A stretch of DNA of 64,000 nt from Mycobacterium branderi (GTDB lineage Bacteria > Actinomycetota > Actinomycetes > Mycobacteriales > Mycobacteriaceae), in assembly GCF_010728725.1 (NCBI RefSeq), contig NZ_AP022606.1, forward strand, positions 1,364,001-1,428,000. Direction: 5' to 3'. The stretch's first letter is position 1; each line of letters starts with the position of its first letter. A program made the translations under genes and the position numbers. Shown piece after piece: positions 1 to 64,000 of this stretch. The notes under the pieces are model-generated. The model saw nothing but the letters and a program-made list of their open reading frames with translations. It was not told where the DNA came from and searched no databases.

Positions 1-356
1 TGCTCGCCGAGATCGGCGATGACCGAACCCGCTTCGCTGAGGCCCGCGGACTCAAAGCCTTCGCCGGATCCGCCCCCATCACCCGCGCCAGCGGCAAGAA
101 AACCGTTGTCCTGCACCGCCACATCAAGAACCGGCGACTGGCCGCCGTCGGCCCGATCTGGGCACTGGGATCGCTGCGCGCCTCGCCGGGCGCGCGTCGC
201 CACTACGATGCCCGCCGCGCCGCCGGAGACTGGAACCACCAAGCCCAACGGCACCTGTTCAACAAGTTTCTCGGCCAACTCCACCACTGCCTGCAGACCG
301 GCCGGCTCTACAACGAACACCTGGCGTTTCCACCTCCTCTCTCGCTAGTGGCTTGA
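1..356 (+). CDS. IS110-family transposase, C-terminal part (enters from outside the window)
   Basis: The reading frame is open from base 3 to the TGA at 354-356, giving about 117 C-terminal residues; the start lies left of the window. The motif GLKAFAGSAPITRASGKK followed by a conserved basic, Tyr- and His-rich tail is typical of the C-terminal Tnp domain of IS110/IS116/IS902 transposases, which in the family carries the conserved serine used in recombination. The last residues (PPPLSLVA) look normal, so the 3' end appears intact. Whether the N-terminal RuvC-like half is present cannot be seen. No inverted repeats are expected for this family. It sits 51 bp from the aldehyde dehydrogenase end and marks the left boundary of the conserved block. 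Confidence 0.8.
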   Translation, partial: LAEIGDDRTRFAEARGLKAFAGSAPITRASGKKTVVLHRHIKNRRLAAVGPIWALGSLRASPGARRHYDARRAAGDWNHQAQRHLFNKFLGQLHHCLQTGRLYNEHLAFPPPLSLVA

Positions 357-407
357 CTCTTAACTTCGTGAGATGTCTTTCTGGCTACAAGGGCGAGGCG
401 CGGCGGG

Positions 408-1817
408 TCAGAACAGCCGGCGCGCCAACTTCCACGCCTTCTCTGTATACGGCGGGTAGATCATCGCCGACACATCGGGTCGGGTCGGCTTGGTCAACAC
501 CGACTTGCGGTGGCTGAACTCCTCGAAACCGAAGCGGCCGTGGTAGGCGCCCATCCCCGACGCCCCGACCCCGCCGAACGGCAGCTTGGCGGTGGTCACC
601 TGGAACGCGAGGTGGTTGACCAGCATCCCGCCGGCGGGCACCTCTTTGATCACCCGTTCCCGGACGGCCCGGGTCTTGGTGAACAGGTACGCCGACAACG
701 GCTTTGGCCGCGAGTTCACGAATTGTATTGCCTCGTCCAGAGACTGGACGGAGATCACCGGCAGGATCGGGCCGAAGATCTCGTTTCTCATCAGCGCGTC
801 GTCGGGGTCCGGGTCGACCACCACCGTCGGCTGGATCCGCAGATCGGAGGCGTCGGACTTGCCGCCCACCGCGATCTTCCCCTTCGTGTCAGCCAAATAG
901 CTTGTCAGCCGGTCGAATTGACGCTGGTTGACGATCCGCATCCCATTCGGGTCCTCGGACCCGAACGCCGTGATGGCTTCACCGATCTTGCTGACGAGCT
1001 CGTCGCGGATCTTGGCGTCGGCCAGCACGTAGTCGGGTGCGACGCAGGTCTGCCCGGCGTTCATCAGCTTGATCCAGGCGATCCGCTTGGCGGCGACGTC
1101 GACGTCGGCATCGGCGGCGACGATCACCGGACTCTTGCCGCCGAGCTCCAGCGTCACCGGAGTCAGGTGCGGCGCCGCCGCTTCGTAGACCTTGCGGCCG
1201 ATCTCGGTGCCGCCGGTGAACAACACCCGGTCGAAGCCCTGCGCCAGCAGCTCTTGGCTGACGGCGGCGTCGCCTTCGACCACCGCGATCGCGTCGTTGT
1301 CCAGGTAGCGCGGCACCAACTCGGCCATCAAGTGAGCCGACGCCTCCGCGACCTCAGAAGGCTTGAGCACCACGGCGTTTCCGGCTGCGATCGCTCCGAC
1401 GGCCGGGCCGAGCGTCAGATAGAACGGATAGTTCCACGCGCCGATGATCAGGACCGTGCCGTACGGCTCGTACTCGATCCAGCCGCGGCCGGGCAGCTGC
1501 GAAAGCTCGAGCCGGGTGTACTTGCGGCGCATCCACTTCTTGACATGCTTTGCGGCGTAGCGCGCCTCGCCGGCAGTGGTGGCCGTGTCGGCCATCCACG
1601 CCTCGAATGGCTTGCGGCACAGGTCTTGATTCAGCGCATCGGCGATCTTGGCCTCGTTCTCGGCCATCATGCGTTCGAGGTTGCGAAGCTGTTCGCGCCG
1701 CCATTCCACCGGGCGGGTTTTGCCGGTGGCGAAGGTTTGCCGTAAGCGGGCGACCGTCTTCGCGACATCGGCCGGGGTGACGGTGCTGGTGGTGTTGGCT
1801 GCGGCCTCGGTCGTCAT
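408..1817 (-). CDS. NAD(P)-dependent aldehyde dehydrogenase (Rv0147-like)
   Basis: 469-residue cytosolic aldehyde dehydrogenase that would oxidise an aldehyde to the acid. The family catalytic residues are visible: Asn129 in GAWNYPF, Lys152 in LKPSE, Glu224 in ELGGKSP and the nucleophile Cys258 in GQTCVAP. The ATG at 1817 is chosen because AAGGGG lies just upstream; a longer frame to 1859 begins with a non-ATG codon and adds 14 poorly conserved residues. The C-terminus with the PFGGVGASGMGAYHG segment resembles class 3 fatty aldehyde dehydrogenases. It is the last gene of a leftward TetR-methyltransferase-methyltransferase-ALDH run, the same order as Rv0144-Rv0147 of M. tuberculosis. The physiological substrate is unknown. 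Confidence 0.93.
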   Translation of the reverse strand: MTTEAAANTTSTVTPADVAKTVARLRQTFATGKTRPVEWRREQLRNLERMMAENEAKIADALNQDLCRKPFEAWMADTATTAGEARYAAKHVKKWMRRKYTRLELSQLPGRGWIEYEPYGTVLIIGAWNYPFYLTLGPAVGAIAAGNAVVLKPSEVAEASAHLMAELVPRYLDNDAIAVVEGDAAVSQELLAQGFDRVLFTGGTEIGRKVYEAAAPHLTPVTLELGGKSPVIVAADADVDVAAKRIAWIKLMNAGQTCVAPDYVLADAKIRDELVSKIGEAITAFGSEDPNGMRIVNQRQFDRLTSYLADTKGKIAVGGKSDASDLRIQPTVVVDPDPDDALMRNEIFGPILPVISVQSLDEAIQFVNSRPKPLSAYLFTKTRAVRERVIKEVPAGGMLVNHLAFQVTTAKLPFGGVGASGMGAYHGRFGFEEFSHRKSVLTKPTRPDVSAMIYPPYTEKAWKLARRLF

Positions 1818-1898
1818 TGGGGTCCCCTTCCTGACCGGCGGAAGCCCAATCGTAACCAACCACCCGGTTGGGCAACAGGGTTGCCGCAGGGCGGGGAA

Positions 1899-3778
<1,880 letters not shown>

Positions 3779-3789
3779 GCCAGCCTCAT

Positions 3790-3802
3790 GTTACCTAGTA
3801 AC
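3790..3802. promoter_or_regulatory. palindrome GTTAC-CTA-GTAAC, candidate TetR operator
   Basis: Perfect 5-bp arms around a 3-bp spacer, centred 18 bp upstream of the methyltransferase ATG at 3778 and directly after the TetR gene. A second partly overlapping symmetry (CCTA...TAGG, 3794-3807) enlarges the site. Position and form fit an operator bound by the neighbouring TetR protein; binding is inferred, not shown. Confidence 0.45.
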
Positions 3803-3828
3803 TTAGGCAAGCTATATGCCGCTGTGTG

Positions 3829-4512
3829 CTATTTCACTGTCAGTGCAGCGGCCAGCAAACGCTCGGCCTGCTCGATGATCGCGGCCACCTCATGGGCGCC
3901 TTCCACGAAGCCCGAGTAGAAGCCGACACCGCACAGCACCGCCACCAACACCTCCGTCAGCGGCCCGGCATCGGTCCCGGGGGCGAGTTCGCCGTGTTGG
4001 ATGGCGTCGCGGACGGCCCAGCCGACGAATTCGCGGGACCGTCGCAGCGAGTCCGTCTCGGCGTCGCCAAGGTCGGGATGGCGCTGCGATTCCAGCACCG
4101 CGGTAACCAGAAACCTTGCGGCGGAACGGTTTTCAGAGTCGGCCTCGGCCGCTGCCGTCAGGAACGCCGAAATCCGCTCGACCAGCGTCGCCTCCCGCCG
4201 CGCACGCGCGATAGCGGCATTGACGACCAATTCGTTGGTCTGTTCCAGCACTTCCCGGTACAGCATCCGCTTGTGGGAAAAGTAGTGATTGATCGCCGGG
4301 CGCGTCAGGTCGGCGCGCAGCGCAATCTCCTGGAACGTGGCGGCGTCGTATCCGCGTTCGCTGAACACCTCGCGAGCCGCAAGCAAGATGCGCTTGCGGG
4401 TCTCGGCCGCCTTCGCTGCGGGGGGGCGACCGGGCCCCCGGCTCGCGGGATGCGGCACCCTCCAATTGTGCCACAGATCACTTCTCACACCCGGGGAAGC
4501 CGACTCTGCCAA
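3829..4512 (-). CDS. TetR-family transcriptional regulator (Rv0144-like)
   Basis: DNA-binding repressor-type protein. The N-terminal helix-turn-helix is clear: TRKRILLAAREVFSERGY, then FQEIALRADLTRPAINHYF and the KRMLYREVLEQ helix. The C-terminal ligand-binding part is hydrophobic and not diagnostic. The frame opens at a TTG (4512); a GTG at 4458 preceded by GGAGG would give a more typical 209-residue protein but with almost no spacing, so the start is uncertain. It lies upstream of and co-directional with the two methyltransferases, suggesting it controls them through the palindrome at 3790-3802. Confidence 0.87.
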   Translation of the reverse strand: MAESASPGVRSDLWHNWRVPHPASRGPGRPPAAKAAETRKRILLAAREVFSERGYDAATFQEIALRADLTRPAINHYFSHKRMLYREVLEQTNELVVNAAIARARREATLVERISAFLTAAAEADSENRSAARFLVTAVLESQRHPDLGDAETDSLRRSREFVGWAVRDAIQHGELAPGTDAGPLTEVLVAVLCGVGFYSGFVEGAHEVAAIIEQAERLLAAALTVK

Positions 4513-4655
4513 CGGGCACTCTACGCACGTCTAACGACGTCAGCGGGTTCGGCTGCCGAGGCCATCACCGGCCCCGCGCAGGACCGACCTTGCGCCCACG
4601 GCTAGCGCCGTCGACTGCTCCGCTCCAGCGTGTGGTTGAGTTTGCTGGAGTGCCG

Positions 4656-5645
4656 TCAGCTCGAGTTCGCCGAGCGACGGACCCGGTGCGGCATCAGCGC
4701 GTTGGGTGGGACGCTGCCGAACTTGCCGGCGCTGAAGTCCTCGAGTGCCTGGATCACCTCGGTCTTGGTGTTCATCACGAACGGCCCGTAATGAAACACC
4801 TGCTCGCGGATCGGCCGGCCGCCCAGGATCAGCACTTCCAGCGCAGGCCGATGCGCATCCTGGGAGGATTCGGCGGCGACGCTGATGCGGTCGCCGGCTC
4901 CGAGAACCGCCAACTGGCCTTGGTGGACCGGGTGAGCCACCGGGCCGACGTTCCCACGCCCGGACAGCACGTACACCAGTGCGTTGAAGTCACGGTTCCA
5001 CGGGACGTTCAGCCGCGCCCCCGGCTGGATAGTGGCGTGCGCCAACGTGATCGGCGTATGGGTGACGCCGGGACCGCGGTGGCCGTCGATGTCGCCGGCG
5101 ATGATGCGGATCAGCGCGCCACCGTCGTCGGAGGACAGCAGTTTGACGTCTCGAGCCTCGATGGCCTGGTAGCGCGGTGAGACGAACTTGTCCTTTTTGG
5201 GCAGGTTCACCCACAGTTGCACGCCATGAAAGACGCCACCGCTTTCGACCAGCTCGGCGGGCGGGGTCTCGATGTGCATGATGCCGGAACCGGCCGTCAT
5301 CCACTGCGTCGCGCCGTCGGTGATCAGGCCTCCGCCGCCGTGGGTGTCCTGGTGCGCGAAGCGGCCGTCGATCATGTAGGTGACGGTTTCGAAGCCTCGA
5401 TGCGGATGCCAGTCGGTGCCTCGCGGCTCGCCCGGCGGGTAATCCACCTCGCCCATCTGGTCCATATGCACGAACGGATCCAGGGCGGCGGTGCTGACAC
5501 CGGCGAACGCTCGGACGACGGGAAACCCCTCTCCTTCGTAGCCCCGGGGTCCGGTGGTGATCGACCGCACCGGCCGTTCGGTGTCTGCGGGACCGGCCGC
5601 GATCACTCGCGGCAAGGTCAGGGTGTCTGCGGTTATAGCGGGCAT
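4656..5645 (-). CDS. pirin-family cupin protein
   Basis: 329-residue two-domain cupin. The N-terminal pirin motif DWHPHRGFETVTYMIDGRF supplies the usual metal-binding His residues, and HIETP and the C-terminal pirin domain (GRGNVG..., IREQVFHYGPFVMNT) follow. Bacterial pirins include quercetin dioxygenases and regulators of metabolism or stress; the exact role here is unknown. The ATG at 5645 has a strong AGGAGG 7 bases upstream, which decides against the longer frame. It follows dps by 61 bp, and its start region lies inside a 12-bp perfect inverted repeat (5631-5678). No homologue of this gene sits at this position in the M. tuberculosis order, so dps and pirin look like a local insertion. 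Confidence 0.9.
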   Translation of the reverse strand: MPAITADTLTLPRVIAAGPADTERPVRSITTGPRGYEGEGFPVVRAFAGVSTAALDPFVHMDQMGEVDYPPGEPRGTDWHPHRGFETVTYMIDGRFAHQDTHGGGGLITDGATQWMTAGSGIMHIETPPAELVESGGVFHGVQLWVNLPKKDKFVSPRYQAIEARDVKLLSSDDGGALIRIIAGDIDGHRGPGVTHTPITLAHATIQPGARLNVPWNRDFNALVYVLSGRGNVGPVAHPVHQGQLAVLGAGDRISVAAESSQDAHRPALEVLILGGRPIREQVFHYGPFVMNTKTEVIQALEDFSAGKFGSVPPNALMPHRVRRSANSS

Positions 5646-5678
5646 GGTTACCTCCTGATGCCGATACCCGCTATAACC
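5631..5678 (-). promoter_or_regulatory. 12-bp inverted repeat enclosing the pirin RBS and start codon
   Basis: The arms GGTTATAGCGGG (5631-5642 on the + strand) and CCCGCTATAACC (5667-5678) are exact reverse complements around a 24-base loop. In the pirin transcript the loop would hold AGGAGG and the AUG. The left part also contains GGGTAT (5664-5669), the usual SigF -10 hexamer, with a weaker GGACT -35 16 bp upstream. It may therefore act as a DNA operator/promoter or, if transcription begins further upstream in dps, as an RNA stem. A small CGGAC-GTCCG hairpin lies just upstream (5679-5692). Confidence 0.5.
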
Positions 5679-5706
5679 GGACCGCAGTCCGATTATTCCC
5701 TGGCGA

Positions 5707-6255
5707 CTACGCCTTGCCGCGCGCGGCCTTGGCGGCGCCCCGTTCGGTGGGCTTTCCCTCGTGGGCCAGCTTGCCGCCGGCATTTTCCAGGTGCGCCCGC
5801 ACGAACCACTGGAACTTCTCCAGCTCGGCGGCCTGCTCGATCAGGATGTCCTGGGTGACCGGGTCGAGTTCCTCAGTCTCCTCAATCGCTTGGCGGATGT
5901 CCTCGATGACGCCGTTGTAGACGACGTCGAGCGCCGCCAGGTGCGCTTGCACGGTGTCACGGCCGACCGAGTAGTCGTCCCAGCTGCGATCGCGAATGAT
6001 CGCGCCCGGGGTGCCCTGCGGTGACGCGCCCAGCGTCGCGATGCGCTCGGCGACCTCGTCGGCATAGCCGCGCACCAATTCCACTTGCGGGTCGATCATT
6101 TCGTGCACGCCGATGAAGTTGGGACCGACGACGTTCCAGTGAATGTGCTTCAGCGTCAGATGCAGATCGTTGTAGGTGCTCAGCTGCTTCTGCAGCAACT
6201 CAGCGACCCGGGCCCCCTGCTTGTCGGTCATCCCGGGCACGGTGAACTGCGTCAT
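5707..6255 (-). CDS. dps: Dps-family DNA-binding ferritin-like protein
   Basis: 182-residue Dps protein: a dodecameric iron-oxidising, DNA-protecting cage used in starvation and oxidative stress. The inter-subunit ferroxidase signature is visible (LTLKHIHWNVVGPNFIGVHE with D in MIDPQ), as is the C-terminal helix LEKFQWFVRAHLE. The tail ends in a Lys/Arg/Ala-rich stretch (RGAAKAARGKA) like the DNA-binding tail of mycobacterial Dps1. ATG 6255 is preferred over the adjacent TTG because AGGGAG lies at the right distance. A SigF-like promoter is visible at 6304-6329. Pirin follows in the same direction. Confidence 0.95.
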   Translation of the reverse strand: MTQFTVPGMTDKQGARVAELLQKQLSTYNDLHLTLKHIHWNVVGPNFIGVHEMIDPQVELVRGYADEVAERIATLGASPQGTPGAIIRDRSWDDYSVGRDTVQAHLAALDVVYNGVIEDIRQAIEETEELDPVTQDILIEQAAELEKFQWFVRAHLENAGGKLAHEGKPTERGAAKAARGKA

Positions 6256-6303
6256 CAATTGCTCCCTAATGTCGTTCGCACACGGTCACTTCCGGCCTCC
6301 CGG

Positions 6304-6329
6304 GTACCCGATGACCGCGCCCGGTAACC
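6304..6329 (-). promoter_or_regulatory. SigF-like promoter for dps
   Basis: On the minus strand GGTTA (6325-6329) is followed after 15 bp by GGGTAC (6304-6309), close to the mycobacterial SigF consensus GGTTT-N15-17-GGGTAY. The -10 element ends about 48 bp before the dps ATG. Dps genes of other mycobacteria are under stress sigma factors including SigF, which fits; no experiment supports this copy. Confidence 0.5.
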
Positions 6330-6330
6330 A

Positions 6331-7242
6331 CTAAAGCGAGCGGATGTCCTGCACCGGCAACCGTGCGCCACGGCGCGGCTCGTACGCCAGACCGCTGGCC
6401 TCCAGCAACCGGACCACTCGGTGGCGGTGCGGCCGCATGGGTTCCAGCAACTCGACCATGACGTCGTCCACGATCGGATGGCCCAACAACGTCCAGCCGA
6501 TCATCTTGGGAATGTGGTAGTCGCCCACCGACAGCGCGTCAGGATCGCCGAATGCCCGTTGCGCCGTTTCGGCCGCTGTCCACACGCCGACACCCGGCAG
6601 CGACGTCAGCGCGTCGCGGGCCTGCACGGCGGGACGCGACACCAGCCGTTCCAGCGACGCCGCCCGCTGCGCACAGCCGACGACGGTGCGGGCCCGGCCG
6701 GGATCCACGTTGGCGCGGTGAAACTCCCACGACGGGATCATGCGCCACGCGTCGGCCGACGGCGGTACCCGCATGCGCGGCGGCGCCGGCCCGGGCGCCG
6801 GCGTCCCGAATTTGGTCACCAAGACGCGCCAGGACCGAAACGCGTCGGCGCCGGGCACTCGCTGCTCGAGGACGGCCGGAATGAGCGCCTCCAGCACCCG
6901 TCCCGTGCGGCCCAGCCGCAGGTGCGGAACTTTCCGGTGCGCAGCGGCGACGGTGGGATCACTCGGCGCGAAATCCGAGGCGTCGTCGTCGGCGCCGAGG
7001 AAAGCCGGCAGGGCGTCGAGGAACTCGTCGGCGCCGCTGCCCCATGCTGTGCACTCGACGGCGTTGGCCGCCGCACGCATGAGCCGCGCCGTGACGGGTC
7101 CGCTGGGCAACAGGCTGGTCCGCCAGATCGCGCCGTCGGCGGCTACCTGGAAGCACGGGTCGCGTGGGCCGCGGCGCAGCGGGGCCAGCGTGATCCCGGG
7201 ACTGACCACGCCCGGGAACGTGACGGTGCGGGCGGTCTTCAC
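6331..7242 (-). CDS. AlkA-like DNA-3-methyladenine glycosylase (Rv0142-like)
   Basis: 303-residue protein of the HhH-GPD superfamily. The helix-hairpin-helix LTSLPGVGVWTAAETAQRA (about residues 212-230) is followed by SVGDYHIPK, whose Asp241 aligns with the catalytic Asp of AlkA-type glycosylases that excise alkylated bases. The N-terminal 150 residues resemble the AlkA N-terminal domain only loosely, and there is no Cys cluster for an Fe-S centre. GTG 7242 is chosen by length comparison with Rv0142 and a GGGGAA just upstream; the frame continues upstream without good codon use. It is divergent from the NTF2-like gene at 7303. Enzyme activity is inferred from the motif. Confidence 0.8.
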   Translation of the reverse strand: MKTARTVTFPGVVSPGITLAPLRRGPRDPCFQVAADGAIWRTSLLPSGPVTARLMRAAANAVECTAWGSGADEFLDALPAFLGADDDASDFAPSDPTVAAAHRKVPHLRLGRTGRVLEALIPAVLEQRVPGADAFRSWRVLVTKFGTPAPGPAPPRMRVPPSADAWRMIPSWEFHRANVDPGRARTVVGCAQRAASLERLVSRPAVQARDALTSLPGVGVWTAAETAQRAFGDPDALSVGDYHIPKMIGWTLLGHPIVDDVMVELLEPMRPHRHRVVRLLEASGLAYEPRRGARLPVQDIRSL

Positions 7243-7302
7243 TTCCCCAGGATCATAGGTTTGGCCGTGGACAATTGACCCCTTGCTGTCTTCCGCGACA
7301 GG

Positions 7303-7698
7303 ATGGCGGTTGTGACCACCCCGTTCGACGACCCGCAAGCCGAACTGGCGTGGATGTTCTTGCAGTGCCTGTCCGACGGCGCAGACGTCGACGAATGTTT
7401 CGAGTTGCTCAGCGACGACTTCACCTACTGGAGCATCGTGACCCGCAAATCGGTCGACAAGGCGGCTCTGCGGCGAGAGGTCGAGCGGCGCACACGCAGC
7501 CTGCACCTCAACTTCGACCTCATCCGCTGCCTCAACGACGGCGAAAGCGTGGTGATCGAGGCGCAGGGCGAGGGCGTGACGTCCGACGGGGTGCGCTACG
7601 ACAGCCCGTTCGTGTTCATCGTCGAGACCCGCGACGGCATGATCACCTCACTGCGCGAATACAGCGACACTCGTCTTGCAGCAGAGGTGTTCGATTAG
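7303..7698 (+). CDS. NTF2-like (SnoaL/ketosteroid isomerase-type) protein, Rv0141c-like
   Basis: 131-residue single-domain protein with the NTF2-like pattern: an N-terminal helical half (FLQCLSDGADVDECFELLSDDFTYW) and a sheet ending in FVFIVETRDGMITSLREYSDT. Such proteins bind or isomerise small hydrophobic ligands; the ligand here is unknown. The start could be ATG 7303 or GTG 7312. The last 4 bp overlap the end of the convergent DUF427 gene (7695-7698). Position and size match Rv0141c. Confidence 0.85.
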   Translation: MAVVTTPFDDPQAELAWMFLQCLSDGADVDECFELLSDDFTYWSIVTRKSVDKAALRREVERRTRSLHLNFDLIRCLNDGESVVIEAQGEGVTSDGVRYDSPFVFIVETRDGMITSLREYSDTRLAAEVFD

Positions 7699-8075
7699 TC
7701 GGGTTCGACGCTGATCTCGGCCTTGTCGGGATAGAACGCGACATGGCCGGCGATCGCGGCCACAGCAGGGTAGGGCTCGCGATAGGTCCAGATCGCGTCC
7801 TCGACGGTGTCGCCGGCCGCGGTGGTCACATGAAAGTAGCTGGCGTCGCCCTTGAAGGGGCAGTAGGTGCTGGTGTCGCTGGGTGTCAGCCGCTCTGAGA
7901 CCACGTCGTCGAACGGAATGTATTGCACCACAGGGATAGTCGCCTCACGCAGGCCCAGCGCTGCGCGTGTGTCCGCGATGGTCTCCCCGTTGACGCGAAC
8001 CCGGACCCGCCCTGCGGTCGGCTCGATCGTGATCGGGTGCCCGGCGGTCGGCTCCAAGACAGGACGGTGGCTCAT
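7695..8075 (-). CDS. DUF427 protein (Rv0140-like)
   Basis: 126-residue protein with the DUF427 core: HPITIEPTAGRVRVRVNGE, then VQYIPFDDV and the signature TYCPFKGDASYFHV, and a C-terminal VAFYPDK strand. DUF427 proteins adopt a beta-tent fold and have no established reaction. ATG 8075 has a GAGGAG Shine-Dalgarno 8 bases upstream. A second, internally duplicated DUF427 gene occurs at 17821-18498 in this window. Confidence 0.9.
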   Translation of the reverse strand: MSHRPVLEPTAGHPITIEPTAGRVRVRVNGETIADTRAALGLREATIPVVQYIPFDDVVSERLTPSDTSTYCPFKGDASYFHVTTAAGDTVEDAIWTYREPYPAVAAIAGHVAFYPDKAEISVEPD

Positions 8076-8137
8076 GGTGACATCTCCTCGGGTCGTCAAT
8101 AGCACATGCAACACCCGACCGGCGAGAAGATTCCCGG

Positions 8138-8962
8138 TTATCCGAATGCGTAGCGGTGGTATTGCGCCATATCGGCGGCCGCCGGCACCAACGCCATGAC
8201 CTTGCCCATCGCGCGGGTCGAGGCCGACAGCTGCGCGAAGGTGGGCGACTCGAACCAGCGCTGCCAGGCCAGCAACCGCACGCCGGGCACAGCGTCGAGG
8301 ATGTCCTCAGGTTTGTTGATAGCCCACCGGAGCGTGGAACCCGATCGTCGCACCACCGTGTTGAGCACCTGCGAGCGGATCCCGAGCCAGTTGAACGCGT
8401 CGAATTGCAGTTCACCCGAACCGAATCGGTCGACCACCCGGTGCAGCAGGGCGACACCGTCCTCCTGGGTGAGATACATCGTCAGGCCCTCGCCGATCAT
8501 CAGCGTCGGCCGGTCGCGGGGAATCTCTGCCAGCAATGCCGGGTCGGTCACGGATGCGGCGACGACGTGATAGTGCTCGTCGCCGGGGTACAGCTGGGTG
8601 CGCAGCGCGACCACCTCGGGATAGTCGACGTCGTACCACTCCACGCCCGGGCTGGGCTGCAGCCGCAAGAACCGGGCGTCCAGCCCGCAGCCAAGATGCA
8701 GCACCGTCGCCTGCGGATGCGCCGCGAGAAACTGACGCACCCAGGCGTCGAAATGCGCCGTGCGGGTGGTCACCGACGGCGCACGGCGCGCGTTGATCGT
8801 CGTCTTCGTCCAGTCGTAATCGATGCGCTCGACGATTTCCTTCGCATACCGATCGCCCAGGACCGGTTTCGGGAAGTCGGCGTCCAGCGCCTTGGCGTAG
8901 AGCGTCGCCAGCATGGTCTGCGGCGCCCCGGTCAGATCGACGCGCACCTTTTCGCTAGTCAC
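8138..8962 (-). CDS. class I SAM-dependent methyltransferase, LCMT/Tcmp family
   Basis: 274-residue protein with the SAM-binding segment ATVLHLGCGLDARFLRL, the acidic strand WYDVDYPEVV and the downstream LMIGEGLTMYL block, all typical of leucine-carboxyl-methyltransferase-like O-methyltransferases. The start is a GTG at 8962; no convincing Shine-Dalgarno is seen, so the N-terminus is approximate. No counterpart lies between Rv0139 and Rv0140, so it looks like an insertion relative to M. tuberculosis. Substrate unknown. Confidence 0.87.
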   Translation of the reverse strand: MTSEKVRVDLTGAPQTMLATLYAKALDADFPKPVLGDRYAKEIVERIDYDWTKTTINARRAPSVTTRTAHFDAWVRQFLAAHPQATVLHLGCGLDARFLRLQPSPGVEWYDVDYPEVVALRTQLYPGDEHYHVVAASVTDPALLAEIPRDRPTLMIGEGLTMYLTQEDGVALLHRVVDRFGSGELQFDAFNWLGIRSQVLNTVVRRSGSTLRWAINKPEDILDAVPGVRLLAWQRWFESPTFAQLSASTRAMGKVMALVPAAADMAQYHRYAFG

Positions 8963-9025
8963 GCCGCCCGAGGCTAGTCCTGCGCGTCCGCCGTCGAGTG
9001 CCCTGAACGAGGGTCGGCGTGGTGT

Positions 9026-10033
9026 TCAGCCGGGTGCGGCGGTCTTGCCCTTGGCGTTTTTCAGGTCTGCCCAGAACCGGGCGGCTTCGCGGATGGATTC
9101 CTCGACCGGCCTTGGCTGCCAACCCAATTCGCGGACCGCCTTGCCGTGGTCGACGGGGGCTTCGGCGCGCATCATCCGCACCGACGTCAAAGATAGTTCG
9201 GCGTCCTTGCCGGTCAGCCGGGCGCGCAGGCTGCCGATCGCGGCAAGTGTGTAGAGCATCGGCACCGAAATCGAGCGCCGCGGCGGCGGCACACCCGCCT
9301 CGTCGGCGGCGATCCGCACGACCTCCTTGAGCGGCATCATCTTTTCGGAGATCAGGTAGCGCTCGCCGTTGCGTCCCCGCTCGGCGGCCAGAATCAGCGC
9401 CCTGGCGGCATCGTCGACGCCGACGACTTCCAACTCGATGCCGTCCATCAAAAACGGAAGCTTGCCGAACACCGCGCCGGCGATGAAAGCGCCGTGCGGG
9501 GTGCGGCCCCAGTCCCCGCTGCCGTACGTCGTCGAGACACACATGGCGACGGCGGGCAGAGCGTGCTGCGCCGCGTACCGCAGCACCAATTCCTCGGCCT
9601 GGACCCGGGATTCGACGTAGGGGGTGACCCGGCCCGTGACCGGATCGTCCTCGGTGGCCACATGGCCGTGCCGCCGACCGACCGTCGCGTAGCTGCTGGT
9701 GAAGACGAACTTGCGCAGATCCGCGTCACCGGCGACGTCGAGGACGTTGCGCAGGCCGTCGACGTTGGTGCGAAACAACGGCGCCGGGTCGCGCAGCCAC
9801 GCACGGGTGTCGACGACGCAGTAGTACACGTCGTCGCACCCGTCCATTGCCTCGCGCAGCGTGGCGGTGTCGAACACGTCGCCGTGAAACCGGGTGACCG
9901 CCAAGTCGTCGATGCTGCGGGTGTTGGCGGTCGGCCGGACCATGACCCGCACGTCGGCGCCGTCGGCCACGAGCTGGCGGGTCACATGCGAGCCCAGAAA
10001 GCCGTTGGCGCCGATAACGAGCTTGGGGGTCAT
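9026..10033 (-). CDS. NAD-dependent epimerase/dehydratase (Rv0139-like)
   Basis: 335-residue extended SDR. The N-terminal nucleotide-binding motif is [14 protein letters not shown], and SSYATVG with a later [10 protein letters not shown] segment occupy the positions of the Ser/Tyr-x3-Lys region; the canonical Tyr-x3-Lys reads YVESR, so the Lys is not obvious. Members of the family reduce or oxidise sterols, sugars or dihydroflavonol-like ketones. It overlaps the upstream Rv0138-like gene by 4 bp (ATGA), so the pair form an operon. Both lie downstream of a KstR-type palindrome at 10539-10552. Confidence 0.9.
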
Positions 10034-10530
10034 GCGTGTCCTCCGTATTGCCGCATCCAGCGGGCGGCGTCGTCGTCGAGGGTGCCGAGTGCTTGGGCTT
10101 TGCGGCACCACTTCATCGCCGCCGCCACGAAGCGCAGCGGGTTGTAGATGTCCTCCTGGCGGCACCACTGGCCGTCGCCCGCGTAGGTGATGATCGAGAT
10201 GTTCGTCGCGCTGATGATCGTGCCGTCGCCGGGGTCTTTCATGGGATTGTCCAGCTCGCAGATGATCCGGCCGGTGGGTTCGTCGATGACAGACCACAGC
10301 GACGGAAACGCGGTCATGTGGCTGCCCGGGAACGTGGTCATGGTCTTGGTGATCCAGGCGCGCACCTCGTCGCGGCCCTTCATGGTGCCCGCGGCGTGTT
10401 CGATGTAGTCGACGTCGGGCGTGTAGTGCTCCACCCAGGCGTCCCAGTCCTTGGTCTCGGCGGCCCGGGCGACGGTCTGCTCGAACTTTGCGAACGCGAC
10501 CGAGAGCTCGTCACGGGTGAACGTGGTCAC
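10030..10530 (-). CDS. NTF2-like/SnoaL family protein (Rv0138-like)
   Basis: 166-residue protein with the NTF2-like fold pattern ([18 protein letters not shown], then [16 protein letters not shown] and a terminal sheet). These proteins are often isomerases, dehydratases or ligand-binding subunits. The start is the GTG at 10530, giving a length equal to Rv0138; the next residues [13 protein letters not shown] read as a normal N-terminus. It is the first gene of the Rv0138-Rv0139 operon and diverges from msrA. The sterol-type partner gene and the KstR-like box hint at lipid or sterol metabolism; that is inference. Confidence 0.88.
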
Positions 10531-10538
10531 GGGAAAAC

Positions 10539-10552
10539 TAGAACACGTTCTA
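10539..10552. promoter_or_regulatory. KstR-type operator TAGAACACGTTCTA
   Basis: The 14-bp sequence fits the published KstR consensus TnnAACnnGTTnnA at every fixed position, with 6-bp perfect arms around AC. KstR is the TetR repressor of cholesterol catabolism in actinobacteria. The site lies 8 bp before the Rv0138-like start and 35 bp before the msrA start, in the only intergenic space between them, where bound repressor could control either direction. Confidence 0.6.
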
Positions 10553-10587
10553 CCCAGCTTTGTCGAGCAGTTCCTATCCTGAAAAGC

Positions 10588-11106
10588 ATGACGAGCAACA
10601 AGAAGGCGATCCTGGCCGGCGGCTGCTTCTGGGGCATGCAGGACCTGATCCGCAAGCAGCCCGGCGTGGTGTCGACGCGGGTCGGCTACACCGGCGGCGA
10701 GAACGCCCACCCCACCTACCGCAATCACCCCGGCCACGCCGAGGCCATCGAGATCATCTACGACCCGGCGCAAACGGACTACCGCACGCTGCTGGAGTTC
10801 TTTTTCGGCATCCACGACCCGACCACCAAGAACCGGCAGGGCAACGACGTCGGAACCAGCTACCGGTCGGCGATCTTCTACCTCGATGACGAGCAGAAGC
10901 GGATCGCCGAGGAGACCATCGCCGACGTCGACGCGTCCGGGCTATGGCCGGGCAAGGTGGTCACCGAGGTCAGCCCGGCCGGCGAGTTCTGGGAGGCCGA
11001 GCCCGAGCACCAGGACTACCTGGAGCGCTATCCCAACGGCTACACGTGCCACTACGTCCGCCCCGACTGGAAGCTGCCGCGCCGCGCCGCTGCCGAGCAG
11101 ACGTAG
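10588..11106 (+). CDS. msrA: peptide methionine sulfoxide reductase A
   Basis: 172-residue MsrA that reduces the S epimer of methionine sulfoxide in proteins and free Met. The catalytic Cys13 is in [10 protein letters not shown], and the substrate-pocket segments GYTGG and [12 protein letters not shown] are intact. Cys154 in NGYTCHY is placed to act as the resolving cysteine for thioredoxin- or mycoredoxin-linked recycling. ATG 10588 is chosen to begin just before the conserved [10 protein letters not shown] strand. It corresponds to Rv0137c and is divergent from the Rv0138-like gene across the KstR-type box. Confidence 0.96.
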
Positions 11107-11152
11107 AATCGCACGCCGCCAAGCGGATCGTGCGACTGCGCGTCTGGTCGCG

Positions 11153-11620
11153 CTACCGAGTGTGCGCGCGGAGCTGATACAGACCGCGGGTGGTGGCGAC
11201 GGTCTGGCCGTCGGCGTCGGTGACCACCGCGTCGAGCGTGAAGTCGGCCTTGCCGCGTTCGGCGGCCTCGGCCTCGATGCGCGCGATCGCCTGCTCGTCG
11301 AGGCTGGCTTCGGCACGCACGTCGGATTTGGCCATCGCGACGAACTGGATGTCGAGGCTTTTGACCAGGGGGAAGTACTTGGCGCTGTCGAAGGTGATCA
11401 GCGGAATGATCCCGCCGAGGACTTCGGCCACCGTGAACAGCACGCCGGCATAGATGACGCCGAAGTGGTTTCCGTTGCCTTCGGCGGGGACGGTCGTGGC
11501 CGCGAAACCCGGCCGTGCCTCGACGACTTTGACGCCCATCTTGTGTGCGATCGGGATGGTGGACGCCATGGCGCCGTTCATCATGTCCACGAGCTGGTTG
11601 GCGTCGTTTGCGTTACTCAT
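11153..11620 (-). CDS. DUF4442 / PaaI-type hot-dog thioesterase
   Basis: 155-residue single hot-dog domain. The segment GNHFGVIYAGVLFTVAEVLGG corresponds to the long central helix that follows the catalytic-region loop in PaaI-like acyl-CoA thioesterases, and the C-terminal strands end in GQTVATTRGLYQL. ATG 11620 is preferred to an upstream in-frame codon because the N-terminus MSNANDANQLVDMMN then reads as a normal helix. It is the third gene of a leftward cyp138-HAD-thioesterase set (39-bp gap), so it may hydrolyse an acyl-CoA linked to the P450 substrate. Substrate unknown. Confidence 0.82.
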   Translation of the reverse strand: MSNANDANQLVDMMNGAMASTIPIAHKMGVKVVEARPGFAATTVPAEGNGNHFGVIYAGVLFTVAEVLGGIIPLITFDSAKYFPLVKSLDIQFVAMAKSDVRAEASLDEQAIARIEAEAAERGKADFTLDAVVTDADGQTVATTRGLYQLRAHTR

Positions 11621-11659
11621 TGCGGTGCATCGTAAACCGCGCGCCGCGGCCTTCACCGC

Positions 11660-12388
11660 TCAGCAGCCGAGCTGGCCGGCCAGTTCGAGGAAATCGGCGG
11701 CGTTCACGTCGAACTCGTCCTCGTAGGTGGTATCGACTACGCCACCGGGCCCGAACTCCAGCGGGCGGGCGACGAAGGCGGTCTGAAAGCCGAGCAGGGA
11801 CGCGGCCCGGATGTCGTATTTGTGGCTGGCCACCATCATGATCTGGGCCGGCTCGAGGCCGAGGTATTGCGCGGCCATGTGATAGATCGCGGGGTCTGGC
11901 TTGAACACCCCGGCCATCTCGGCGGTAAACACCGCATCCCAGGGCAGGCCCGCGCGCTTCGATAGGTTGACCACCGCGGACACATCTGCGTTGGACAACG
12001 TGGCCAACGTGAACCGCGACTTGAGCCGGGTCAGGCCCGGCACCACATCAGGCCACGGCACCAGCCGCTGCCAGGCCAACGTCAGTTCTTCTCGCTCGGC
12101 AACAGAGAAGTTTGTGATGCCGTCTGCTTCAAGCAAGTCATCAAGGGCCTTGCGGTAGACCGAGTGCACGGTGGTCCACTTCTGACGGTCGGGCGTCGCC
12201 GACTCCAGCGCCGCGAAGTACGCCGCGCGCCACCGGTCGACAAACCGGCCCCAATCCACCTGCGGGTGACGGCCATTGCTGATCCGTTGCGCTTCGGCGC
12301 GAGCGCGCACCGTCGAATGAAAGTCGGTGGCCGTGCCCTGCACATCGAACAGCAATGCACGCACCGCGCTTCGCCGCTCACCAGTCAT
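11660..12388 (-). CDS. HAD-superfamily hydrolase, haloacid dehalogenase type II-like
   Basis: 242-residue HAD hydrolase. Motif I is LLFDVQGTATD with nucleophile Asp15; motif II is the Ser in LATLSNADV; motif III Lys is in VFKPDP; the acidic motif IV is weak, with SHKYDIRAA matching the type II L-2-haloacid dehalogenase pattern (SxxxD). It lacks a Thr/Asp at DxD position +2 (Val), which fits dehalogenases rather than phosphatases. It follows cyp138 by 23 bp and precedes the thioesterase. The physiological substrate cannot be named. Confidence 0.85.
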   Translation of the reverse strand: MTGERRSAVRALLFDVQGTATDFHSTVRARAEAQRISNGRHPQVDWGRFVDRWRAAYFAALESATPDRQKWTTVHSVYRKALDDLLEADGITNFSVAEREELTLAWQRLVPWPDVVPGLTRLKSRFTLATLSNADVSAVVNLSKRAGLPWDAVFTAEMAGVFKPDPAIYHMAAQYLGLEPAQIMMVASHKYDIRAASLLGFQTAFVARPLEFGPGGVVDTTYEDEFDVNAADFLELAGQLGC

Positions 12389-12411
12389 GGTTTGATCCAA
12401 GAGCCAGCAGA

Positions 12412-13740
12412 CTAACGGCGATGCACGACGATCCGTCCGCCGTCCTTCGGCGTGAACGCGACACCACGGGAGTGCCACTTCTCGCCCGGCGCCGTCGTGG
12501 TCTGGATCGTGAAGTGCCGCAACACCGTTCGCAGCACCACGTCCATTTCCGTGTTGGCGAACACGGCGCCCACGCAGCGCCGGGAGCCGCCACCAAACGG
12601 AATCCAGGCAAAGCTGGACGGCTTGGACCCGATGAAACGCTTCGGGTCGAAGCGGTCGGGATCTCCGAAGGCGTCGGTGTTGGCGTGCATCTGCGCAATG
12701 CTGACGATGATCGAGTAGCCACGCGGAAGAACCCAGTCGCCGAGCCGATACACCGGCGTGTAGACGTGCCGGCCGGCCAGGTCGATGACGGTCCGGTTGC
12801 GCTGCACCTCCAGGATCGTCGCCTGGCGCAGTTCGTTGTCGTCGGTATCGGCCTCCGCCACCAGCGCGGTGAGCACGTCGGGGTGCCGGCTCAGCCGTTC
12901 GAATGCCCAGGCCAGCGTGGCGGCGGTGGTCTCGTGTCCGGCGGCTAGTAATGTCAGCAGCTCGTCGCCGATGTCCTTGCGCGACATGGCCGTACCGTCC
13001 TCGTAGGTGCTGCGCAACATCAGCGCCAACACGTCGGCCCGCTCTTCCAAGCGCGGGTCCGCGCGCTCGTTCTCGATGAGCTTGTCGACGATGAGGTCGT
13101 ACTGGCGTCGCCATTCGACCAGGCGGCCCCACGGGCTGTAGCGGCCATAGGTCCGGGTCGGCTTGGGCAGCTGTGCCAGTCGCGAGCCCAGCGTGACCCA
13201 GGGTGGGATGATGCGCCGCAGCTGGTCGAGCTCGGCGCCCTCGGCCCCGAATACCGCCCGCAGGATGGCGTTGAGCGTGATCCGCATCATCGACGGCAGC
13301 GTCGGAAACGGCTGCCCCTCAGGCCAGCCGGCGATTTCGCGCAGCGTCTCTTCTTCGATGATGTCCTCGTAGTTCTTGATGCTCTTGCCGTGAAACGGCG
13401 GCGCCAGCAGTCGCCGCCGCTGCCGGTGATCGTCGCCGTCGAGCGCAAAGACCGAACCCGACCCGAAGAACCGGCTCAGGTTGGGATAGATGTTGCCCAG
13501 CTCGTCGGGGCTGGTGGTGAAGACCTGCTTGGCCAGCTGGGGGTTGGCCACCACCACAGTCCGGCTGTACACCGGCAGGTTCAGGGTGAAAATGTCGCCG
13601 TAGCGTCGCACCATCTCTTGGACGGTCCGCCGCCGAGCGAACGCGAAGGCGATGCCCTGCAAGGCTTTTGGAACCCGTGGCCCCGGCGGCACGCGAACTG
13701 CCGGCGGTGCGGTGGTCGTGTGGGTCTCGATGGCGCTCAT
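12412..13740 (-). CDS. cyp138: cytochrome P450 CYP138
   Basis: 442-residue haem monooxygenase. The oxygen-binding helix motif AGHETT is at residues 267-272, the ExxR pair at Glu311-Arg314 (EVQR), and the haem loop FGGGSRRCVG places the thiolate at Cys389. The architecture with PERF-like DPKRF before the haem loop is complete. It corresponds to Rv0136 by position and length (about 441 residues). The ATG at 13740 opens directly below a cluster of GTAC palindromes shared with the divergent TetR gene, so regulation by that TetR protein is likely. Natural substrate and redox partner are unknown; no ferredoxin gene is adjacent. Confidence 0.93.
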   Translation of the reverse strand: MSAIETHTTTAPPAVRVPPGPRVPKALQGIAFAFARRRTVQEMVRRYGDIFTLNLPVYSRTVVVANPQLAKQVFTTSPDELGNIYPNLSRFFGSGSVFALDGDDHRQRRRLLAPPFHGKSIKNYEDIIEEETLREIAGWPEGQPFPTLPSMMRITLNAILRAVFGAEGAELDQLRRIIPPWVTLGSRLAQLPKPTRTYGRYSPWGRLVEWRRQYDLIVDKLIENERADPRLEERADVLALMLRSTYEDGTAMSRKDIGDELLTLLAAGHETTAATLAWAFERLSRHPDVLTALVAEADTDDNELRQATILEVQRNRTVIDLAGRHVYTPVYRLGDWVLPRGYSIIVSIAQMHANTDAFGDPDRFDPKRFIGSKPSSFAWIPFGGGSRRCVGAVFANTEMDVVLRTVLRHFTIQTTTAPGEKWHSRGVAFTPKDGGRIVVHRR

Positions 13741-13762
13741 GACAGTGCACTCCCAACATCCG

Positions 13763-13814
13763 CGTGGTACCGCCGTGTACCACGGTGTACTGAGGTACGG
13801 TACCGGGTAGTACC
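13763..13814. promoter_or_regulatory. array of GTAC palindromes, probable operator of the cyp138/TetR divergent promoters
   Basis: The 115-bp gap between cyp138 and the TetR gene contains CGTGGTAC-N6-GTACCACG (13763-13784, perfect 8-bp arms), then GGTACGGTACC (13794-13804) and a further GGTAC...GTACC pair ending at 13814. The phased repeats of one half-site are typical of an autoregulated TetR operator; which protein binds is inferred from position. Confidence 0.6.
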
Positions 13815-13855
13815 AGGAGCTGGCAAGGGTTCGCGACGAGAGGGAGGTGTGGAGC

Positions 13856-14461
13856 GTGACGGTGGTCGCTGAAGACGCGGCTTCGGTCGACGTCGATCCG
13901 TTTCGGCGTCGGCTGCTCGACGGCCTCGCCGCCTCGATCGGCGAGCGCGGTTACCGCGCCACCACCGTGGCCGACATCGTGCGCCACGCCCGCACGTCAA
14001 AACGGACCTTTTACGACCAATTCGCCAGCAAGGAGCAGTGTTTCCTCGAGTTGTTGCACGCCAACAACGAACAACTCGGCCAGGACATCGAGGCGGCCGT
14101 CGACCCGGACGCGGACTGGACGCAGCAGATCCGTCAGGCCGTCGAGGCCTACGTCAGCCACATCGAGGAGCGGCCGGCCGTCACGCTGAGCTGGATCAGG
14201 GAGCTGCCGTCGCTGGGCGATGCTGCGCGGCCGGTGCAGCGCCGCGGATTACAACAGCTGACCAACCTGCTGGTCGACCTCAGTGGAAGCGCGGGATTCC
14301 GGCGGGCCGACGTGCCGCCGCTGACGCCGCCGCTGGCGGTCATCCTGCTGGGCGGCCTGCGGGAATTGACCGCGCTGGCTGTCGAAGACGGCAAAGACGT
14401 GCGGGAAATCGTGGAGCCCGCGGTCGCCGCGTCGGTTGCGCTGCTCGGCTCTCGCCGCTGA
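13856..14461 (+). CDS. TetR-family regulator (Rv0135c-like), probable regulator of cyp138 operon
   Basis: 201-residue TetR protein. The helix-turn-helix spans roughly residues 15-60, with GYRATTVADIVRHARTSKRT and FYDQFASKEQCFLEL; the C-terminal domain is the ligand pocket. The GTG at 13856 is chosen because AGGGAGG lies 8-9 bases upstream and the length equals Rv0135c. Divergent arrangement with cyp138 over the GTAC array suggests it represses both the cyp138-HAD-thioesterase operon and itself. The Mop gene follows 63 bp downstream with its own RBS. Confidence 0.92.
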   Translation: MTVVAEDAASVDVDPFRRRLLDGLAASIGERGYRATTVADIVRHARTSKRTFYDQFASKEQCFLELLHANNEQLGQDIEAAVDPDADWTQQIRQAVEAYVSHIEERPAVTLSWIRELPSLGDAARPVQRRGLQQLTNLLVDLSGSAGFRRADVPPLTPPLAVILLGGLRELTALAVEDGKDVREIVEPAVAASVALLGSRR

Positions 14462-14524
14462 AACCGCGCGCCCGGAGGTGTGCACGCCTAGGCTCATGGC
14501 AGACCGACCACCCGGAGGACCGCG

Positions 14525-14737
14525 ATGCAGCTATCGACACGCAATCAACTCAAGGGCACCATCGCCGACGTCGACCTCGGCAGTGTGATGGCCACCGTCA
14601 AGGTTCGGCTCGACGGCGGCGATCAGGTCGTCACCTCGTCGATCACCAAGGACGCCGCAATCGACCTGGGCCTCAAGGCCGGTCAGCCCGCGACGGTGTT
14701 CATCAAGGCGACCGAGGTGACCATCGGCGTCGACTGA
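14525..14737 (+). CDS. Mop (TOBE) molybdopterin/molybdate-binding protein
   Basis: 70-residue single TOBE/Mop domain: MQLSTRNQLKGTIADVDLG, then VTSSITKDAAIDLGLKAGQ and VFIKATEVTIG. Stand-alone Mop proteins assemble into oligomers that bind molybdate and may store or buffer it. A GGAGG lies 6 bases before the ATG. No molybdoenzyme gene is nearby, so the link is unclear. A strong hairpin follows at 14781-14829. Confidence 0.92.
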   Translation: MQLSTRNQLKGTIADVDLGSVMATVKVRLDGGDQVVTSSITKDAAIDLGLKAGQPATVFIKATEVTIGVD

Positions 14738-14780
14738 CGCTCACGCGGCGAGGAACGTGCGGAGCGTATCCGGCGTCGAG

Positions 14781-14829
14781 ATTGCGCGTAGGGTCGTGAT
14801 TTTACGAAAAGCACGACCCTGAGCGCAAT
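14781..14829. terminator. long imperfect hairpin between convergent genes (bidirectional terminator or repeat element)
   Basis: Two 18-base arms (14781-14798 and 14812-14829) pair with a single 2x2 mismatch: ATTGCGC-GT-AGGGTCGTG against CACGACCCT-GA-GCGCAAT, around a 13-base AT-rich loop. It sits between the end of the Mop gene and the end of the desaturase gene. There is no long T-run, so it may be a Rho-assisted terminator or a dispersed palindromic repeat. Confidence 0.6.
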
Positions 14830-14837
14830 TTCAACGC

Positions 14838-15926
14838 TCAGGCAGCGACGGCGACTGGCTGCACCTCGGCCCGCTTTTTCGTCGGCAGGCTCAGCTTGAT
14901 GATCTTGCGCACCACGGTGGCGAACTGCTTGTGCAGCGGCCCCGAGTTGTACGGGATGCCGTAGCGACGGCAGATCTCGCGCACCTCCGGCGCGATCTCT
15001 GCGTAGCGGCGGGCCGGCATGTCGGGGAACAGGTGGTGCTCGATCTGGTGCGACAGGTTTCCGGACAGCACGTGAAAGAGCTTGCCGCCGGTCAGGTTTG
15101 CCGAACCGAGGATCTGCCGGAAGTACCACCTGCCGCGGGTCTCGTTCTCGGTCTCCTCTTTGGAGAATTCCTGGGTGCCGTCCGGGAAGTGCCCGCAAAA
15201 GATGATCATGTAGGACCAGACATTGCGCATCAGGTTCGCCGTCAGGTTGCCGGTGAACACGAACGGCGCGAACGGGCCGGCCAGCAGCGGGAAGGCGACG
15301 TAGTCCTTCATCGTCTGCCGGCGCGTCTTGCGCCAGATGCCTTGCAGGATCTCACGCTTGTCGGCTAGCCGGATCTCGCCGGCACGGATCCGCTCGGTCT
15401 CCAACTCGTGCAGCGCGACGCCGTACTGGAACAGCACCATCAGCAGGAAGGCATAGACCGGGTTGCCCAGGAAGTACGGCTCCCACGGCTGGTCTTCACT
15501 CATCCGCAGGATGCCGTAACCGATGTCGCGGTCCATGTCCACGATGTTGGTGTAGGTGTGGTGCATGTAGTTGTGCGAGTGGCGCCACTGGTCGGCCGGG
15601 CAGGCGGTGTCCCACTCGAAGGTGCGGCCCGAGATCGCAGGATCGCGCATCCAGTCGTATTGGCCGTGCATGACGTTGTGGCCGATTTCCATATTGTCGA
15701 GAATCTTCGCCACCCCGAGCATCGCGGTGCCCAACAGCCAGGCCGGCGGCAGAAACAGCAGCGCACGGCCGCCGACCTCGAGTGCGCGCTGAGTCTTGAT
15801 GACCCGGCGGATGTAGTCGGCGTCGCGCTGACCGAGATCGGCCATCACGCGTTCCTTGATGGCGTCGAGTTCGCGACCGAATTCCTCGGCTTGCTCGGGC
15901 GTCAGGGTGATCTTGGGCTGTGTCAT
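14838..15926 (-). CDS. membrane acyl-CoA desaturase (DesA3-like)
   Basis: 362-residue integral-membrane fatty acid desaturase that would insert a double bond in an acyl-CoA (DesA3/Rv3229c makes oleoyl-CoA). The three His boxes that bind the di-iron centre are present: H83-NVM-H87, H118-NYM-HH at 122-123, and HQIEHH at 293-298. Hydrophobic segments flank them at about 55-75, 165-185 and 230-250. ATG 15926 has AAAGGAG upstream. Its electron donor is the reductase at 16015-17067, as in the Rv3229c/Rv3230c pair. That pair lies elsewhere in M. tuberculosis, so the module looks inserted or relocated here. Confidence 0.92.
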   Translation of the reverse strand: MTQPKITLTPEQAEEFGRELDAIKERVMADLGQRDADYIRRVIKTQRALEVGGRALLFLPPAWLLGTAMLGVAKILDNMEIGHNVMHGQYDWMRDPAISGRTFEWDTACPADQWRHSHNYMHHTYTNIVDMDRDIGYGILRMSEDQPWEPYFLGNPVYAFLLMVLFQYGVALHELETERIRAGEIRLADKREILQGIWRKTRRQTMKDYVAFPLLAGPFAPFVFTGNLTANLMRNVWSYMIIFCGHFPDGTQEFSKEETENETRGRWYFRQILGSANLTGGKLFHVLSGNLSHQIEHHLFPDMPARRYAEIAPEVREICRRYGIPYNSGPLHKQFATVVRKIIKLSLPTKKRAEVQPVAVAA

Positions 15927-15950
15927 CGTGACTCCTTTCAAAACCCGACC

Positions 15951-15996
15951 GTGAATCTCACGACGTGACACGCCGAATGGCCGTAGCCAGATTCAC
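15951..15996. promoter_or_regulatory. 8-bp inverted repeat in the reductase-desaturase gap
   Basis: GTGAATCT (15951-15958) and AGATTCAC (15989-15996) are exact complements around 30 bp that contain a further CACGACGTG palindrome. The structure fills the space between the reductase stop and the desaturase RBS. It could be an operator or an mRNA stem controlling the desaturase; no family consensus is claimed. Confidence 0.35.
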
Positions 15997-16014
15997 AGTC
16001 GAGCGGGGTGGGTT

Positions 16015-17067
16015 TTATAGCGCGATGTCGACGTCGCCGACCGGGACCGATACGCAGATCTGGACGTCGTCGTCGGGAGCGGTCGACACCGCGCCGGTGG
16101 TCAGGTTGCGCACCACGCCGCAGGTCTTGCGGCGGGTACAGGTGTGGCAGATGCCCATCCGGCATCCGCTTTCCGGTGTGAGCCCGGCCGCCTCGGCCTG
16201 CTCCAGCAAGGAGCGGCCGTCGTCGACCACCTCAATCCCGCTGTCCGCGAAAGTCACTCGTCCACCCGACGGTTTGGCCGGCACCTCGATAGTCGGCGCC
16301 ACGAAGCTCTCGGTGTAGACGTTGTCGCAATGCTCATGCACCGCGGAAACCAAAGCCGGTGGGCCGCAGACGAATACCGCGTCCGGCGACGGCATGGCCG
16401 CCGCCAGGTGCTCGGGGCCGAAGCGGCCGTCCAGGTCGCCGTCGCCGGATCGGGTGTAGCCGCGCAGCACCCGCACACGTGGCATTGCGGCGAGTTCGTC
16501 GCGGTAGTTGGCTTCCGCGGGGGTGCGCGCGTAGTGGACGAACGCGAGTTCACCGGTGTGGCCCTCGGCGACCAGCGTGCGCAGCATCGCCATCACGGGG
16601 GTGATGCCGCTGCCGCCGGAGACGAACAGAATGCGACGCGGCCGCGGTGTCGGCAACACGAAGTCGCCGCCGACACCGGCCAGCCCCACCACCATGCCCG
16701 GGCGGGCGTGCTCGTAGAGGTGCGACGAGACCAGCCCGCCGTCGTGCCGGCCGACCGTCAGCTCCAGAAACGGAGAGCCTTCGGCGTTGGCCGGTGAGTA
16801 GCACCGGGTGTGGCGCCGGCCGTCGACGTCGACGGTGACGTTGACGTACTGGCCGGCCTGGACGTGGCGGTCGAACGCGGCATTGGGGCGCAGCGTCAGG
16901 GTGACGCTGCGCGGGGTGCGGCGGACGTCGACGACCTTGGCGCGGGCCTCGCCCAGCGTCCAGGTCGGGTCCAGCTGCTCGGTGTACCGGTCGACGCCGT
17001 GCGGTCCGGTGAGCAGGTCGACCAGGCCGGAGCCCAGCACCCGCTCCTTCAAAGTTTGAGTGAACAT
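16015..17067 (-). CDS. flavin/2Fe-2S oxidoreductase, electron donor to desaturase (Rv3230c-like)
   Basis: 350-residue fused reductase. The FAD-binding part has RHTRCYSPANAEG (RxYS type), the NAD(P)-binding part FVSGGSGITPVMAML, and the C-terminal plant-type ferredoxin carries the [2Fe-2S] ligands Cys302, Cys307, Cys310 (CRMGICHTC) and Cys338. The layout equals Rv3230c, the NADPH-dependent partner of DesA3. The ATG at 17067 is chosen as it begins the conserved MFTQTLKERVLGSGLV. It is co-directional with and upstream of the desaturase. It diverges from the TetR gene at 17137. Confidence 0.92.
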   Translation of the reverse strand: MFTQTLKERVLGSGLVDLLTGPHGVDRYTEQLDPTWTLGEARAKVVDVRRTPRSVTLTLRPNAAFDRHVQAGQYVNVTVDVDGRRHTRCYSPANAEGSPFLELTVGRHDGGLVSSHLYEHARPGMVVGLAGVGGDFVLPTPRPRRILFVSGGSGITPVMAMLRTLVAEGHTGELAFVHYARTPAEANYRDELAAMPRVRVLRGYTRSGDGDLDGRFGPEHLAAAMPSPDAVFVCGPPALVSAVHEHCDNVYTESFVAPTIEVPAKPSGGRVTFADSGIEVVDDGRSLLEQAEAAGLTPESGCRMGICHTCTRRKTCGVVRNLTTGAVSTAPDDDVQICVSVPVGDVDIAL

Positions 17068-17127
17068 ATGTATACCGTGCGCGGCGGCCCGGCTGGTCGT
17101 CAAGCATTTCTGCAGCTCTGTGGTAGG

Positions 17128-17142
17128 GTTCACACAGTGAAC
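17128..17142. promoter_or_regulatory. palindrome GTTCAC-ACA-GTGAAC at the TetR start
   Basis: Perfect 6-bp arms with a 3-bp spacer; the right arm includes the GTG start codon (17137) of the TetR gene. The half-site GTGAAC resembles half-sites reported for DesT-type desaturase repressors, but in a different arrangement. It is placed for autoregulation of the TetR gene and possibly control of the divergent reductase-desaturase operon. Confidence 0.45.
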
Positions 17143-17811
17143 AACCGTATGCCTAGCTCGCGGCCACGCCGGTCGAGCCATGGGCGTACCCGGGAAAGCC
17201 CGTCGCGGGAGGAGCGCAAGGAGGCGACGCGGCGCGCCATCATCGCCGCCGCCCTCAAGCTGCTCGACGAGCGCAGCTTCGGCAGCCTGAGCCTGCGTGA
17301 GGTGACGCGCGAGGCCGGCATCGTGCCGGCGGCGTTCTACCGTCATTTCGAGTCGATGGAAGCCCTGGGCCTGGTCCTGATCGACGAGTCGTTCCGCACC
17401 TTGCGGGACATGCTGCGTGGCGCGCGGGCAGGCAAACTCGACCCCAACCGGGTGATCGAGTCGTCGGTGGAGATCGTGGTCGCGAGCATCGCCGAACGAC
17501 GCGAGCACTGGCGGTTCATCGCCCGGGAACGCTCCAGCGGCGTCACGGTTTTGCGGTACGCGATCCGCACCGAACTGCGGCTCATCACATCCGAGTTGGC
17601 GACGGACCTTGCCCGCTTCGACGGGCTCAACACCTGGAGCACCGAGGACCTCAACGTGCTGGCGACGCTGTTCGTCAACTCGATGATCGTCATCGCCGAG
17701 GCCATCGAGGATGCCCAGGGCGCCGAGGCGCTGGAAGAAATCCGCCGGACAGCGGTCAAGCAGCTGCGGATGATCGCCGTGGGTGTCGCGGGGTGGCGCA
17801 GCAGTCCATAG
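17137..17811 (+). CDS. TetR-family regulator, FabR/DesT-like
   Basis: 224-residue TetR protein. The recognition region LSLREVTREAGIVPAAFYRHFESMEALGLVLIDE closely follows the pattern of FabR and DesT, regulators that sense unsaturated versus saturated acyl-CoA and control desaturases; key pieces are SLREVTREAGI and FYRHFESMEAL. The basic N-terminus (RPRRSSHGRTRESPSREERK) is longer than usual. GTG 17137 is used as start; ATG 17149 is an alternative. Divergence from the desaturase electron-transfer operon supports a role in controlling desaturation. It runs into a DUF427 gene 9 bp downstream. Confidence 0.88.
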   Translation: MNNRMPSSRPRRSSHGRTRESPSREERKEATRRAIIAAALKLLDERSFGSLSLREVTREAGIVPAAFYRHFESMEALGLVLIDESFRTLRDMLRGARAGKLDPNRVIESSVEIVVASIAERREHWRFIARERSSGVTVLRYAIRTELRLITSELATDLARFDGLNTWSTEDLNVLATLFVNSMIVIAEAIEDAQGAEALEEIRRTAVKQLRMIAVGVAGWRSSP

Positions 17812-17820
17812 GTTGGGCGG

Positions 17821-18498
17821 ATGGCCATCAAGATGCGCGATCTGCTTGCCGGCGCACTGGGATCACTGCGCTACGAGCCAACCGAGAAGCGGCTTCGGGT
17901 TTACCGTGCCGGTCAACTGGTCGCCGACACGCGAAACGGGCTGCTGGTGTGGCAGTCCGGCCGGGTGGTGCCGACGTATGCGGTGCCGGAATCCGACGTG
18001 GTGGCGCGGCTGGATCCCGTGGCGGCGTCCCGCTCCGACGACCCTGATCTGGCCGGTTACCTCATCCTCGACTTCGGCGCCTTCGAGTGGCGCGAGGAGG
18101 ACGAGCAGATCGTCGCCCACCCGCACGACCCGTTCAAACGCATCGACATCCTGGCCAGCAGCCGGCATGTCCGAATCGAGTCCGAGGGCCGGCTGCTGGC
18201 CGAATCGTCGCGGTCGCTGCTGTTGTTCGAAACTCTGCTGCCGATCCGCTACTACCTGCCGCGCGCCGACGTCGTCGTCGACCTGCAACCCAGCGATACC
18301 GTCACCTACTGCGCGTACAAGGGCCGGGCGTCGTACTTCTCGGTGCCGGACGGACCGGCGGATGTGGCGTGGACGTATCGCGCGCCGCTGCGGGAGGCCG
18401 AACCGGTGCGAGACCGTATCGCCTTTTTCAACGAGAAGGTCGACGTCACCGTCGACGGCCGACGTCAGGAACGGCCCGTCACGCCATGGTCCGGCTAA
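17821..18498 (+). CDS. DUF427 protein with internal duplication
   Basis: 225-residue protein. The C-terminal half (about 115-207) is a full DUF427 domain: HVRIESEGRLLAESS, IRYYLPRADVVVDL, the signature TYCAYKGRASYF, and VAWTYRAPL. Residues about 23-64 repeat the first part in degenerate form (LRVYRAGQLVADTRNG, VPTYAVPESDVVARL) but lack the TYC..KG signature. This suggests a tandem duplication in which the N-terminal copy lost its core. It is 9 bp from the TetR gene and overlaps the next gene by 13 bp. No reaction is known for the family. Confidence 0.87.
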   Translation: MAIKMRDLLAGALGSLRYEPTEKRLRVYRAGQLVADTRNGLLVWQSGRVVPTYAVPESDVVARLDPVAASRSDDPDLAGYLILDFGAFEWREEDEQIVAHPHDPFKRIDILASSRHVRIESEGRLLAESSRSLLLFETLLPIRYYLPRADVVVDLQPSDTVTYCAYKGRASYFSVPDGPADVAWTYRAPLREAEPVRDRIAFFNEKVDVTVDGRRQERPVTPWSG

Positions 18499-19538
18499 GC
18501 CACGACGGCAAGCTGGCCGACATCACCGGTCCCGGCATCACCGACCGGTGGGGTGTCACGTGCACCGATCTCGGCGCGTCGGTGCTCGCACCCAACGGGG
18601 CGCTGGTGTCGGTGTTCGGAGATACGTTCTCCGGCAACAGAGTTGGCGATGGTGAGTGGCGCTCGCCGGTGATCCTGATCGGCACCGGGGACGCCGCGCG
18701 TCCGATCCGTTACCAGCGGGCCGGCGGCCCCGACCCCGATTACGCGCGGCAGCTGTGGCCGTACACGCATCGGACTGGCCGTATCCGCCGCGGCATCAGC
18801 ACGGTGATCCCGTCGGATCTGCTGCGCGTCGACGACGCCTTGTACCTGCATGCGATCGTCAACCGCGGTTTCGGCAACGTCGTCTGGACCGAGTTGTGGA
18901 AATCCGACGACAACGGCATCACGTGGCGGCGCTTCGGCGACACATTCCCGGCCGACCTGCATGGCGGCCACGCGCAATGCTGGTCGTGGGACTACGACCC
19001 CGACGACGGCTGGGTGTATGTGGTCTCCACCGGATTTCAGCGCGACAAGGGCGTGGTCCTGCGACGGGTCCGGCCCGCTTACCTCGGTGACCCGGACCGG
19101 TACCGGGCGTGGGGTTACCGCGACGGTCGCTGGACCTGGCGGCGCGACCCGACGCCGATCACGCCCGACGGCGAAACCTGGGGCGAGCTGTCGCTGCGGC
19201 GGCTGGCGCCCGGCAAGTGGATCCTGGGCGGGTTCCTGTCGTCGAAATACGCGCTGGGCTACCGGGTGGTCGACTCGCCCACGACGACGCGGGACGCGCC
19301 GCTGCAACTGCCGGTCGTCGGGTCGGCGTGGGACGCCGAGGACCACACCCAAAGCCGGGTCGCGCAGTTGTACGGCGGGTATGTGCTGCCGGGTTCGCGG
19401 TTGGACCGCGCGGGCGGTGTCGGGTTGGTCGTGTCGCAGTGGAACACCGCGCGCGGCTGGCCTTATCGGGCGATGCAGTTTCGGGTGACCCTGCGCGACA
19501 CCACCGGCTCGGTGTCTTACTCGTCGACGACGTCGTAG
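18486..19538 (+). CDS. DUF4185 beta-propeller-like protein
   Basis: 350-residue protein matching the DUF4185 pattern: TDLGASVLAPNGALVSVFGDTF near the N-terminus, repeated Trp/Asp-rich blades (WTELWKSDDNGITWRRFGD, WSWDYDPDDGWVYVVSTGF) and a C-terminal GLVVSQWNTA. The fold is likely a five- or six-bladed propeller as in glycosidase-like sialidases; no catalytic residues can be assigned. No signal peptide is visible. The ATG at 18486 overlaps the DUF427 gene by 13 bp, indicating co-translation. Its 3' end overlaps the convergent acidic-protein gene by 22 bp. Confidence 0.85.
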   Translation: MVRLSHDGKLADITGPGITDRWGVTCTDLGASVLAPNGALVSVFGDTFSGNRVGDGEWRSPVILIGTGDAARPIRYQRAGGPDPDYARQLWPYTHRTGRIRRGISTVIPSDLLRVDDALYLHAIVNRGFGNVVWTELWKSDDNGITWRRFGDTFPADLHGGHAQCWSWDYDPDDGWVYVVSTGFQRDKGVVLRRVRPAYLGDPDRYRAWGYRDGRWTWRRDPTPITPDGETWGELSLRRLAPGKWILGGFLSSKYALGYRVVDSPTTTRDAPLQLPVVGSAWDAEDHTQSRVAQLYGGYVLPGSRLDRAGGVGLVVSQWNTARGWPYRAMQFRVTLRDTTGSVSYSSTTS

Positions 19539-19843
19539 AGCGAGCCGCCGTCCTCGGGGGTGCCGTCGATCTGTCCCCGGTGCCTGCGCGCTGGACCGTC
19601 GTCGGCTGGCGTTTCGTCGCTGACGACGTCCGGTTCTTCTGCGGCGAGCTTGTCGTCGAGGGATTCACCCTCCTCTTCCTCGCGCTGAGTCATCCCGAAT
19701 TTGTCGGCCTCACTCCAGTCGTCCGGCGGGTCGACGACGATGTCGCCGTCGTCGTTGCGCACCTCGTCGGAGTCGGTGGACTCGCTCGGGTTCAGGGTGT
19801 CGCCGAGGCCGCCTTCCTCGGGGTGCTCCGATGGGTCGGTCAT
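19517..19843 (-). CDS. small acidic, probably disordered protein
   Basis: 108-residue protein very rich in Asp and Glu (DDGDIVVDPPDDWSEADKFG, REEEEGESLDDKL) with no hydrophobic core, so it is probably intrinsically disordered. Codon use is normal for coding sequence although it overlaps the last 22 bp of the DUF4185 gene. ATG 19843 is used; a GTG two codons upstream is possible. The function is unknown. Confidence 0.65.
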   Translation of the reverse strand: MTDPSEHPEEGGLGDTLNPSESTDSDEVRNDDGDIVVDPPDDWSEADKFGMTQREEEEGESLDDKLAAEEPDVVSDETPADDGPARRHRGQIDGTPEDGGSLYDVVDE

Positions 19844-19884
19844 GGCCACCGGTTGCCCGTGGGGTGCGGGCGCTAAACCGCGTC

Positions 19885-20637
19885 TTAGAAGTCGAGTGGG
19901 TAGCCGCCACTGACCTTGAGGGTTTCGCCGGTGATGAACGAGGCGTCGTCGGAGCAGAGATAAAGCATGGCCGACACCACGTCGTCCATGGTGCCCAGCC
20001 GGTGCACCAGCTGGCGCTCGCGCACGATGTCGTCGACGAGGGCGTGCGGCAGATCGGCCAGCGCGTTCTCGGTGTTCATCAGGCCGGGGGCAATCCCGTT
20101 GACCCGGATCCGGTCGGGCGCCAGCTCAGAGGCGAAGGCGACCGTCAGCCCGCGCACCGCGAGCTTGGACACCCCGTAGGGGCTGACGTTCATGAAACCG
20201 GCGATCGACGAGATGTTCAGCACGACGCCGCCGCCGCGATCGCGCATCGAATCCCGGCACGCCAGAATGCAATTGATGATTCCGATGACGTTGACGTCGA
20301 ACAGTTCGCGGATGTCGTCGCGAGACAGCATGCCGAACGGCTGGTTGTACTTCATCAGGTGCCGGCCGGCGTTGTTGATCAGGATGTCGATTCCACCGAA
20401 CTTCTCGATCGTGACGCCGACCGCGGTGTCCACCTGCTGCTCGTCGGCGACATCGCAGGGCACCGCAATCGCCCGAGCGCCTTGCGACGTCAGCTCGGCG
20501 ACGGTGCGCTCAGCCGTCTCAGCGTCGATGTCCATGATCGCGACGCAAGCACCCTCGGCCGTCAGCGCCCGCGCGAACGCGCGCCCGAATCCGATCGCGC
20601 CGCCGGTGATGACGGCGGTTCTGCCGCGGAAGCGCAC
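19885..20637 (-). CDS. short-chain dehydrogenase/reductase
   Basis: 250-residue classical SDR. The cofactor loop is VITGGAIGFGRAFA, NNAG is at about residue 87, and the catalytic Ser and Tyr-x3-Lys are in NISSIAGF and YGVSK. The segment VAIMDID places an Asp after beta-2, favouring NAD(H). The start is a GTG at 20637. It lies 9 bp downstream of the GNAT gene and is probably co-transcribed with it. Substrate unknown. Confidence 0.92.
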   Translation of the reverse strand: MRFRGRTAVITGGAIGFGRAFARALTAEGACVAIMDIDAETAERTVAELTSQGARAIAVPCDVADEQQVDTAVGVTIEKFGGIDILINNAGRHLMKYNQPFGMLSRDDIRELFDVNVIGIINCILACRDSMRDRGGGVVLNISSIAGFMNVSPYGVSKLAVRGLTVAFASELAPDRIRVNGIAPGLMNTENALADLPHALVDDIVRERQLVHRLGTMDDVVSAMLYLCSDDASFITGETLKVSGGYPLDF

Positions 20638-20646
20638 GCGCCAACG

Positions 20647-21261
20647 CTACCTAGGAGCCCGCCACATCGGCCACAGCGTCGGCCCGCCGTCCGGCAGCAC
20701 CATCTCGCCGGTGACCGTGAAGCCGAAGCGTTCGTAGTACGGCACGTTTTCGGGTTTGCTGGATTCCAGGTACGCCGGGCAGTGCTCGGCATCGCAGCGG
20801 TCCAACCGCGAGCGCATCAACGCCTGCCCGAACCCGCGCCCCCGTACCGCGGTGTCGCTCCCGATCGTGGCCAAATACCAGTGCGGCTCTTCGGGGTGGT
20901 GCAGCTTCATCAGGCTCAGCAGTTGGGCGAATTTCCGGGCGACGGCGGGCCGCAGCCCGAAACCCCTGATGAGCGACGGCGCCATCACCAGCTGCTCCCA
21001 TGCCGACTGCTTCCAGCGGTTCGGTGGATCCCACAGCGCCGCGGCGCCGATCTCCGGGCCGTCGCAGGCGACCTCGACTCCGCGGCCCGCAAGGTGGTGG
21101 TGCCGCGTCGCCGTCGCGAAAAACTTGTGCAGATGCGCTGCGCGCCTCTTGTCGTCGGGCATGATCCAGGTCGCTACCGGATCGTCGTGGAAGGCGCGGC
21201 CCAGCGTCGCCGCCAGTGCGGGGATGTCGGCTTTGCGGGCGGGGCGCGTCTGGATCGTCAC
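20647..21261 (-). CDS. GNAT-family N-acetyltransferase (Rv0133-like)
   Basis: 204-residue single-domain acetyltransferase using acetyl-CoA. The pyrophosphate-binding loop is VRGRGFGQALMRS, preceded by the beta-4 strand WYLATIGSDT; the C-terminal NVPYYERFGFTVTGE is the usual GNAT motif B. The start is a GTG at 21261, giving a length near Rv0133. It diverges from fadE1 with only 33 bp between, so the promoters overlap. The acceptor is unknown. Confidence 0.9.
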   Translation of the reverse strand: MTIQTRPARKADIPALAATLGRAFHDDPVATWIMPDDKRRAAHLHKFFATATRHHHLAGRGVEVACDGPEIGAAALWDPPNRWKQSAWEQLVMAPSLIRGFGLRPAVARKFAQLLSLMKLHHPEEPHWYLATIGSDTAVRGRGFGQALMRSRLDRCDAEHCPAYLESSKPENVPYYERFGFTVTGEMVLPDGGPTLWPMWRAPR

Positions 21262-21294
21262 AACGGCAACGCTAGCGACCTAGGCTGGGGGACT

Positions 21295-22584
21295 ATGTGG
21301 GACTTCGAAACGGACCCCGAATACCAGCAGAAACTGGACTGGGTCGAGCAGTTCATGGTCGACGAGCTCGAGCCGCTGGATCTGGTGGCACTCGATCCGT
21401 ACGACAAGAAAAATCCCGAGACCATGGCGGTCCTGCGTCCGCTGCAGCGCAAGGTCAAAGAACAGGGCCTGTGGGCCGCCCACCTGACACCCGAGCTGGG
21501 TGGGCAGGGCTACGGGCAGGTCAAGCTGGCGTTGCTCAACGAGATCATCGGCCGGTCCCGTTGGGCGCCATCGGTTTTCGGTTGCCAGGCACCGGATTCC
21601 GGCAACGCCGAGATCCTCGCGATGTTCGGCACCGACGAGCAGAAGGCCCGCTATCTGCAGCCGCTGCTCGACGGTGAAATCAGCTCCTGCTATTCGATGA
21701 CCGAACCGCAGGGCGGCTCCGATCCGGGAATGTTCGTCACCCGCGCCGAGCGCGACGGCGAGGACTGGGTGATCAACGGCGAGAAGTGGTTTTCGTCCAA
21801 CGCCAAACACGCGACGTTTTTCATCGTCATGGCGGTCACCAATCCCGAAGCGCGCACCCGGGAAAAGATGTCGCTGTTCATCGTGCCCGCCGAAACACCC
21901 GGCATCGAGATCGTCCGCAACGTCGGGGTGGGCACGGACTCGCACGCCAGCCACGGCTACGTCCGCTACACCGACGTGCGGGTGCCGGCCGACCATGTGC
22001 TCGGCGGCGAAGGACAGGCGTTCGCGATCGCGCAGACCCGACTGGGCGGCGGGCGCATCCATCACGCGATGCGCACAATTGCCTTGGCGCGCCGGGCCTT
22101 CGACATGATGTGCGAGCGGGCGGTGTCGCGGCAGACGCGGTTCGGACGGCTGGGCGATCTGCAGATGACGCAGGAGAAGATCGCTGACAGCTGGATCCAG
22201 ATCGAGCAGTTCCGGCTGCTCGTGCTGCGCACCGCCTGGCTGATCGACAAGCATCACGACTACCAGAAGGTGCGCCGTGACATCGCGGCGGTGAAAGTCG
22301 CGATGCCGCAGGTGCTGCACGACGTGGTGCAGCGCGCGATGCATCTCCACGGCGCGCTCGGGGTTTCCAACGAAATGCCGTTCGTCAAGATGATGGTTGC
22401 CGCCGAGTCGCTGGGCATCGCCGACGGCGCCACCGAGCTGCACAAGATGACGGTCGCGCGCCGCACCCTGCGCGAATACGAGCCGGTATCAACGCCTTTC
22501 CCGTCGCAGCATCTGCCTACCCGGAAGGCCGAAGCGGAAGCCTTACTGGCGAAACGACTCGAGCACGCGGTCGCCGAGTTCTAG
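21295..22584 (+). CDS. fadE1: acyl-CoA dehydrogenase FadE1 (Rv0131c-like)
   Basis: 429-residue FAD-dependent acyl-CoA dehydrogenase for the first step of beta-oxidation. The N-terminal helical domain, the flavin-binding CYSMTEPQGGSDPGM block, the middle beta domain (VINGEKWFSSNA) and the C-terminal helices with MHLHGALGVSNEMP are all present. The catalytic-base region reads DGATELHKMTVAR, as in ACAD10/11-like members. ATG 21295 opens the conserved MWDFETDPE. It is convergent with the alpha/beta hydrolase gene (4-bp overlap). Synteny with Rv0131c supports the symbol. Confidence 0.92.
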   Translation: MWDFETDPEYQQKLDWVEQFMVDELEPLDLVALDPYDKKNPETMAVLRPLQRKVKEQGLWAAHLTPELGGQGYGQVKLALLNEIIGRSRWAPSVFGCQAPDSGNAEILAMFGTDEQKARYLQPLLDGEISSCYSMTEPQGGSDPGMFVTRAERDGEDWVINGEKWFSSNAKHATFFIVMAVTNPEARTREKMSLFIVPAETPGIEIVRNVGVGTDSHASHGYVRYTDVRVPADHVLGGEGQAFAIAQTRLGGGRIHHAMRTIALARRAFDMMCERAVSRQTRFGRLGDLQMTQEKIADSWIQIEQFRLLVLRTAWLIDKHHDYQKVRRDIAAVKVAMPQVLHDVVQRAMHLHGALGVSNEMPFVKMMVAAESLGIADGATELHKMTVARRTLREYEPVSTPFPSQHLPTRKAEAEALLAKRLEHAVAEF

Positions 22585-23483
22585 CGAGCGGACGCCGATT
22601 CGACGTGGGTCAGAAAGTGGGCCAGCACCGCGTCGGGCGCTTCCAGTTGCGGCCAATGCCCGATGTCGTCGTCGAGCATCACGACATCAGGTTCGGGTAT
22701 CACCTCGGCGTAGCGACGCGCCATGTGAGCACCGGAATTGGGGTCGACGGGCCCGTCGATCAACCTCATCGGCACCGTGGTCTGCCGCATGGCACGCACC
22801 CACCGGTTGCGGTGGGTATAGCGGTCGTTGATGAAGCGGCCGACCTTGTGCAGCACCCGGCGGCCGTCGTTGTAGTCCAGGATCTGGTTGAAGACATCCA
22901 TCATCTGCCGCGTCGGCTGGGTGTTCGGGCCGAACATTTCGCGCAACGTGGGCTCCAGGAGCCGACGCGAGAGCGGGCTGTTCTGGACATGACTGAAGAT
23001 GTCGCCCAACGGCGTCCGTGACATCAGCTTCTGCGCCACCCGCGGCGTGTAGGACTCGACGAACATGCCTCCGTTGAGCCAGGTGATCGAGTCGATGCTC
23101 AACTCGCCATAAGCCTGCTGACCAAACTCGTTGCGGGCCAATAGTTCCTGGCCTACCGAATCGCCGATGTCGTGGGCCATGATGTGCGCGTTGCCGACTC
23201 CCAAGTGGGCCAGCAGCGCCTCATGCATGTCGGCGTGGTCGTGCACCGAGTATTCGTAGGCGACGGGCTTGGCGGAGAAGCCCATGCCCATCATGTCCGG
23301 TGCGATCACGGTGAACCGTTGCGTCAGCTCCGGCCAGATCAACGCCCAGTCGTAGGAGTTGAACGGATAGCCGTGGATCAGCAGCAGCGGAGGTCCACTG
23401 CCTTCCGTGCGGTAGAAGACGTCGAAGCCGAGGTAGTCGAAGTGCCGTCCGGCGGCCAGCCAGGATGCCAGTCCAGCGTCCAC
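22581..23483 (-). CDS. alpha/beta hydrolase, epoxide hydrolase/haloalkane dehalogenase-like
   Basis: 300-residue alpha/beta hydrolase. LLLIHGYPFNSYDW gives the HGxP oxyanion hole, IMAHDIGDSVGQ puts the nucleophile Asp in an HDxGD elbow as in epoxide hydrolases and dehalogenases, and GHWPQLE supplies the catalytic His. The cap domain lies at about 130-220. The length equals the M. tuberculosis ephF product, but in that genome ephF sits beyond the GNAT gene rather than between fadE1 and htdZ, so orthology is uncertain. It begins with GTG 23483, 10 bp after htdZ. Confidence 0.85.
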   Translation of the reverse strand: MDAGLASWLAAGRHFDYLGFDVFYRTEGSGPPLLLIHGYPFNSYDWALIWPELTQRFTVIAPDMMGMGFSAKPVAYEYSVHDHADMHEALLAHLGVGNAHIMAHDIGDSVGQELLARNEFGQQAYGELSIDSITWLNGGMFVESYTPRVAQKLMSRTPLGDIFSHVQNSPLSRRLLEPTLREMFGPNTQPTRQMMDVFNQILDYNDGRRVLHKVGRFINDRYTHRNRWVRAMRQTTVPMRLIDGPVDPNSGAHMARRYAEVIPEPDVVMLDDDIGHWPQLEAPDAVLAHFLTHVESASAR

Positions 23484-23493
23484 AGGCGACAGC

Positions 23494-23949
23494 CTACGAG
23501 ATGTAGCGCACCACGCTTTCGGCGACGCAGGCCGGCTTGGGCGACCCCTCGATCTCGACTACGGTCGACATGGTGGCCTGCACTGAGCCGTTGCCGAGGT
23601 CTTCGACATCGACCAACGACGTCTCCGCCCGCACCTTCGATCCCACCGGCACGGGCGCCGGGAAGCGAACTTTGTTGAGCCCGTAGTTGATTGCCAACTT
23701 GATGCCGTTGACCGTATAGATCTGGTGCTGCAATCGCGGCAGTAGCGAAAGCGTCATGAAACCGTGCGCGATGGTGGTGCCGAATGGGCCTTTCGCCGCC
23801 CGTTCCGGGTCCACGTGGATCCACTGGTGATCCCCGGTGGCGTCGGCGAACAGGTTGACGTCCTCTTGGGTAATGGTCACCCACTCGCTTTGCCCGATGG
23901 ACTGTCCCTTGGCGGCGGCGAGGTCGGCAACTGACTCGAAGGTGCGCAT
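23494..23949 (-). CDS. htdZ: R-specific enoyl-CoA hydratase HtdZ (MaoC-like)
   Basis: 151-residue hot-dog hydratase acting on 2-enoyl-CoA or -ACP. The hydratase-2 motif FADATGDHQWIHVDPERA carries the catalytic pair Asp40 and His45. The central GTTIAHGFMTLSLLPRL helix and the LNKVRFPAPVPVGS strand agree with the Rv0130 crystal-structure family. Start ATG 23949 gives exactly the Rv0130 length and MRTFESV N-terminus; a slightly longer frame exists. It heads an operon with the hydrolase gene. Confidence 0.94.
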   Translation of the reverse strand: MRTFESVADLAAAKGQSIGQSEWVTITQEDVNLFADATGDHQWIHVDPERAAKGPFGTTIAHGFMTLSLLPRLQHQIYTVNGIKLAINYGLNKVRFPAPVPVGSKVRAETSLVDVEDLGNGSVQATMSTVVEIEGSPKPACVAESVVRYIS

Positions 23950-23987
23950 GCGGGTAAGCATAGTGCGGCGCGGGTAACCACCTTCTC

Positions 23988-24215
23988 ATGGTTGAACGCA
24001 AAGGCGATCGCAAGCGCGGCGAAGCCGGGCGCAGCGGGTCGCCGCGACAAACCCAAGGCCAGAGGACCGAATCCGATGTCGAGGCGGAGTCCCACGAGAC
24101 CCGCTCACGTGCAAGTGAAGGCGCCGACGACGGTAAATACGTCGGGCGCACGGATCCCGACGACGCTCTCGACGTCGGCGAGACCGGAGCGGAAGCACGC
24201 AGCCGCGACGGCTGA
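23988..24215 (+). CDS. small charged hypothetical protein
   Basis: 75-codon ATG frame between htdZ and the phosphoesterase gene. The product is extremely hydrophilic, basic at the N-terminus (VERKGDRKRGEAGRSGS) and acidic toward the C-terminus (VGRTDPDDALDVGETGAEA), with no predicted fold. It ends 14 bp before the GTG of the downstream gene, consistent with an operon. No Shine-Dalgarno is clear and an overlapping frame is also open, so it is only a candidate. Confidence 0.45.
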   Translation: MVERKGDRKRGEAGRSGSPRQTQGQRTESDVEAESHETRSRASEGADDGKYVGRTDPDDALDVGETGAEARSRDG

Positions 24216-24229
24216 CCGAGAATGACTAC

Positions 24230-24727
24230 GTGAGGCTGCTGCTGCTCGCCGACACGCACGTTCCGCTGCGGGCCAGAGATCTCCCCGACCAGGTGTGGGA
24301 CGAAGTGGCGAGGGCCGACGTCGTCTTTCACGCCGGCGACTGGGTGGCACCCGAGCTGCTCGACACAGTGGAGTCGCGCGCCGCGCGGCTGGTGGCGTGC
24401 TGGGGCAACAACGACGGACCGGAGCTGAGGGCCCGGCTGCCGGAACGCGCCGACGTGACGCTGGCCGGGCTGCGCTTCACCGTCGTCCACGAGACCGGGG
24501 CCGCGACCGGCCGGGAGGGCCGGATGTCGCGGATCTATCCGGACACCGACGTGCTGGTCTTCGGCCACAGCCACATCCCGTGGGATACCACCGCGAAATC
24601 CGGTCTGCGACTGCTGAATCCGGGTTCGCCGACTGACCGGCGCCGCCAGCCGGCCTGCACATACATGACCGCCACGGTTAACGACGGTGTGTTGACCGAT
24701 GTCGTCCTGCACCCGGTACAGCGATAA
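24230..24727 (+). CDS. YfcE-type metallophosphoesterase
   Basis: 165-residue calcineurin-like phosphodiesterase. The metal-binding motifs are all visible in order: ADTH (Asp-x-His) at residues 7-10, HAGDW, the catalytic GNND, the isolated His of VVHE, and FGHSH. Size and motifs match the YfcE/MJ0936 subfamily, which hydrolyse phosphodiesters with Mn. The start is a GTG at 24230. It lies between htdZ and fbpC, facing fbpC; a 208-bp gap separates them. Confidence 0.9.
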   Translation: MRLLLLADTHVPLRARDLPDQVWDEVARADVVFHAGDWVAPELLDTVESRAARLVACWGNNDGPELRARLPERADVTLAGLRFTVVHETGAATGREGRMSRIYPDTDVLVFGHSHIPWDTTAKSGLRLLNPGSPTDRRRQPACTYMTATVNDGVLTDVVLHPVQR

Positions 24728-25928
<1,201 letters not shown>

Positions 25929-25947
25929 CGCGCGGCGATCGCAAGAC

Positions 25948-25982
25948 ATCGGCGGCAGCGCTCCCCCGGCGCTGCCGCCGAT
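25948..25982 (+). terminator. intrinsic terminator after fbpC
   Basis: A 14-bp perfect stem (25948-25961 with 25969-25982; core CGGCGGCAGCGC / GCGCTGCCGCCG) around a 7-base loop, followed by TTCTTTGT. It lies 20 bp after the fbpC stop and is one of the clearest Rho-independent signals in the window. Confidence 0.85.
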
Positions 25983-26091
25983 TTCTTTGTGGCACACCGC
26001 AAGTTGAGTCAGGCTGCGCGGAGGTTTGAAATCCCTACAGGCTGGGTACAGCGCCAAGACCACAGGAACATCACGGAAGGAGTTTGACGTA

Positions 26092-26544
26092 ATGTTCTCA
26101 GGGATCGCAATCAAGACGGCGACGGCTGCCGTCGGCATTGCAGCGGCTGGAATCCTAACTGCCACACCGGCTTTGGCGGATCCGCAAGTCGTGGGGTTCG
26201 GCCAGTCGGCAGAAATTCCCAGCCCAGGTGGAGCCATCAACTACACCGTGAGCAACTTGCAACCCAGCGGCCACAACGACGGCATCTGGTACTCCGATGT
26301 AACGGCCGCGGCCGTGAGCGGCACCCCGACCCCGAATATCGCCGACTTCAACGCGCGTGCGGTCAACAGTTCGACCTACGCGGTCATGAAGGGCAACGAG
26401 GTCGACGGCCTTCCCAACCAGCCCATCGCGTCGGGCAGCCAATCAAGCGGAAGGTTGTACTTCGACGTCAAAGGCGGGACGGCGCCCGATAGTGTCGTGT
26501 ACCGGGATGCCGCAGGCATCGACAAGGTCGTCTGGAAAAGCTGA
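26092..26544 (+). CDS. MPT63-like secreted immunogenic protein
   Basis: 150-residue exported protein. The signal peptide is clear (hydrophobic AVGIAAAGILTATPALA, cleavage before DPQVV). The mature part follows the MPT63 (Rv1926c) pattern: a strand NYTVSNLQPSG, then TPNIADFNARAVNSSTYAVM and SGSQSSGRLYFDVKG, which parallel MPT63 FNARTADG and STGKIYFDVTG. MPT63 is a small immunoglobulin-like beta-sandwich of unknown role. AAGGAG lies 9 bases before the ATG. It occupies the place of Rv0128 between fbpC and mak, so gene content differs from M. tuberculosis here. Confidence 0.83.
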   Translation: MFSGIAIKTATAAVGIAAAGILTATPALADPQVVGFGQSAEIPSPGGAINYTVSNLQPSGHNDGIWYSDVTAAAVSGTPTPNIADFNARAVNSSTYAVMKGNEVDGLPNQPIASGSQSSGRLYFDVKGGTAPDSVVYRDAAGIDKVVWKS

Positions 26545-26721
26545 CTGACCCGCACACCCGCCGAACGTGCACTGGCGGTGGCGATTTCGCGATTTTTTCG
26601 CCGTGAGTACACGCTCGGCGTCGTGGGCCGCGCCTACTCCCAGTAGCCCGGCCAACGCGGCCAACACCCACGACAGCTTGGCTTCACTGTCGTACATCCT
26701 GCGAAGACGAATCACGCGAGC

Positions 26722-28038
26722 TCAGGCGGCAGTCAAGCGGGCGATCGACCGCAGCGGTATCGGCAGCCAGCCGGGCCGGTGACGCGACTCGTAGCCGGTC
26801 TCGTAGACCGCCTTGTCCAGCTCGTAGGCGGCCAGCACCGCCGACGAGTCGCGCGGGTCGACGCCGGACGCGGCGGCGTAACCGTCGCAAAACGCCGTCT
26901 GGTTGCGTTCGACCCACTCGCGGGCCCGCGCGGCCAGCTGCTTGTCGGCGGCCTGGTCCACCAACTGCCCGTAGGCGGCGTATTCGAACGAGCGCAGCAC
27001 GCCGGCCACGTCGCGCAGCGGGGAATCCGGCGCGCGACGCTCCTCCAGCGGCTGGCCCGGCTCACCCTCGAAGTCGATCAGCAGCCAGGTCTCCGGGGTG
27101 CGCAGCACCTGGCCCAGATGCAAGTCGCCGTGGATGCGCTGCACGGTGATGGTCTCGTGCGCCAGCTTGCCGAACTGCTCCTCGATGGTCGTCACGTACT
27201 CCCCCAGCTCGGGCACGGTGGCCGCCGTCGCCGCCAATCGGGCCAGCATGTTCTCGACCGGGAACGTGCCCTGTTCGGTGCCCAGCGTTTCGGCCAGCGT
27301 GGCGTGCACCGAGGCGACGGCCTCGCCGAGCCGGTGGGCTTCGCCGGCGAAGTCGCCGCCCACCTCGTGGGCGTACAGGTCGCCCTCGGCGAACAGATCC
27401 CGCACGCTGGCGGTCGCCATCGCCCATCCCTCGGCCGCGTTGGCGGCATACTCGGTCGCCATGCCGAGCGACCAGGACGCGCCCTGGTCCCCGGTCAACT
27501 CATAGCTGCCGAGCAGCCGGGCCACGTGCGGATTGCCGGCGCGCGCCAGCACGCGGTTCAGCTCGACGTCGGGGTTGACGCCGGGAATCACTCGGCGGAA
27601 CACCTTGAGGATGGCGTCGCGGTCGAAGATCACGCTGGTGTTGCTCTGCTCGGCATCCGACATCCGCGGGTGCGCTTCCAACGGCAGCGTGGCGTCCGGC
27701 TCCTTGGCGAAGGCCACGTTGCCGCGCGTCGCCGAGGCGTCGATCAACGACAGCAGGGTCTTGGCGGCGGCCGGGTCGTAAAGCGCGTCATAGGCGGTGC
27801 GGTCGTTGTCGGCGCCGATGGTGGCGACGCTGCTGTATTCGACGACGGGCGTGACGTCCCAGCTGACGATCACTTGATAGCGCTCCGCTGAACCGTCGGC
27901 GTAGCTGACGTCGACCAGTGCCAGGTCGAGATCGTCGCCCAGCGGGATCACCAGGCCCGCTTCGGCGGTGGACAGTTCGCGGTTGCGTCCGGCGTACCAG
28001 CGTTGCTGCGGAAGCCATTCTGACCACGGCAAATTCAT
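26722..28038 (-). CDS. mak: maltokinase
   Basis: 438-residue kinase that phosphorylates maltose to maltose-1-phosphate with ATP, feeding GlgE alpha-glucan synthesis. The eukaryotic-like kinase fold is recognisable from the [10 protein letters not shown] catalytic loop (His303, Asp305) and [15 protein letters not shown] (Asp322). The N-terminal cap region begins [16 protein letters not shown]. It overlaps treS by 4 bp (ATGA), and in other actinobacteria TreS and Mak form a complex. Corresponds to Rv0127, slightly shorter. Confidence 0.96.
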
Positions 28039-29840
28039 TGCGACTCCTCAGACTCGCGCAGCTGAAACCAGTAAAACCCGTTTCCCGGCAAGGTCAGCAG
28101 ATATGGCAGCTGGCCTATGGATGGGAATTCCACATGGCCGGTCAATTCAATCGGCGTATAGCCGCTCCAGTGCTGCAGGTTCAATTCGATGGGTTGCGGG
28201 AAGCGGGACAGGTTGTTGACGCACAGCACCACGTCGTCGTCGGCTTGGCGCACGTAGGCCAGCACCGACGGGTTGGATCCGCCCATTTCCTCGAACGTCC
28301 CGACCGCAAACGCGCTGTGACGGCGTCGCACCGCCAGCATGGTGCGAGTCCAGTTGAGCAACGACGTCGAGGTGTCCCGCTGTGCCTCCACGTTGACGGC
28401 CTGATAGCCGTAGACCGGGTCCTGGATCGGCGGCAGGTAGAGCCGACCCGGGTTGGCGGTGGAGAAGCCGGCGTTGCGGTCCGGCGTCCACTGCATCGGG
28501 GTGCGAACCCCGTCGCGGTCACCGAGCCAGATGACGTCGCCCATGCCGATTTCGTCGCCGTAGTAGAGCACCGGCGAGCCGGGCAGCGACAGCAGCAGCG
28601 CGGTGAACAACTCCATCTGGTCGCGATCTTTCTCCAGCAGCGACGCCAGCCTGCGGCGAATACCCACATTCGCCTTCATCCGCGGGTCTTTGGCGTACTC
28701 GGAGTACATGTAGTCCCGCTCTTCGTCGGTGACCATCTCCAGCGTCAACTCGTCGTGGTTGCGCAGGAAAATCCCCCACTGCGCCATCTTCGGGATGGGC
28801 GGCGTCTGGGCCAGGATCTCCGAGATCGGGAACCGCGACTCGCGGCGAACGGCCATGAAGATGCGGGGCATCAGCGGGAAGTGGAACGCCATGTGGCATT
28901 CGTCGCCGCCGGTGTCGGGGTCGCCGAAATACTCGACGACGTCGCTGGGCCACTGGTTGGCCTCCGCCAACAGCACCCGGCCCGGGAACTCGTCGTCGAC
29001 CACTTTGCGGACACGCTTGAGGAAGGCGTGCGTTTCGGGCAAGTTCTCGCAGTTGGTGCCCTCGCGCTCGAACAGGTACGGCACGGCGTCCAGCCGGAAC
29101 CCGTCGATGCCGAGGTCCAGCCAAAACCGCATGACGTCGAGCATCGCCTCCTGAACGGCGGGGTTGTCGTAGTTCAGGTCGGGCTGATGCGAGAAGAACC
29201 GGTGCCAGTAGAACTGGCGGCGCACCGGATCGTAGGTCCAGTTGGATTCCTCGGTGTCGACGAAGATGATCCGCGCGTCGGCGTAGCGATCGCTGGTGTC
29301 GCTCCACACGTAGTAATCCCCGTACGGCCCGTCAGGGTCGTGGCGAGATTCCTGGAACCAGGGGTGCGAGTCCGACGTGTGGTTCATCACCAAGTCGGTG
29401 ATGATTCGGATGCCGCGGCGGTGCGCGGCGTCGACCAGCGCGACGAAGTCGTCGACGGTCCCGAACTCCGGCAGCACCTTGTAGAAGTCGCGGATGTCGT
29501 AGCCGCCGTCGCGCAGCGGCGAGTCGTAGAACGGCGGCAGCCAGATGCAGTCGATGCCCAGCCATTGCAGGTAGTCGAGGCGCTCCATGAGCCCGCGCAG
29601 GTCACCGAACCCGTCGGCGTTGGAGTCGTAGAACGCCCGGACCAGCACTTCGTAGAAGACCGCGTGCTTGTACCAGGTCGGGTCGGCGGGCAGGACGGCG
29701 GCGTCGGCGAAGTCGTCGGCACTGGGGTGCTCGACGACGCCCGCTTGGACGTGGCTGCCCTCGGTCGGATCGTGTTCGACGCTGTTGTCGGCCTCGTTAG
29801 TCAAATCCACAGTTTTTCGCGTACCCCACACCGGACACAC
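28035..29840 (-). CDS. treS: trehalose synthase/amylase TreS
   Basis: 601-residue GH13 enzyme that interconverts trehalose and maltose. With the GTG at 29840 as residue 1, the GH13 residues are Asp251 (GFRLDAVPY, nucleophile), Glu293 (LLAEANQW, acid/base) and Asp363 (RNHDEL). The (beta/alpha)8 core begins near [15 protein letters not shown] and the C-terminal beta-domain ends at NGFYWFQL. The start is uncertain: GTG at codon 12 or TTG at codon 14 would match the Rv0126 N-terminus (NEA...SVEH) better. It lies upstream of mak in one transcription unit that supplies maltose to the GlgE pathway. Confidence 0.96.
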
Positions 29841-29900
29841 GGAATCGTCTGCGGCACGCCATCTTTGAGCGATACCTGCCAGTCGATATCCGCACTGATG

Positions 29901-30959
29901 TCAGCCGGGCGGCCCCGGTGCCAACGTCACGTTGGCGGTGCGCGGACCGCCCGCACCGCTTTGCAGCCCCAGCGCGATCGTGTCGCCAGGGTGGTGCTGG
30001 TCAAGGATATTCGTCAGCGCGGTGGCCGAGTTGACCGGGTTGTTGTCCACCGAGACGATCCGGTCCCCCGGCATGACTCCGGCCTGGGCCGCCGGAGCGT
30101 CGCGCAACACCCGCACCACCGCCGCGCCCTGGCCGCCTTGCGCGTCGGAGACGCCGACACCGAGGAAACCCGTCGGGCCGATATGCACCGTCGGCGACGC
30201 CGCACCCGAGCGGATCTGCCCGGCGATGGCCATGGCCTGGTTGATCGGGATCGCGAAACCCTCGCCGCGGCCCAGCTTGTAGTTCTCCGACGCGGCGGTG
30301 TTCATCCCGATCACCTGGTTGCCGGCGTTGACCGTGGGGCCGCCGGAGTCGCCCGGCCGGATCGGCGCGTCGACCTGGATCAGCCCGTTGAGGGTCTCCG
30401 AGCTGCCGGTCAGCGAGTCCGACGCCGACACGGTCTGGTTCAGCGCGACGACCTTGCCGGACACCGCGCTGGGAGTTCCGCCGGCACCGCCGGCATTGCC
30501 GAGCGAGACGATCGGGTCGCCGACCGCCACCGCCGAAGAGTCGCCCACGTTGGCCACCGGCAACCCGGACGCGCCGCCCAGTTGCAGCACCGCAATGTCA
30601 TGGGTGCGGTCGTAGCCGATCACCTCGACGGGGTAGGTCTGGTTGTTGCCGATGTCGCGTGCGCTGATGTCGGTGGCCCCGGCGATGACATGGTTGTTGG
30701 TGAGCACCACACCGTTGGGGTCGATCACGATGCCGGTGCCCGCGCCCACCGCGCTCTGGTAGCCCATCTTGGTGTCGATGTCGACGATCTGCGGACCAAC
30801 CTGCGACACCGTGGCCAGCGGGTCGGCCGGCGGGTTGGGCGCTGCAGGGGCAAACGGCGACGCGTATGCCGGCGCGGCCGCCAAGACCACTGCCAGTACC
30901 GACGCCACACTGAGTAACCACGACCACCACTGCGATGTTGGGCGGTGTGATCCGCTCAT
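29901..30959 (-). CDS. pepA: secreted trypsin-like serine protease PepA
   Basis: 352-residue exported HtrA-like protease. A signal peptide (SWLLSVASVLAVVLAAAPAYA) is followed by a trypsin-like domain with catalytic His90 (LTNNHVIAG), Asp121 (HDIAVLQL) and Ser205 (RPGDSGGP), and a C-terminal PDZ domain (about 255-345, GVMPGDRIVSVDNNPV). ATG 30959 has AGGAGG 8 bases upstream. Corresponds to Rv0125 (Mtb32A), the antigen used in the M72 fusion. The PE_PGRS2 gene that precedes it in M. tuberculosis is absent. Confidence 0.95.
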   Translation of the reverse strand: MSGSHRPTSQWWSWLLSVASVLAVVLAAAPAYASPFAPAAPNPPADPLATVSQVGPQIVDIDTKMGYQSAVGAGTGIVIDPNGVVLTNNHVIAGATDISARDIGNNQTYPVEVIGYDRTHDIAVLQLGGASGLPVANVGDSSAVAVGDPIVSLGNAGGAGGTPSAVSGKVVALNQTVSASDSLTGSSETLNGLIQVDAPIRPGDSGGPTVNAGNQVIGMNTAASENYKLGRGEGFAIPINQAMAIAGQIRSGAASPTVHIGPTGFLGVGVSDAQGGQGAAVVRVLRDAPAAQAGVMPGDRIVSVDNNPVNSATALTNILDQHHPGDTIALGLQSGAGGPRTANVTLAPGPPG

Positions 30960-31080
30960 CCCGTCACCTCCTGCAAGGGTCAAGCCGTATTGCACGGTTT
31001 TTCGCAGCATACGGTGTCGACACCGGCTAGGGAGTAACCGCGGCGCCGTCTTGGCAAACTGAGCCGCCCGGAGTAATACG

Positions 31081-31506
31081 GTGGGCCTCGTGGTCGACTT
31101 CGACCCGAAGACCAGCTTTGCTTCGGCATCGGTGGCGCGGCTGGCGACCGTCGCGCCCGACGGCACGCCGCACCTGGTGCCGGTGGTGTTCGCGCTTCGT
31201 TTGTCGCGCGACGACGTCGTCTACACCGCGGTGGACGCCAAGCCCAAGTCCACCCGGCGGCTGCGCCGGCTGGCCAACATCGAGCACAATCCCCGGGTCA
31301 GCGTGCTCGTCGACCACTACGCCGACGACTGGGCGCAGTTGTGGTGGGTCCGCGCCGACGGCATCGCGCGGATCCACCGAACGGGCAACGCGCTGCAGGC
31401 CGGCTACGACTTGTTGCGTGCCAAATACCCCCAGTACCAATCGGTTCCGCTGGACGGCCCGGTGATCGCCGTCGCGGTCCGGCGGTGGAGCAGCTGGCAT
31501 GCCTGA
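31081..31506 (+). CDS. PPOX-class F420-dependent oxidoreductase-like protein (Rv0121c-like)
   Basis: 141-residue split-barrel flavin/F420-binding protein: [40 protein letters not shown], then [20 protein letters not shown]. This is the TIGR03668 pattern of F420-binding PPOX-class proteins. The GTG at 31081 starts 121 bp from pepA. It is followed by fusA2, as in Rv0121c-Rv0120c. The substrate is not known; the Lys/Ser/Arg cluster of KPKSTRRL is the likely cofactor phosphate contact. Confidence 0.88.
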
Positions 31507-31595
31507 CTGTCCGTGTTTTCGAAAGCCTTGTGCTGCGTGGGGGCAAAGGAGAAAGGTGGCGTACTAAGCGAGGCGGGTACGAGGAGAAACACGTC

Positions 31596-33731
31596 ATGGC
31601 AGACAAGGCGAATACATCCCAAGGCGCAGGAGCCGCTCCCACCGCGGACAGTCCGGGCGCGATCCGCAACGTGGTGCTGGTCGGCCCGTCCGGCGGCGGC
31701 AAGACGACGCTTGTCGAGGCGCTGCTGGTGGCTTCCGGCGTGTTGTCGCGGGCCGGCACCGTCGCCGACGGGAACACGGTCTGCGACTACGACGACGCCG
31801 AAATCCGGCAGCAGCGCTCGGTCGGGCTCGCGCTGGCGTCACTGGCCCACAACGGCATCAAGATCAACCTGATCGACACCCCGGGATACGCCGATTTCGT
31901 CGGCGAACTGCGGGCCGGGCTGCGGGCCGCGGACTGCGCGCTGTTCGTGATCGCGGCCAACGAGGGTGTCGACGAGCCGACCAAGTCGCTGTGGCAGGAG
32001 TGCAGCCAGGTCGGCATGCCCCGCGCGGTGGTGATCACCAAACTCGACCACGCCCGCGCCAACTACCACAGCGCGCTGTCGGCGGCGCAAGATGCCTTCG
32101 GCGACAAGGTGTTACCGCTGTACCTGCCGGCCGGCAACGGCCTGATCGGCCTGCTGTCGCAGACGCATTACGAATACGACGGCAGCAAGCGGACCACGCA
32201 TCCGCCGGACGCGTCGTACGCCGACCAGATCGAAGAGCTTCGCGGCTCTTTGATCGAAGGGATCATCGAGGAGTCCGAGGACGAGTCGCTGATGGACCGC
32301 TACCTCGGCGGCGAGACCATCGACGAGTCGGTGCTGATCGAGGACCTGGAGAAGGCGGTCGCGCGGGGTTCGTTCTTCCCGGTGATCCCGGTGTGCAGCG
32401 CGACCTGCGTGGGGACGCTGGAGTTGCTCGAGATCGCCACCCGCGGATTCCCGTCGCCGCTGGAACATCCACTGCCGGAGGTCTTTACGCCGCAGGGCGC
32501 ATCGCACGCCAAACTGACCTGCGACCCCGACGGGCCGCTGCTTGCCGAGGTGGTGAAGACGACGTCGGACGCGTATGTCGGCAGGGTGAGCCTGGTCCGG
32601 GTGTTCTCCGGGACCATCAGGCCCGACACGACCGTTCACGTGTCGGGCCATTTTGCGTCGTTCTTCGGTGAGGCAAACAGCCACGCTGACCACGACGAGG
32701 ACGAACGTATCGGCGCGCTGTCGTTCCCGCTCGGCAAGCAGCAGCGGCCGGCACCTGTGGTGCTGGCCGGCGACATCTGCGCGATCGGAAAGCTCAGCCG
32801 GGCGGAAACCGGGGACACGCTGTCCGACAAGGCCGAGCCGCTTGTGCTGAAACCCTGGACGATGCCCGAGCCGCTCCTGCCGGTGGCCGTCAAGGCCCAC
32901 GCCAAGACCGACGAGGACAAGCTGTCGGTGGGGCTGGGACGGTTGGCGGCTGAGGACCCGACGCTGCGGATCGAGCAAAACCAGGAGACCCACCAGATTG
33001 TGCTGTGGTGCATGGGCGAGGCGCATGCCGGCGTGGTCCTCGACGGCCTGGCCAACCGCTACGGCGTCACAGTGGACACGGTGGAACTGCGGGTACCGCT
33101 GCGGGAAACGTTCGCCGGCATGGCGAAAGGCCATGGCCGCCACATCAAGCAGTCCGGCGGGCACGGCCAGTACGGAGTGTGCGACATCGAAGTCGAGCCG
33201 CTACCGGAGGGCTCCGGGTTCGAGTTCGTCGACAAGGTAGTCGGTGGCGCGGTGCCACGGCAGTTCATCCCCAGCGTGGAGAAGGGCGTGCGCGCGCAAA
33301 TGGAAAAGGGGGTGGCGGCCGGCTATCCGGTGGTCGACATCCGGGTCACGCTGCTGGACGGCAAGGCGCACAGCGTCGACTCGTCGGATTTCGCGTTCCA
33401 GATGGCCGGCGCGCTGGCGTTGAAGGAAGCAGCCGCAGCCACCAAGGTGATCCTGCTCGAGCCGATCGACGAGATCTCGGTGCTGGTGCCCGACGATCTG
33501 GTGGGCGCGGTGATGGGTGATCTGTCCGGACGCCGGGGCCGGGTACTGGGCACCGACACCGCGGGCAACGAGCGCACGTTGGTGAAAGCCGAAGTGCCGC
33601 AAGTGGAATTGACCCGCTACGCCATCGACTTGCGGTCGCTGTCGCACGGCGCCGCGTCGTTCACCCGGTCGTTCGTCCGCTACGAGCCGATGCCGGAATC
33701 CGTTGCCTCCAAGGTGAAGACCGCGAGCTAA
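31596..33731 (+). CDS. fusA2: elongation factor G-like protein FusA2
   Basis: 711-residue translational GTPase resembling EF-G. G1 is VGPSGGGKTTLVEAL (30-44), G3 DTPGYADF and G4 TKLDHA, in which the usual NKxD Asn is Thr. The switch I segment reads RSVGLALAS instead of the RGITI sequence of canonical EF-G, as seen in FusA2-type paralogues, so it is probably not the main translocase. Domains II-V follow, with QSGGHGQYGVCDIEVEP in domain IV and RRGRVLG in domain V. The ATG at 31596 has GAGGAG 9 bases upstream. Corresponds to Rv0120c (714 residues). Confidence 0.94.
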   Translation: MADKANTSQGAGAAPTADSPGAIRNVVLVGPSGGGKTTLVEALLVASGVLSRAGTVADGNTVCDYDDAEIRQQRSVGLALASLAHNGIKINLIDTPGYADFVGELRAGLRAADCALFVIAANEGVDEPTKSLWQECSQVGMPRAVVITKLDHARANYHSALSAAQDAFGDKVLPLYLPAGNGLIGLLSQTHYEYDGSKRTTHPPDASYADQIEELRGSLIEGIIEESEDESLMDRYLGGETIDESVLIEDLEKAVARGSFFPVIPVCSATCVGTLELLEIATRGFPSPLEHPLPEVFTPQGASHAKLTCDPDGPLLAEVVKTTSDAYVGRVSLVRVFSGTIRPDTTVHVSGHFASFFGEANSHADHDEDERIGALSFPLGKQQRPAPVVLAGDICAIGKLSRAETGDTLSDKAEPLVLKPWTMPEPLLPVAVKAHAKTDEDKLSVGLGRLAAEDPTLRIEQNQETHQIVLWCMGEAHAGVVLDGLANRYGVTVDTVELRVPLRETFAGMAKGHGRHIKQSGGHGQYGVCDIEVEPLPEGSGFEFVDKVVGGAVPRQFIPSVEKGVRAQMEKGVAAGYPVVDIRVTLLDGKAHSVDSSDFAFQMAGALALKEAAAATKVILLEPIDEISVLVPDDLVGAVMGDLSGRRGRVLGTDTAGNERTLVKAEVPQVELTRYAIDLRSLSHGAASFTRSFVRYEPMPESVASKVKTAS

Positions 33732-33967
33732 CACCTTCGGCGTAGGTGTCGCGCTGCACGTCGATCGACACCAATGCCGCGGAACGCGAATGCGGACGCG
33801 TGTATGGATCGTTCATGACGTTCGGTCTAACACAACGGGGCGATCCCGCGCTTGCCCATCCGGTCGGCTGTTGGCCGGCCACCTCGTCGGATGTCGCCGA
33901 TTTGTAACCAAAAACGTTTGCTGAACGACAGTTAGGGTATGTATTGAAGTAGCAGAATCTCGAAGGG
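33732..33967 (+). promoter_or_regulatory. fusA2-ldtA intergenic region
   Basis: 236 bp with no credible gene. An AT-richer stretch near 33925-33955 (GGTATGTATTGAAGTAGCAG) just upstream of the ldtA ATG is the likely promoter area; no operator palindrome or terminator stem was recognised. Confidence 0.3.
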
Positions 33968-34732
33968 ATGGCCACGATGCGTAGAGCGGTTCGACATGTG
34001 CTGGTCGCGGCAGCGGTTGCCGCGCTGGCACTCGCGGGATCGGCCAGCCCCAGCGTGGCCGCAATCGCACCGCCGCACCCCACCCCCTCCGTCGCCTCCA
34101 TCCAACCGGCCAACGGCGCAGTGGTCGGCGTGGCCCACCCGGTCATCGTCACGTTCACCGGCCCGGTCGCCGACCGCGCCGCCGCAGAGCGGTCGATCAA
34201 GGTCAGCTCGCCGACCCACACCACGGGACGATTCAGCTGGGACAATGACCACGTCGTGCAATGGATTCCCGAGACCTACTGGCCTTCCCACAGCCACGTG
34301 GCCGTCGAGGTGCACGGCCTGTCAACGGGCTTCGACACCGGCGACGAAGTATTAGCTGTCGCCAGCATTTCCGCGCACACGTTCACCGTGAGCGTAAACG
34401 GTGAGGTACTGCGCACCATGCCGGCGTCGATGGGTAAACCCAGTCGCCCCACGCCGATCGGGTCGTTCACCGCACTGTCGAAGGAACGGACCGTCACGTT
34501 CGACTCCCGGACCATCGGCATACCGCTGAGCTCGCCGGAGGGCTATCTGATCCAGGGCCAGTACGCTGTGCGGGTCACCTGGAGCGGTGTCTACGTGCAC
34601 TCGGCGCCGTGGTCGGTGGACTCGCAAGGATACGCCAACGTCAGCCACGGCTGCATCAACCTGAGCCCCGACAACGCCGCCTGGTATTTCGACACCGTGC
34701 ATATCGGAGACCCGATCGAAGTCGTGGCGTAA
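33968..34732 (+). CDS. ldtA: L,D-transpeptidase LdtA (LdtMt1)
   Basis: 254-residue exported enzyme that makes 3-3 cross-links in peptidoglycan. The signal peptide is residues 1-31 (VLVAAAVAALALAGSAS). An Ig-like domain (SVASIQPANGAVVGVAHP) precedes the YkuD catalytic domain with YVHSAPWSV and SHGCINLSP; the nucleophile is Cys229 and the partner His227. The sequence follows M. tuberculosis LdtMt1 (Rv0116c) closely through PASMGKPSRPTPIGSF. ATG 33968 or 33977 may be the start. Its M. tuberculosis neighbours oxyS and oxcA are missing. Confidence 0.96.
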   Translation: MATMRRAVRHVLVAAAVAALALAGSASPSVAAIAPPHPTPSVASIQPANGAVVGVAHPVIVTFTGPVADRAAAERSIKVSSPTHTTGRFSWDNDHVVQWIPETYWPSHSHVAVEVHGLSTGFDTGDEVLAVASISAHTFTVSVNGEVLRTMPASMGKPSRPTPIGSFTALSKERTVTFDSRTIGIPLSSPEGYLIQGQYAVRVTWSGVYVHSAPWSVDSQGYANVSHGCINLSPDNAAWYFDTVHIGDPIEVVA

Positions 34733-34736
34733 CAGC

Positions 34737-36053
34737 CTAGAACTGGCCGCAATTAGGTGTTGTCGCAACACCGTTGAACCGGCCCGCGATCCACTGCATC
34801 GCCGGTTCACCGTCGACCAGCATCGGCAACGCATGGTTGATCACGAGCTTGTTGAGAAACGGCGGCTCCTCGTTGGTGCGGAATTCCACGTCGGCGCCCT
34901 GCGCGCACCAGTCGCGGCCCAGCTGATTGGCGGCCGTCCACGGCACCAGCGGATCGAAACGATTGCTGTTGATCAGAACCGGCGCATTGGGTTTGTAGCG
35001 TCCGATGCGCTGCAGATCGAACAGCGTCTGAAACGGTTCACGGTGCACCAATTCGTGGATGTCCTCGGTGAAGTACGGCTGCAGATGGCGGAACATGAAC
35101 TTCATCAGGGTTTCCCCGACGCACTGGTGCCGTGTCTTGGCCAGCAGATCCACCCCCCGCGGCGTCAGCTTCTCCCGAATCGCCGCCTCGGCTTCGGGAT
35201 AGGTCGCGATCACCGAGTTGAGCGCATATCCGACCACGCCAACAAGCACGCTGCCGTCGGCGTAAGGAAACAACTCCATCAAATCCGCCGGTGGCGCACC
35301 GGCATAGGTGCCGACCACGTGCAGGTCCGGGCCATAGGCCGACGCGAGCTCGGCGGCTGACGCGGCCGCTCCGCCGCCCTGTGAATAGCCCCAGAAAGCC
35401 ACCGGGCCATGCGGATCCAGCGACGTGTCGGGCAGCCGCATCGCCGCCCGCGCGGCGTCGATCAGTGCCTGCCCCTCGGCCACTCGGCTCACGTACGTGT
35501 GAACCCCTGGGGTGCCTAGACCTTCGTAGTCGGTCATCACCACCGCGAAGCCGCGGGCCACCATCGTCGCGACGAACATCTCTTCGTAGTTGAACATGAT
35601 GTCCAGCCACGGCGACCAGTGAATGCCCTGGTTGACCATCCGCGACGGTGCGCATTGATCGCCCTGGCCCTGCGTCCCGGGGGCATACGCGATCAACGGG
35701 CGCGGCCCTTCGCCCGGCCATGGATTATCCGGTTCGAAGTAGGTGCCGGTGATGGCGTTGGGCCTGCCGCGGGCATCGGTGCTGCGGTACATGATCCGGG
35801 TGCCGGTCGCCACGAACGCACCCAGCTGCCCGGACGGCTCCAGCACCAGGCGCGACGGCTCGGTGCGGATCAGGTCGCCGGGCTGGCCGGGCGGCAGCGG
35901 GTCGGGCGGCGTATAGAACTCGTCGTACTGGCTTTGGTCGCCCTCCTGCTCGAAGTCGACGTCGGCGCGTGCCGGCACTTCGGCGAAACACCATGCGGGA
36001 CAACAGAAGAGCAGAACGGCGGTAAAGGCGGTCAGCGATCGTCCTGCGTGCAC
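34737..36053 (-). CDS. secreted LIP-family lipase
   Basis: About 438 residues. The N-terminus (LTAFTAVLLFCCPAWCFA) is a signal peptide. The alpha/beta hydrolase nucleophile elbow is GYSQGGGAAASAA, preceded by YAPGTQGQGDQCAPS; the pattern and a late NSNRFDPLVPW and NHALPMLVDG fit the secretory lipase (LIP) family, which hydrolyse acylglycerols. Start GTG 36053 is chosen because it begins just before the signal peptide and leaves room for the divergent promoter; the frame remains open to 36203. Convergent with ldtA (4-bp gap). Confidence 0.85.
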   Translation of the reverse strand: MHAGRSLTAFTAVLLFCCPAWCFAEVPARADVDFEQEGDQSQYDEFYTPPDPLPPGQPGDLIRTEPSRLVLEPSGQLGAFVATGTRIMYRSTDARGRPNAITGTYFEPDNPWPGEGPRPLIAYAPGTQGQGDQCAPSRMVNQGIHWSPWLDIMFNYEEMFVATMVARGFAVVMTDYEGLGTPGVHTYVSRVAEGQALIDAARAAMRLPDTSLDPHGPVAFWGYSQGGGAAASAAELASAYGPDLHVVGTYAGAPPADLMELFPYADGSVLVGVVGYALNSVIATYPEAEAAIREKLTPRGVDLLAKTRHQCVGETLMKFMFRHLQPYFTEDIHELVHREPFQTLFDLQRIGRYKPNAPVLINSNRFDPLVPWTAANQLGRDWCAQGADVEFRTNEEPPFLNKLVINHALPMLVDGEPAMQWIAGRFNGVATTPNCGQF

Positions 36054-36201
36054 GCCCGGAGAGTACAGGCCGCGGAGATCGACATTGTGCGTTTTCAGAG
36101 ATTTCCGTATCCGAATCGGGAAATCAGGCTCTCGCCTCGACGGCGGCGCTCCCGTTCCAGCAGTCTGGTAGGGGAGACCGTCCGGGAACAAGGAGTTCGC
36201 C

Positions 36202-37170
36202 ATGCCACCTGCGAAAGCCCGCGCCGTCCGATTCGACCGCTACGGCGGTCGTGATGTGTTGTATGTGGCTGAGATTGACAGGCCATCGCCCGGCGAGGGC
36301 GAAGTACTCGTCGAAGTCATGGCCGCCGGCATCAATCCCGGCGAGGCGGGGATTCGGGTGGGCGCGATGCATGAGATGTTCCCGGCCACCTTTCCCTCCG
36401 GCGAAGGCAGTGACCTGGCCGGTGTCGTGGTCGACGTCGGGCCGGGCGTGACCCAATTCTCGGTCGGTGACGAAGTGCTGGGATTCAGCCTGCGCCGGTC
36501 GAGTCACGCCACCCACACCGTCGTCCCGGTGGAGCAATTGATCCCCAAACCGCCGCAAATGAGTTGGGAGGTCGCGGGTTCGCTCTACGTGGTAGGGGTC
36601 ACCGCCTATGCCGCGGTGCGCGCGGTTGCGCCGCAGCCGGGTGAGACGGTCGCGGTGTCGGCGGCCGCCGGCGGGGTCGGCAGCCTGGTGGTGCAACTGC
36701 TGGTTCAGCGCCGGACGCGGGTGCTCGGTATCGCCTCGGCCCGCAGCGCCGAGTGGTTGCGCAGCCACGGCGTGGTTCCGGTCGAATACGGTGACGGCTT
36801 AGCGGAGCGGCTGCGCGACGCCGCCGCCCCCGATGGCATCGATGCGTTCATCGACCTGTTCGGGCCCGACTATGTCCAGCTTGCCGTCGACCTCGGTGTG
36901 CCCCCGGACCGGATCGAGACCATCATCTCGTTCGCCAAGGCCGCCGAAGTCGGCGCCAAAACCGAAGGCAGCATGGACGCGTCGACGCCGGAAGTGCTGG
37001 CCGAGATGGCCGAGCTGGTGGCCAGCGGCGCAATCGATTTCGACATCGCCGCCACCTATCCCCTCGACCGGGTTGCCGACGCGTATGAACAGCTCGAGCA
37101 GCGGCATACGCACGGCAAAATCGTGCTGCTGCCGCAACCGCTCAACCGATACCAGCCTCGACGATCTTGA
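36202..37170 (+). CDS. NADP-dependent quinone oxidoreductase-like (zinc-less MDR)
   Basis: 322-residue medium-chain dehydrogenase/reductase. The N-terminal GroES-like domain (VMAAGINPGEAGIRVG) lacks catalytic zinc Cys/His ligands, as in quinone oxidoreductases. The Rossmann motif is VSAAAGGVGSLVVQLL, with RSAEWL binding the NADPH phosphate. The C-terminus ends HTHGKIVLLPQ as in the family. It diverges from the lipase gene. Substrate is unknown. Confidence 0.9.
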   Translation: MPPAKARAVRFDRYGGRDVLYVAEIDRPSPGEGEVLVEVMAAGINPGEAGIRVGAMHEMFPATFPSGEGSDLAGVVVDVGPGVTQFSVGDEVLGFSLRRSSHATHTVVPVEQLIPKPPQMSWEVAGSLYVVGVTAYAAVRAVAPQPGETVAVSAAAGGVGSLVVQLLVQRRTRVLGIASARSAEWLRSHGVVPVEYGDGLAERLRDAAAPDGIDAFIDLFGPDYVQLAVDLGVPPDRIETIISFAKAAEVGAKTEGSMDASTPEVLAEMAELVASGAIDFDIAATYPLDRVADAYEQLEQRHTHGKIVLLPQPLNRYQPRRS

Positions 37171-37200
37171 CGACGACCAGCGCAGTGCGTCGAAACCGGG

Positions 37201-37228
37201 CACCCCGGCGGTGGCAGCCGCCGGGGTG
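37201..37228. terminator. GC-rich hairpin between convergent genes
   Basis: CACCCCGGCGG (37201-37211) pairs perfectly with CCGCCGGGGTG (37218-37228) around TGGCAG. It lies between the quinone oxidoreductase end and the end of the leftward small gene. No T-run follows, so it is a structural terminator candidate for either direction. Confidence 0.55.
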
Positions 37229-37243
37229 TCCCGGTCCGACACG

Positions 37244-37435
37244 TCAGTTGCGGTGGACGTCGATGTGGATTGGGTGCCCGCCCAGCGAAGCGGTGATCAC
37301 CGCCGGCGCCATCCGCGACACATACAGGTTGGCCCGCTCCTGCGGAGTCAGGTTGCGGCGTGCCCGCAGCCGGCCTACGGCCCGCCGTCCGGCGTGCAGC
37401 ATTGGTGAAACGCGGTGTGCAACAACGAAAGCCAT
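37244..37435 (-). CDS. small protein downstream of an M-box riboswitch
   Basis: 63-residue basic protein (HAGRRAVGRLRARRNLTPQE, then MAPAVITASLGG). An ideal AAGGAG at 37442-37447 stands 6 bases before the ATG. It lies about 225 bp below the M-box aptamer on the same strand, with a 25-codon ORF between. M. tuberculosis has an M-box ahead of the small gene Rv1535; this could be its homologue, but sequence identity was not checked. Function unknown; magnesium-dependent expression is expected from the leader. Confidence 0.75.
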   Translation of the reverse strand: MAFVVAHRVSPMLHAGRRAVGRLRARRNLTPQERANLYVSRMAPAVITASLGGHPIHIDVHRN

Positions 37436-37486
37436 GATCTTCTCCTTGCCGGTAAGCCCGACCGGCGAGGACTGCGCGAAGACGCG

Positions 37487-37564
37487 TCAGGCGGCGCGAA
37501 GGCCGCGACCGGGTCGGGACGAAACGGAAATGGGCTGCGGATAGGGACAATCGCTCGGACTCAT
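37487..37564 (-). CDS. 25-codon upstream ORF in the M-box leader
   Basis: ATG at 37564 preceded by GGAGG with 8-base spacing, running to TGA at 37487-37489. The peptide begins MSPSDCPYPQPISVSSRPGR and ends GLRAA. It lies between the riboswitch and the downstream small gene, whose RBS is 40 bases beyond its stop and next to a CCGGT/ACCGG hairpin (37449-37465). Such uORFs can link aptamer state to translation or Rho termination. The reading frame and RBS are seen; the role is inferred. Confidence 0.5.
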   Translation of the reverse strand: MSPSDCPYPQPISVSSRPGRGLRAA

Positions 37565-37660
37565 CTCGCCCTCACCTCCTCACGGCCAGGACACACGCGG
37601 GTGTCACCACAGTGCGTGCACAAAGAGGAATGAGCGCCCGCGGCGAATCCGCTGGGCACG

Positions 37661-37825
37661 CACCCCTCTCGTCGGAACTTCGGCACTGCACGGCGTATCC
37701 GGACTGCGTCCGGAAGCCACTTGGGCTCAACCCTTAGACCGGGAAGAGCTGTCCTGACCCGGGGCGTCTCTCGACGTTCGGGGTCAGTGGCCTGTATCCG
37801 TACAGACGCCTCACCTACCGAGGTG
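37661..37825 (-). promoter_or_regulatory. M-box (ykoK) magnesium riboswitch
   Basis: Read on the minus strand, the segment carries the conserved M-box elements in order: GGTAGGTGAGGC, TACGGATACAGGCCACTG, CCCGAACGTCGAGAGACGCC, GGGTCAGGACAG, CTAAGGGTTGAGCCCAAGTG, then GGATACGCCGTGCAGTGCCG and a closing CCGACGAGAGG. These blocks match the Mg-binding core known from Bacillus mgtE and mycobacterial Rv1535/PE20 leaders. The aptamer starts about 65 bp inside the divergent methyltransferase promoter region. At high Mg it should switch off the downstream ORFs. The expression platform is not an obvious intrinsic terminator; a GCGGATTCGCCGC stem follows. Confidence 0.88.
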
Positions 37826-37891
37826 CTGCGCGTTCCATGGTGGCATCCAGCCCGGCGCCCGTCAAACGCAGGCGGCACCTACGCTCAAGAC

Positions 37892-38551
37892 ATGGCTACC
37901 ACCCTGCAGGACCCCAGAGTTGCAACGGCACTCGACCGGATGTACGCCGCGGCCAACGAACAGCTGCCGAAGCTGCGCGAGGGCGGCGGAAGAATTGCGC
38001 AGTCATCCGCCGGCGCACAGGAACGCGCTGACGCGATGAGCGAGTTCTATATCCCGGTGACACCGGAGGCCGGTCGGCTGCTTTACGCGCTGGTGCGGGC
38101 GGCTCGCCCGGCCACGATCGTCGAATTCGGCATGTCGTTCGGTATCTCCGCCATCCACCTTGCATCGGCGGTACGAGACAACGGCAGCGGCCGGGTGGTC
38201 ACCACCGAGCTGAGCGCCAGCAAGATAGCAGCGGCACAACAGACCTTCGCCGAGACCGGATTGGACGACTTGATCACCGTTTTGGACGGCGATGCGCTGG
38301 AGACGCTGAAGGAGCTCGACGGGCCAGTCGACTTCGTCCTGCTCGACGGCTGGAAAGAGCTGTATCTGCCGGTGATCAAGTTGCTCGAACCACGTCTGTC
38401 GACGGGAAGTCTCGTCGTCGCCGACAACACCGAAATGGCCGACACCCAGCCCTATTTGGACCACGTGCGCAACCCCGACAACGGCTACGTCAGCGTCAAC
38501 TTCCACGCCCGGGAAAGCGACAGCATGGAAATCAGCTGCCGCGCCGGGTGA
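37892..38551 (+). CDS. class I O-methyltransferase (caffeoyl-CoA OMT-like)
   Basis: 219-residue SAM methyltransferase. The SAM loop is TIVEFGMSFGISAIHLA, the acidic strand VVTTELS, and the metal-binding Asp in DFVLLDGWKELYLP plus VVADNTEM match the cation-dependent O-methyltransferase family 3. ATG 37892 begins MATTLQDPRV. It overlaps the next methyltransferase gene by 4 bp (GTGA). Its promoter overlaps the start of the divergent M-box leader. Substrate unknown. Confidence 0.88.
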   Translation: MATTLQDPRVATALDRMYAAANEQLPKLREGGGRIAQSSAGAQERADAMSEFYIPVTPEAGRLLYALVRAARPATIVEFGMSFGISAIHLASAVRDNGSGRVVTTELSASKIAAAQQTFAETGLDDLITVLDGDALETLKELDGPVDFVLLDGWKELYLPVIKLLEPRLSTGSLVVADNTEMADTQPYLDHVRNPDNGYVSVNFHARESDSMEISCRAG

Positions 38552-39174
38552 TTAGCCGCAAGCCACCTTTCGGCCGTACGGCCGGGCCGTGGAACGTCAA
38601 TATTCACTACGACGCCAAGCTCGACGCATCCGTGCCCGATGGCGCAGTTTCTGCGCTGGACGTCGGATGCGGTGACGGGTTCTTGGCCGCGCGCTTGTCG
38701 CGGCGCGTACCCCAGGTGGTCGCGGTCGACGTAGACAGGCCGGTTCTGGAGCGGGCCAAACAGCGCTTTGCGGATGCGCCGGTGCAGTGGCAGCACGGCG
38801 ACGTCCTCGTCGCCGCAGGCGAACTGGGCCGCTTCGATGCCGTGGTGTCGAACGCCGCTTTGCATCATTTCCCGGACACCCGCGTGGCGTTGCGGTGCCT
38901 GCGTGACCTCGTAGGGCCCGGAGGGACACTGGCCATCGTGACGTTCGCGCGTGCCGGATGGCGAGATCTGCCATGGGCGTTGCTCACCCTCGCGCTGCGG
39001 GGAATCGCGATCCGGCTGCGCGGCAAGTGGGAACACAGCGCTCCCACGGTATGGCCGCCGTGCGACACCGTTCATCGACTGCGGCATCATGTCCGGGCCG
39101 AACTACCGGGTGCTGAAGTATCGCGACTTCTCTTGGGGCGCATCTTCATCCGATGGCGGGCACCGGCTACCTAA
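38548..39174 (+). CDS. class I SAM-dependent methyltransferase (methyltransf_11/25 type)
   Basis: 208-residue protein starting at the GTG that overlaps the upstream stop. SAM motif I is ALDVGCGDGFLAARL, followed by VVAVDVDRPVLERA, QHGDVLV and DAVVSNAALHHFPD. The C-terminal region has an amphipathic helix (PWALLTLALRGIAIRL). Together with the previous gene it forms a translationally coupled pair. Its 3' end overlaps the convergent acyltransferase gene by 8 bp. Acceptor unknown. Confidence 0.88.
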   Translation: MISRKPPFGRTAGPWNVNIHYDAKLDASVPDGAVSALDVGCGDGFLAARLSRRVPQVVAVDVDRPVLERAKQRFADAPVQWQHGDVLVAAGELGRFDAVVSNAALHHFPDTRVALRCLRDLVGPGGTLAIVTFARAGWRDLPWALLTLALRGIAIRLRGKWEHSAPTVWPPCDTVHRLRHHVRAELPGAEVSRLLLGRIFIRWRAPAT

Positions 39175-41245
39175 GCGATTCCTCCAGCCAGGGCGTCAGC
39201 CACTTCACCGCCTCCTCGGTGGGGTGGACGCCGTCGCTGCGCACGGTGATGCCGTCGACCTTGGCGGTGTAAACGCCGTCGGGACACAGCTTTTTCTTCA
39301 AGTCGAGTATCCCGACGTTGCGGCGCTGTCCAATGGTGCTGCGCAACAACGAGTTCCACTCGTCCACCCGCTCGGGCTGGTCCTCCGGGTACAGGCTGCC
39401 GTCGGGCCTTTCGCCGCGGCGGCTATACGGCAGGTTGGCCACCGTCACCGGCGCCCCGGAAGAGCCCAGGATGTCGAGTGCCCGTACCAACTCGCCGGTG
39501 ATGTAGGCGTCGAAAGCGGGATCGCCGATGTGCGTCCAGCGTCCCTCGTTGACCCGGTCCACCGTCTCCCAGCGGCCGACGACCAGCAAGATGGCGTCCG
39601 GCCGGTCCTCGGCGATCTGCTTGGACCATCGGCTCGGCCACGATTCACATTCCGATTTCTGGTCCAAGGTCTGGCCGAGGTATTTGTACGGGCCGCCGCG
39701 CACCAGGCTGCAACCGATGACGGTGTGGTCGACGAAATCGAATCCCGGTGTGGGCGGCAGGAAATGCATCAAGGTCCAGCCGATCGAATCGCCGAACACC
39801 GAAACCGTGAACGGGCGGTGCGGATCTCGCTGACCGACGGCCCGTGCGGGGCGGGGTCCGCTCGGCGGCGACGGCGACACCACCGCGACCGAGGAGATGC
39901 CGGGCGGCAGGCTGCTGTCCGACCTCCCACCGGATTTGACGCCCACCGGCACGACCATCATCGTGATCGCGGCGGCCGTCGCGGCGGTGGCTCCAGCCAG
40001 TGGCAACAGCGGCACCCGGGCGGGACGCCACTTGCGGACGGGCTGTTCGATCAACCACCACGACGCGACCGACACGGCCAGCGTGGCCGCGCACCGCACG
40101 GCGAACAACGACAGCCCCGACCATCCGGTCCGTTGGCCGTTGAGCACCAGAAAGATCGGCCAATGCCAGAGGTAGACGCCGTAGGAGATGACGCCCAGCC
40201 ACACCAGCGGACGCCACGACAGCACGAGGGCCACGGGCCCGCGCTGGTCGAGCGCAACCGGCGCGATCACCACAACGGCCGCCACCGCCACCGCGATCAG
40301 CAGGCCGTGCCGGAATTCGGGGGCGCCGCCGGTCGCATAGTGGGCGGCGGCCGCCAGCCCGCCCAAGCCGATCACCGGCAGCAGTCGCGCGGTCCACTTG
40401 CCCCAGCGGGTCCGGATCAGCGACCAGCCGCGGTTCAGCGCCGGCCAATCGCCCACCAGCAGCGCAGACGCCGCCGCACCGGTCAGCAGCGCCTGAGCTC
40501 GGGTGTCGGTGCCGAAGTAGACCCGGTCCCGGGTGGCGTCGGAGGCGAGCAGGATGGCCAGGGCCGCTGACGCCAGCGCACCCAGAGTGGCCAGCAGGAA
40601 GACGGTCAGCCGCACTCCCCCCAACGTCGCCAGCCTGCCTCGTCGGCGGGCGCGGGCCGCCAGCACCACAGCGACCGCGACCAGCAGCAGCGGCCACACG
40701 ATGTAGTACTGCTCCTCCACGCCCAGCGACCAGGCGTGCTGCAGCGGTGACGGCGGCGCGCCCTGACTGAAGTAGTCGGTCTTCTGCGCGACGAACATCC
40801 AGTTGGCGGCCCAGAAGAACGCGGCGACGGCCTCGTCGCGCAGCCCGGCAACAGACTCGGGCGAAAACAGTTGCCGCCCAACCGCTACGGCCAGCACCAT
40901 CAGCACCAGCGCCGGCAGCAGCCGTCGTGCCCGTCGAATCCAGAACCCGGTCAGGTCGATGCGACCCGTGCGGCCGAGTTCATCGAGCAGCAGCGAAGTG
41001 ATCAGGAATCCGCTGAGTACGAAAAAGATGTCGACACCGAGGAAGCCGCCGCCCATGCCGGGAATGCCGCCGTGGTCGGCGAGTACCAGCGCGACGGCCA
41101 CCGCGCGCAGACCGTCGAGCGCCGGAATGCCGGGCCGCCGGTCGCTATCCCGCGGCGTGGAAAGGCGAGAGCGCGGGCCCGGGGCTACCCAGCGGGGCCG
41201 TCGAACGCAGCGAACCGGCGCGGGATACTCCCCGGCCGGTCCCAT
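39167..41245 (-). CDS. membrane acyltransferase 3 fused to SGNH domain (Rv0111-like)
   Basis: 692-residue protein. Residues about 40-400 are the AT3 membrane domain with around ten hydrophobic helices: IPALDGLRAVAVALVLADHG, FFVLSGFLITSLLL, RRARRLLPAL and WSLGVEEQYYIVWP. After a linker, a periplasmic SGNH hydrolase-like domain starts at VSVFGDSIGWTL and ends with SDGVHPTEEAV, giving Ser in GDS and Asp-x-x-His. OafA/OatA-type enzymes of this layout O-acylate cell-envelope glycans. Corresponds to Rv0111 in size and place. Convergent with the methyltransferase pair. Confidence 0.9.
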   Translation of the reverse strand: MGPAGEYPAPVRCVRRPRWVAPGPRSRLSTPRDSDRRPGIPALDGLRAVAVALVLADHGGIPGMGGGFLGVDIFFVLSGFLITSLLLDELGRTGRIDLTGFWIRRARRLLPALVLMVLAVAVGRQLFSPESVAGLRDEAVAAFFWAANWMFVAQKTDYFSQGAPPSPLQHAWSLGVEEQYYIVWPLLLVAVAVVLAARARRRGRLATLGGVRLTVFLLATLGALASAALAILLASDATRDRVYFGTDTRAQALLTGAAASALLVGDWPALNRGWSLIRTRWGKWTARLLPVIGLGGLAAAAHYATGGAPEFRHGLLIAVAVAAVVVIAPVALDQRGPVALVLSWRPLVWLGVISYGVYLWHWPIFLVLNGQRTGWSGLSLFAVRCAATLAVSVASWWLIEQPVRKWRPARVPLLPLAGATAATAAAITMMVVPVGVKSGGRSDSSLPPGISSVAVVSPSPPSGPRPARAVGQRDPHRPFTVSVFGDSIGWTLMHFLPPTPGFDFVDHTVIGCSLVRGGPYKYLGQTLDQKSECESWPSRWSKQIAEDRPDAILLVVGRWETVDRVNEGRWTHIGDPAFDAYITGELVRALDILGSSGAPVTVANLPYSRRGERPDGSLYPEDQPERVDEWNSLLRSTIGQRRNVGILDLKKKLCPDGVYTAKVDGITVRSDGVHPTEEAVKWLTPWLEESLR

Positions 41246-41364
41246 GCGACCGCTTACCTCGTCGGTGTCGGTGTCGTTGTCGCCGCCGATACGTCGCAGC
41301 TCCTCCCTTTTTGGATCAGAGCCAGTTTAGGTGCGAAGCTGCTGCATACCGGGGATGACACGCC

Positions 41365-42528
41365 CTATCGCAAGGTGGGGTCACCACCTGCTCGCGCCAC
41401 CTCGGCGAGCACTTCGGCAGTGTCGGCGCCGAGTTGCGGGGCAGGGCCGGCGACCCGGCCCGGAGTCCGCGAAAACCAGGTCGGCACACCGGGAAACCGC
41501 ACCGCGCCGTGCGGCGTGTCGACGGTCTCGAAGAATCCGGCGGCGTTGAGGTGCGGGTTGTCGAACAGGTCGGCGGGCGTGCCCAGCGGTGCCGCCGGTA
41601 TTTCCAGTTCGCGGAACAGCTTCAGCCATTCTTCGGTCGTCCGCTCCGCCAACGTCTCGGCGAGCAATGCGTAGACGGCGTCGATCTGGCGGGCCCGCGA
41701 CTCCAGCGTCGCGTACCGCGAGTTGGCCCAGGGCGGTCGCACCGCGTCGATGAACGCCGCCCAATGCTTGTCGTTGTAGATCAGCGCGGCGATGTGGCCG
41801 TCGCTGGTGCGATACGGCCGGCGGTTGGGCGCCACCGTGCGCGGGTAGACCGCCGGGCCCAGCGGCGGGTCGAACATCGCGCCGTTGGCGTGTTCGACGA
41901 GCATGAACGATGCCATGGTTTCGAACATGGCGACCTCGACCTCCTGGCCCTCACCGGTACGTTCGCGGTGGAACAGCGCCATCATCGTCGCATAGAGCGC
42001 GGTCAGGCCGGCGACCTTGTCGGCCATGATCGTTCCGACGTAGCTGGCCTCACCGGTCAACTGCTCCTGGACCGCGGGCAGCCCGCATTCCGCCTGAATG
42101 GTGTCGTCGTAGGCGGGCAGATCCCGGTCCGGCCCGCGCCGGCCGTAGCCATAGCAGTTGGTGTAGACGATGTCGGGCTTGATCGCCGCGACGTCGTCGT
42201 AGCCGAATCCGAGCTTCGCGATCGCCTTGGACCGCATCGAATGGATGAACACGTCGGCGGTTTCCACCAGCGACCGCAGCGCCGCCTTGCCGGTGTCGGT
42301 CCGCAGGTCGAGGACGATGCTGCGCTTGCCGCGGTTCACGTTGACGAACACGCCGCTCATCGACGGCTCGGGTCCCACCGAGATGTAGCGGGTGTTGTCA
42401 CCTTCGGGCGGCTCGACCTTGATCACGTCCGCACCCATGTCGGCCATGATCTGGGTGCAGTACGGCCCCATCACCATCGCGGTGAGATCGACCACCCGCA
42501 CCCTGGCCAGCGGACCGCCGCTAGTCAA
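41365..42528 (-). CDS. CaiB/BaiF family CoA-transferase (class III)
   Basis: 387-residue class III CoA-transferase that would move CoA between organic acids. The family start VRVVDLTAMVMGPYCTQIMADMGADV is followed by VIKVEPPEGD, SIVLDLRTDTGK and the catalytic Asp region GTIMADKVAGL. The C-terminus AEVLAEV... is normal. The start is TTG 42528, overlapping the SDR stop (8 bp); GTG 42501 is an alternative. It is the last gene of the leftward catabolic operon, where it could release or load the pathway acid without ATP. Confidence 0.9.
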   Translation of the reverse strand: MTSGGPLARVRVVDLTAMVMGPYCTQIMADMGADVIKVEPPEGDNTRYISVGPEPSMSGVFVNVNRGKRSIVLDLRTDTGKAALRSLVETADVFIHSMRSKAIAKLGFGYDDVAAIKPDIVYTNCYGYGRRGPDRDLPAYDDTIQAECGLPAVQEQLTGEASYVGTIMADKVAGLTALYATMMALFHRERTGEGQEVEVAMFETMASFMLVEHANGAMFDPPLGPAVYPRTVAPNRRPYRTSDGHIAALIYNDKHWAAFIDAVRPPWANSRYATLESRARQIDAVYALLAETLAERTTEEWLKLFRELEIPAAPLGTPADLFDNPHLNAAGFFETVDTPHGAVRFPGVPTWFSRTPGRVAGPAPQLGADTAEVLAEVARAGGDPTLR

Positions 42529-43432
42529 GCCGCACCATCTCGAAGCTGTAGCGCAGGTGCTCGGCGTGACCGTTCGGCACGACGGGAAACACCAACGGCG
42601 CGTTGGCATCACGAATGGCGTCCAGCTGCTCGGACACCTGCTCGATAGACCACGACGGGCGGAACACACCCGGCGTTTCGGCGACCACTGCTCGCGCCAC
42701 CCGGCCGGCGACCGAGATCAGCATCTCACCCGTGATCGGACAGGATTCGTGGGCCAGCAGCCCCACCACCGGCGCCACGAGCTCCGGCTCCATCGCCGGA
42801 TACGCCGAAACATCCAGGCCCTCAGCCATTCTGGTGACCGCTGACGGAACAATGACGTTGCATTTCACGTTGGCGGCGGCACCTTCCAGCGCGACGACGT
42901 TGGACAAGCCGATGACGCCGGCCTTGGCGGCAGCGTAGTTCGCCACGTCGTGATTCCCGTACAGGCCGCCGATCGACGACGTCAACACAATGCGCCCGTA
43001 GCCGGCGTCACACATCAGCGGAAACGCCGGCCGCACCACGTGAAAGGCGCCGCGCAGGTGAACATCCAGCACCGCATCGAAGTCCGCGTAGCTCATCTGG
43101 ACCAACGGTGCTCGACGAATGGTGCCGGCGTTGTGGATCAGAATGTCGATGCGGCCGTAATGTTGCAGCGCCGCGTCGATGATCGCCGCACCCCCGGCGG
43201 CCGTCGCCACCGAGTCCGTGCACACGACGGCATCGCCTCCCTCAGCACGGATTTCGTCGGCCACCCGGTCAGCGGGCCCAGGGTCGACGCCGTCGCCTGT
43301 CAGGCTGCCACCGGTGTCGTTGACGACGACCTTGGCGCCGCGCGACGCCAGCAACAGGGCGTAGGCACGGCCCAGACCGCGGCCGGCGCCGGTGACGACG
43401 GCCACCCGATCGTCGAATCGCAGTTGGGTCAC
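42521..43432 (-). CDS. SDR, (3R)-hydroxyacyl-CoA dehydrogenase-like
   Basis: 303-residue SDR with VVTGAGRGLGRAYALLLASR and the insertion VVVNDTGGSLTGDG characteristic of the multifunctional-enzyme type 2 (peroxisomal MFE-2-like) hydroxyacyl-CoA dehydrogenases. Catalytic Ser is in VLTSSIGG and Tyr-x3-Lys in YAAAKAG. A C-terminal extension (about 240-303) goes beyond the classical SDR length. GTG 43432 overlaps the monooxygenase stop by 4 bp. It may oxidise a hydroxyl produced by the oxygenases. Confidence 0.9.
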   Translation of the reverse strand: MTQLRFDDRVAVVTGAGRGLGRAYALLLASRGAKVVVNDTGGSLTGDGVDPGPADRVADEIRAEGGDAVVCTDSVATAAGGAAIIDAALQHYGRIDILIHNAGTIRRAPLVQMSYADFDAVLDVHLRGAFHVVRPAFPLMCDAGYGRIVLTSSIGGLYGNHDVANYAAAKAGVIGLSNVVALEGAAANVKCNVIVPSAVTRMAEGLDVSAYPAMEPELVAPVVGLLAHESCPITGEMLISVAGRVARAVVAETPGVFRPSWSIEQVSEQLDAIRDANAPLVFPVVPNGHAEHLRYSFEMVRLD

Positions 43433-45261
43433 GTTCCCAGCACCAGGCCCTCGAGATCACCCTTGTCGCGCCATTGCGACAGCAGGTCGGCGAACGCGTA
43501 GAAGCCCGGGCCGTACGGCTCACCGAGATGGGACCGGATGCCCTCGCCGCCACCTCCGCCTTCGTTGTTGTAGTAGCCGGGCGTGCATTGCGCGTCGAAA
43601 GCCGAGTTGTCGATGGCGGTTTCGCGGATTGTCCGACACCACGCCTCCTGCGCCTCACGGCTCGGTTCGACGGTGGTCGCGCCGCGGGCCAGCGCCTGGG
43701 CGATGATGTAGGCGATGTGCTCGCCCTGTAGCTCGTAGTTGGCGGCGATGTTGGCGGAGATGCCCACTTGGGTGAAGCCGGTGAAGAACTGGTTGGGGAA
43801 ACCCACGCTGGTCATGCCGTGCAGGGTCTTGTACCCGTCGCGCCAGTAGTCGAACAGCGACAGGCCGTCGCGGCCCTCGATCGTGTCGATCGAATAACGG
43901 CGGCTGATCTCGGTGGTGATCTCGAAACCGCTGGCGTAGATGATGCAGTCGACCTCGTACTCGATGCCGTTGGCGACAAGCCCCTTCTCGGTGATGCGCT
44001 CGACCCCCTTCGACGACGACACGTCGACCAAGGTCACGTTGGGCCGGTTGAACGTCGGCAGGTACTCGTCGTTGGAAAGCGGCCTCTTACAAAGGAACCG
44101 GTAGTAGGGCTTCAGCGTCTCCGCGGTATCCGGGTCCTCGACAATGCTGTCGATGCGCCGCCGCAGTCGCTCCATTACTTTGTAATCTTCTTCCTCCCGG
44201 ATCGCCATGAACTGCTCGGGCGTCATCGACGCCGGATCCTCCAGCGCCAGCACCCGCGCCGCCGTGTTGCGGCCGAGCTCGGTCCAGAAGTCGCACACCA
44301 GGTCCGGCTGACCTAACGCCATTCCCTCGAACGTCCAGGCGTGAAAGTTGCGTTGCCGCTCTTTTTGCCAGCCGGGCTGCAGGGACTTCACCCATTCGGG
44401 GTCGGTCGGCGCGTTGTTGCGCGCGTCCACCGACGACGGAGTGCGCTGAACCACATACAGATGCTTGGCATGTCGCCCCAGGAAGGGCACGATCTGCACC
44501 GCAGTGGCCCCCGTGCCGATGACCGCGACGCGCTTGTCGGCCAGCTTGTCCAGTCCGCCTGTGGTGTCCCCGCCGGTGTAGTCGTAGTCCCACCGCGACG
44601 AGTGGAAGCTATGCCCCTTGAAGTCCTTTATGCCGGGGATTCCGGGTAGCTTCGGCCGGTGAAAGGGCCCCGACGCCATGACGACGAACCGAGCGCGGAT
44701 GTCGTCGCCGCGGTTGGTGCTGATCCGCCAGCGCTTGAGCTCCTCCTGCCAATGCAGCGAGCGGACCTGGGTGGAGAAAATCGCTGAATCGTAGAGGCCG
44801 AAATGCTTTCCGATGCGCCGGCAGTGCTCGTAGATCTCGGCCCCGTCGGCGAACTTCTTGGTCGGCATGAAGTCGAGCTCTTCGAGCATCGGTATGTAGC
44901 AATAGGATTCGTTGTCGCACTGGATACCGGGATAGCGGTTCCAGTACCAGACGCCGCCGAAGTCCCCGCCCAGCTCGATGATCCGGACGTCGTCGACGCC
45001 TGCCTTCTTCAGATGGGCTGCCGTGAGTAGACCGCCGAAGCCGCCGCCCAGTACGGCGACGTCGATGTCCTCGCAGATCGGATCGCGGCGCGTCACCGGC
45101 GTGTACGGATCGGATTCGTAATAGCCCGCGAAGTCGTCCTCGAGTGCGATGTACTGCTTGGAACCCTCTGGGCGCAGCCGCTTCTCGCGCTCCTGGCGGT
45201 ACTTTTCACGCAGCGCGGAGATATCGACGTCATCCGGTGTCTGGGTCGGCTCGCAGTTCAC
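43429..45261 (-). CDS. flavin-containing Baeyer-Villiger-type monooxygenase
   Basis: 610-residue FAD/NADPH monooxygenase. The first Rossmann motif is VAVLGGGFGGLLTAAHLK (72-77 core), the second VAVIGTGATAVQIVP, and the BVMO fingerprint FxGxxxHxxxWD is present as FKGHSFHSSRWD (214-225). The length and the N-terminal extension (about 65 residues) match cyclohexanone/phenylacetone or steroid monooxygenase-like enzymes. It would insert oxygen next to a ketone to form an ester or lactone. The GTG start overlaps the Rieske gene by 4 bp. Confidence 0.92.
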   Translation of the reverse strand: MNCEPTQTPDDVDISALREKYRQEREKRLRPEGSKQYIALEDDFAGYYESDPYTPVTRRDPICEDIDVAVLGGGFGGLLTAAHLKKAGVDDVRIIELGGDFGGVWYWNRYPGIQCDNESYCYIPMLEELDFMPTKKFADGAEIYEHCRRIGKHFGLYDSAIFSTQVRSLHWQEELKRWRISTNRGDDIRARFVVMASGPFHRPKLPGIPGIKDFKGHSFHSSRWDYDYTGGDTTGGLDKLADKRVAVIGTGATAVQIVPFLGRHAKHLYVVQRTPSSVDARNNAPTDPEWVKSLQPGWQKERQRNFHAWTFEGMALGQPDLVCDFWTELGRNTAARVLALEDPASMTPEQFMAIREEEDYKVMERLRRRIDSIVEDPDTAETLKPYYRFLCKRPLSNDEYLPTFNRPNVTLVDVSSSKGVERITEKGLVANGIEYEVDCIIYASGFEITTEISRRYSIDTIEGRDGLSLFDYWRDGYKTLHGMTSVGFPNQFFTGFTQVGISANIAANYELQGEHIAYIIAQALARGATTVEPSREAQEAWCRTIRETAIDNSAFDAQCTPGYYNNEGGGGGEGIRSHLGEPYGPGFYAFADLLSQWRDKGDLEGLVLGT

Positions 45262-46613
45262 CTGAGCTCCTTCGGTTCACCCGTGCCCATGTATTTCGAC
45301 AGCTGGTAGTGCAGGTTGACGGTGCTGCGCTCGCGATATGGATTTGGCTTGGTGCCGGGAAACCCAAGGGATTTCATGCCCTGCTGCACGGCTGCCATGT
45401 TGGAGAAGTCCTGCGGCAAGACGGACAGCCAGTTGGGATCGCCCACCGGTGTGTGGATCCACTCCGTTTGCGGCTCTTTCCCTTTCGGAAAGAGCTCGAA
45501 TACTGCCACCTCGAAGATGCACTTGTTCGGGTCGTAGCTCGGGTCGGGCCGGGCGCTGTAGCACAGCGCGCTGGTGAGGCCTTGTCCGATCTGGAAGTTG
45601 GGGAAGATCTGCCACGCGGTGCCGCTTTGGCCCAGGATGTCGGCCGGGATCGTCGGCCAGATCACGCCTCGCGCGGCGTCGTCGCGACGCGCCGAGGACA
45701 GCCAGTGTTCGAGGACCTTGTCGGCCGGGGTGTTCTCGGGCAACTCGTCGACCAGCCGCAGCGCGGCGTCCACCAGCGTCTGGGTGGTGGTGGCGTTGGT
45801 TTCCTGCAGCGTGTAGAGCTGCATTTCCGCGGTCGAGACACGAGGATCGGCACCGGTGCCGAGTCGAACCTTGGACTTGGTGGCCTCGAGCTCGTGGGGT
45901 GCGTCGTAGCCGATGTTGCTGTGCTTACCTTGCGCTTTGGCCCAGCCTTTGAATTCGCCGAACTTGTTGAATTCCGGATGCGTGGTCGCCACATGGTACG
46001 TCTCGTTGAAGGCCTCCATCGCGACCTTCCAGTTGCAGTCGAAGTGCAACCACCGCCGCCATTTGTAGCGCATGTTTTCCAAGCCGAACGGCTCGAGAAT
46101 CTTGGCGGCCGGATACAGATAGTCCATCAGCGGCTCGCAGTCCGCATCCATGTTGATCCACAGCCAGCCGCCCCAAGTGTCCACCCGCACACTTGCCAGA
46201 TGTGTGTTCTCGGCGGTCAATACGCCCTGCCAGTCGGCTTGTTCGCGGATGTATGTGCACGCACCGTCCAGCCCGTACGTCCAGCCATGGAACCCGCAGA
46301 CAAACGACTTTCGGGTGCGACCGCATGCGTTCTTGGCGCCCTGCGGGGTGTCGATGAGCCGGCGGCCGCGGTGCATGCACACGTTGTGGTGGGCCTTGAA
46401 CTCGTTAGGCCCAGTGCGCACGACGATGATCGAATCGTCAAGGATGTCGTATGTGAGGTAGCTGCCCACCTCGGGAAGCTCCTCGACCCGGCCCACCTGC
46501 TGCCATACTTTTCGCCACAGCTTGTCGCGTTCGGCGCGGGCATAGTCTTCGGCGATGTAGGCTTCAACCCCGATTGTCGCAGGCGCGGACAGTTCCTCGC
46601 CGTTAGTGCTCAT
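45258..46613 (-). CDS. Rieske non-haem iron oxygenase, alpha subunit
   Basis: 451-residue ring-hydroxylating oxygenase. The Rieske [2Fe-2S] ligands are Cys79, His81, Cys106 and His109 (CMHRGRR and CGFHGWTY). The mononuclear iron site is NETYHVATTHPE with His207 and His212. The C-terminal catalytic domain is complete. No beta subunit, ferredoxin or reductase gene is found within the island, so it is probably a homo-oligomeric type using electron carriers from elsewhere. It lies between the SDR and BVMO genes (11-bp and 4-bp overlaps). Substrate unknown. Confidence 0.93.
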   Translation of the reverse strand: MSTNGEELSAPATIGVEAYIAEDYARAERDKLWRKVWQQVGRVEELPEVGSYLTYDILDDSIIVVRTGPNEFKAHHNVCMHRGRRLIDTPQGAKNACGRTRKSFVCGFHGWTYGLDGACTYIREQADWQGVLTAENTHLASVRVDTWGGWLWINMDADCEPLMDYLYPAAKILEPFGLENMRYKWRRWLHFDCNWKVAMEAFNETYHVATTHPEFNKFGEFKGWAKAQGKHSNIGYDAPHELEATKSKVRLGTGADPRVSTAEMQLYTLQETNATTTQTLVDAALRLVDELPENTPADKVLEHWLSSARRDDAARGVIWPTIPADILGQSGTAWQIFPNFQIGQGLTSALCYSARPDPSYDPNKCIFEVAVFELFPKGKEPQTEWIHTPVGDPNWLSVLPQDFSNMAAVQQGMKSLGFPGTKPNPYRERSTVNLHYQLSKYMGTGEPKELR

Positions 46614-47484
46614 CGCCTCCTCCTCCCGAATCCGTTTCGTCCCAACGTTTTATGGCCTCGCGGAAGGACTCGTCGGCGAGGAACAGTGAGGTGTTGTCCG
46701 CGCCGAGGTGGCTCCATCTCAGGCTCAGCCCGCCGTCGACCAGAAGCGTCTGCCCGGTGATGTAGCTCGACAGATCGGAAAGCAGGAACAGGATGGCACC
46801 GGCTTGTTCCTCTGGCCTCCCGCGACGGCCCATCGCAATTGCCCGGCGGTCACGGTCCGGGTCTTCGTCGACGTAGGTGCGTGAGGCCGCCGTCTCGGTG
46901 ACCCCGGGGGCCACGGCGTTGACCCTGATGTTGTCCAGCGCCAGTTCGACCGCCATTGTTCGGGTCATCGCCGCCACCGCCGCCTTGGCCGTTCCGTAGG
47001 CAATATGGAAGGGTGCAGTGTTCATGCCGCTGATCGAGGAAATCGACACAATCGAACCGGGCTTTCGGTGCTTCCTCAGCTCCGCGGCGACGGCCTGGCT
47101 CATGAAGAACGCGGTTTCCAGGTTGGCGTTGAACAACTCTCGCCAGTCGCTGCGACGCACCCGCGTCGAGGGCATCCAGGTCGAGGGCGCGGCGCCACCT
47201 GCAACGTTGACGAGCCCGTACAACTCGCTGGGGGTGGAGCGCACCTGCTCGATGACTGCGGCAATACCGTCGTCGGTCGACGCGTCGGCGGCCACCGGGA
47301 TCACCGAGAGGCCTTGCCGCGCAAGCGGCGTCACATGCTCGTCGAGGTTCTCCTTGGATCGGCTCACCGCGATCACGGTGGCCCCTGCCTCGGCCGTCAT
47401 GCGCGTCACTGTTGTGCCGATGCCGCCGCCTCCGGCGCCGGACACCACGACAACGCGGCCATCAAGCTTCAGAAGATTTTCCAT
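46603..47484 (-). CDS. SDR family oxidoreductase
   Basis: 293-residue SDR with VVVSGAGGGGIGTTVTRM (an extended Gly-rich cofactor loop), VNVAGGAAP replacing NNAG, catalytic Ser in SISSISGM and YGTAKA as Tyr-x3-Lys. C-terminal residues after LLVDGGLSLRW add about 40 residues ending in the acidic SGGGGDEH. It starts 3 bp after the aldehyde dehydrogenase stop and overlaps the Rieske start. Such SDRs in Rieske clusters often act as dihydrodiol or alcohol dehydrogenases; here that is inference. Confidence 0.9.
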   Translation of the reverse strand: MENLLKLDGRVVVVSGAGGGGIGTTVTRMTAEAGATVIAVSRSKENLDEHVTPLARQGLSVIPVAADASTDDGIAAVIEQVRSTPSELYGLVNVAGGAAPSTWMPSTRVRRSDWRELFNANLETAFFMSQAVAAELRKHRKPGSIVSISSISGMNTAPFHIAYGTAKAAVAAMTRTMAVELALDNIRVNAVAPGVTETAASRTYVDEDPDRDRRAIAMGRRGRPEEQAGAILFLLSDLSSYITGQTLLVDGGLSLRWSHLGADNTSLFLADESFREAIKRWDETDSGGGGDEH

Positions 47485-47487
47485 AAG

Positions 47488-48921
47488 CTACCCAGCCGGG
47501 TCTGGCCCAAAGCCGAGGATCGCCTTGGTTTCCAGGTATTCCTCGAAGCCGAACTCGCCCCATTCGCGCCCGTTTCCGCTCTTCTTGTAGCCGCCGAACC
47601 CTGCGCTGAAGTCGAATCCGTCGTTGATGACCACCCACCCCGACCGCAGCCGACGGGCGACGGCGCGGGCCTCCTCGAGGTCGTTGCCGGCAACGTAGCC
47701 GGCCAGGCCGTAGTCGGTGTCGTTGGCGATTTCGACGGCCTGATCCAGGTTGTCGTAGCCCAGGATCGACAGCACCGGACCGAAGATTTCCTCGCGGGCA
47801 ATCGTCATGTCGTTGGTGACATTGGCGAAGACCGTCGGCTTGACGTAGTAGCCGATTTCCAGCCCGTCGGGACGACCCGTCCCACCGGTGACCAAGGTGG
47901 CCCCCTCGTCGATCCCCTTCTGGATCAACGACTGGATCTTGTCGAACTGGGCCCCGGACACCACCGGGCCGAGCGCGACATCGGTTGTGGGATCGCCGAC
48001 CGTGAGCTTTTCGGCGGCGTCTCGGGCGATCTCGGCAGCTTCGGCCATGCGGGCGTTGGGCACGAGCATCCGAGTCGGCGCGCTGCAGGACTGACCGGAA
48101 TTGCTCATCATGTTGGCGACACCGGCGTTGACGCCGGCGGCGAAAGCCGAATCGTCGAGGATGATGTTCGGGCCTTTACCGCCCAGCTCCTGGGTAACCC
48201 GCTTGACGGTTGGCGCCGCGTTCCTTGCGATCTCGACACCGGCGCGGGTCGATCCGGTAAAGGAGATCATGTCGACGTCGGGGTGGCCGGCCAGCGCTAC
48301 GCCCACTCCTGGACCGTCGCCCTGTACAAGGTTGAAGACACCGGCGGGAACTGCGGCGGCGTCGAGGATCTCGGCGAAGATCTGGGCGGAGAACGGTGCG
48401 ATTTCGGATGGCTTGAGCACCATCGTGCATCCAGTGGCAAGCGCGGGAAACACCTTGACCGCAACCTGATTCATCGGCCAGTTCCACGGCGTGATCAGCC
48501 CGCAGACACCGATCGGCTCTTTCACGATCAGCGTGGCGCCACGCTGTTGCTCGAACACGTACGCCTTCAGAACCTCGATGGCAGTGTTCAAATGGCCGAG
48601 CCCGAGCCCGACCTGAGGACCGGCGGCCAATGCGGCCGGCGCGCCCATCTCTTCGGTGATGGCCGCGGCGAGGTCGTCGGCGCGTTTCTGGTATTCGGCG
48701 AGGATCCGTTGCAGGACGTCGAGGCGCTCGTCCCGGCTGGTCTGCGACCAACTCGCGAAAGCGCTTCGGGCGGCCCCGACCGCCGCATCGACGTCGGCGC
48801 TCGAGCCGAGCGCGACCTTGCCGCAAACCTGCTCGGTCGCAGGGTTTTCGACGTCGCGGATATTCAGTTCGGCCGGCTCGACCCACCGCCCGCCGATATA
48901 GAACTGGAGATTTTCGCGCAT
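47488..48921 (-). CDS. aldehyde dehydrogenase of the catabolic island
   Basis: 477-residue NAD(P)-dependent aldehyde dehydrogenase. Asn in TPWNWPMN, Glu in QELGGKGPN and nucleophile Cys in NSGQSCSAPTR are all present. The FGGYKKSGNGREWGEFGFEEYLE end matches class 1/2 type enzymes. ATG 48921 shares a base with the upstream ThDP-enzyme stop (TGATG), so the two are coupled. The coupling suggests it oxidises the aldehyde released by the ThDP enzyme. Confidence 0.94.
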   Translation of the reverse strand: MRENLQFYIGGRWVEPAELNIRDVENPATEQVCGKVALGSSADVDAAVGAARSAFASWSQTSRDERLDVLQRILAEYQKRADDLAAAITEEMGAPAALAAGPQVGLGLGHLNTAIEVLKAYVFEQQRGATLIVKEPIGVCGLITPWNWPMNQVAVKVFPALATGCTMVLKPSEIAPFSAQIFAEILDAAAVPAGVFNLVQGDGPGVGVALAGHPDVDMISFTGSTRAGVEIARNAAPTVKRVTQELGGKGPNIILDDSAFAAGVNAGVANMMSNSGQSCSAPTRMLVPNARMAEAAEIARDAAEKLTVGDPTTDVALGPVVSGAQFDKIQSLIQKGIDEGATLVTGGTGRPDGLEIGYYVKPTVFANVTNDMTIAREEIFGPVLSILGYDNLDQAVEIANDTDYGLAGYVAGNDLEEARAVARRLRSGWVVINDGFDFSAGFGGYKKSGNGREWGEFGFEEYLETKAILGFGPDPAG

Positions 48922-50624
48922 CACTGGGTTCCTTCCGCGTACCAGGTCCGAAATTCGTCGTAGCTCGGCATCTCCTCGGAATTCACTTTGGGGTCGATCG
49001 GCACGTGGACGACGCCGACCTTGCCGCTGGCGTATGCCCTTTCGATGGCCGGCCCGATGTCCTCGTTGCGCTCGACATATTCGCCGTGGCAGCCGAATCC
49101 CTCGGCGATCTTGTCGAACCGCACATCGGTGCTCCAGTGCACGCCGGTCTCCAGCGAGCCCTGGCCGAAGGTGCGCTTGTAAACCCCCACCTCCAACCCC
49201 CACTGATGATCGACACCCACGACGCAAACCAGCGGAAGACCCAGGCGCGCCGCGGTTTCCAGCTCCGCAATATGAAACATGAACGACGAGTCGCTGGTGA
49301 GCAGCATCACCGGGCGCTTGCGCCCGTCGGCAACCGACGCGCCGACGGCATAGGGCAGGCCGGTCCCGATGTGGCCGAAATTCTGATTCCAGATGACGTC
49401 GTGCGGCTTGGCCTGCGAATAGGTCCACTGAAAGATGACCGTGGCGCCACCGTCGCGGACCAGAATGCCGTCCGCCGGGAAGGCCTTCGTTGCCTCGACT
49501 ACGAAACGCGCTGTGTGCACGGGCGTTTGGGACGGTGCCGTCTTCGCGAGCTCTGCGATGCGAGCAGCATCCCGCGTGACCCACTCGTCGAGATCGGCGG
49601 AGGCCGCCCGCGGCGAATCCTTCAGCGCCTCCACCAGCTGCGGAACAATCGCACGCAGATCACCGACCAGCGGGACGTCGATTCTTCGATTGACGCCGAT
49701 CGCCGTGGGATCGAGCTCCACAGCGATCCACTTGCGGTTGGCGTCATTGGCGGCCCAGTGCCGCCCCTTGCCGTAGTGCACCGGTTCGCCGAGTTCGGTG
49801 CCGATCGCGATGCACAGATCGGATTTCACCACGGCCTCGACGGCCGAGGGCGAAAACCCGTAGGGGAACGTGCGGTCCTCGATGCCCTTGATGAACGCGG
49901 TGCCCCCGGATGTCTGGATCACCGGGCAGTTCACCAGTTTCGCGAGCGCCTCGACCGACTCGCCCGCTCGTGCACACTGCACCGCGTGCCCCACCAACAG
50001 AATCGGCTGGTTTGCTTTTCTGATCAGCTCAACCGCCTTGTCGACCATCTGCGCACTCGCGCCCTGGTTGACCAGACGGTAAGCCTGCGGCGGCAACGGT
50101 GCGGGCACGTCGAGTTCTTCTTGAATGACGTGTGCCGGGTATTCGATGTAAGCCGGTCCGGGAGTGCCCGTCTGGGCGCTGCGCAGCGCTTCGCGAACGA
50201 TCTCGTCGGTCTGGTCGGCGTATTCGATGCTGGCGGCGTATTTCACCGACGGCGCGAGCAGCGGCGTCTGCGAGACGAACTGGATGCGGCCGCGGCGCAC
50301 ACGCTGTTCGGTGATCCGGGCTCGTTGACCGCCGAGAAAGATGACCGGCGAATTCTCGACCTTCGCGCACATCATCGCCCCGGCCAGATTGGCCAAGCCG
50401 GGCCCGAGCGTGCCGATGCACAGACCCGGCTTGCCGGTCATGCGCCAGACAGCGTCGGCCATGAACCCCGCGCATTCTTCGTGGTGCGGCGCGACGACGT
50501 CCCAGCCGCGCTGCTCCGCGGCGTGAAAGAGGTGGACGAAGTTCGGGTCCGGAATGCCGAACAGCGTCTTGATGCCCTCTGCTTCGAAGAGATCGAGGAT
50601 GCGCTCGTACACCTTGACGGCCAT
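48921..50624 (-). CDS. ThDP-dependent enzyme, acetolactate synthase/2-hydroxyacyl lyase-like
   Basis: 567-residue three-domain ThDP enzyme. The PYR-domain catalytic Glu49 is in PHHEECAGFMADA, the central domain is complete, and the PP domain has GHIGTGLPYAVGASVADG. The cofactor motif normally GDG...NN reads SDS (444-446, Asp445 kept) and later GVDHQWG, with Asp472 in place of Asn. The enzyme therefore keeps a plausible Mg site but departs from standard acetolactate synthases. ATG 50624 has GGGGAG upstream. It leads the leftward operon; with the coupled aldehyde dehydrogenase, a C-C lyase that yields an aldehyde is the best guess. Confidence 0.87.
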   Translation of the reverse strand: MAVKVYERILDLFEAEGIKTLFGIPDPNFVHLFHAAEQRGWDVVAPHHEECAGFMADAVWRMTGKPGLCIGTLGPGLANLAGAMMCAKVENSPVIFLGGQRARITEQRVRRGRIQFVSQTPLLAPSVKYAASIEYADQTDEIVREALRSAQTGTPGPAYIEYPAHVIQEELDVPAPLPPQAYRLVNQGASAQMVDKAVELIRKANQPILLVGHAVQCARAGESVEALAKLVNCPVIQTSGGTAFIKGIEDRTFPYGFSPSAVEAVVKSDLCIAIGTELGEPVHYGKGRHWAANDANRKWIAVELDPTAIGVNRRIDVPLVGDLRAIVPQLVEALKDSPRAASADLDEWVTRDAARIAELAKTAPSQTPVHTARFVVEATKAFPADGILVRDGGATVIFQWTYSQAKPHDVIWNQNFGHIGTGLPYAVGASVADGRKRPVMLLTSDSSFMFHIAELETAARLGLPLVCVVGVDHQWGLEVGVYKRTFGQGSLETGVHWSTDVRFDKIAEGFGCHGEYVERNEDIGPAIERAYASGKVGVVHVPIDPKVNSEEMPSYDEFRTWYAEGTQ

Positions 50625-50670
50625 GTCAGATCTCCCCAACGCGCTGGATCACCGTCACTGCGGTAACCAA

Positions 50671-50682
50671 TTGTCCGGACAA
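50671..50682. promoter_or_regulatory. perfect palindrome TTGTCCGGACAA in the divergent promoter region
   Basis: 12-bp perfect palindrome 47 bp upstream of the ThDP gene, flanked by an off-centre AACCAAT/ATTGGTT pair (50666-50691). The GT...AC core is the usual feature of GntR-family operators, and a GntR gene is the second gene of the rightward operon. Binding is inferred. Confidence 0.55.
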
Positions 50683-50708
50683 GTATTGGTTTCTCTGCCG
50701 GCAGCCGA

Positions 50709-50721
50709 AGAACCTGGTTCT
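50709..50721. promoter_or_regulatory. palindrome AGAACC-T-GGTTCT in the divergent promoter region
   Basis: 13-bp palindrome, 38 bp centre-to-centre from the TTGTCCGGACAA site and about 200 bp upstream of the SMP-30-like ATG. Two operators in one divergent region would let a single regulator control both operons. No other gene feature explains it. Confidence 0.4.
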
Positions 50722-50914
50722 ACGCTACGCAGAACATAATTCACCACGGGTGTGCACGGGTCAAGGGCTCCACATTTTGCCCGTAAGGGCGCTACCGGGG
50801 CGCCTCAGACGCCACGTCGGGCGGCGACCGCACTCCCAAGGGAGCGGCTATTGTATGGACCAGCTCGCATTGCTAGCGTTCCAGCCACCGAGCTACCAGT
50901 GGGAGACCATCGCG

Positions 50915-52507
50915 ATGTCGCTGCAGGACGGCCGCTACCCGGCTATACCCGAGCTGGCCGACGGCTGGCGCCTGGAGCGGCTCACTCCGCCGAGCCGGCT
51001 GTTCGGCGCCAACGGCCTGCGCACCGGGCCGGACGGCCGCGTGTATATCGCGCAGGTGACCGGCAGCCAGATCACCGCGTTGGATCTCGACACCGGCCGG
51101 CTGGACACCATCAGCCCCAAGGGCGGCGACATCGTCGCACCCGACGACGTGGCGTTCGATCCGGCGGGGAACCTCTACGCGACCGAGGTGATGGACGGGC
51201 GCGTCAGCGTCCGCGACACGCGCGGCCACACCCGCGTGCTGCGCGACGACCTGCCATGCGCCAACGGGATCACGTTCCATGGTGACCGGCTGTTCATCGG
51301 TGAATGCCGGGCAGGCGGACGGCTTTTGGAACTCGACCTGAATGGCGCCCCGCCGCGGGTGCTGCTGGACGACGTGCCGTCGCCCAACGCGATGGAGGTC
51401 GGTCCGGACGGATTGCTCTACTTCCCGGTGATGGGGGCCAACGAGATCTGGCGGGTCGATCCCGAGGGCAATGAAACCCAATGCGTGGCACGCGGTCTGG
51501 GTGTGCCCGATGCGGTGAAGTTCGACAGCGCGGGGCGCATCGTCTCGACCCAGGTGGCCAGCGGTCAGGTGTTGCGCATCGACCCGCGGACCGGCGAGCA
51601 GACCGTGTTGGCCGAACTCAATCCCGGCCTGGACAACCTCACCTTCGTCGGTGATCGGTTGTTCGTCTCGAACTTCACCGGTGAAATCACCGAGATCACC
51701 GGCGTCGGCGCAACGCGCACCGTGCTGCCCGGTGGGCTGAACTGGCCGCTGGATCTGGCCGTCGGCGCGGACGGCAACCTCTACATCGCCGACGGCACGT
51801 TCTTCTACGTGTTGCTTCCCGACCGCAGCGTGCGGACCGTGGGCATGCTGTTCACGCCCGGCTATCCCGGCTTCCTGCGCGGCGTGGCGCCGAGCGGCCC
51901 CGGCGAGTTCGTGGTCACGACGTCGGGTGGCCAGGTTGCGCGCTACCGGCCCACCGGTAGCGAAACCACCGTTCTCGCAGACGGATTCGACCCGCTTTAC
52001 GGCGTCGCGACGTCCAGCGACGTGGTCGTGGTTGTCGAGCAGGGAACCGGGCGGCTGCTGTCGATCCGGGGCGGCGGGGTCGAGGTGCTCGCCTCCGGCC
52101 TACGCGAACCGGTGGGGGTGGCCATGGCTCCCGACGGCGGCTGGCTGGTCTCCGAGGCTGGCCGGGTGGTTAAGGTCAGCGACGCCCACACCGAAACGGT
52201 GCTCGACGATCTGGTGTCGCCGCAAGGCATCCTGGTGCGCGACGCGCAGTTGTATGTCGTCGACGCCGGCACCAAGTCGCTGATCGGCTACGACCTCCGC
52301 CATCGTTCCCGCAGCACGATCGCCGCGGGCCTGCCCGTCGGCGCCCCACCCGGCGTGACGCCCAAACCCCTGAAGGGCATGCCGCCGTTCTCCGGTCCAC
52401 AGGGCCCGTTCGCAGGCATCGCCGCCGGACCCGATGGCACGCTGTATGTCTCGGCCGACGGCGACGGCAGCGTACTCGCGATTCAGCGGAAGAATCGTCA
52501 TGGCTGA
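50915..52507 (+). CDS. SMP-30/gluconolactonase-like beta-propeller protein
   Basis: 530-residue protein of repeated six-bladed propeller blades (NGLRTGPDGRVYIAQVTG, NAMEVGPDGLLYFPVMG, LDLAVGADGNLYIADG, GIAAGPDGTLYVSADGDG). The family includes lactonases and strictosidine synthase-like proteins; residues usually binding Ca are not all assignable. The protein is about twice the length of SMP-30, so it may hold two propellers. GGGAGA lies 8 bases before ATG 50915; ATG 50855 is an alternative. No signal peptide. In a pathway with a BVMO it could open a lactone. Confidence 0.82.
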   Translation: MSLQDGRYPAIPELADGWRLERLTPPSRLFGANGLRTGPDGRVYIAQVTGSQITALDLDTGRLDTISPKGGDIVAPDDVAFDPAGNLYATEVMDGRVSVRDTRGHTRVLRDDLPCANGITFHGDRLFIGECRAGGRLLELDLNGAPPRVLLDDVPSPNAMEVGPDGLLYFPVMGANEIWRVDPEGNETQCVARGLGVPDAVKFDSAGRIVSTQVASGQVLRIDPRTGEQTVLAELNPGLDNLTFVGDRLFVSNFTGEITEITGVGATRTVLPGGLNWPLDLAVGADGNLYIADGTFFYVLLPDRSVRTVGMLFTPGYPGFLRGVAPSGPGEFVVTTSGGQVARYRPTGSETTVLADGFDPLYGVATSSDVVVVVEQGTGRLLSIRGGGVEVLASGLREPVGVAMAPDGGWLVSEAGRVVKVSDAHTETVLDDLVSPQGILVRDAQLYVVDAGTKSLIGYDLRHRSRSTIAAGLPVGAPPGVTPKPLKGMPPFSGPQGPFAGIAAGPDGTLYVSADGDGSVLAIQRKNRHG

Positions 52508-53231
52508 CGGCGATCACCGCTACCTGCAGGTTGCGCGGACGCTCCGTAAGGAAATCGTCGACGGCGTCTACCCGGTCGGGTCGCAGCTACCCACCGAACA
52601 TCAACTGTGCGAGCGGTTTTCGGTCAGCCGCTACACGGTTCGGGAAGCGCTGCGGCGCCTGCGCGACGACAACCTCGTGGCCTCGCGGCCCCGGTCCGGC
52701 ACGCTGGTCGTCCCGCGGCCATCCGCGGATTCCTATGTGCAGGACGTCGTCTCGATCAACGACCTCCTGGCTTTCGCAACGGGCGCGCAATTCGCGATCG
52801 AGTCCACCAAGATGGTCACGATTGACGACGATCTGGCAACCCGGACCGGCCTGGCCCCCGGCGAAGAATGGTTGGCGGTCCGCGGGTTTCGGCGCGTCGA
52901 GGGCGCGGATTTTCCGTTGTGCCGAACCGAGTACTACATCAATCGGGCGTTCGCTGCGGTGGGCCGGCTGTTGCAACGCCACACCGGGCCGATCTTTCCG
53001 TTGATCGAGGATCTGTTCGGGTTGAGCATTGTCGAGGTGCGCCAGGAGATCGCCGCGGTGTTGATCCCTGCCGAACTGGCCGGCGATCTCAGCGTCGAGC
53101 CCGGATCGCCGGCGCTGGAAGTGCACCGCACTTACACCACGTCGGACGGCGAAGTCGCCCAGGTCACGATCAACACGCATCCGGCGTCGCGGTTCCGGCA
53201 CTCGATGACGATGCGACGTGTGCGCGGTTAG
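52500..53231 (+). CDS. GntR-family regulator with UTRA domain (HutC subfamily)
   Basis: 243-residue regulator. The winged helix covers about residues 8-75 (YLQVARTLRKEIVDGVYPVG, LCERFSVSRYTVREALRRLR), followed by a UTRA ligand-binding domain (LAPGEEWLAVRGFRRVEG, then FPLIEDLFGLSIVEVRQEI). It overlaps the preceding gene by 8 bp. UTRA domains sense small acids or sugars, probably the pathway substrate or its CoA ester. It is the obvious candidate to bind the palindromes at 50671 and 50709. Confidence 0.93.
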   Translation: MADGDHRYLQVARTLRKEIVDGVYPVGSQLPTEHQLCERFSVSRYTVREALRRLRDDNLVASRPRSGTLVVPRPSADSYVQDVVSINDLLAFATGAQFAIESTKMVTIDDDLATRTGLAPGEEWLAVRGFRRVEGADFPLCRTEYYINRAFAAVGRLLQRHTGPIFPLIEDLFGLSIVEVRQEIAAVLIPAELAGDLSVEPGSPALEVHRTYTTSDGEVAQVTINTHPASRFRHSMTMRRVRG

Positions 53232-53242
53232 ATTTCCATGGA

Positions 53243-54793
53243 ATGACTAACGACGCGAGGCTGATCGGACGGCACCGCTGGGATGCCGGTGACGCCTACG
53301 CCCGCGGCTGGTGGGTTCACTCCACGCTGGCGGACGCGCTAGCCGAGGCCGCGCAGCGCACGCCGCGCAGGGTGGTGCTCGTCGACGGCGAACACCGGCT
53401 CGACTGCCAACGCCTCTACGAACAGGCGACGGCCTTGGCGCGGTACCTGGTGACCCGCATGCCGGAGGGCAGTGTGGTCTCGTTCATGCTGCCCAACTGG
53501 TACGAGGCCGCGATCATCTACCTGGCGGCGACACTGGCCGGAATGGTGGTGAACCCCATCCTGCCGTCGCTGCGGGACCGCGAGTTGAGGTTCATTCTCA
53601 AGGACGCCGGCAGCCGGATAGTCTTCGTGCCATCTGTTTTCGGGAAGCACGACTATGCGGCGATGCTGGAACGGGTTGCGGCACAGCTGACATCGCCGCC
53701 CGAGATTGTGGTGGTGCGTGGCGACGCACCGCTGCCCGAAGGCCGAGCTCAGCTGCCCGCGCTCAACCCGCATGCCGTGCGCATGCTCCTCTACACTTCG
53801 GGCACCACCGGTCGGCCGAAAGGTGTGCTGCACAGCCATAATTCGATGCATGCGCTGATCTGCCAGATCCGCGATTTCTGGCAGGTGCAGTCCGGTGACA
53901 CGTTTCTGGTTCCGTCGCCGATCGCGCACATCGGCGGCTCGATTTATGCCTTCGAGTGCCCGCTGCTGCTGGAGACCACCGCCGTGCTGATGGATCGTTG
54001 GGACGCCGGCGAGGCCGTCGCCCTCCTGCGGGCCGAGCGCTGCACCCACATCGCCGGTGCCACCCCGTTTTTGGAACAACTGGTGGCTGCCGCAGAGCGC
54101 GCCGGTACCCGACTGCCCGACTTGAAGTTGTTCGTGTGCGGCGGAGCGTCGGTATCGCCGTCGTTGATCCGCGCGGCGGCCGGGTATTTCGAGCGGGCAA
54201 CGGTCACCCGTGTGTACGGTTCGACCGAAGTGCCGGTCACCACCGTCGGGTCCGGGGCGGACCTCGAGCACGCCGCCGATACCGACGGCCGCGCCGGCAT
54301 CGCCGAGGTCAAACTCGACAACGATGAGATTTGCGCGCGCGGGCCCCAAATGCTCGTCGGTTACCTGCATCCCGAGGACGAGAACGACGCCTTCGACACC
54401 GACGGCTACTTCCGCACCGGCGACCTGGGGCGCTGGGTGGACGGCGACTACCTGGTGGTCACCGGGCGGGTCAAGGACATCATCGTCCGCAACGGAGAAA
54501 ACATCTCTCCCAAAGAGATCGAGGACATCCTCATCGGCCATCCGGCGATCGCCGAAGTCGCCGTCGTCGGCCTGCCCGACAACCGTACCGGGGAGCGCGC
54601 ATGTGCGGTCATCGTCCCCACCGATTTGCCGAGCCCGGACGTGGCGAGCCTGCGCAGCTTTCTGCAGGAGCAGGGGCTGGCCCGGTTCAAAGCACCCGAG
54701 CAGGTGGCGATCTGGACCGAATTGCCCCGCAACGATGCGGGCAAGGTGCTCAAGCACCAAATCAAGGCGACGTTGATGAAGGCGGGCGGGTGA
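53243..54793 (+). CDS. AMP-forming acyl-CoA ligase
   Basis: 516-residue adenylating enzyme of the ANL family. The P-loop [11 protein letters not shown] is at 184-194, the A5 motif [11 protein letters not shown], the A7 segment YFRTGDLG and the hinge [20 protein letters not shown]. The C-terminal catalytic Lys lies in [12 protein letters not shown]. It should activate a carboxylic acid with ATP and CoA. It follows the GntR gene by 11 bp and is followed by an SDR with a 1-bp gap. Confidence 0.93.
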
Positions 54794-54794
54794 G

Positions 54795-55538
54795 ATGCAG
54801 GTAGCGATCGTGACCGGGGCGACCGGCGGCATCGGTTTCGGCTGTGCGACCAAGCTGGCCGACGCGGGCATCGCGATCCTGGCAACAGGACGCAACGAGG
54901 CCAAGCTTGCCGAATTGAGCGCCATCATAGGCAATTCCGACGTTGTCACCGTTGCAGCAGATCTGACCGCCGACGACGCGCCGCGCCGCATTGTCGACGC
55001 CGCCGTCGAACGCTGGGGCCGTGTCGACTTTCTGGTCAACAATGCGGGAGTGGGCAATCCGAAGCCGCTGCACGAAACCGACGACGCGACATTGGATTAC
55101 TTCCTCGACGTGATGCTGCGCGCGCCGTTTCGGCTCGCCCGACAGGTGCTGCCGCACATGCAGCCCGGCTCGGCCATCATCAATATCACGTCGACGTTCG
55201 CGGTGGTGGGCGGATTGCGGGGCGGCGCGTACTCGGCCGCCAAGGGCGGACTGACCGCACTGACCACCCACATCGCCTGCCAGTACGGATCCCAGGGGAT
55301 TCGGTGTAACGCTGTGGCTCCCGGCGTGATCCAGACAGCGATGACCGAGCACCGGCTGGCCGACGAACGGTTCCGCCGGATGAACACCGAGATGACGCCG
55401 CATCAGCGGCTGGGCACCGTCGACGACGTCGCGAGCACCGTCGCGTTCTTGTGCTCGCCCGGCGGCAGTTTCATCAACGGCCAGACCATCGTGGTCGACG
55501 GCGGATGGAGTTCGACGAAGTACTTGTCGGACGCTTAG
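54795..55538 (+). CDS. short-chain dehydrogenase/reductase
   Basis: 247-residue classical [27 protein letters not shown] at about residue 80, catalytic Ser in NITSTFAV and YSAAKGG as Tyr-x3-Lys. The C-terminus [15 protein letters not shown] is standard. It stands between the two acyl-CoA ligases in the rightward operon and probably oxidises or reduces a hydroxyl/keto group of the CoA ester. The strand ATGRNEA after beta-2 (Gly-Arg-Asn) favours NADP(H). Confidence 0.92.
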
Positions 55539-55547
55539 GGCAGCCTG

Positions 55548-57020
55548 GTGAACCTCTTCACGATCCTCGACCAGACTGCGATCCGCTTCCCGGACCGCGG
55601 CGCGGTGTATCACGGGGAGCGCCTGTTCTGCACGTGGCACGAGCTGCGCGAGCGCGCACTGCGCCTGGCCGGCTCACTACGAGCGGCGGGCGCGCGCATC
55701 GCGATCGCCAGCGAAAACCGCCCGGAGATCGTGGAGTTGCTGTTCGCGATCTGGGCGGCCGAGTGTGTGGCAGTCCCGATCAACTACAAGCTGCATCCAC
55801 TCGAGATGGCGCAGATCCTGGCAGATTCAGGTGCGTCACAGGTGTTCGCGTCGCCGGCGATCGCGGAGGGGCTGGCCCCCGTCGTGCCCGTGCCGATAGA
55901 AGTCCTTGGGACAGAGGGGTATTCACGGCTGCTCACCGCTGCACTGGCCAGCCCGCCGTGCACCGACCCTTCGACACTGGCGTGGCTGTTCTACACCAGC
56001 GGTACCACCGGGCGGGCCAAGGGCGCCATGCTGACGCACCGCAGCCTGCTCGCCATGACAATCGCCCACCTCGCCGATATCGACGCGCCCGACGAGCGTT
56101 GCAGCTTTGTCCACGCCGCACCGATGTCGCACGGCTCGGGCTTATACATCCCGGCTTACGTGCTGCGCGGCGCCCGCCAAGTGGTGCCGGCCGGCGGTGC
56201 ATTCGACGCGAACGAATTCCTCGACCTGTGCGATCGCCATCCCGGTTGCAGCACCTTCCTCGCCCCAACGATGGTGCAGCGCTTGGTCGATACCGGCCGC
56301 GCCTGCCCGCGGCAGCTGCGGACGATCGTCTACGGCGGCGGCCCGATGTACGTGGACAGCATCAAGAAGGCGCTGGCGGCATTCGGCACGGTCTTCGCAC
56401 AGATCTACGGTCAGGGTGAGGCTCCGATGACCATCACCGGTCTGCGCCGGGCGGATCACGAAGACGCCGACGACGCGGTGCTGGGCTCGGTCGGATATCC
56501 GCGCTCAGGCGTGGAAGTCGCGGTGCTGCGCGATGACGGCACTGCGGCGGCGGTGGGTGAGATCGGTGAAATCGCCTGTCGCGGTGATGTCGTCATGTCC
56601 GGATACTGGAAGAATCCCGATGCCACCCGCGAGACGCTCCAAGGGGGCTGGCTGCGCACCGGCGATCTGGGGTTCTTCGACGCGCGAGGCTATCTGACCC
56701 TGTGCGACCGCTCCAAGGATGTGGTGATCAGCGGCGGCAGCAACATCTATCCGCGCGAGGTGGAGGAGGCGCTGCTCGAACACCCGGGCGTATCGGAGGC
56801 CTGCATCGTCGGGCAACCCGACGCGGAGTGGGGCGAGATCGTGGTCGCGTTCGTGGTGGGTACGGCCGGCGCTGACGACCTCGACGCTCATCTGCTGCAA
56901 CGCATCGCCCGTTTCAAACGCCCCAAGCGTTACCTCTTTGTGGACCAACTACCGAAGAACAGCTACGGCAAGGTCCTAAAACGAGAATTGAAACAGGAGC
57001 TGCGACAACAGCTCACCTGA
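55548..57020 (+). CDS. AMP-forming acyl-CoA ligase, second copy
   Basis: 490-residue ANL ligase, only distantly similar to the first. Motifs: [19 protein letters not shown] (148-166), IYGQGEAPMTITGL, WLRTGDLGFFD, and CDRSKDVVISGGSNIYPREV; the C-terminal Lys is in LPKNSYGKVLKREL. GTG 55548 follows the SDR by 9 bp. Two different ligases in one operon suggest activation of two acids, such as the substrate and a cleavage product. Confidence 0.93.
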   Translation: MNLFTILDQTAIRFPDRGAVYHGERLFCTWHELRERALRLAGSLRAAGARIAIASENRPEIVELLFAIWAAECVAVPINYKLHPLEMAQILADSGASQVFASPAIAEGLAPVVPVPIEVLGTEGYSRLLTAALASPPCTDPSTLAWLFYTSGTTGRAKGAMLTHRSLLAMTIAHLADIDAPDERCSFVHAAPMSHGSGLYIPAYVLRGARQVVPAGGAFDANEFLDLCDRHPGCSTFLAPTMVQRLVDTGRACPRQLRTIVYGGGPMYVDSIKKALAAFGTVFAQIYGQGEAPMTITGLRRADHEDADDAVLGSVGYPRSGVEVAVLRDDGTAAAVGEIGEIACRGDVVMSGYWKNPDATRETLQGGWLRTGDLGFFDARGYLTLCDRSKDVVISGGSNIYPREVEEALLEHPGVSEACIVGQPDAEWGEIVVAFVVGTAGADDLDAHLLQRIARFKRPKRYLFVDQLPKNSYGKVLKRELKQELRQQLT

Positions 57021-57091
57021 TCCGCAAGCACTTTTGATCATGGCGCGGTTTAGCAGTGCCATCGCGGCGCCTGACGCAGACAATCCGACGG

Positions 57092-58432
57092 ATGACATCG
57101 ACAACGACCGACGTATCGATCCAGCACGAGAAGGAACATCTCCGCACCACTGCTGACGGCGACTTGAGCGAGCAGATCCCGCTTCGGGATTCGTTGCTGG
57201 TGGCGGTCACCGCGGGGCTGGGGTACAGCTTCGATGCTTACGCGGTGAACATCTACGGGCTGGTTCTCCCGCTGATCGCCGTCAGCTTTGCAGTCGACCT
57301 CACCACACTGGGCTTCATCGGCTCGATTTTCCTCGTCGGTTACATGGTCGGCACGATCGGCTTCGGCATCGCGGCGGACCGCTGGGGCCGCAAGGACACC
57401 CTCGGCGTGTCGATCCTCCTCTACGGGGCCACCACGTCCCTTGGCGGACTGACCGCCAACATCCCGCTCTTCGCGGCGCTGCGGTTTCTCACCGGTGTGG
57501 GCGGCGCCGGGGAACTGGCGGTTGGCGCGCCGTACACGTGCGAGATGTTTCCACCGCGGTACCGCGCGCTCGGCGTCGGCGGAATCATGTTCTCGCTCTT
57601 CTCATTCGGCTACATCCTTGCCGGATTGGCGGCCCTCTACATCGCACCCCGGTTCGGCTGGCAATGGACCTTCATTGTCGCGATCGTCCCTGCGGTGGCG
57701 GTCTTCGCCCTGCGGCGCCATGTGCAAGAGTCGGTCCGCTACGCCATTCAGAAGGCCGATGAAAAGATCCGGGCCGCTCAGGAACTCGAGCGTTCTGCAC
57801 GGGCGAAGGAGCGGGTCTGGCGAATCGCGGGTGTGCGCAAGCGGATCGGCATCGGGTGGCTGTTGTACACGGCGAATGCGACCGGCTATTGGGGGCTTAG
57901 CGTCTTCCTCACGACGTTCATGGTGAAGAAATTCGGCGTCTCGCCAACCTCTGCGATCGGCTATGCGATCGGATTCTATGTGGCCCAGTTCTTCTTCTCC
58001 TATCTGGGCACGGGACTTTCGGATTGGCGCGGGCGCCGGCCCGTCGGGATTGCCGGCGCGGTGCTGATGATCGCTGCCACTGTGATGGCAACGACGGCGT
58101 CCTCGCTCGGACTTTTCCTGGTGTTCGGGGCGCTGATGATGGCGTTACTCGGCTGGCTGTGGGGCGTTGGAGACACCTACGTGAGCGAACTGTTTCCGAC
58201 GCGGATCCGGGGAACGGGCTTCGGGCTGGCTGTCGGAGGTGGACGATTCGCGGCCATCTTCGCCCCCTTGCTGGTGGGTGCCGGCATCACGGCTTTCGGT
58301 CCGACGATTCCGTTCCTGGCGAGCGCCGGACTCTGGCTGTTGACGATTGTCGGTTATCTGCTCGGCCCGGAGACGTCCCGCAAGTCCCTCGAACAGATCG
58401 AAGCCGAATTCGAGGCCGTGTCACGTTTGTGA
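57092..58432 (+). CDS. MFS transporter, AAHS/sugar-porter-like
   Basis: 446-residue transporter with 12 predicted membrane helices. The loop 2-3 motif is GIAADRWGRKD and loop 8-9 has GLSDWRGRRPVG; the first helix carries SFDAYAVNIYGLVLP, in which the Asp of helix 1 is the one conserved in aromatic-acid:H+ symporters. ATG 57092 is used; a GTG 12 codons upstream is possible. It closes the rightward operon and would import the pathway substrate. Its stop overlaps the convergent SRPBCC gene by 12 bp. Confidence 0.9.
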   Translation: MTSTTTDVSIQHEKEHLRTTADGDLSEQIPLRDSLLVAVTAGLGYSFDAYAVNIYGLVLPLIAVSFAVDLTTLGFIGSIFLVGYMVGTIGFGIAADRWGRKDTLGVSILLYGATTSLGGLTANIPLFAALRFLTGVGGAGELAVGAPYTCEMFPPRYRALGVGGIMFSLFSFGYILAGLAALYIAPRFGWQWTFIVAIVPAVAVFALRRHVQESVRYAIQKADEKIRAAQELERSARAKERVWRIAGVRKRIGIGWLLYTANATGYWGLSVFLTTFMVKKFGVSPTSAIGYAIGFYVAQFFFSYLGTGLSDWRGRRPVGIAGAVLMIAATVMATTASSLGLFLVFGALMMALLGWLWGVGDTYVSELFPTRIRGTGFGLAVGGGRFAAIFAPLLVGAGITAFGPTIPFLASAGLWLLTIVGYLLGPETSRKSLEQIEAEFEAVSRL

Positions 58433-58885
58433 CTGAAAGCGGGCGCGGATACCCGCCAGCATCGCGAGGTGTGCCTCGACCGCCTCGCGCACGACCATCG
58501 CGGCCAGCGGCCGGGGCGCCGAAATCCGTAGTCGTTCCGTGACGCGGGTGCCTGCGGCGACCGGGTCGAAGCTCACCCGGCCGCTTAGGTGTACTCGAGG
58601 GAACTGGCGAGCCTCGGTGATCACGTCGCCGTCTGCGGGAACATGCAGCCGCGCCCAATAGCTGACGCGAAGATTCAGGATTCCCAACGAAATCCGGTCG
58701 ACCACACGATAGGTCTGCTCGTACCCATCGGCTGTGTGAGTTCGCGATAGGGCCCGCACCGAAACAACCAGTGGATGAACGGCTTTGATGTTGTCGAGGT
58801 CGACATAGAAGTCGCGCACCACATCCGACGGCGCCGGCACCTCTTCGGACAGTGTCCGTTCCGCGTGAGTGATCCACCAGCTCAT
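58421..58885 (-). CDS. SRPBCC (polyketide cyclase/START-like) family protein
   Basis: 154-residue protein with the START-like pattern: WWITHAERTLSEEVPAPSDV as first strand and helix, VRDFYVDLDNIKAVHPLV, several beta strands and a long C-terminal helix (LAAMVVREAVEAHLAMLAGI). The fold binds hydrophobic ligands; no catalytic residues can be named. It overlaps the MFS gene end. A 168-bp gap to the candidate small ORF at 59054 shows nothing further. Confidence 0.82.
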   Translation of the reverse strand: MSWWITHAERTLSEEVPAPSDVVRDFYVDLDNIKAVHPLVVSVRALSRTHTADGYEQTYRVVDRISLGILNLRVSYWARLHVPADGDVITEARQFPRVHLSGRVSFDPVAAGTRVTERLRISAPRPLAAMVVREAVEAHLAMLAGIRARFQSQT

Positions 58886-59053
58886 AGTCAGCGGTCACGT
58901 GCGAGGGCGTCGTCGGTCCGGGGCATAGCAGACAACTTACTGGGCGGGATCTCCGCGAGACAGGAGCCCTCAGTTCTGTTTCGCGGCGGATAAGAATCAG
59001 TGCAACGAAAACGCTTCCCTGCTGCCTGGGCCTCGTGAGACCTTGACCGGACG

Positions 59054-59185
59054 ATGAATCCAAACCGGGACTACGACGCCAGCGACGAGCTGGAATACGG
59101 CTTCGCGGCGTTCGCGTGGCTCCTTCGGGGCGTCTACCCGCCGCCCTCCTACGCACCTGACCTCGGAGCTGCCGGCGGCACATAG
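59054..59185 (+). CDS. possible 43-codon ORF
   Basis: ATG frame MNPNRDYDASDELEYGFAAF..., ending AGGT, in the 264-bp gap between the SRPBCC gene and the small secreted protein; its last 37 bp overlap the 3' end of that gene. Codon use resembles coding DNA and the product looks soluble and Tyr/Asp-rich, but no Shine-Dalgarno is clear. No family recognised. Confidence 0.3.
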   Translation: MNPNRDYDASDELEYGFAAFAWLLRGVYPPPSYAPDLGAAGGT

Positions 59186-59523
59186 TTGGCCGCGGAGTTT
59201 CGCAGCTGCCAAATCTGTGCGGGGCACAAGAGATTGACCGCGTACGAGACCAGGTAGTTGGCGGCGAACTCGTCGTTCGGCGAGATGTCATGTTTCACGT
59301 CGCCCATGACCTGGGCGTAGCCGGCGCCGTGGCTGACCTTGTCGCAGATTCCGTAGCCATAGTCGACGGCGTCGGCCGGCGTCGCAAAACTGTAGTGCCG
59401 GCGCACCGTCACGTCATAGACGTATTCGATCTCGGGCGCCGGGGCGGCATGCACTGTCGGCGATAGAGCTCCGATGGACGCGGCGCCAACGATCAAGGCG
59501 GTCGACAACTTACCGGGCTTCAT
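59149..59523 (-). CDS. small secreted DUF732-like protein
   Basis: 124-residue protein with a signal peptide (LSTALIVGAASIGALSPTVHA, cut before AP). The mature part (DAVDYGYGICDKVSHGAGYA, then NDEFAANYLVSYAVNLLCP) has the Cys pair and GY...C pattern of mycobacterial DUF732-type secreted proteins. ATG 59523 overlaps the CAP-domain gene stop by 4 bp. It is the last gene of the leftward mce-linked run. Function unknown. Confidence 0.78.
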   Translation of the reverse strand: MKPGKLSTALIVGAASIGALSPTVHAAPAPEIEYVYDVTVRRHYSFATPADAVDYGYGICDKVSHGAGYAQVMGDVKHDISPNDEFAANYLVSYAVNLLCPAQIWQLRNSAANYVPPAAPRSGA

Positions 59524-59999
59524 GGCGGGCTCGTCTGTCCGTACACCGCGACGACCACGCTGCGGTCCAGGCTGTTCTCGGACCACACCCCGATCTGGGT
59601 GTTGGCACAGTCCGACATGATCGCGTAGTAGTCGGCCCGGTAGAACCAATTGCCGATGACGTCAAGGCCGTTGATCGCCAACGACCGGTTGATGGCCACT
59701 GTCTCGGCGACCGTGCCGTGATAGCCCGCGTCCCGGGCGCGGTCCTGCGCTGTCGACCCGTCAGACCCGAGATCACCGTCGAGGGCGGGGTTGTCGAGCA
59801 GGTCGAGGGTGTGACGTTGCGCGGCCGACTGCAGCTGCGGGTTGGTCCGCAGGTCGGTCGTGCAGCCGGCGTGCTTCTTGATCGTGTCGATATTGACGAC
59901 GACGCCGTTGTTGAGCCGCGAATTGTCCGCAGCAGCGACCGGTGCGACGACCGCACCCGGTGCGATCAGTGCAGCAATGACAGCGAGCGGGATTTTCAT
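59520..59999 (-). CDS. secreted CAP-domain (SCP/PR-1) protein
   Basis: 159-residue exported protein. Signal peptide KIPLAVIAALIAPGAVVAPVAAA is followed by a short CAP domain: LRTNPQLQSAAQRHTLDLL, LGSDGSTAQDRARDAGY and VAETVAINRS. The first His of the canonical CAP cleft (usually HxGSDG) is replaced (GDLGSDG), so the metal-binding tetrad is incomplete. It lies 6 bp after the MPT51-like gene. A lipid- or ligand-binding role outside the membrane is likely, but not shown. Confidence 0.82.
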   Translation of the reverse strand: MKIPLAVIAALIAPGAVVAPVAAADNSRLNNGVVVNIDTIKKHAGCTTDLRTNPQLQSAAQRHTLDLLDNPALDGDLGSDGSTAQDRARDAGYHGTVAETVAINRSLAINGLDVIGNWFYRADYYAIMSDCANTQIGVWSENSLDRSVVVAVYGQTSPP

Positions 60000-60005
60000 G
60001 ATGCG

Positions 60006-60887
60006 TTAGCGGATGCTCGCCGCGAGATCGCCGGACATCGCGCCCAGTTGCCGGCTCCACGTCGACCAGCCGTTGTCTCCGCCGCCGCCCAAATCGAAGT
60101 GACCGTTGCGTCCCCCTGCGTCTCGGTAGTGGGAGTAGAACGTCACGTTGGTGCCCTGCGCGATGTCGGGGTAGCCGATCATCGCCGCCTGGTCACTGGG
60201 TGCGCCGCTGCCCGGGCTGTAGACCCACAGCCGGGTGTTGTTGTCCACCAGCAGCTGAATGTTCTGGTTCGGGGAATGCCACTTCCAGCGGCCCAGTTGC
60301 GGTGCACCCCACATGTTGTCGGTGTCGACGCCGCCGCCTTGCTTCAAACCGGCGGTGATGGCCCCGTCCACCCCGGTGCGTTCGGGCGCAAGAAACCCGG
60401 ACAGCGACCCGGCGTAGCGGAATCGATCGGGGTGGAAGGCGGCGAGTGTTGCGGCCGCGTAGCCGCCTTGCGCGGCGCCGACCACGCCGTGGCCGCCGGG
60501 CGCGAGCCCCTTGTTGGCGGCCAGCCAGTCCGGCAGCTCGCGGGACAAAAACGTGTCCCACTGTCGGCTGCCGTCCTGCTCCCAATCGGTGTACATGCTG
60601 TAGGCCCCACCGGCCGGCGCCGCCACCGAAATCCCCCTTCCGGCAAGCGTGTTCATCGCGTTGCCGGCGGTCACCCAGTTGCTGACGTCCGGGCCGGCGT
60701 TGAACGCGTCGAGCAGATACACCGCGTGGGGTCCGCCGCCCAGGAAGGCGACTGGAATATCGCGGCCCATCGCCGCGGAGGGCACCATCAAAGTCTCGTA
60801 GTTGGCGGCGCGGGCGACGCCGAACCCGGATAGCAGTGCGAGGGCGCAAACCACGTGGAGGGCCACCGACAAGCGCTTCACGGACAT
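60006..60887 (-). CDS. MPT51/FbpD-like secreted protein, catalytically dead Ag85 paralogue
   Basis: 293-residue exported alpha/beta hydrolase. The signal peptide ends at about ARA27. The body follows MPT51: MYTDWEQDGSRQWDTF, GGVDTDNMWGAPQLGRWKWH and GHFDLGGGGDNGWSTW. The nucleophile elbow GLSMSG of active Ag85 is replaced by GAAQGG, so Ser is Ala139, as in MPT51. It should therefore not transfer mycolates but may bind fibronectin or carbohydrate. AGGGAG precedes ATG 60887. It starts 16 bp after the second Mce-associated gene and lies in the same direction. Confidence 0.88.
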   Translation of the reverse strand: MSVKRLSVALHVVCALALLSGFGVARAANYETLMVPSAAMGRDIPVAFLGGGPHAVYLLDAFNAGPDVSNWVTAGNAMNTLAGRGISVAAPAGGAYSMYTDWEQDGSRQWDTFLSRELPDWLAANKGLAPGGHGVVGAAQGGYAAATLAAFHPDRFRYAGSLSGFLAPERTGVDGAITAGLKQGGGVDTDNMWGAPQLGRWKWHSPNQNIQLLVDNNTRLWVYSPGSGAPSDQAAMIGYPDIAQGTNVTFYSHYRDAGGRNGHFDLGGGGDNGWSTWSRQLGAMSGDLAASIR

Positions 60888-60903
60888 CTCATTTCTCCCT
60901 GAC

Positions 60904-61392
60904 TCATACCGGATCGAACTGCGAGATGAGCCATCGGTCATCGACCTTGTCCAGGGCCAGGCGCACACTGGAGGTCGTCGCTGTGGGCGCATCGTTGCCG
61001 ATGGTGGTGGTCTGATTGATGAAAACCAGCACCACAGCGTGGTTTTGGGTTGCGGACACCGACGCCGCCGCCGGCACAGTGGCGACAGCCGAGATATGCT
61101 GCTGCTTGGCGCCCGGCGCAACGACGTCACTGACCAGCTGTGTGTACTGCTGACGGAAGCCACCGGTGAGGCGGTCGGCAGCACCGGCCAAGTCGCGTTC
61201 GACGGTGTCTGCCCGGTAGGACAAGATCGCGATGGTGCTGTCCGTGGCGGCTCGAACGGACTGCTCGGCCGCGGCCTGTGATTCGCGCGCCGAACCGTCG
61301 AACCACTTCAGATAGCCGTCCCCCAACGCGAGGAGCAATGCCACGGCGGGCAGCACCCCGTAGGCCACCAGGCGAGTGGTCTGGTTACTCAT
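60904..61392 (-). CDS. Mce-associated membrane protein
   Basis: 162-residue protein with one N-terminal membrane segment (VAYGVLPAVALLLALGDGYL) and a periplasmic domain (QSVRAATDSTIAILSYRADT, ADRLTGGFRQQYTQ). This is the Rv0177/Rv0178-type Mce-associated (Mas) family, small proteins that stabilise Mce complexes. It overlaps the preceding Mas gene by 4 bp. Signs of secretion rather than lipidation. Confidence 0.85.
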   Translation of the reverse strand: MSNQTTRLVAYGVLPAVALLLALGDGYLKWFDGSARESQAAAEQSVRAATDSTIAILSYRADTVERDLAGAADRLTGGFRQQYTQLVSDVVAPGAKQQHISAVATVPAAASVSATQNHAVVLVFINQTTTIGNDAPTATTSSVRLALDKVDDRWLISQFDPV

Positions 61393-61937
61393 GGCACGAA
61401 CTCGACATCGGAGACCTTGGCGCTGTCATCGGTTTTCTGCACGCTGATCCGTAGTCGCCATCTGCGCGGCTCTTGTTCGGGCACAGCGGCGGTCGATGTT
61501 TTCACCGATACTGCGACGAGCACTTGCGCCTGGTCATCGGCCTCGGACAACAGCGCGGCTTCCTCAGCGGTGCCTTCAGATTTCGACTGCACCTTTTTGA
61601 CTACGTCGACGAACGGCTGAGACCTCTTCTGGAAATCATCCCGGAACGTGCCGGTCGCAGATTCCAGGATTCGCCGGATGTCGGCGTCGACGTTTGCGTG
61701 ATCGATCGTGGTGAGGTTGACCGCAGCCTGACGGGCGACTTGCACGTAGAGGTTGCGCTGCGCCAGCGACTTGCGGTCTTGGTAGGTGTGGTACCCCAGC
61801 CAGCCACCTACCCCGGCTAAAGCCGAGACAACCAAGAGGCCGACCGTGATCACTGCACGTATATCCGAAAATCGTTGTTGCGCAGGCTTTTCGAGTGAGT
61901 CGGCTAGCTGCTCGGCGGTATCAGCATGCTCTGCCAT
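61389..61937 (-). CDS. Mce-associated membrane protein
   Basis: 182-residue protein: cytosolic acidic N-terminus, one membrane helix (AVITVGLLVVSALAGVGGWL), then a periplasmic domain beginning YHTYQDRKSLAQRNLYVQVA, with TIDHANVDADIRRILESATG. The pattern matches the Mce-associated family found after mceF. ATG 61937 lies 34 bp inside the end of mceF, so the two genes overlap. Paralogue of the next gene. Confidence 0.85.
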   Translation of the reverse strand: MAEHADTAEQLADSLEKPAQQRFSDIRAVITVGLLVVSALAGVGGWLGYHTYQDRKSLAQRNLYVQVARQAAVNLTTIDHANVDADIRRILESATGTFRDDFQKRSQPFVDVVKKVQSKSEGTAEEAALLSEADDQAQVLVAVSVKTSTAAVPEQEPRRWRLRISVQKTDDSAKVSDVEFVP

Positions 61938-63310
61938 GTCTTGCCTTTCGTGCTGTCGGCCAGGTCGGACTGGGTGGCGGGGCGGCCGTCGGGGCCCACG
62001 TAGCGCCCGGTGACCGCGTCGTAGGGGACGAAGGTGACGGGCGGGTACTGGGGCACGCCCTGGCCGGTGAGCGTGGCGTTGGGATCGCCCTTCCAGTTGA
62101 GGCCGTCGTTGAGGGGGACGTACTCCTCGTCGCTTTCGCACAGCTCGACTGTCGGCGCGCGCTTGCCGGGCTTGCTCTCGCACGGGATGTTGCGCACGCC
62201 ACGGACATTCATGTCGGAGTCCTGTGGGATGCGGCAATACAGCTCGCCGGCGGGCCGGTCGGGATAGTCCTGCATCGACGGCGTGCGCTGCTGTTGAACC
62301 GGCAGGAAACCGGTGTTGCACGGCGGCGGCAGATTGAGGTTGAGGTTGAAGTCGAGGTAGACGCCCTTGTAATCCTGCTTGCTGTCGGAGTCGGGCAACG
62401 CGATCGCCGACATCACGGCGGTCCCCTGCGGGAAGAGCACCAGCAGCTGCTCGAGGTCGTTGCGGTAAGTGACCGCGATGTTGCCCAGGCTCACCAGGTT
62501 GGCCAGCAGGACCGGCAGCGCGGGAGCGAGCCGGTCGAACATGGCCGTGCCTTCGTGCAGCGCCGGACCCCCGACGTCGAGCAGATCGGCGAACGCCGCG
62601 TCCTGTGCTTTGAGCTGGCCGGTGATCGAGTTCATCCGATGCGCCCAGGTGGCGATCGAATCCGAGGTCCGCACTTGGGAATCGAGCACCGGCGGGGATT
62701 GGTCGATCAACGCGGCGAGCGGGTGGGTGGTGTTGGCTGCATCGATCGCCAACGCCGTCGATCCGTCGACGATCCGCGACAGTTCCGGTCCCAGTCCGGC
62801 GACCGCTTTGGCGCTTTCGTCGACAACCGTATGCAGATTGTCTTGCGGGATCGCCTGCAGCGCCTTGTTGGTCGCGTCGAGCAGGAAGCCGATGTCAACG
62901 GGCACCTGCACCTTGCCGAGCGGGATCACGTCGCCGTCGCTCAGTTTGGGTCCCGCGCCGTCGTGCGGTGTCAGTTCGAGGAACTGCTCACCGACGGCCG
63001 AGCGGCTGTGCACGGCGGCGGTGACGTTGGCCGGAATCGCGATGCCCGAGTCCAGCGTCAGCGTTGCGCGAACGCCGTTGTGGGTGACATCGATCGACTT
63101 GACGCTGCCGACTTCGCTGCCGCGGTAGTTCACCACGGACGTCGGGTACAGCCCGCCGGACGTGGGCAGTTCGACCGTCACCGTGTACCGCCCGATCCCC
63201 AACAGCGCCGGGACTTTGACAAACCCGAACGCCATCACGCCGACGGCAATGACGGTGACCGCCGCGAGAATCGCCAACTGCGTCCAGATGCGTCGAGACA
63301 ACCGCAGCAT
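61904..63310 (-). CDS. MceF-type substrate-binding protein
   Basis: 468-residue Mce protein. An N-terminal membrane anchor (WTQLAILAAVTVIAVGVMAF) precedes the MCE/MlaD domain (ELPTSGGLYPTSVVNYRGSE, VGSVKSIDVTHNGV, SAVGEQFLEL), a long helical region (about 120-320) and a Pro-rich tail that ends TWQSMLIPPSS. These features mark the F subunit of an Mce lipid importer, fed by YrbE permeases and an MceG ATPase. It starts 1 bp after the mceE stop. Which of the numbered mce operons this is cannot be told from the visible part. Confidence 0.92.
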   Translation of the reverse strand: MLRLSRRIWTQLAILAAVTVIAVGVMAFGFVKVPALLGIGRYTVTVELPTSGGLYPTSVVNYRGSEVGSVKSIDVTHNGVRATLTLDSGIAIPANVTAAVHSRSAVGEQFLELTPHDGAGPKLSDGDVIPLGKVQVPVDIGFLLDATNKALQAIPQDNLHTVVDESAKAVAGLGPELSRIVDGSTALAIDAANTTHPLAALIDQSPPVLDSQVRTSDSIATWAHRMNSITGQLKAQDAAFADLLDVGGPALHEGTAMFDRLAPALPVLLANLVSLGNIAVTYRNDLEQLLVLFPQGTAVMSAIALPDSDSKQDYKGVYLDFNLNLNLPPPCNTGFLPVQQQRTPSMQDYPDRPAGELYCRIPQDSDMNVRGVRNIPCESKPGKRAPTVELCESDEEYVPLNDGLNWKGDPNATLTGQGVPQYPPVTFVPYDAVTGRYVGPDGRPATQSDLADSTKGKTWQSMLIPPSS

Positions 63311-63311
63311 G

Positions 63312-64000
63312 CTAGTAGCCGCCGAAGTGGTAGGGCGCAATCAACGGATTGGCCGCGGTGTACGGACTGGGCATCTGGCCGATCGTGCGGCCCCACTGCA
63401 GCTCGAGTTCGGTGAGGTTGCCCTCCCATCGCGTCCCGGTGAAAAAGCCGCTGTCGATTCGGCTCAAGGTCAAATCGATCACAAGCGTGATGTTGGCGAA
63501 GTCACCACGAAACCAGTTGGCCACGTTGCTCTTCACCCACGGGTAGGTCGACAAGAAGTCCAGGCCCTTGGTCAGAGCTGGCCCGGCATTGGCCAGTTCG
63601 CGCAATGCCGGAGCTATGTTGCGCAGGTTGCCTGCGAGCGACTCCTTGGTTTGCCCGATTGTCGAGGCGGCGACGGCGCTGAACTTGCCCACTGCATCGA
63701 TGGCGTCGGCCAACTTGTTTCGCGAATCCGACAGCACGGCCAGCGCCTGCGGGATTGTGGTGAGCGCCTTGTCGACGGTCTTGTCTTTTGCGGCGACCTG
63801 CCCGGCCAGCGAGTTGAGACTCTCGGTGGCCGCGATGATGTCGTCGGTCTGGGCGTGCAACTGCGCAATGAAGGTGTCCAATTGGGATAGCAGGCTGCGC
63901 ATTTCGTCTTCGCGGCCCGCCAATGCCGTTGCGAACGCCTGGTTGATCTCCTGCAGATGACCCAGGCCGCCGCCGTTGAGCAGAATCGACACCGACGCCA
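63312..64000 (-). CDS. MceE-type lipoprotein, C-terminal part (continues beyond the window)
   Basis: The open frame runs to the right edge, so only about 229 C-terminal residues are visible. ASVSILLNGGGLGHLQEINQ and the helical LLSQLDTFIAQLHAQTDDII are typical of the helical region of MceE (LprK-like) proteins, and the end WGRTIGQMPSPYTAANPL, then APYHFGGY, fits. The N-terminal lipobox and MCE domain lie outside the window. Gene order E-F-Mas-Mas agrees with mce operons. Confidence 0.87.
   Translation of the reverse strand, partial: ASVSILLNGGGLGHLQEINQAFATALAGREDEMRSLLSQLDTFIAQLHAQTDDIIAATESLNSLAGQVAAKDKTVDKALTTIPQALAVLSDSRNKLADAIDAVGKFSAVAASTIGQTKESLAGNLRNIAPALRELANAGPALTKGLDFLSTYPWVKSNVANWFRGDFANITLVIDLTLSRIDSGFFTGTRWEGNLTELELQWGRTIGQMPSPYTAANPLIAPYHFGGY

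What the first reader, a model, noticed from the sequence alone, without database searches (positions are those of the whole stretch)
37244..37825. M-box magnesium riboswitch with an upstream ORF ahead of a 63-codon gene
The minus strand from 37825 to 37661 carries the ordered conserved blocks of the M-box aptamer. Below it come a 25-codon ORF with its own GGAGG and a small basic-protein gene with an ideal AAGGAG. No large gene or known Mg transporter follows; the next feature is a hairpin facing a convergent gene. A riboswitch controlling only a uORF plus a 63-residue protein suggests a magnesium-stress micropeptide. The uORF could be the direct target of the aptamer or of Rho.
Basis: partly seen in the sequence, partly recalled or inferred. 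Interest (0 to 1): 0.78.

Follow-up and report, generated by a model that had tools for sequence, protein, structure and literature searches.

The report
Magnesium riboswitch that lost its transporter
A mycobacterial magnesium-sensing RNA switch here sits in front of a tiny upstream peptide and a conserved 63-residue protein of unknown function; close relatives also have a magnesium-type importer gene right after it, which was deleted in this lineage and in several others while the small protein was kept.

Summary
The M-box is real (RF00380, 143.1 bits, cut-off 44) at 37829-37657 minus, and so are the uORF and the 63-codon gene. The 25-codon ORF is the mycobacterial uORF2 (Rv1805A type), which a 2026 paper shows to be the direct target of an M. 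tuberculosis M-box with a translational platform and Rho-dependent termination. That part is known.

The absence of a large gene is secondary. In near relatives the same locus continues with an NRMT-type (magnesium) Nramp transporter. In the window that gene is deleted; its last 12 codons and stop remain at 37180-37142.

The 63-aa gene belongs to a family without a Pfam or NCBIfam model; 101 of 110 fetched family loci have an M-box upstream. Over 54 loci the transporter's presence needs at least 11 changes. In 37 loci found through the neighbouring methyltransferase: both genes 25, small protein only 11, transporter only 0, neither 1. The small protein shows purifying selection after transporter loss.

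Best reading: a reduced magnesium-uptake operon whose small protein has a function of its own. What that is remains unknown; action in trans on another importer is my leading guess.

The parts
37860..37865 (-). promoter -35-like element TTGACG
   Evidence: block TTTGACG kept in at least 90% of 63 aligned upstream regions; place
37837..37842 (-). -10-like element CACCAT with TGC before it, 17 nt behind TTGACG
   Evidence: by position and the TG in the alignment, no transcript data
37657..37829 (-). M-box aptamer RF00380
   Evidence: 143.1 bits, cut-off 44
37661..37670 (-). SD1 (GAGAGGGGTG) in the closing helix of the aptamer
37561..37659 (-). uORF1, 32 codons from GTG, ends in ATGA overlapping the uORF2 start; frame poorly conserved
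   Evidence: frame open in 38 of 141 leaders, control frames 6 and 2
37619..37632 (-). anti-SD / anti-start region
   Evidence: duplex with SD1 -13.1 kcal/mol, 3.6% of 500 shuffles as good; with SD2 -8.7, 43% as good
37590..37605 (-). conserved short stem-loop before SD2
   Evidence: same register in 108 of 148 distinct segments, A-U and G-C both seen at two pairs
37571..37581 (-). SD2 of uORF2
37487..37564 (-). uORF2, 25 codons (MSPSDCPYP...), relative of Rv1805A
   Evidence: uORF2 recognised in 141 of 169 distinct leaders, 140 of 141 with a proline in residues 5-10; paper PMC12810186
37244..37435 (-). 63-codon gene, family with core LTPQERANLYVSRM.....TASLGGHP
   Evidence: 762 relatives at E<=1e-3; no Pfam or NCBIfam match
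37196..37231 (-). GC-rich hairpin behind the 63-aa gene; a similar one stands between small gene and transporter in L199/L214
37142..37180 (-). scar: last 12 codons and stop of the deleted NRMT-type transporter gene
   Evidence: compare L199/L214
36202..37170 (+). convergent zinc-type dehydrogenase-like ORF, syntenic marker
   Evidence: PF13602, PF08240
37892..38551 (+). divergent methyltransferase-like gene, syntenic marker
   Evidence: PF13578

Best explanation
A mycobacterial M-box leader of the translational type that once headed a magnesium-uptake operon: M-box, uORF1/uORF2, small basic protein, NRMT-type transporter. In this lineage about 1.7 kb with the transporter was deleted, while leader, uORF2 and the 63-aa gene were kept. 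Likely working: at high Mg2+ the closed aptamer hides SD1, the anti-SD then covers the uORF2 start region, and Rho ends the transcript; at low Mg2+ SD1 takes the anti-SD, uORF2 is translated and the 63-aa gene behind it is expressed. The 63-aa protein probably serves in magnesium starvation and does not need the neighbouring transporter; most likely it acts at the membrane or on another importer in trans. Shown here: M-box, deletion, linkage to M-boxes, retention. Inferred from the M. tuberculosis work and from base pairing: the switch. Guess: the protein's target.
For: M-box. In G071 (flanking genes 94-96% identical) and G094 the same locus has an Nramp gene behind the 63-aa gene, as have M. 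celatum and Mycobacterium sp. MFM001; the window keeps its 3' end. 101 of 110 family loci have an M-box upstream. At least 11 changes of transporter presence on a 54-row tree, 9 forced by starred branches; remnants read by eye in 10 of 17 junctions. Methyltransferase-anchored loci: both 25, small only 11, transporter only 0, neither 1. Pooled pN/pS 0.32 in four transporter-less pairs. NRMT-type residues in the lost transporter's orthologues. Platform.
Against: No expression or Mg2+ data for this leader. The anti-SD/SD2 duplex alone is no better than shuffles. Constraint looks weaker without the transporter (0.32 against 0.19; single pairs range from 0.13 to 0.77). A 1.6-kb gene is a bigger target for deletion than a 63-codon one. 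At least one locus lost both (L283). At other loci M-boxes precede MgtE or Nramp genes without the small gene (2 and 2 of 55 read).
Confidence: 0.75

Rival explanations
1. One reading: a riboswitch that was always dedicated to a uORF and a micropeptide.
For: Present layout of the window.
Against: Transporter scar in the window and an intact transporter at the same place in sister genomes.
Confidence: 0.03
2. Decaying remnant: after the transporter was lost, leader and 63-aa gene drift and do nothing.
For: pN/pS is higher in transporter-less pairs (0.32 against 0.19); L248 has a changed C-terminus and L263 changes in the core; L283 lost both genes.
Against: The frame is open through the core in 18 of 18 transporter-less rows, with 43.5 synonymous to 33.5 non-synonymous changes over 239 and 580 sites. 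The window M-box has no marked broken pair.
Confidence: 0.12
3. Obligate helper of NRMT: the small protein is a subunit or regulator of the neighbouring transporter and now serves the second NRMT copy.
For: Gene adjacency in 43 of 63 named loci; a second NRMT-like copy (62-65% identical to the query) in 13 of 15 transporter-less genomes tested, the own one included.
Against: G187 and G265 keep M-box and small protein with no NRMT match, and G190 and G105 keep the small protein with none; drafts may miss genes. Some NRMT genes stand behind M-boxes without the small gene (L162, L189).
Confidence: 0.25

Closest known systems
M. tuberculosis pe20 M-box with uORF1/uORF2 (Rv1805A), PMC12810186 (parts 1-4 of 6 of the text and passages read)
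   Same: Aptamer, SD1 at its end, anti-SD, SD2, uORF2 with the conserved proline; Rho termination shown there.
   Different: There PE/PPE genes and mgtC follow; here a 63-aa gene and then nothing. The paper's text does not discuss this small protein where I read it.
'Mn2+-type' mycobacterial M-box class of the same paper
   Same: By synteny the relatives of the window locus fit it: M-box followed by an Nramp-type transporter.
   Different: Transporter deleted in the window. The orthologues I looked at carry NRMT (magnesium-type) site residues, not the MntH ones.
M-box/NRMT operons of Clostridium acetobutylicum, PMC4072509 (passages read)
   Same: M-box, Nramp-related Mg2+ importer and an MgtE-like helper gene.
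   Different: Most M-boxes are described there as controlling intrinsic terminators; no small protein like this one appears in the passages I read.
rv1535-type M-box
   Same: M-box, uORF2 and a short gene of unknown function.
   Different: The short genes look unrelated; both kinds occur in the own genome.

Membership tests
M-box riboswitch (RF00380) | covariance-model score over the gathering cut-off | tested here: met
   143.1 against 44 bits
M-box riboswitch (RF00380) | Mg2+-dependent control of the gene behind it | not testable with these tools
   no expression data
M-box riboswitch (RF00380) | metal-transporter gene behind it (usual, not strict) | tested here: not met
   not in the window; present at the same place in G071, G094, M. 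celatum, MFM001
mycobacterial translational M-box with uORF2 (Rv1805A type) | SD2 and uORF2 with the conserved proline | tested here: met
   MSPSDCP with P at 7; 140 of 141 recognised uORF2 have P in residues 5-10
mycobacterial translational M-box with uORF2 (Rv1805A type) | anti-SD that can pair with SD1 or with the uORF2 start region | tested here: inconclusive
   SD1 pairing strong; SD2 duplex no better than shuffles, but with SD1 removed the fold pairs it with the start codon region; CCTC/CTCC in 138 of 166 spacers, 77.7 expected
mycobacterial translational M-box with uORF2 (Rv1805A type) | Rho-dependent termination in the leader | not testable with these tools
   shown for M. tuberculosis in PMC12810186
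NRMT magnesium transporters (the deleted gene, seen in relatives) | Nramp fold family with Met to Ala, Asn to Gly and Ala to Thr in the ion site | tested here: met
   PF01566; DAGG and TTVAP against DPGN and ATVMP of MntH, read by eye; transport not tested
Rv1535-like short protein | sequence similarity of the 63-aa protein | tested here: not met
   the family search found only the window gene in the own genome although an Rv1535-like 77-aa gene stands behind another M-box there; 'Rv1535-like' is my label from layout, I did not see the Rv1535 sequence
known protein family for the 63-aa protein | match to Pfam, NCBIfam or a solved structure | tested here: not met
   no match

The most novel reading that the evidence does not exclude
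The 63-aa protein is itself a main product of this M-box class: a stand-alone magnesium-starvation protein that mycobacteria keep under the riboswitch even where they have repeatedly discarded the importer beside it.
Probability: 0.35. Interest if true: 0.75.

Novelty: new variant of a known kind. Interest (0 to 1): 0.6.

Why it matters
M-boxes are mostly read as switches for importers. Here a natural experiment, repeated loss of the importer with the switch and the small protein kept, points to an unstudied protein family as the steady partner of the switch at this locus. It makes a question testable: what does a bacterium short of magnesium need besides more import? It also suggests that the 'manganese-type' label of this mycobacterial M-box class should be checked, since the transporters I looked at have magnesium-type site residues.

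Tried and rejected
AlphaFold model of the 63-aa protein: mean pLDDT 59.3, two helices (9-27, 31-50), too weak for a fold search, so none was run. PDB profile search: 0 matches. Phage records: no match. The simple promoter and terminator scan of 36400-38600 found nothing. PF01769 (MgtE) gave no match in the own genome, though an MgtE-like stretch lies in L008. uORF1 as a conserved peptide: frame kept in only 38 of 141 leaders.

Limits of the counts. The 110 loci and the 63 scorable of 64 were selected for the small protein. One search was run against that bias but read 70 loci (the 30 delivered and 40 chosen by me, preferring genomes where the small gene had not been found next to the methyltransferase and including ten known to have an M-box there), not every match. 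38 of the 70 had an M-box by nhmmer; L284 is cut by a contig end; L338 was settled as small-protein-only by eye. L280 had only a weak domain score but its small gene reads plainly. The class counts are my reading of ORF lists: 55 M-boxes (49 of the 50 rows, L171 under the cut-off dropped, plus six of the own genome). The 20 genomes were picked by me from the 152 with an M-box. The tree is a quick one, and a tree cannot tell gain from loss; junction remnants do so for part of the cases. In one search the last ~40 nt of each junction piece are dehydrogenase gene, so short 3' matches there are not transporter remnants, and 8 of 340 shuffles also gave hits. The four pooled pairs were chosen as nearest transporter-less pairs; L246 and L247 have different junctions, so their losses may be later than their split. 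Other pairs with a transporter-less member reach 0.47 (L218/L257), 0.52 (L240/L261) and 0.77 (L247/L254). The Rv1535-like, PE/PPE and MgtE-like labels come from reading sequences and layout, not from a family search.

Full report
What is there. The minus strand carries a full M-box aptamer at 37829-37657 (RF00380, 143.1 bits, cut-off 44). Before it stand TTGACG (37865-37860) and, 17 nt on, CACCAT with TGC in front (37842-37837); the block TTTGACG is kept in at least 90% of 63 aligned upstream regions. Behind it come SD1 in the closing helix, an anti-SD, a short stem-loop, SD2 and a 25-codon ORF, then the 63-codon ORF at 37435-37244.

The uORF is known in kind. PMC12810186 (parts 1-4 of 6 of the text; passages) shows for the M. 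tuberculosis pe20 M-box a translational platform, Rho-dependent termination and a conserved uORF2 with a proline at position 7. The window's MSPSDCPYP has it. Among 169 distinct leaders from my loci I recognised uORF2 in 141, and 140 of these have a proline in residues 5-10. The window's anti-SD pairs with SD1 at -13.1 kcal/mol, matched by 3.6% of 500 shuffles; its duplex with SD2 (-8.7) is matched by 43%. With SD1 removed, the predicted fold pairs the anti-SD with the uORF2 start codon region. CCTC or CTCC occurs in 138 of 166 spacers where 77.7 are expected, and a five-pair stem-loop before SD2 stands in the same register in 108 of 148 distinct segments, with A-U and G-C both seen at two of its pairs. 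Mg2+ and Rho control in this species are inferred.

Other M-boxes. The own genome has six over the cut-off: one before an Rv1535-like gene, three before PE/PPE genes, one before a Stealth protein, one in the window. In 20 genomes that I picked from the 152 with an M-box, plus the own genome, I read 55 M-boxes: 15 before the 63-aa family, 15 before an Rv1535-like gene, 17 before PE/PPE, 2 before MgtE-like and 2 before Nramp genes without the small gene, 1 before mgtC, 2 before Stealth, 1 other.

The 63-aa family. No Pfam or NCBIfam model matches. A profile finds 762 proteins at E<=1e-3. 108 of 297 genus genomes carry one; RF00380 is in 152 of the 297. Of 110 fetched family loci 101 have an M-box upstream on the same strand, 100 of them 179-362 nt away and one at 898. 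Of the nine without, L015 starts near a contig end, and six (L013, L032, L098, L101, L143, L145) showed no RF00380 over the cut-off in a direct test; L111 and L128 were not tested that way. Members behind an M-box also occur in records titled Rhodococcus oryzae and Skermania.

The missing transporter. In G071 (flanking genes 94-96% identical) and G094 an Nramp gene lies directly behind the 63-aa gene; in G071 the dehydrogenase follows it. M. celatum DSM 44243 and Mycobacterium sp. MFM001 have it too. In the window the small gene is followed by 73 bases before the dehydrogenase frame; the end of the lost gene, LVVVKIVEAGIG and stop, is still there at 37180-37142, and a local search matches both sides of the gap to these relatives. 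About 1.7 kb is missing compared with MFM001. The relatives' transporter is PF01566 and, by eye, has Gly for Asn, Thr for Ala and Ala for Met at the positions that PMC8806188 (passages) names for NRMTs. PMC4072509 (passages) links such transporters to M-boxes and Mg2+ import, and warns that one member transports manganese rather than magnesium.

Repeated loss. Of 64 titled loci 63 could be scored: M-box in 61, Nramp behind the small gene in 43. On a quick tree of 54 rows from the neighbouring genes, Nramp presence needs at least 11 changes, 9 forced by starred branches; the window and M. kyorinense DSM 45166 are sisters (99) and both lack it. By eye 10 of 17 junctions keep transporter remnants with differing ends (window, L212, L238, L244, L246, L247, L248, L254, L261, L268) and seven show none; one search supports part of these, clearest for the window, L212, L246 and L261.

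Without selecting for the small gene. Of 70 loci found through the methyltransferase 38 had an M-box and 37 could be scored: both genes 25, small only 11, transporter only 0, neither 1. None of the 32 without M-box showed the small gene in the stretch read. The small frame is open through its core in 18 of 18 transporter-less rows; L248 has a different, longer end and L263 changes in the core. Four transporter-less pairs pooled give 43.5 synonymous and 33.5 non-synonymous changes, pN/pS 0.32, against 0.19 for six pairs with transporter; single pairs vary widely.

What it does. All 15 transporter-less genomes given to (own one included) lack the copy that belongs to this locus (83-88% identical to the query in the eight control genomes that have it); 13 of 15 have the second NRMT-like copy (62-65%). 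G187 and G265 keep M-box and small protein with no NRMT match, and G190 and G105 keep the small protein without either. This speaks against an obligate NRMT helper, with the reserve that G187, G265 and G190 are drafts. The structure model is too weak to help. I favour a magnesium-starvation protein acting at the membrane or on another importer, and mark that as a guess.

Novelty. The switch and uORF2 are published. I saw no paper on this small protein family in the listings of searches; that library lacks most subscription papers.

Noticed in passing
L006/L009, own genome C1:3803925-3804097 plus; L191 (G250): An M-box stands directly before a Stealth-family gene (PF11380, PF17101-PF17103) with no recognisable uORF2.
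   Followed up: partly
leaders in L020, L021, L022, L023, L029, L069, L076, L084, L094, L130, L131: A GC-rich repeat of about 45 bases (GATCGCAAGCGCGGCGAAGCCGG...) is inserted inside the M-box, in the loop of its last hairpin; twice in L094.
   Followed up: no
L112, L116, L117, L118 (G050, G148, G156, G242): Two or more copies of the small protein gene lie near one M-box, with MgtE-like or Nramp genes.
   Followed up: no
L008, own genome C1:4108026-4127667: Cluster of three M-boxes with PE/PPE genes and, between them, an MgtE-like gene and the second NRMT-like gene.
   Followed up: partly
L222 (record titled Rhodococcus oryzae): Two divergent M-boxes; a 68-aa relative of the small protein behind one of them, no Nramp match in the stretch, a histidine-rich protein next.
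   Followed up: partly
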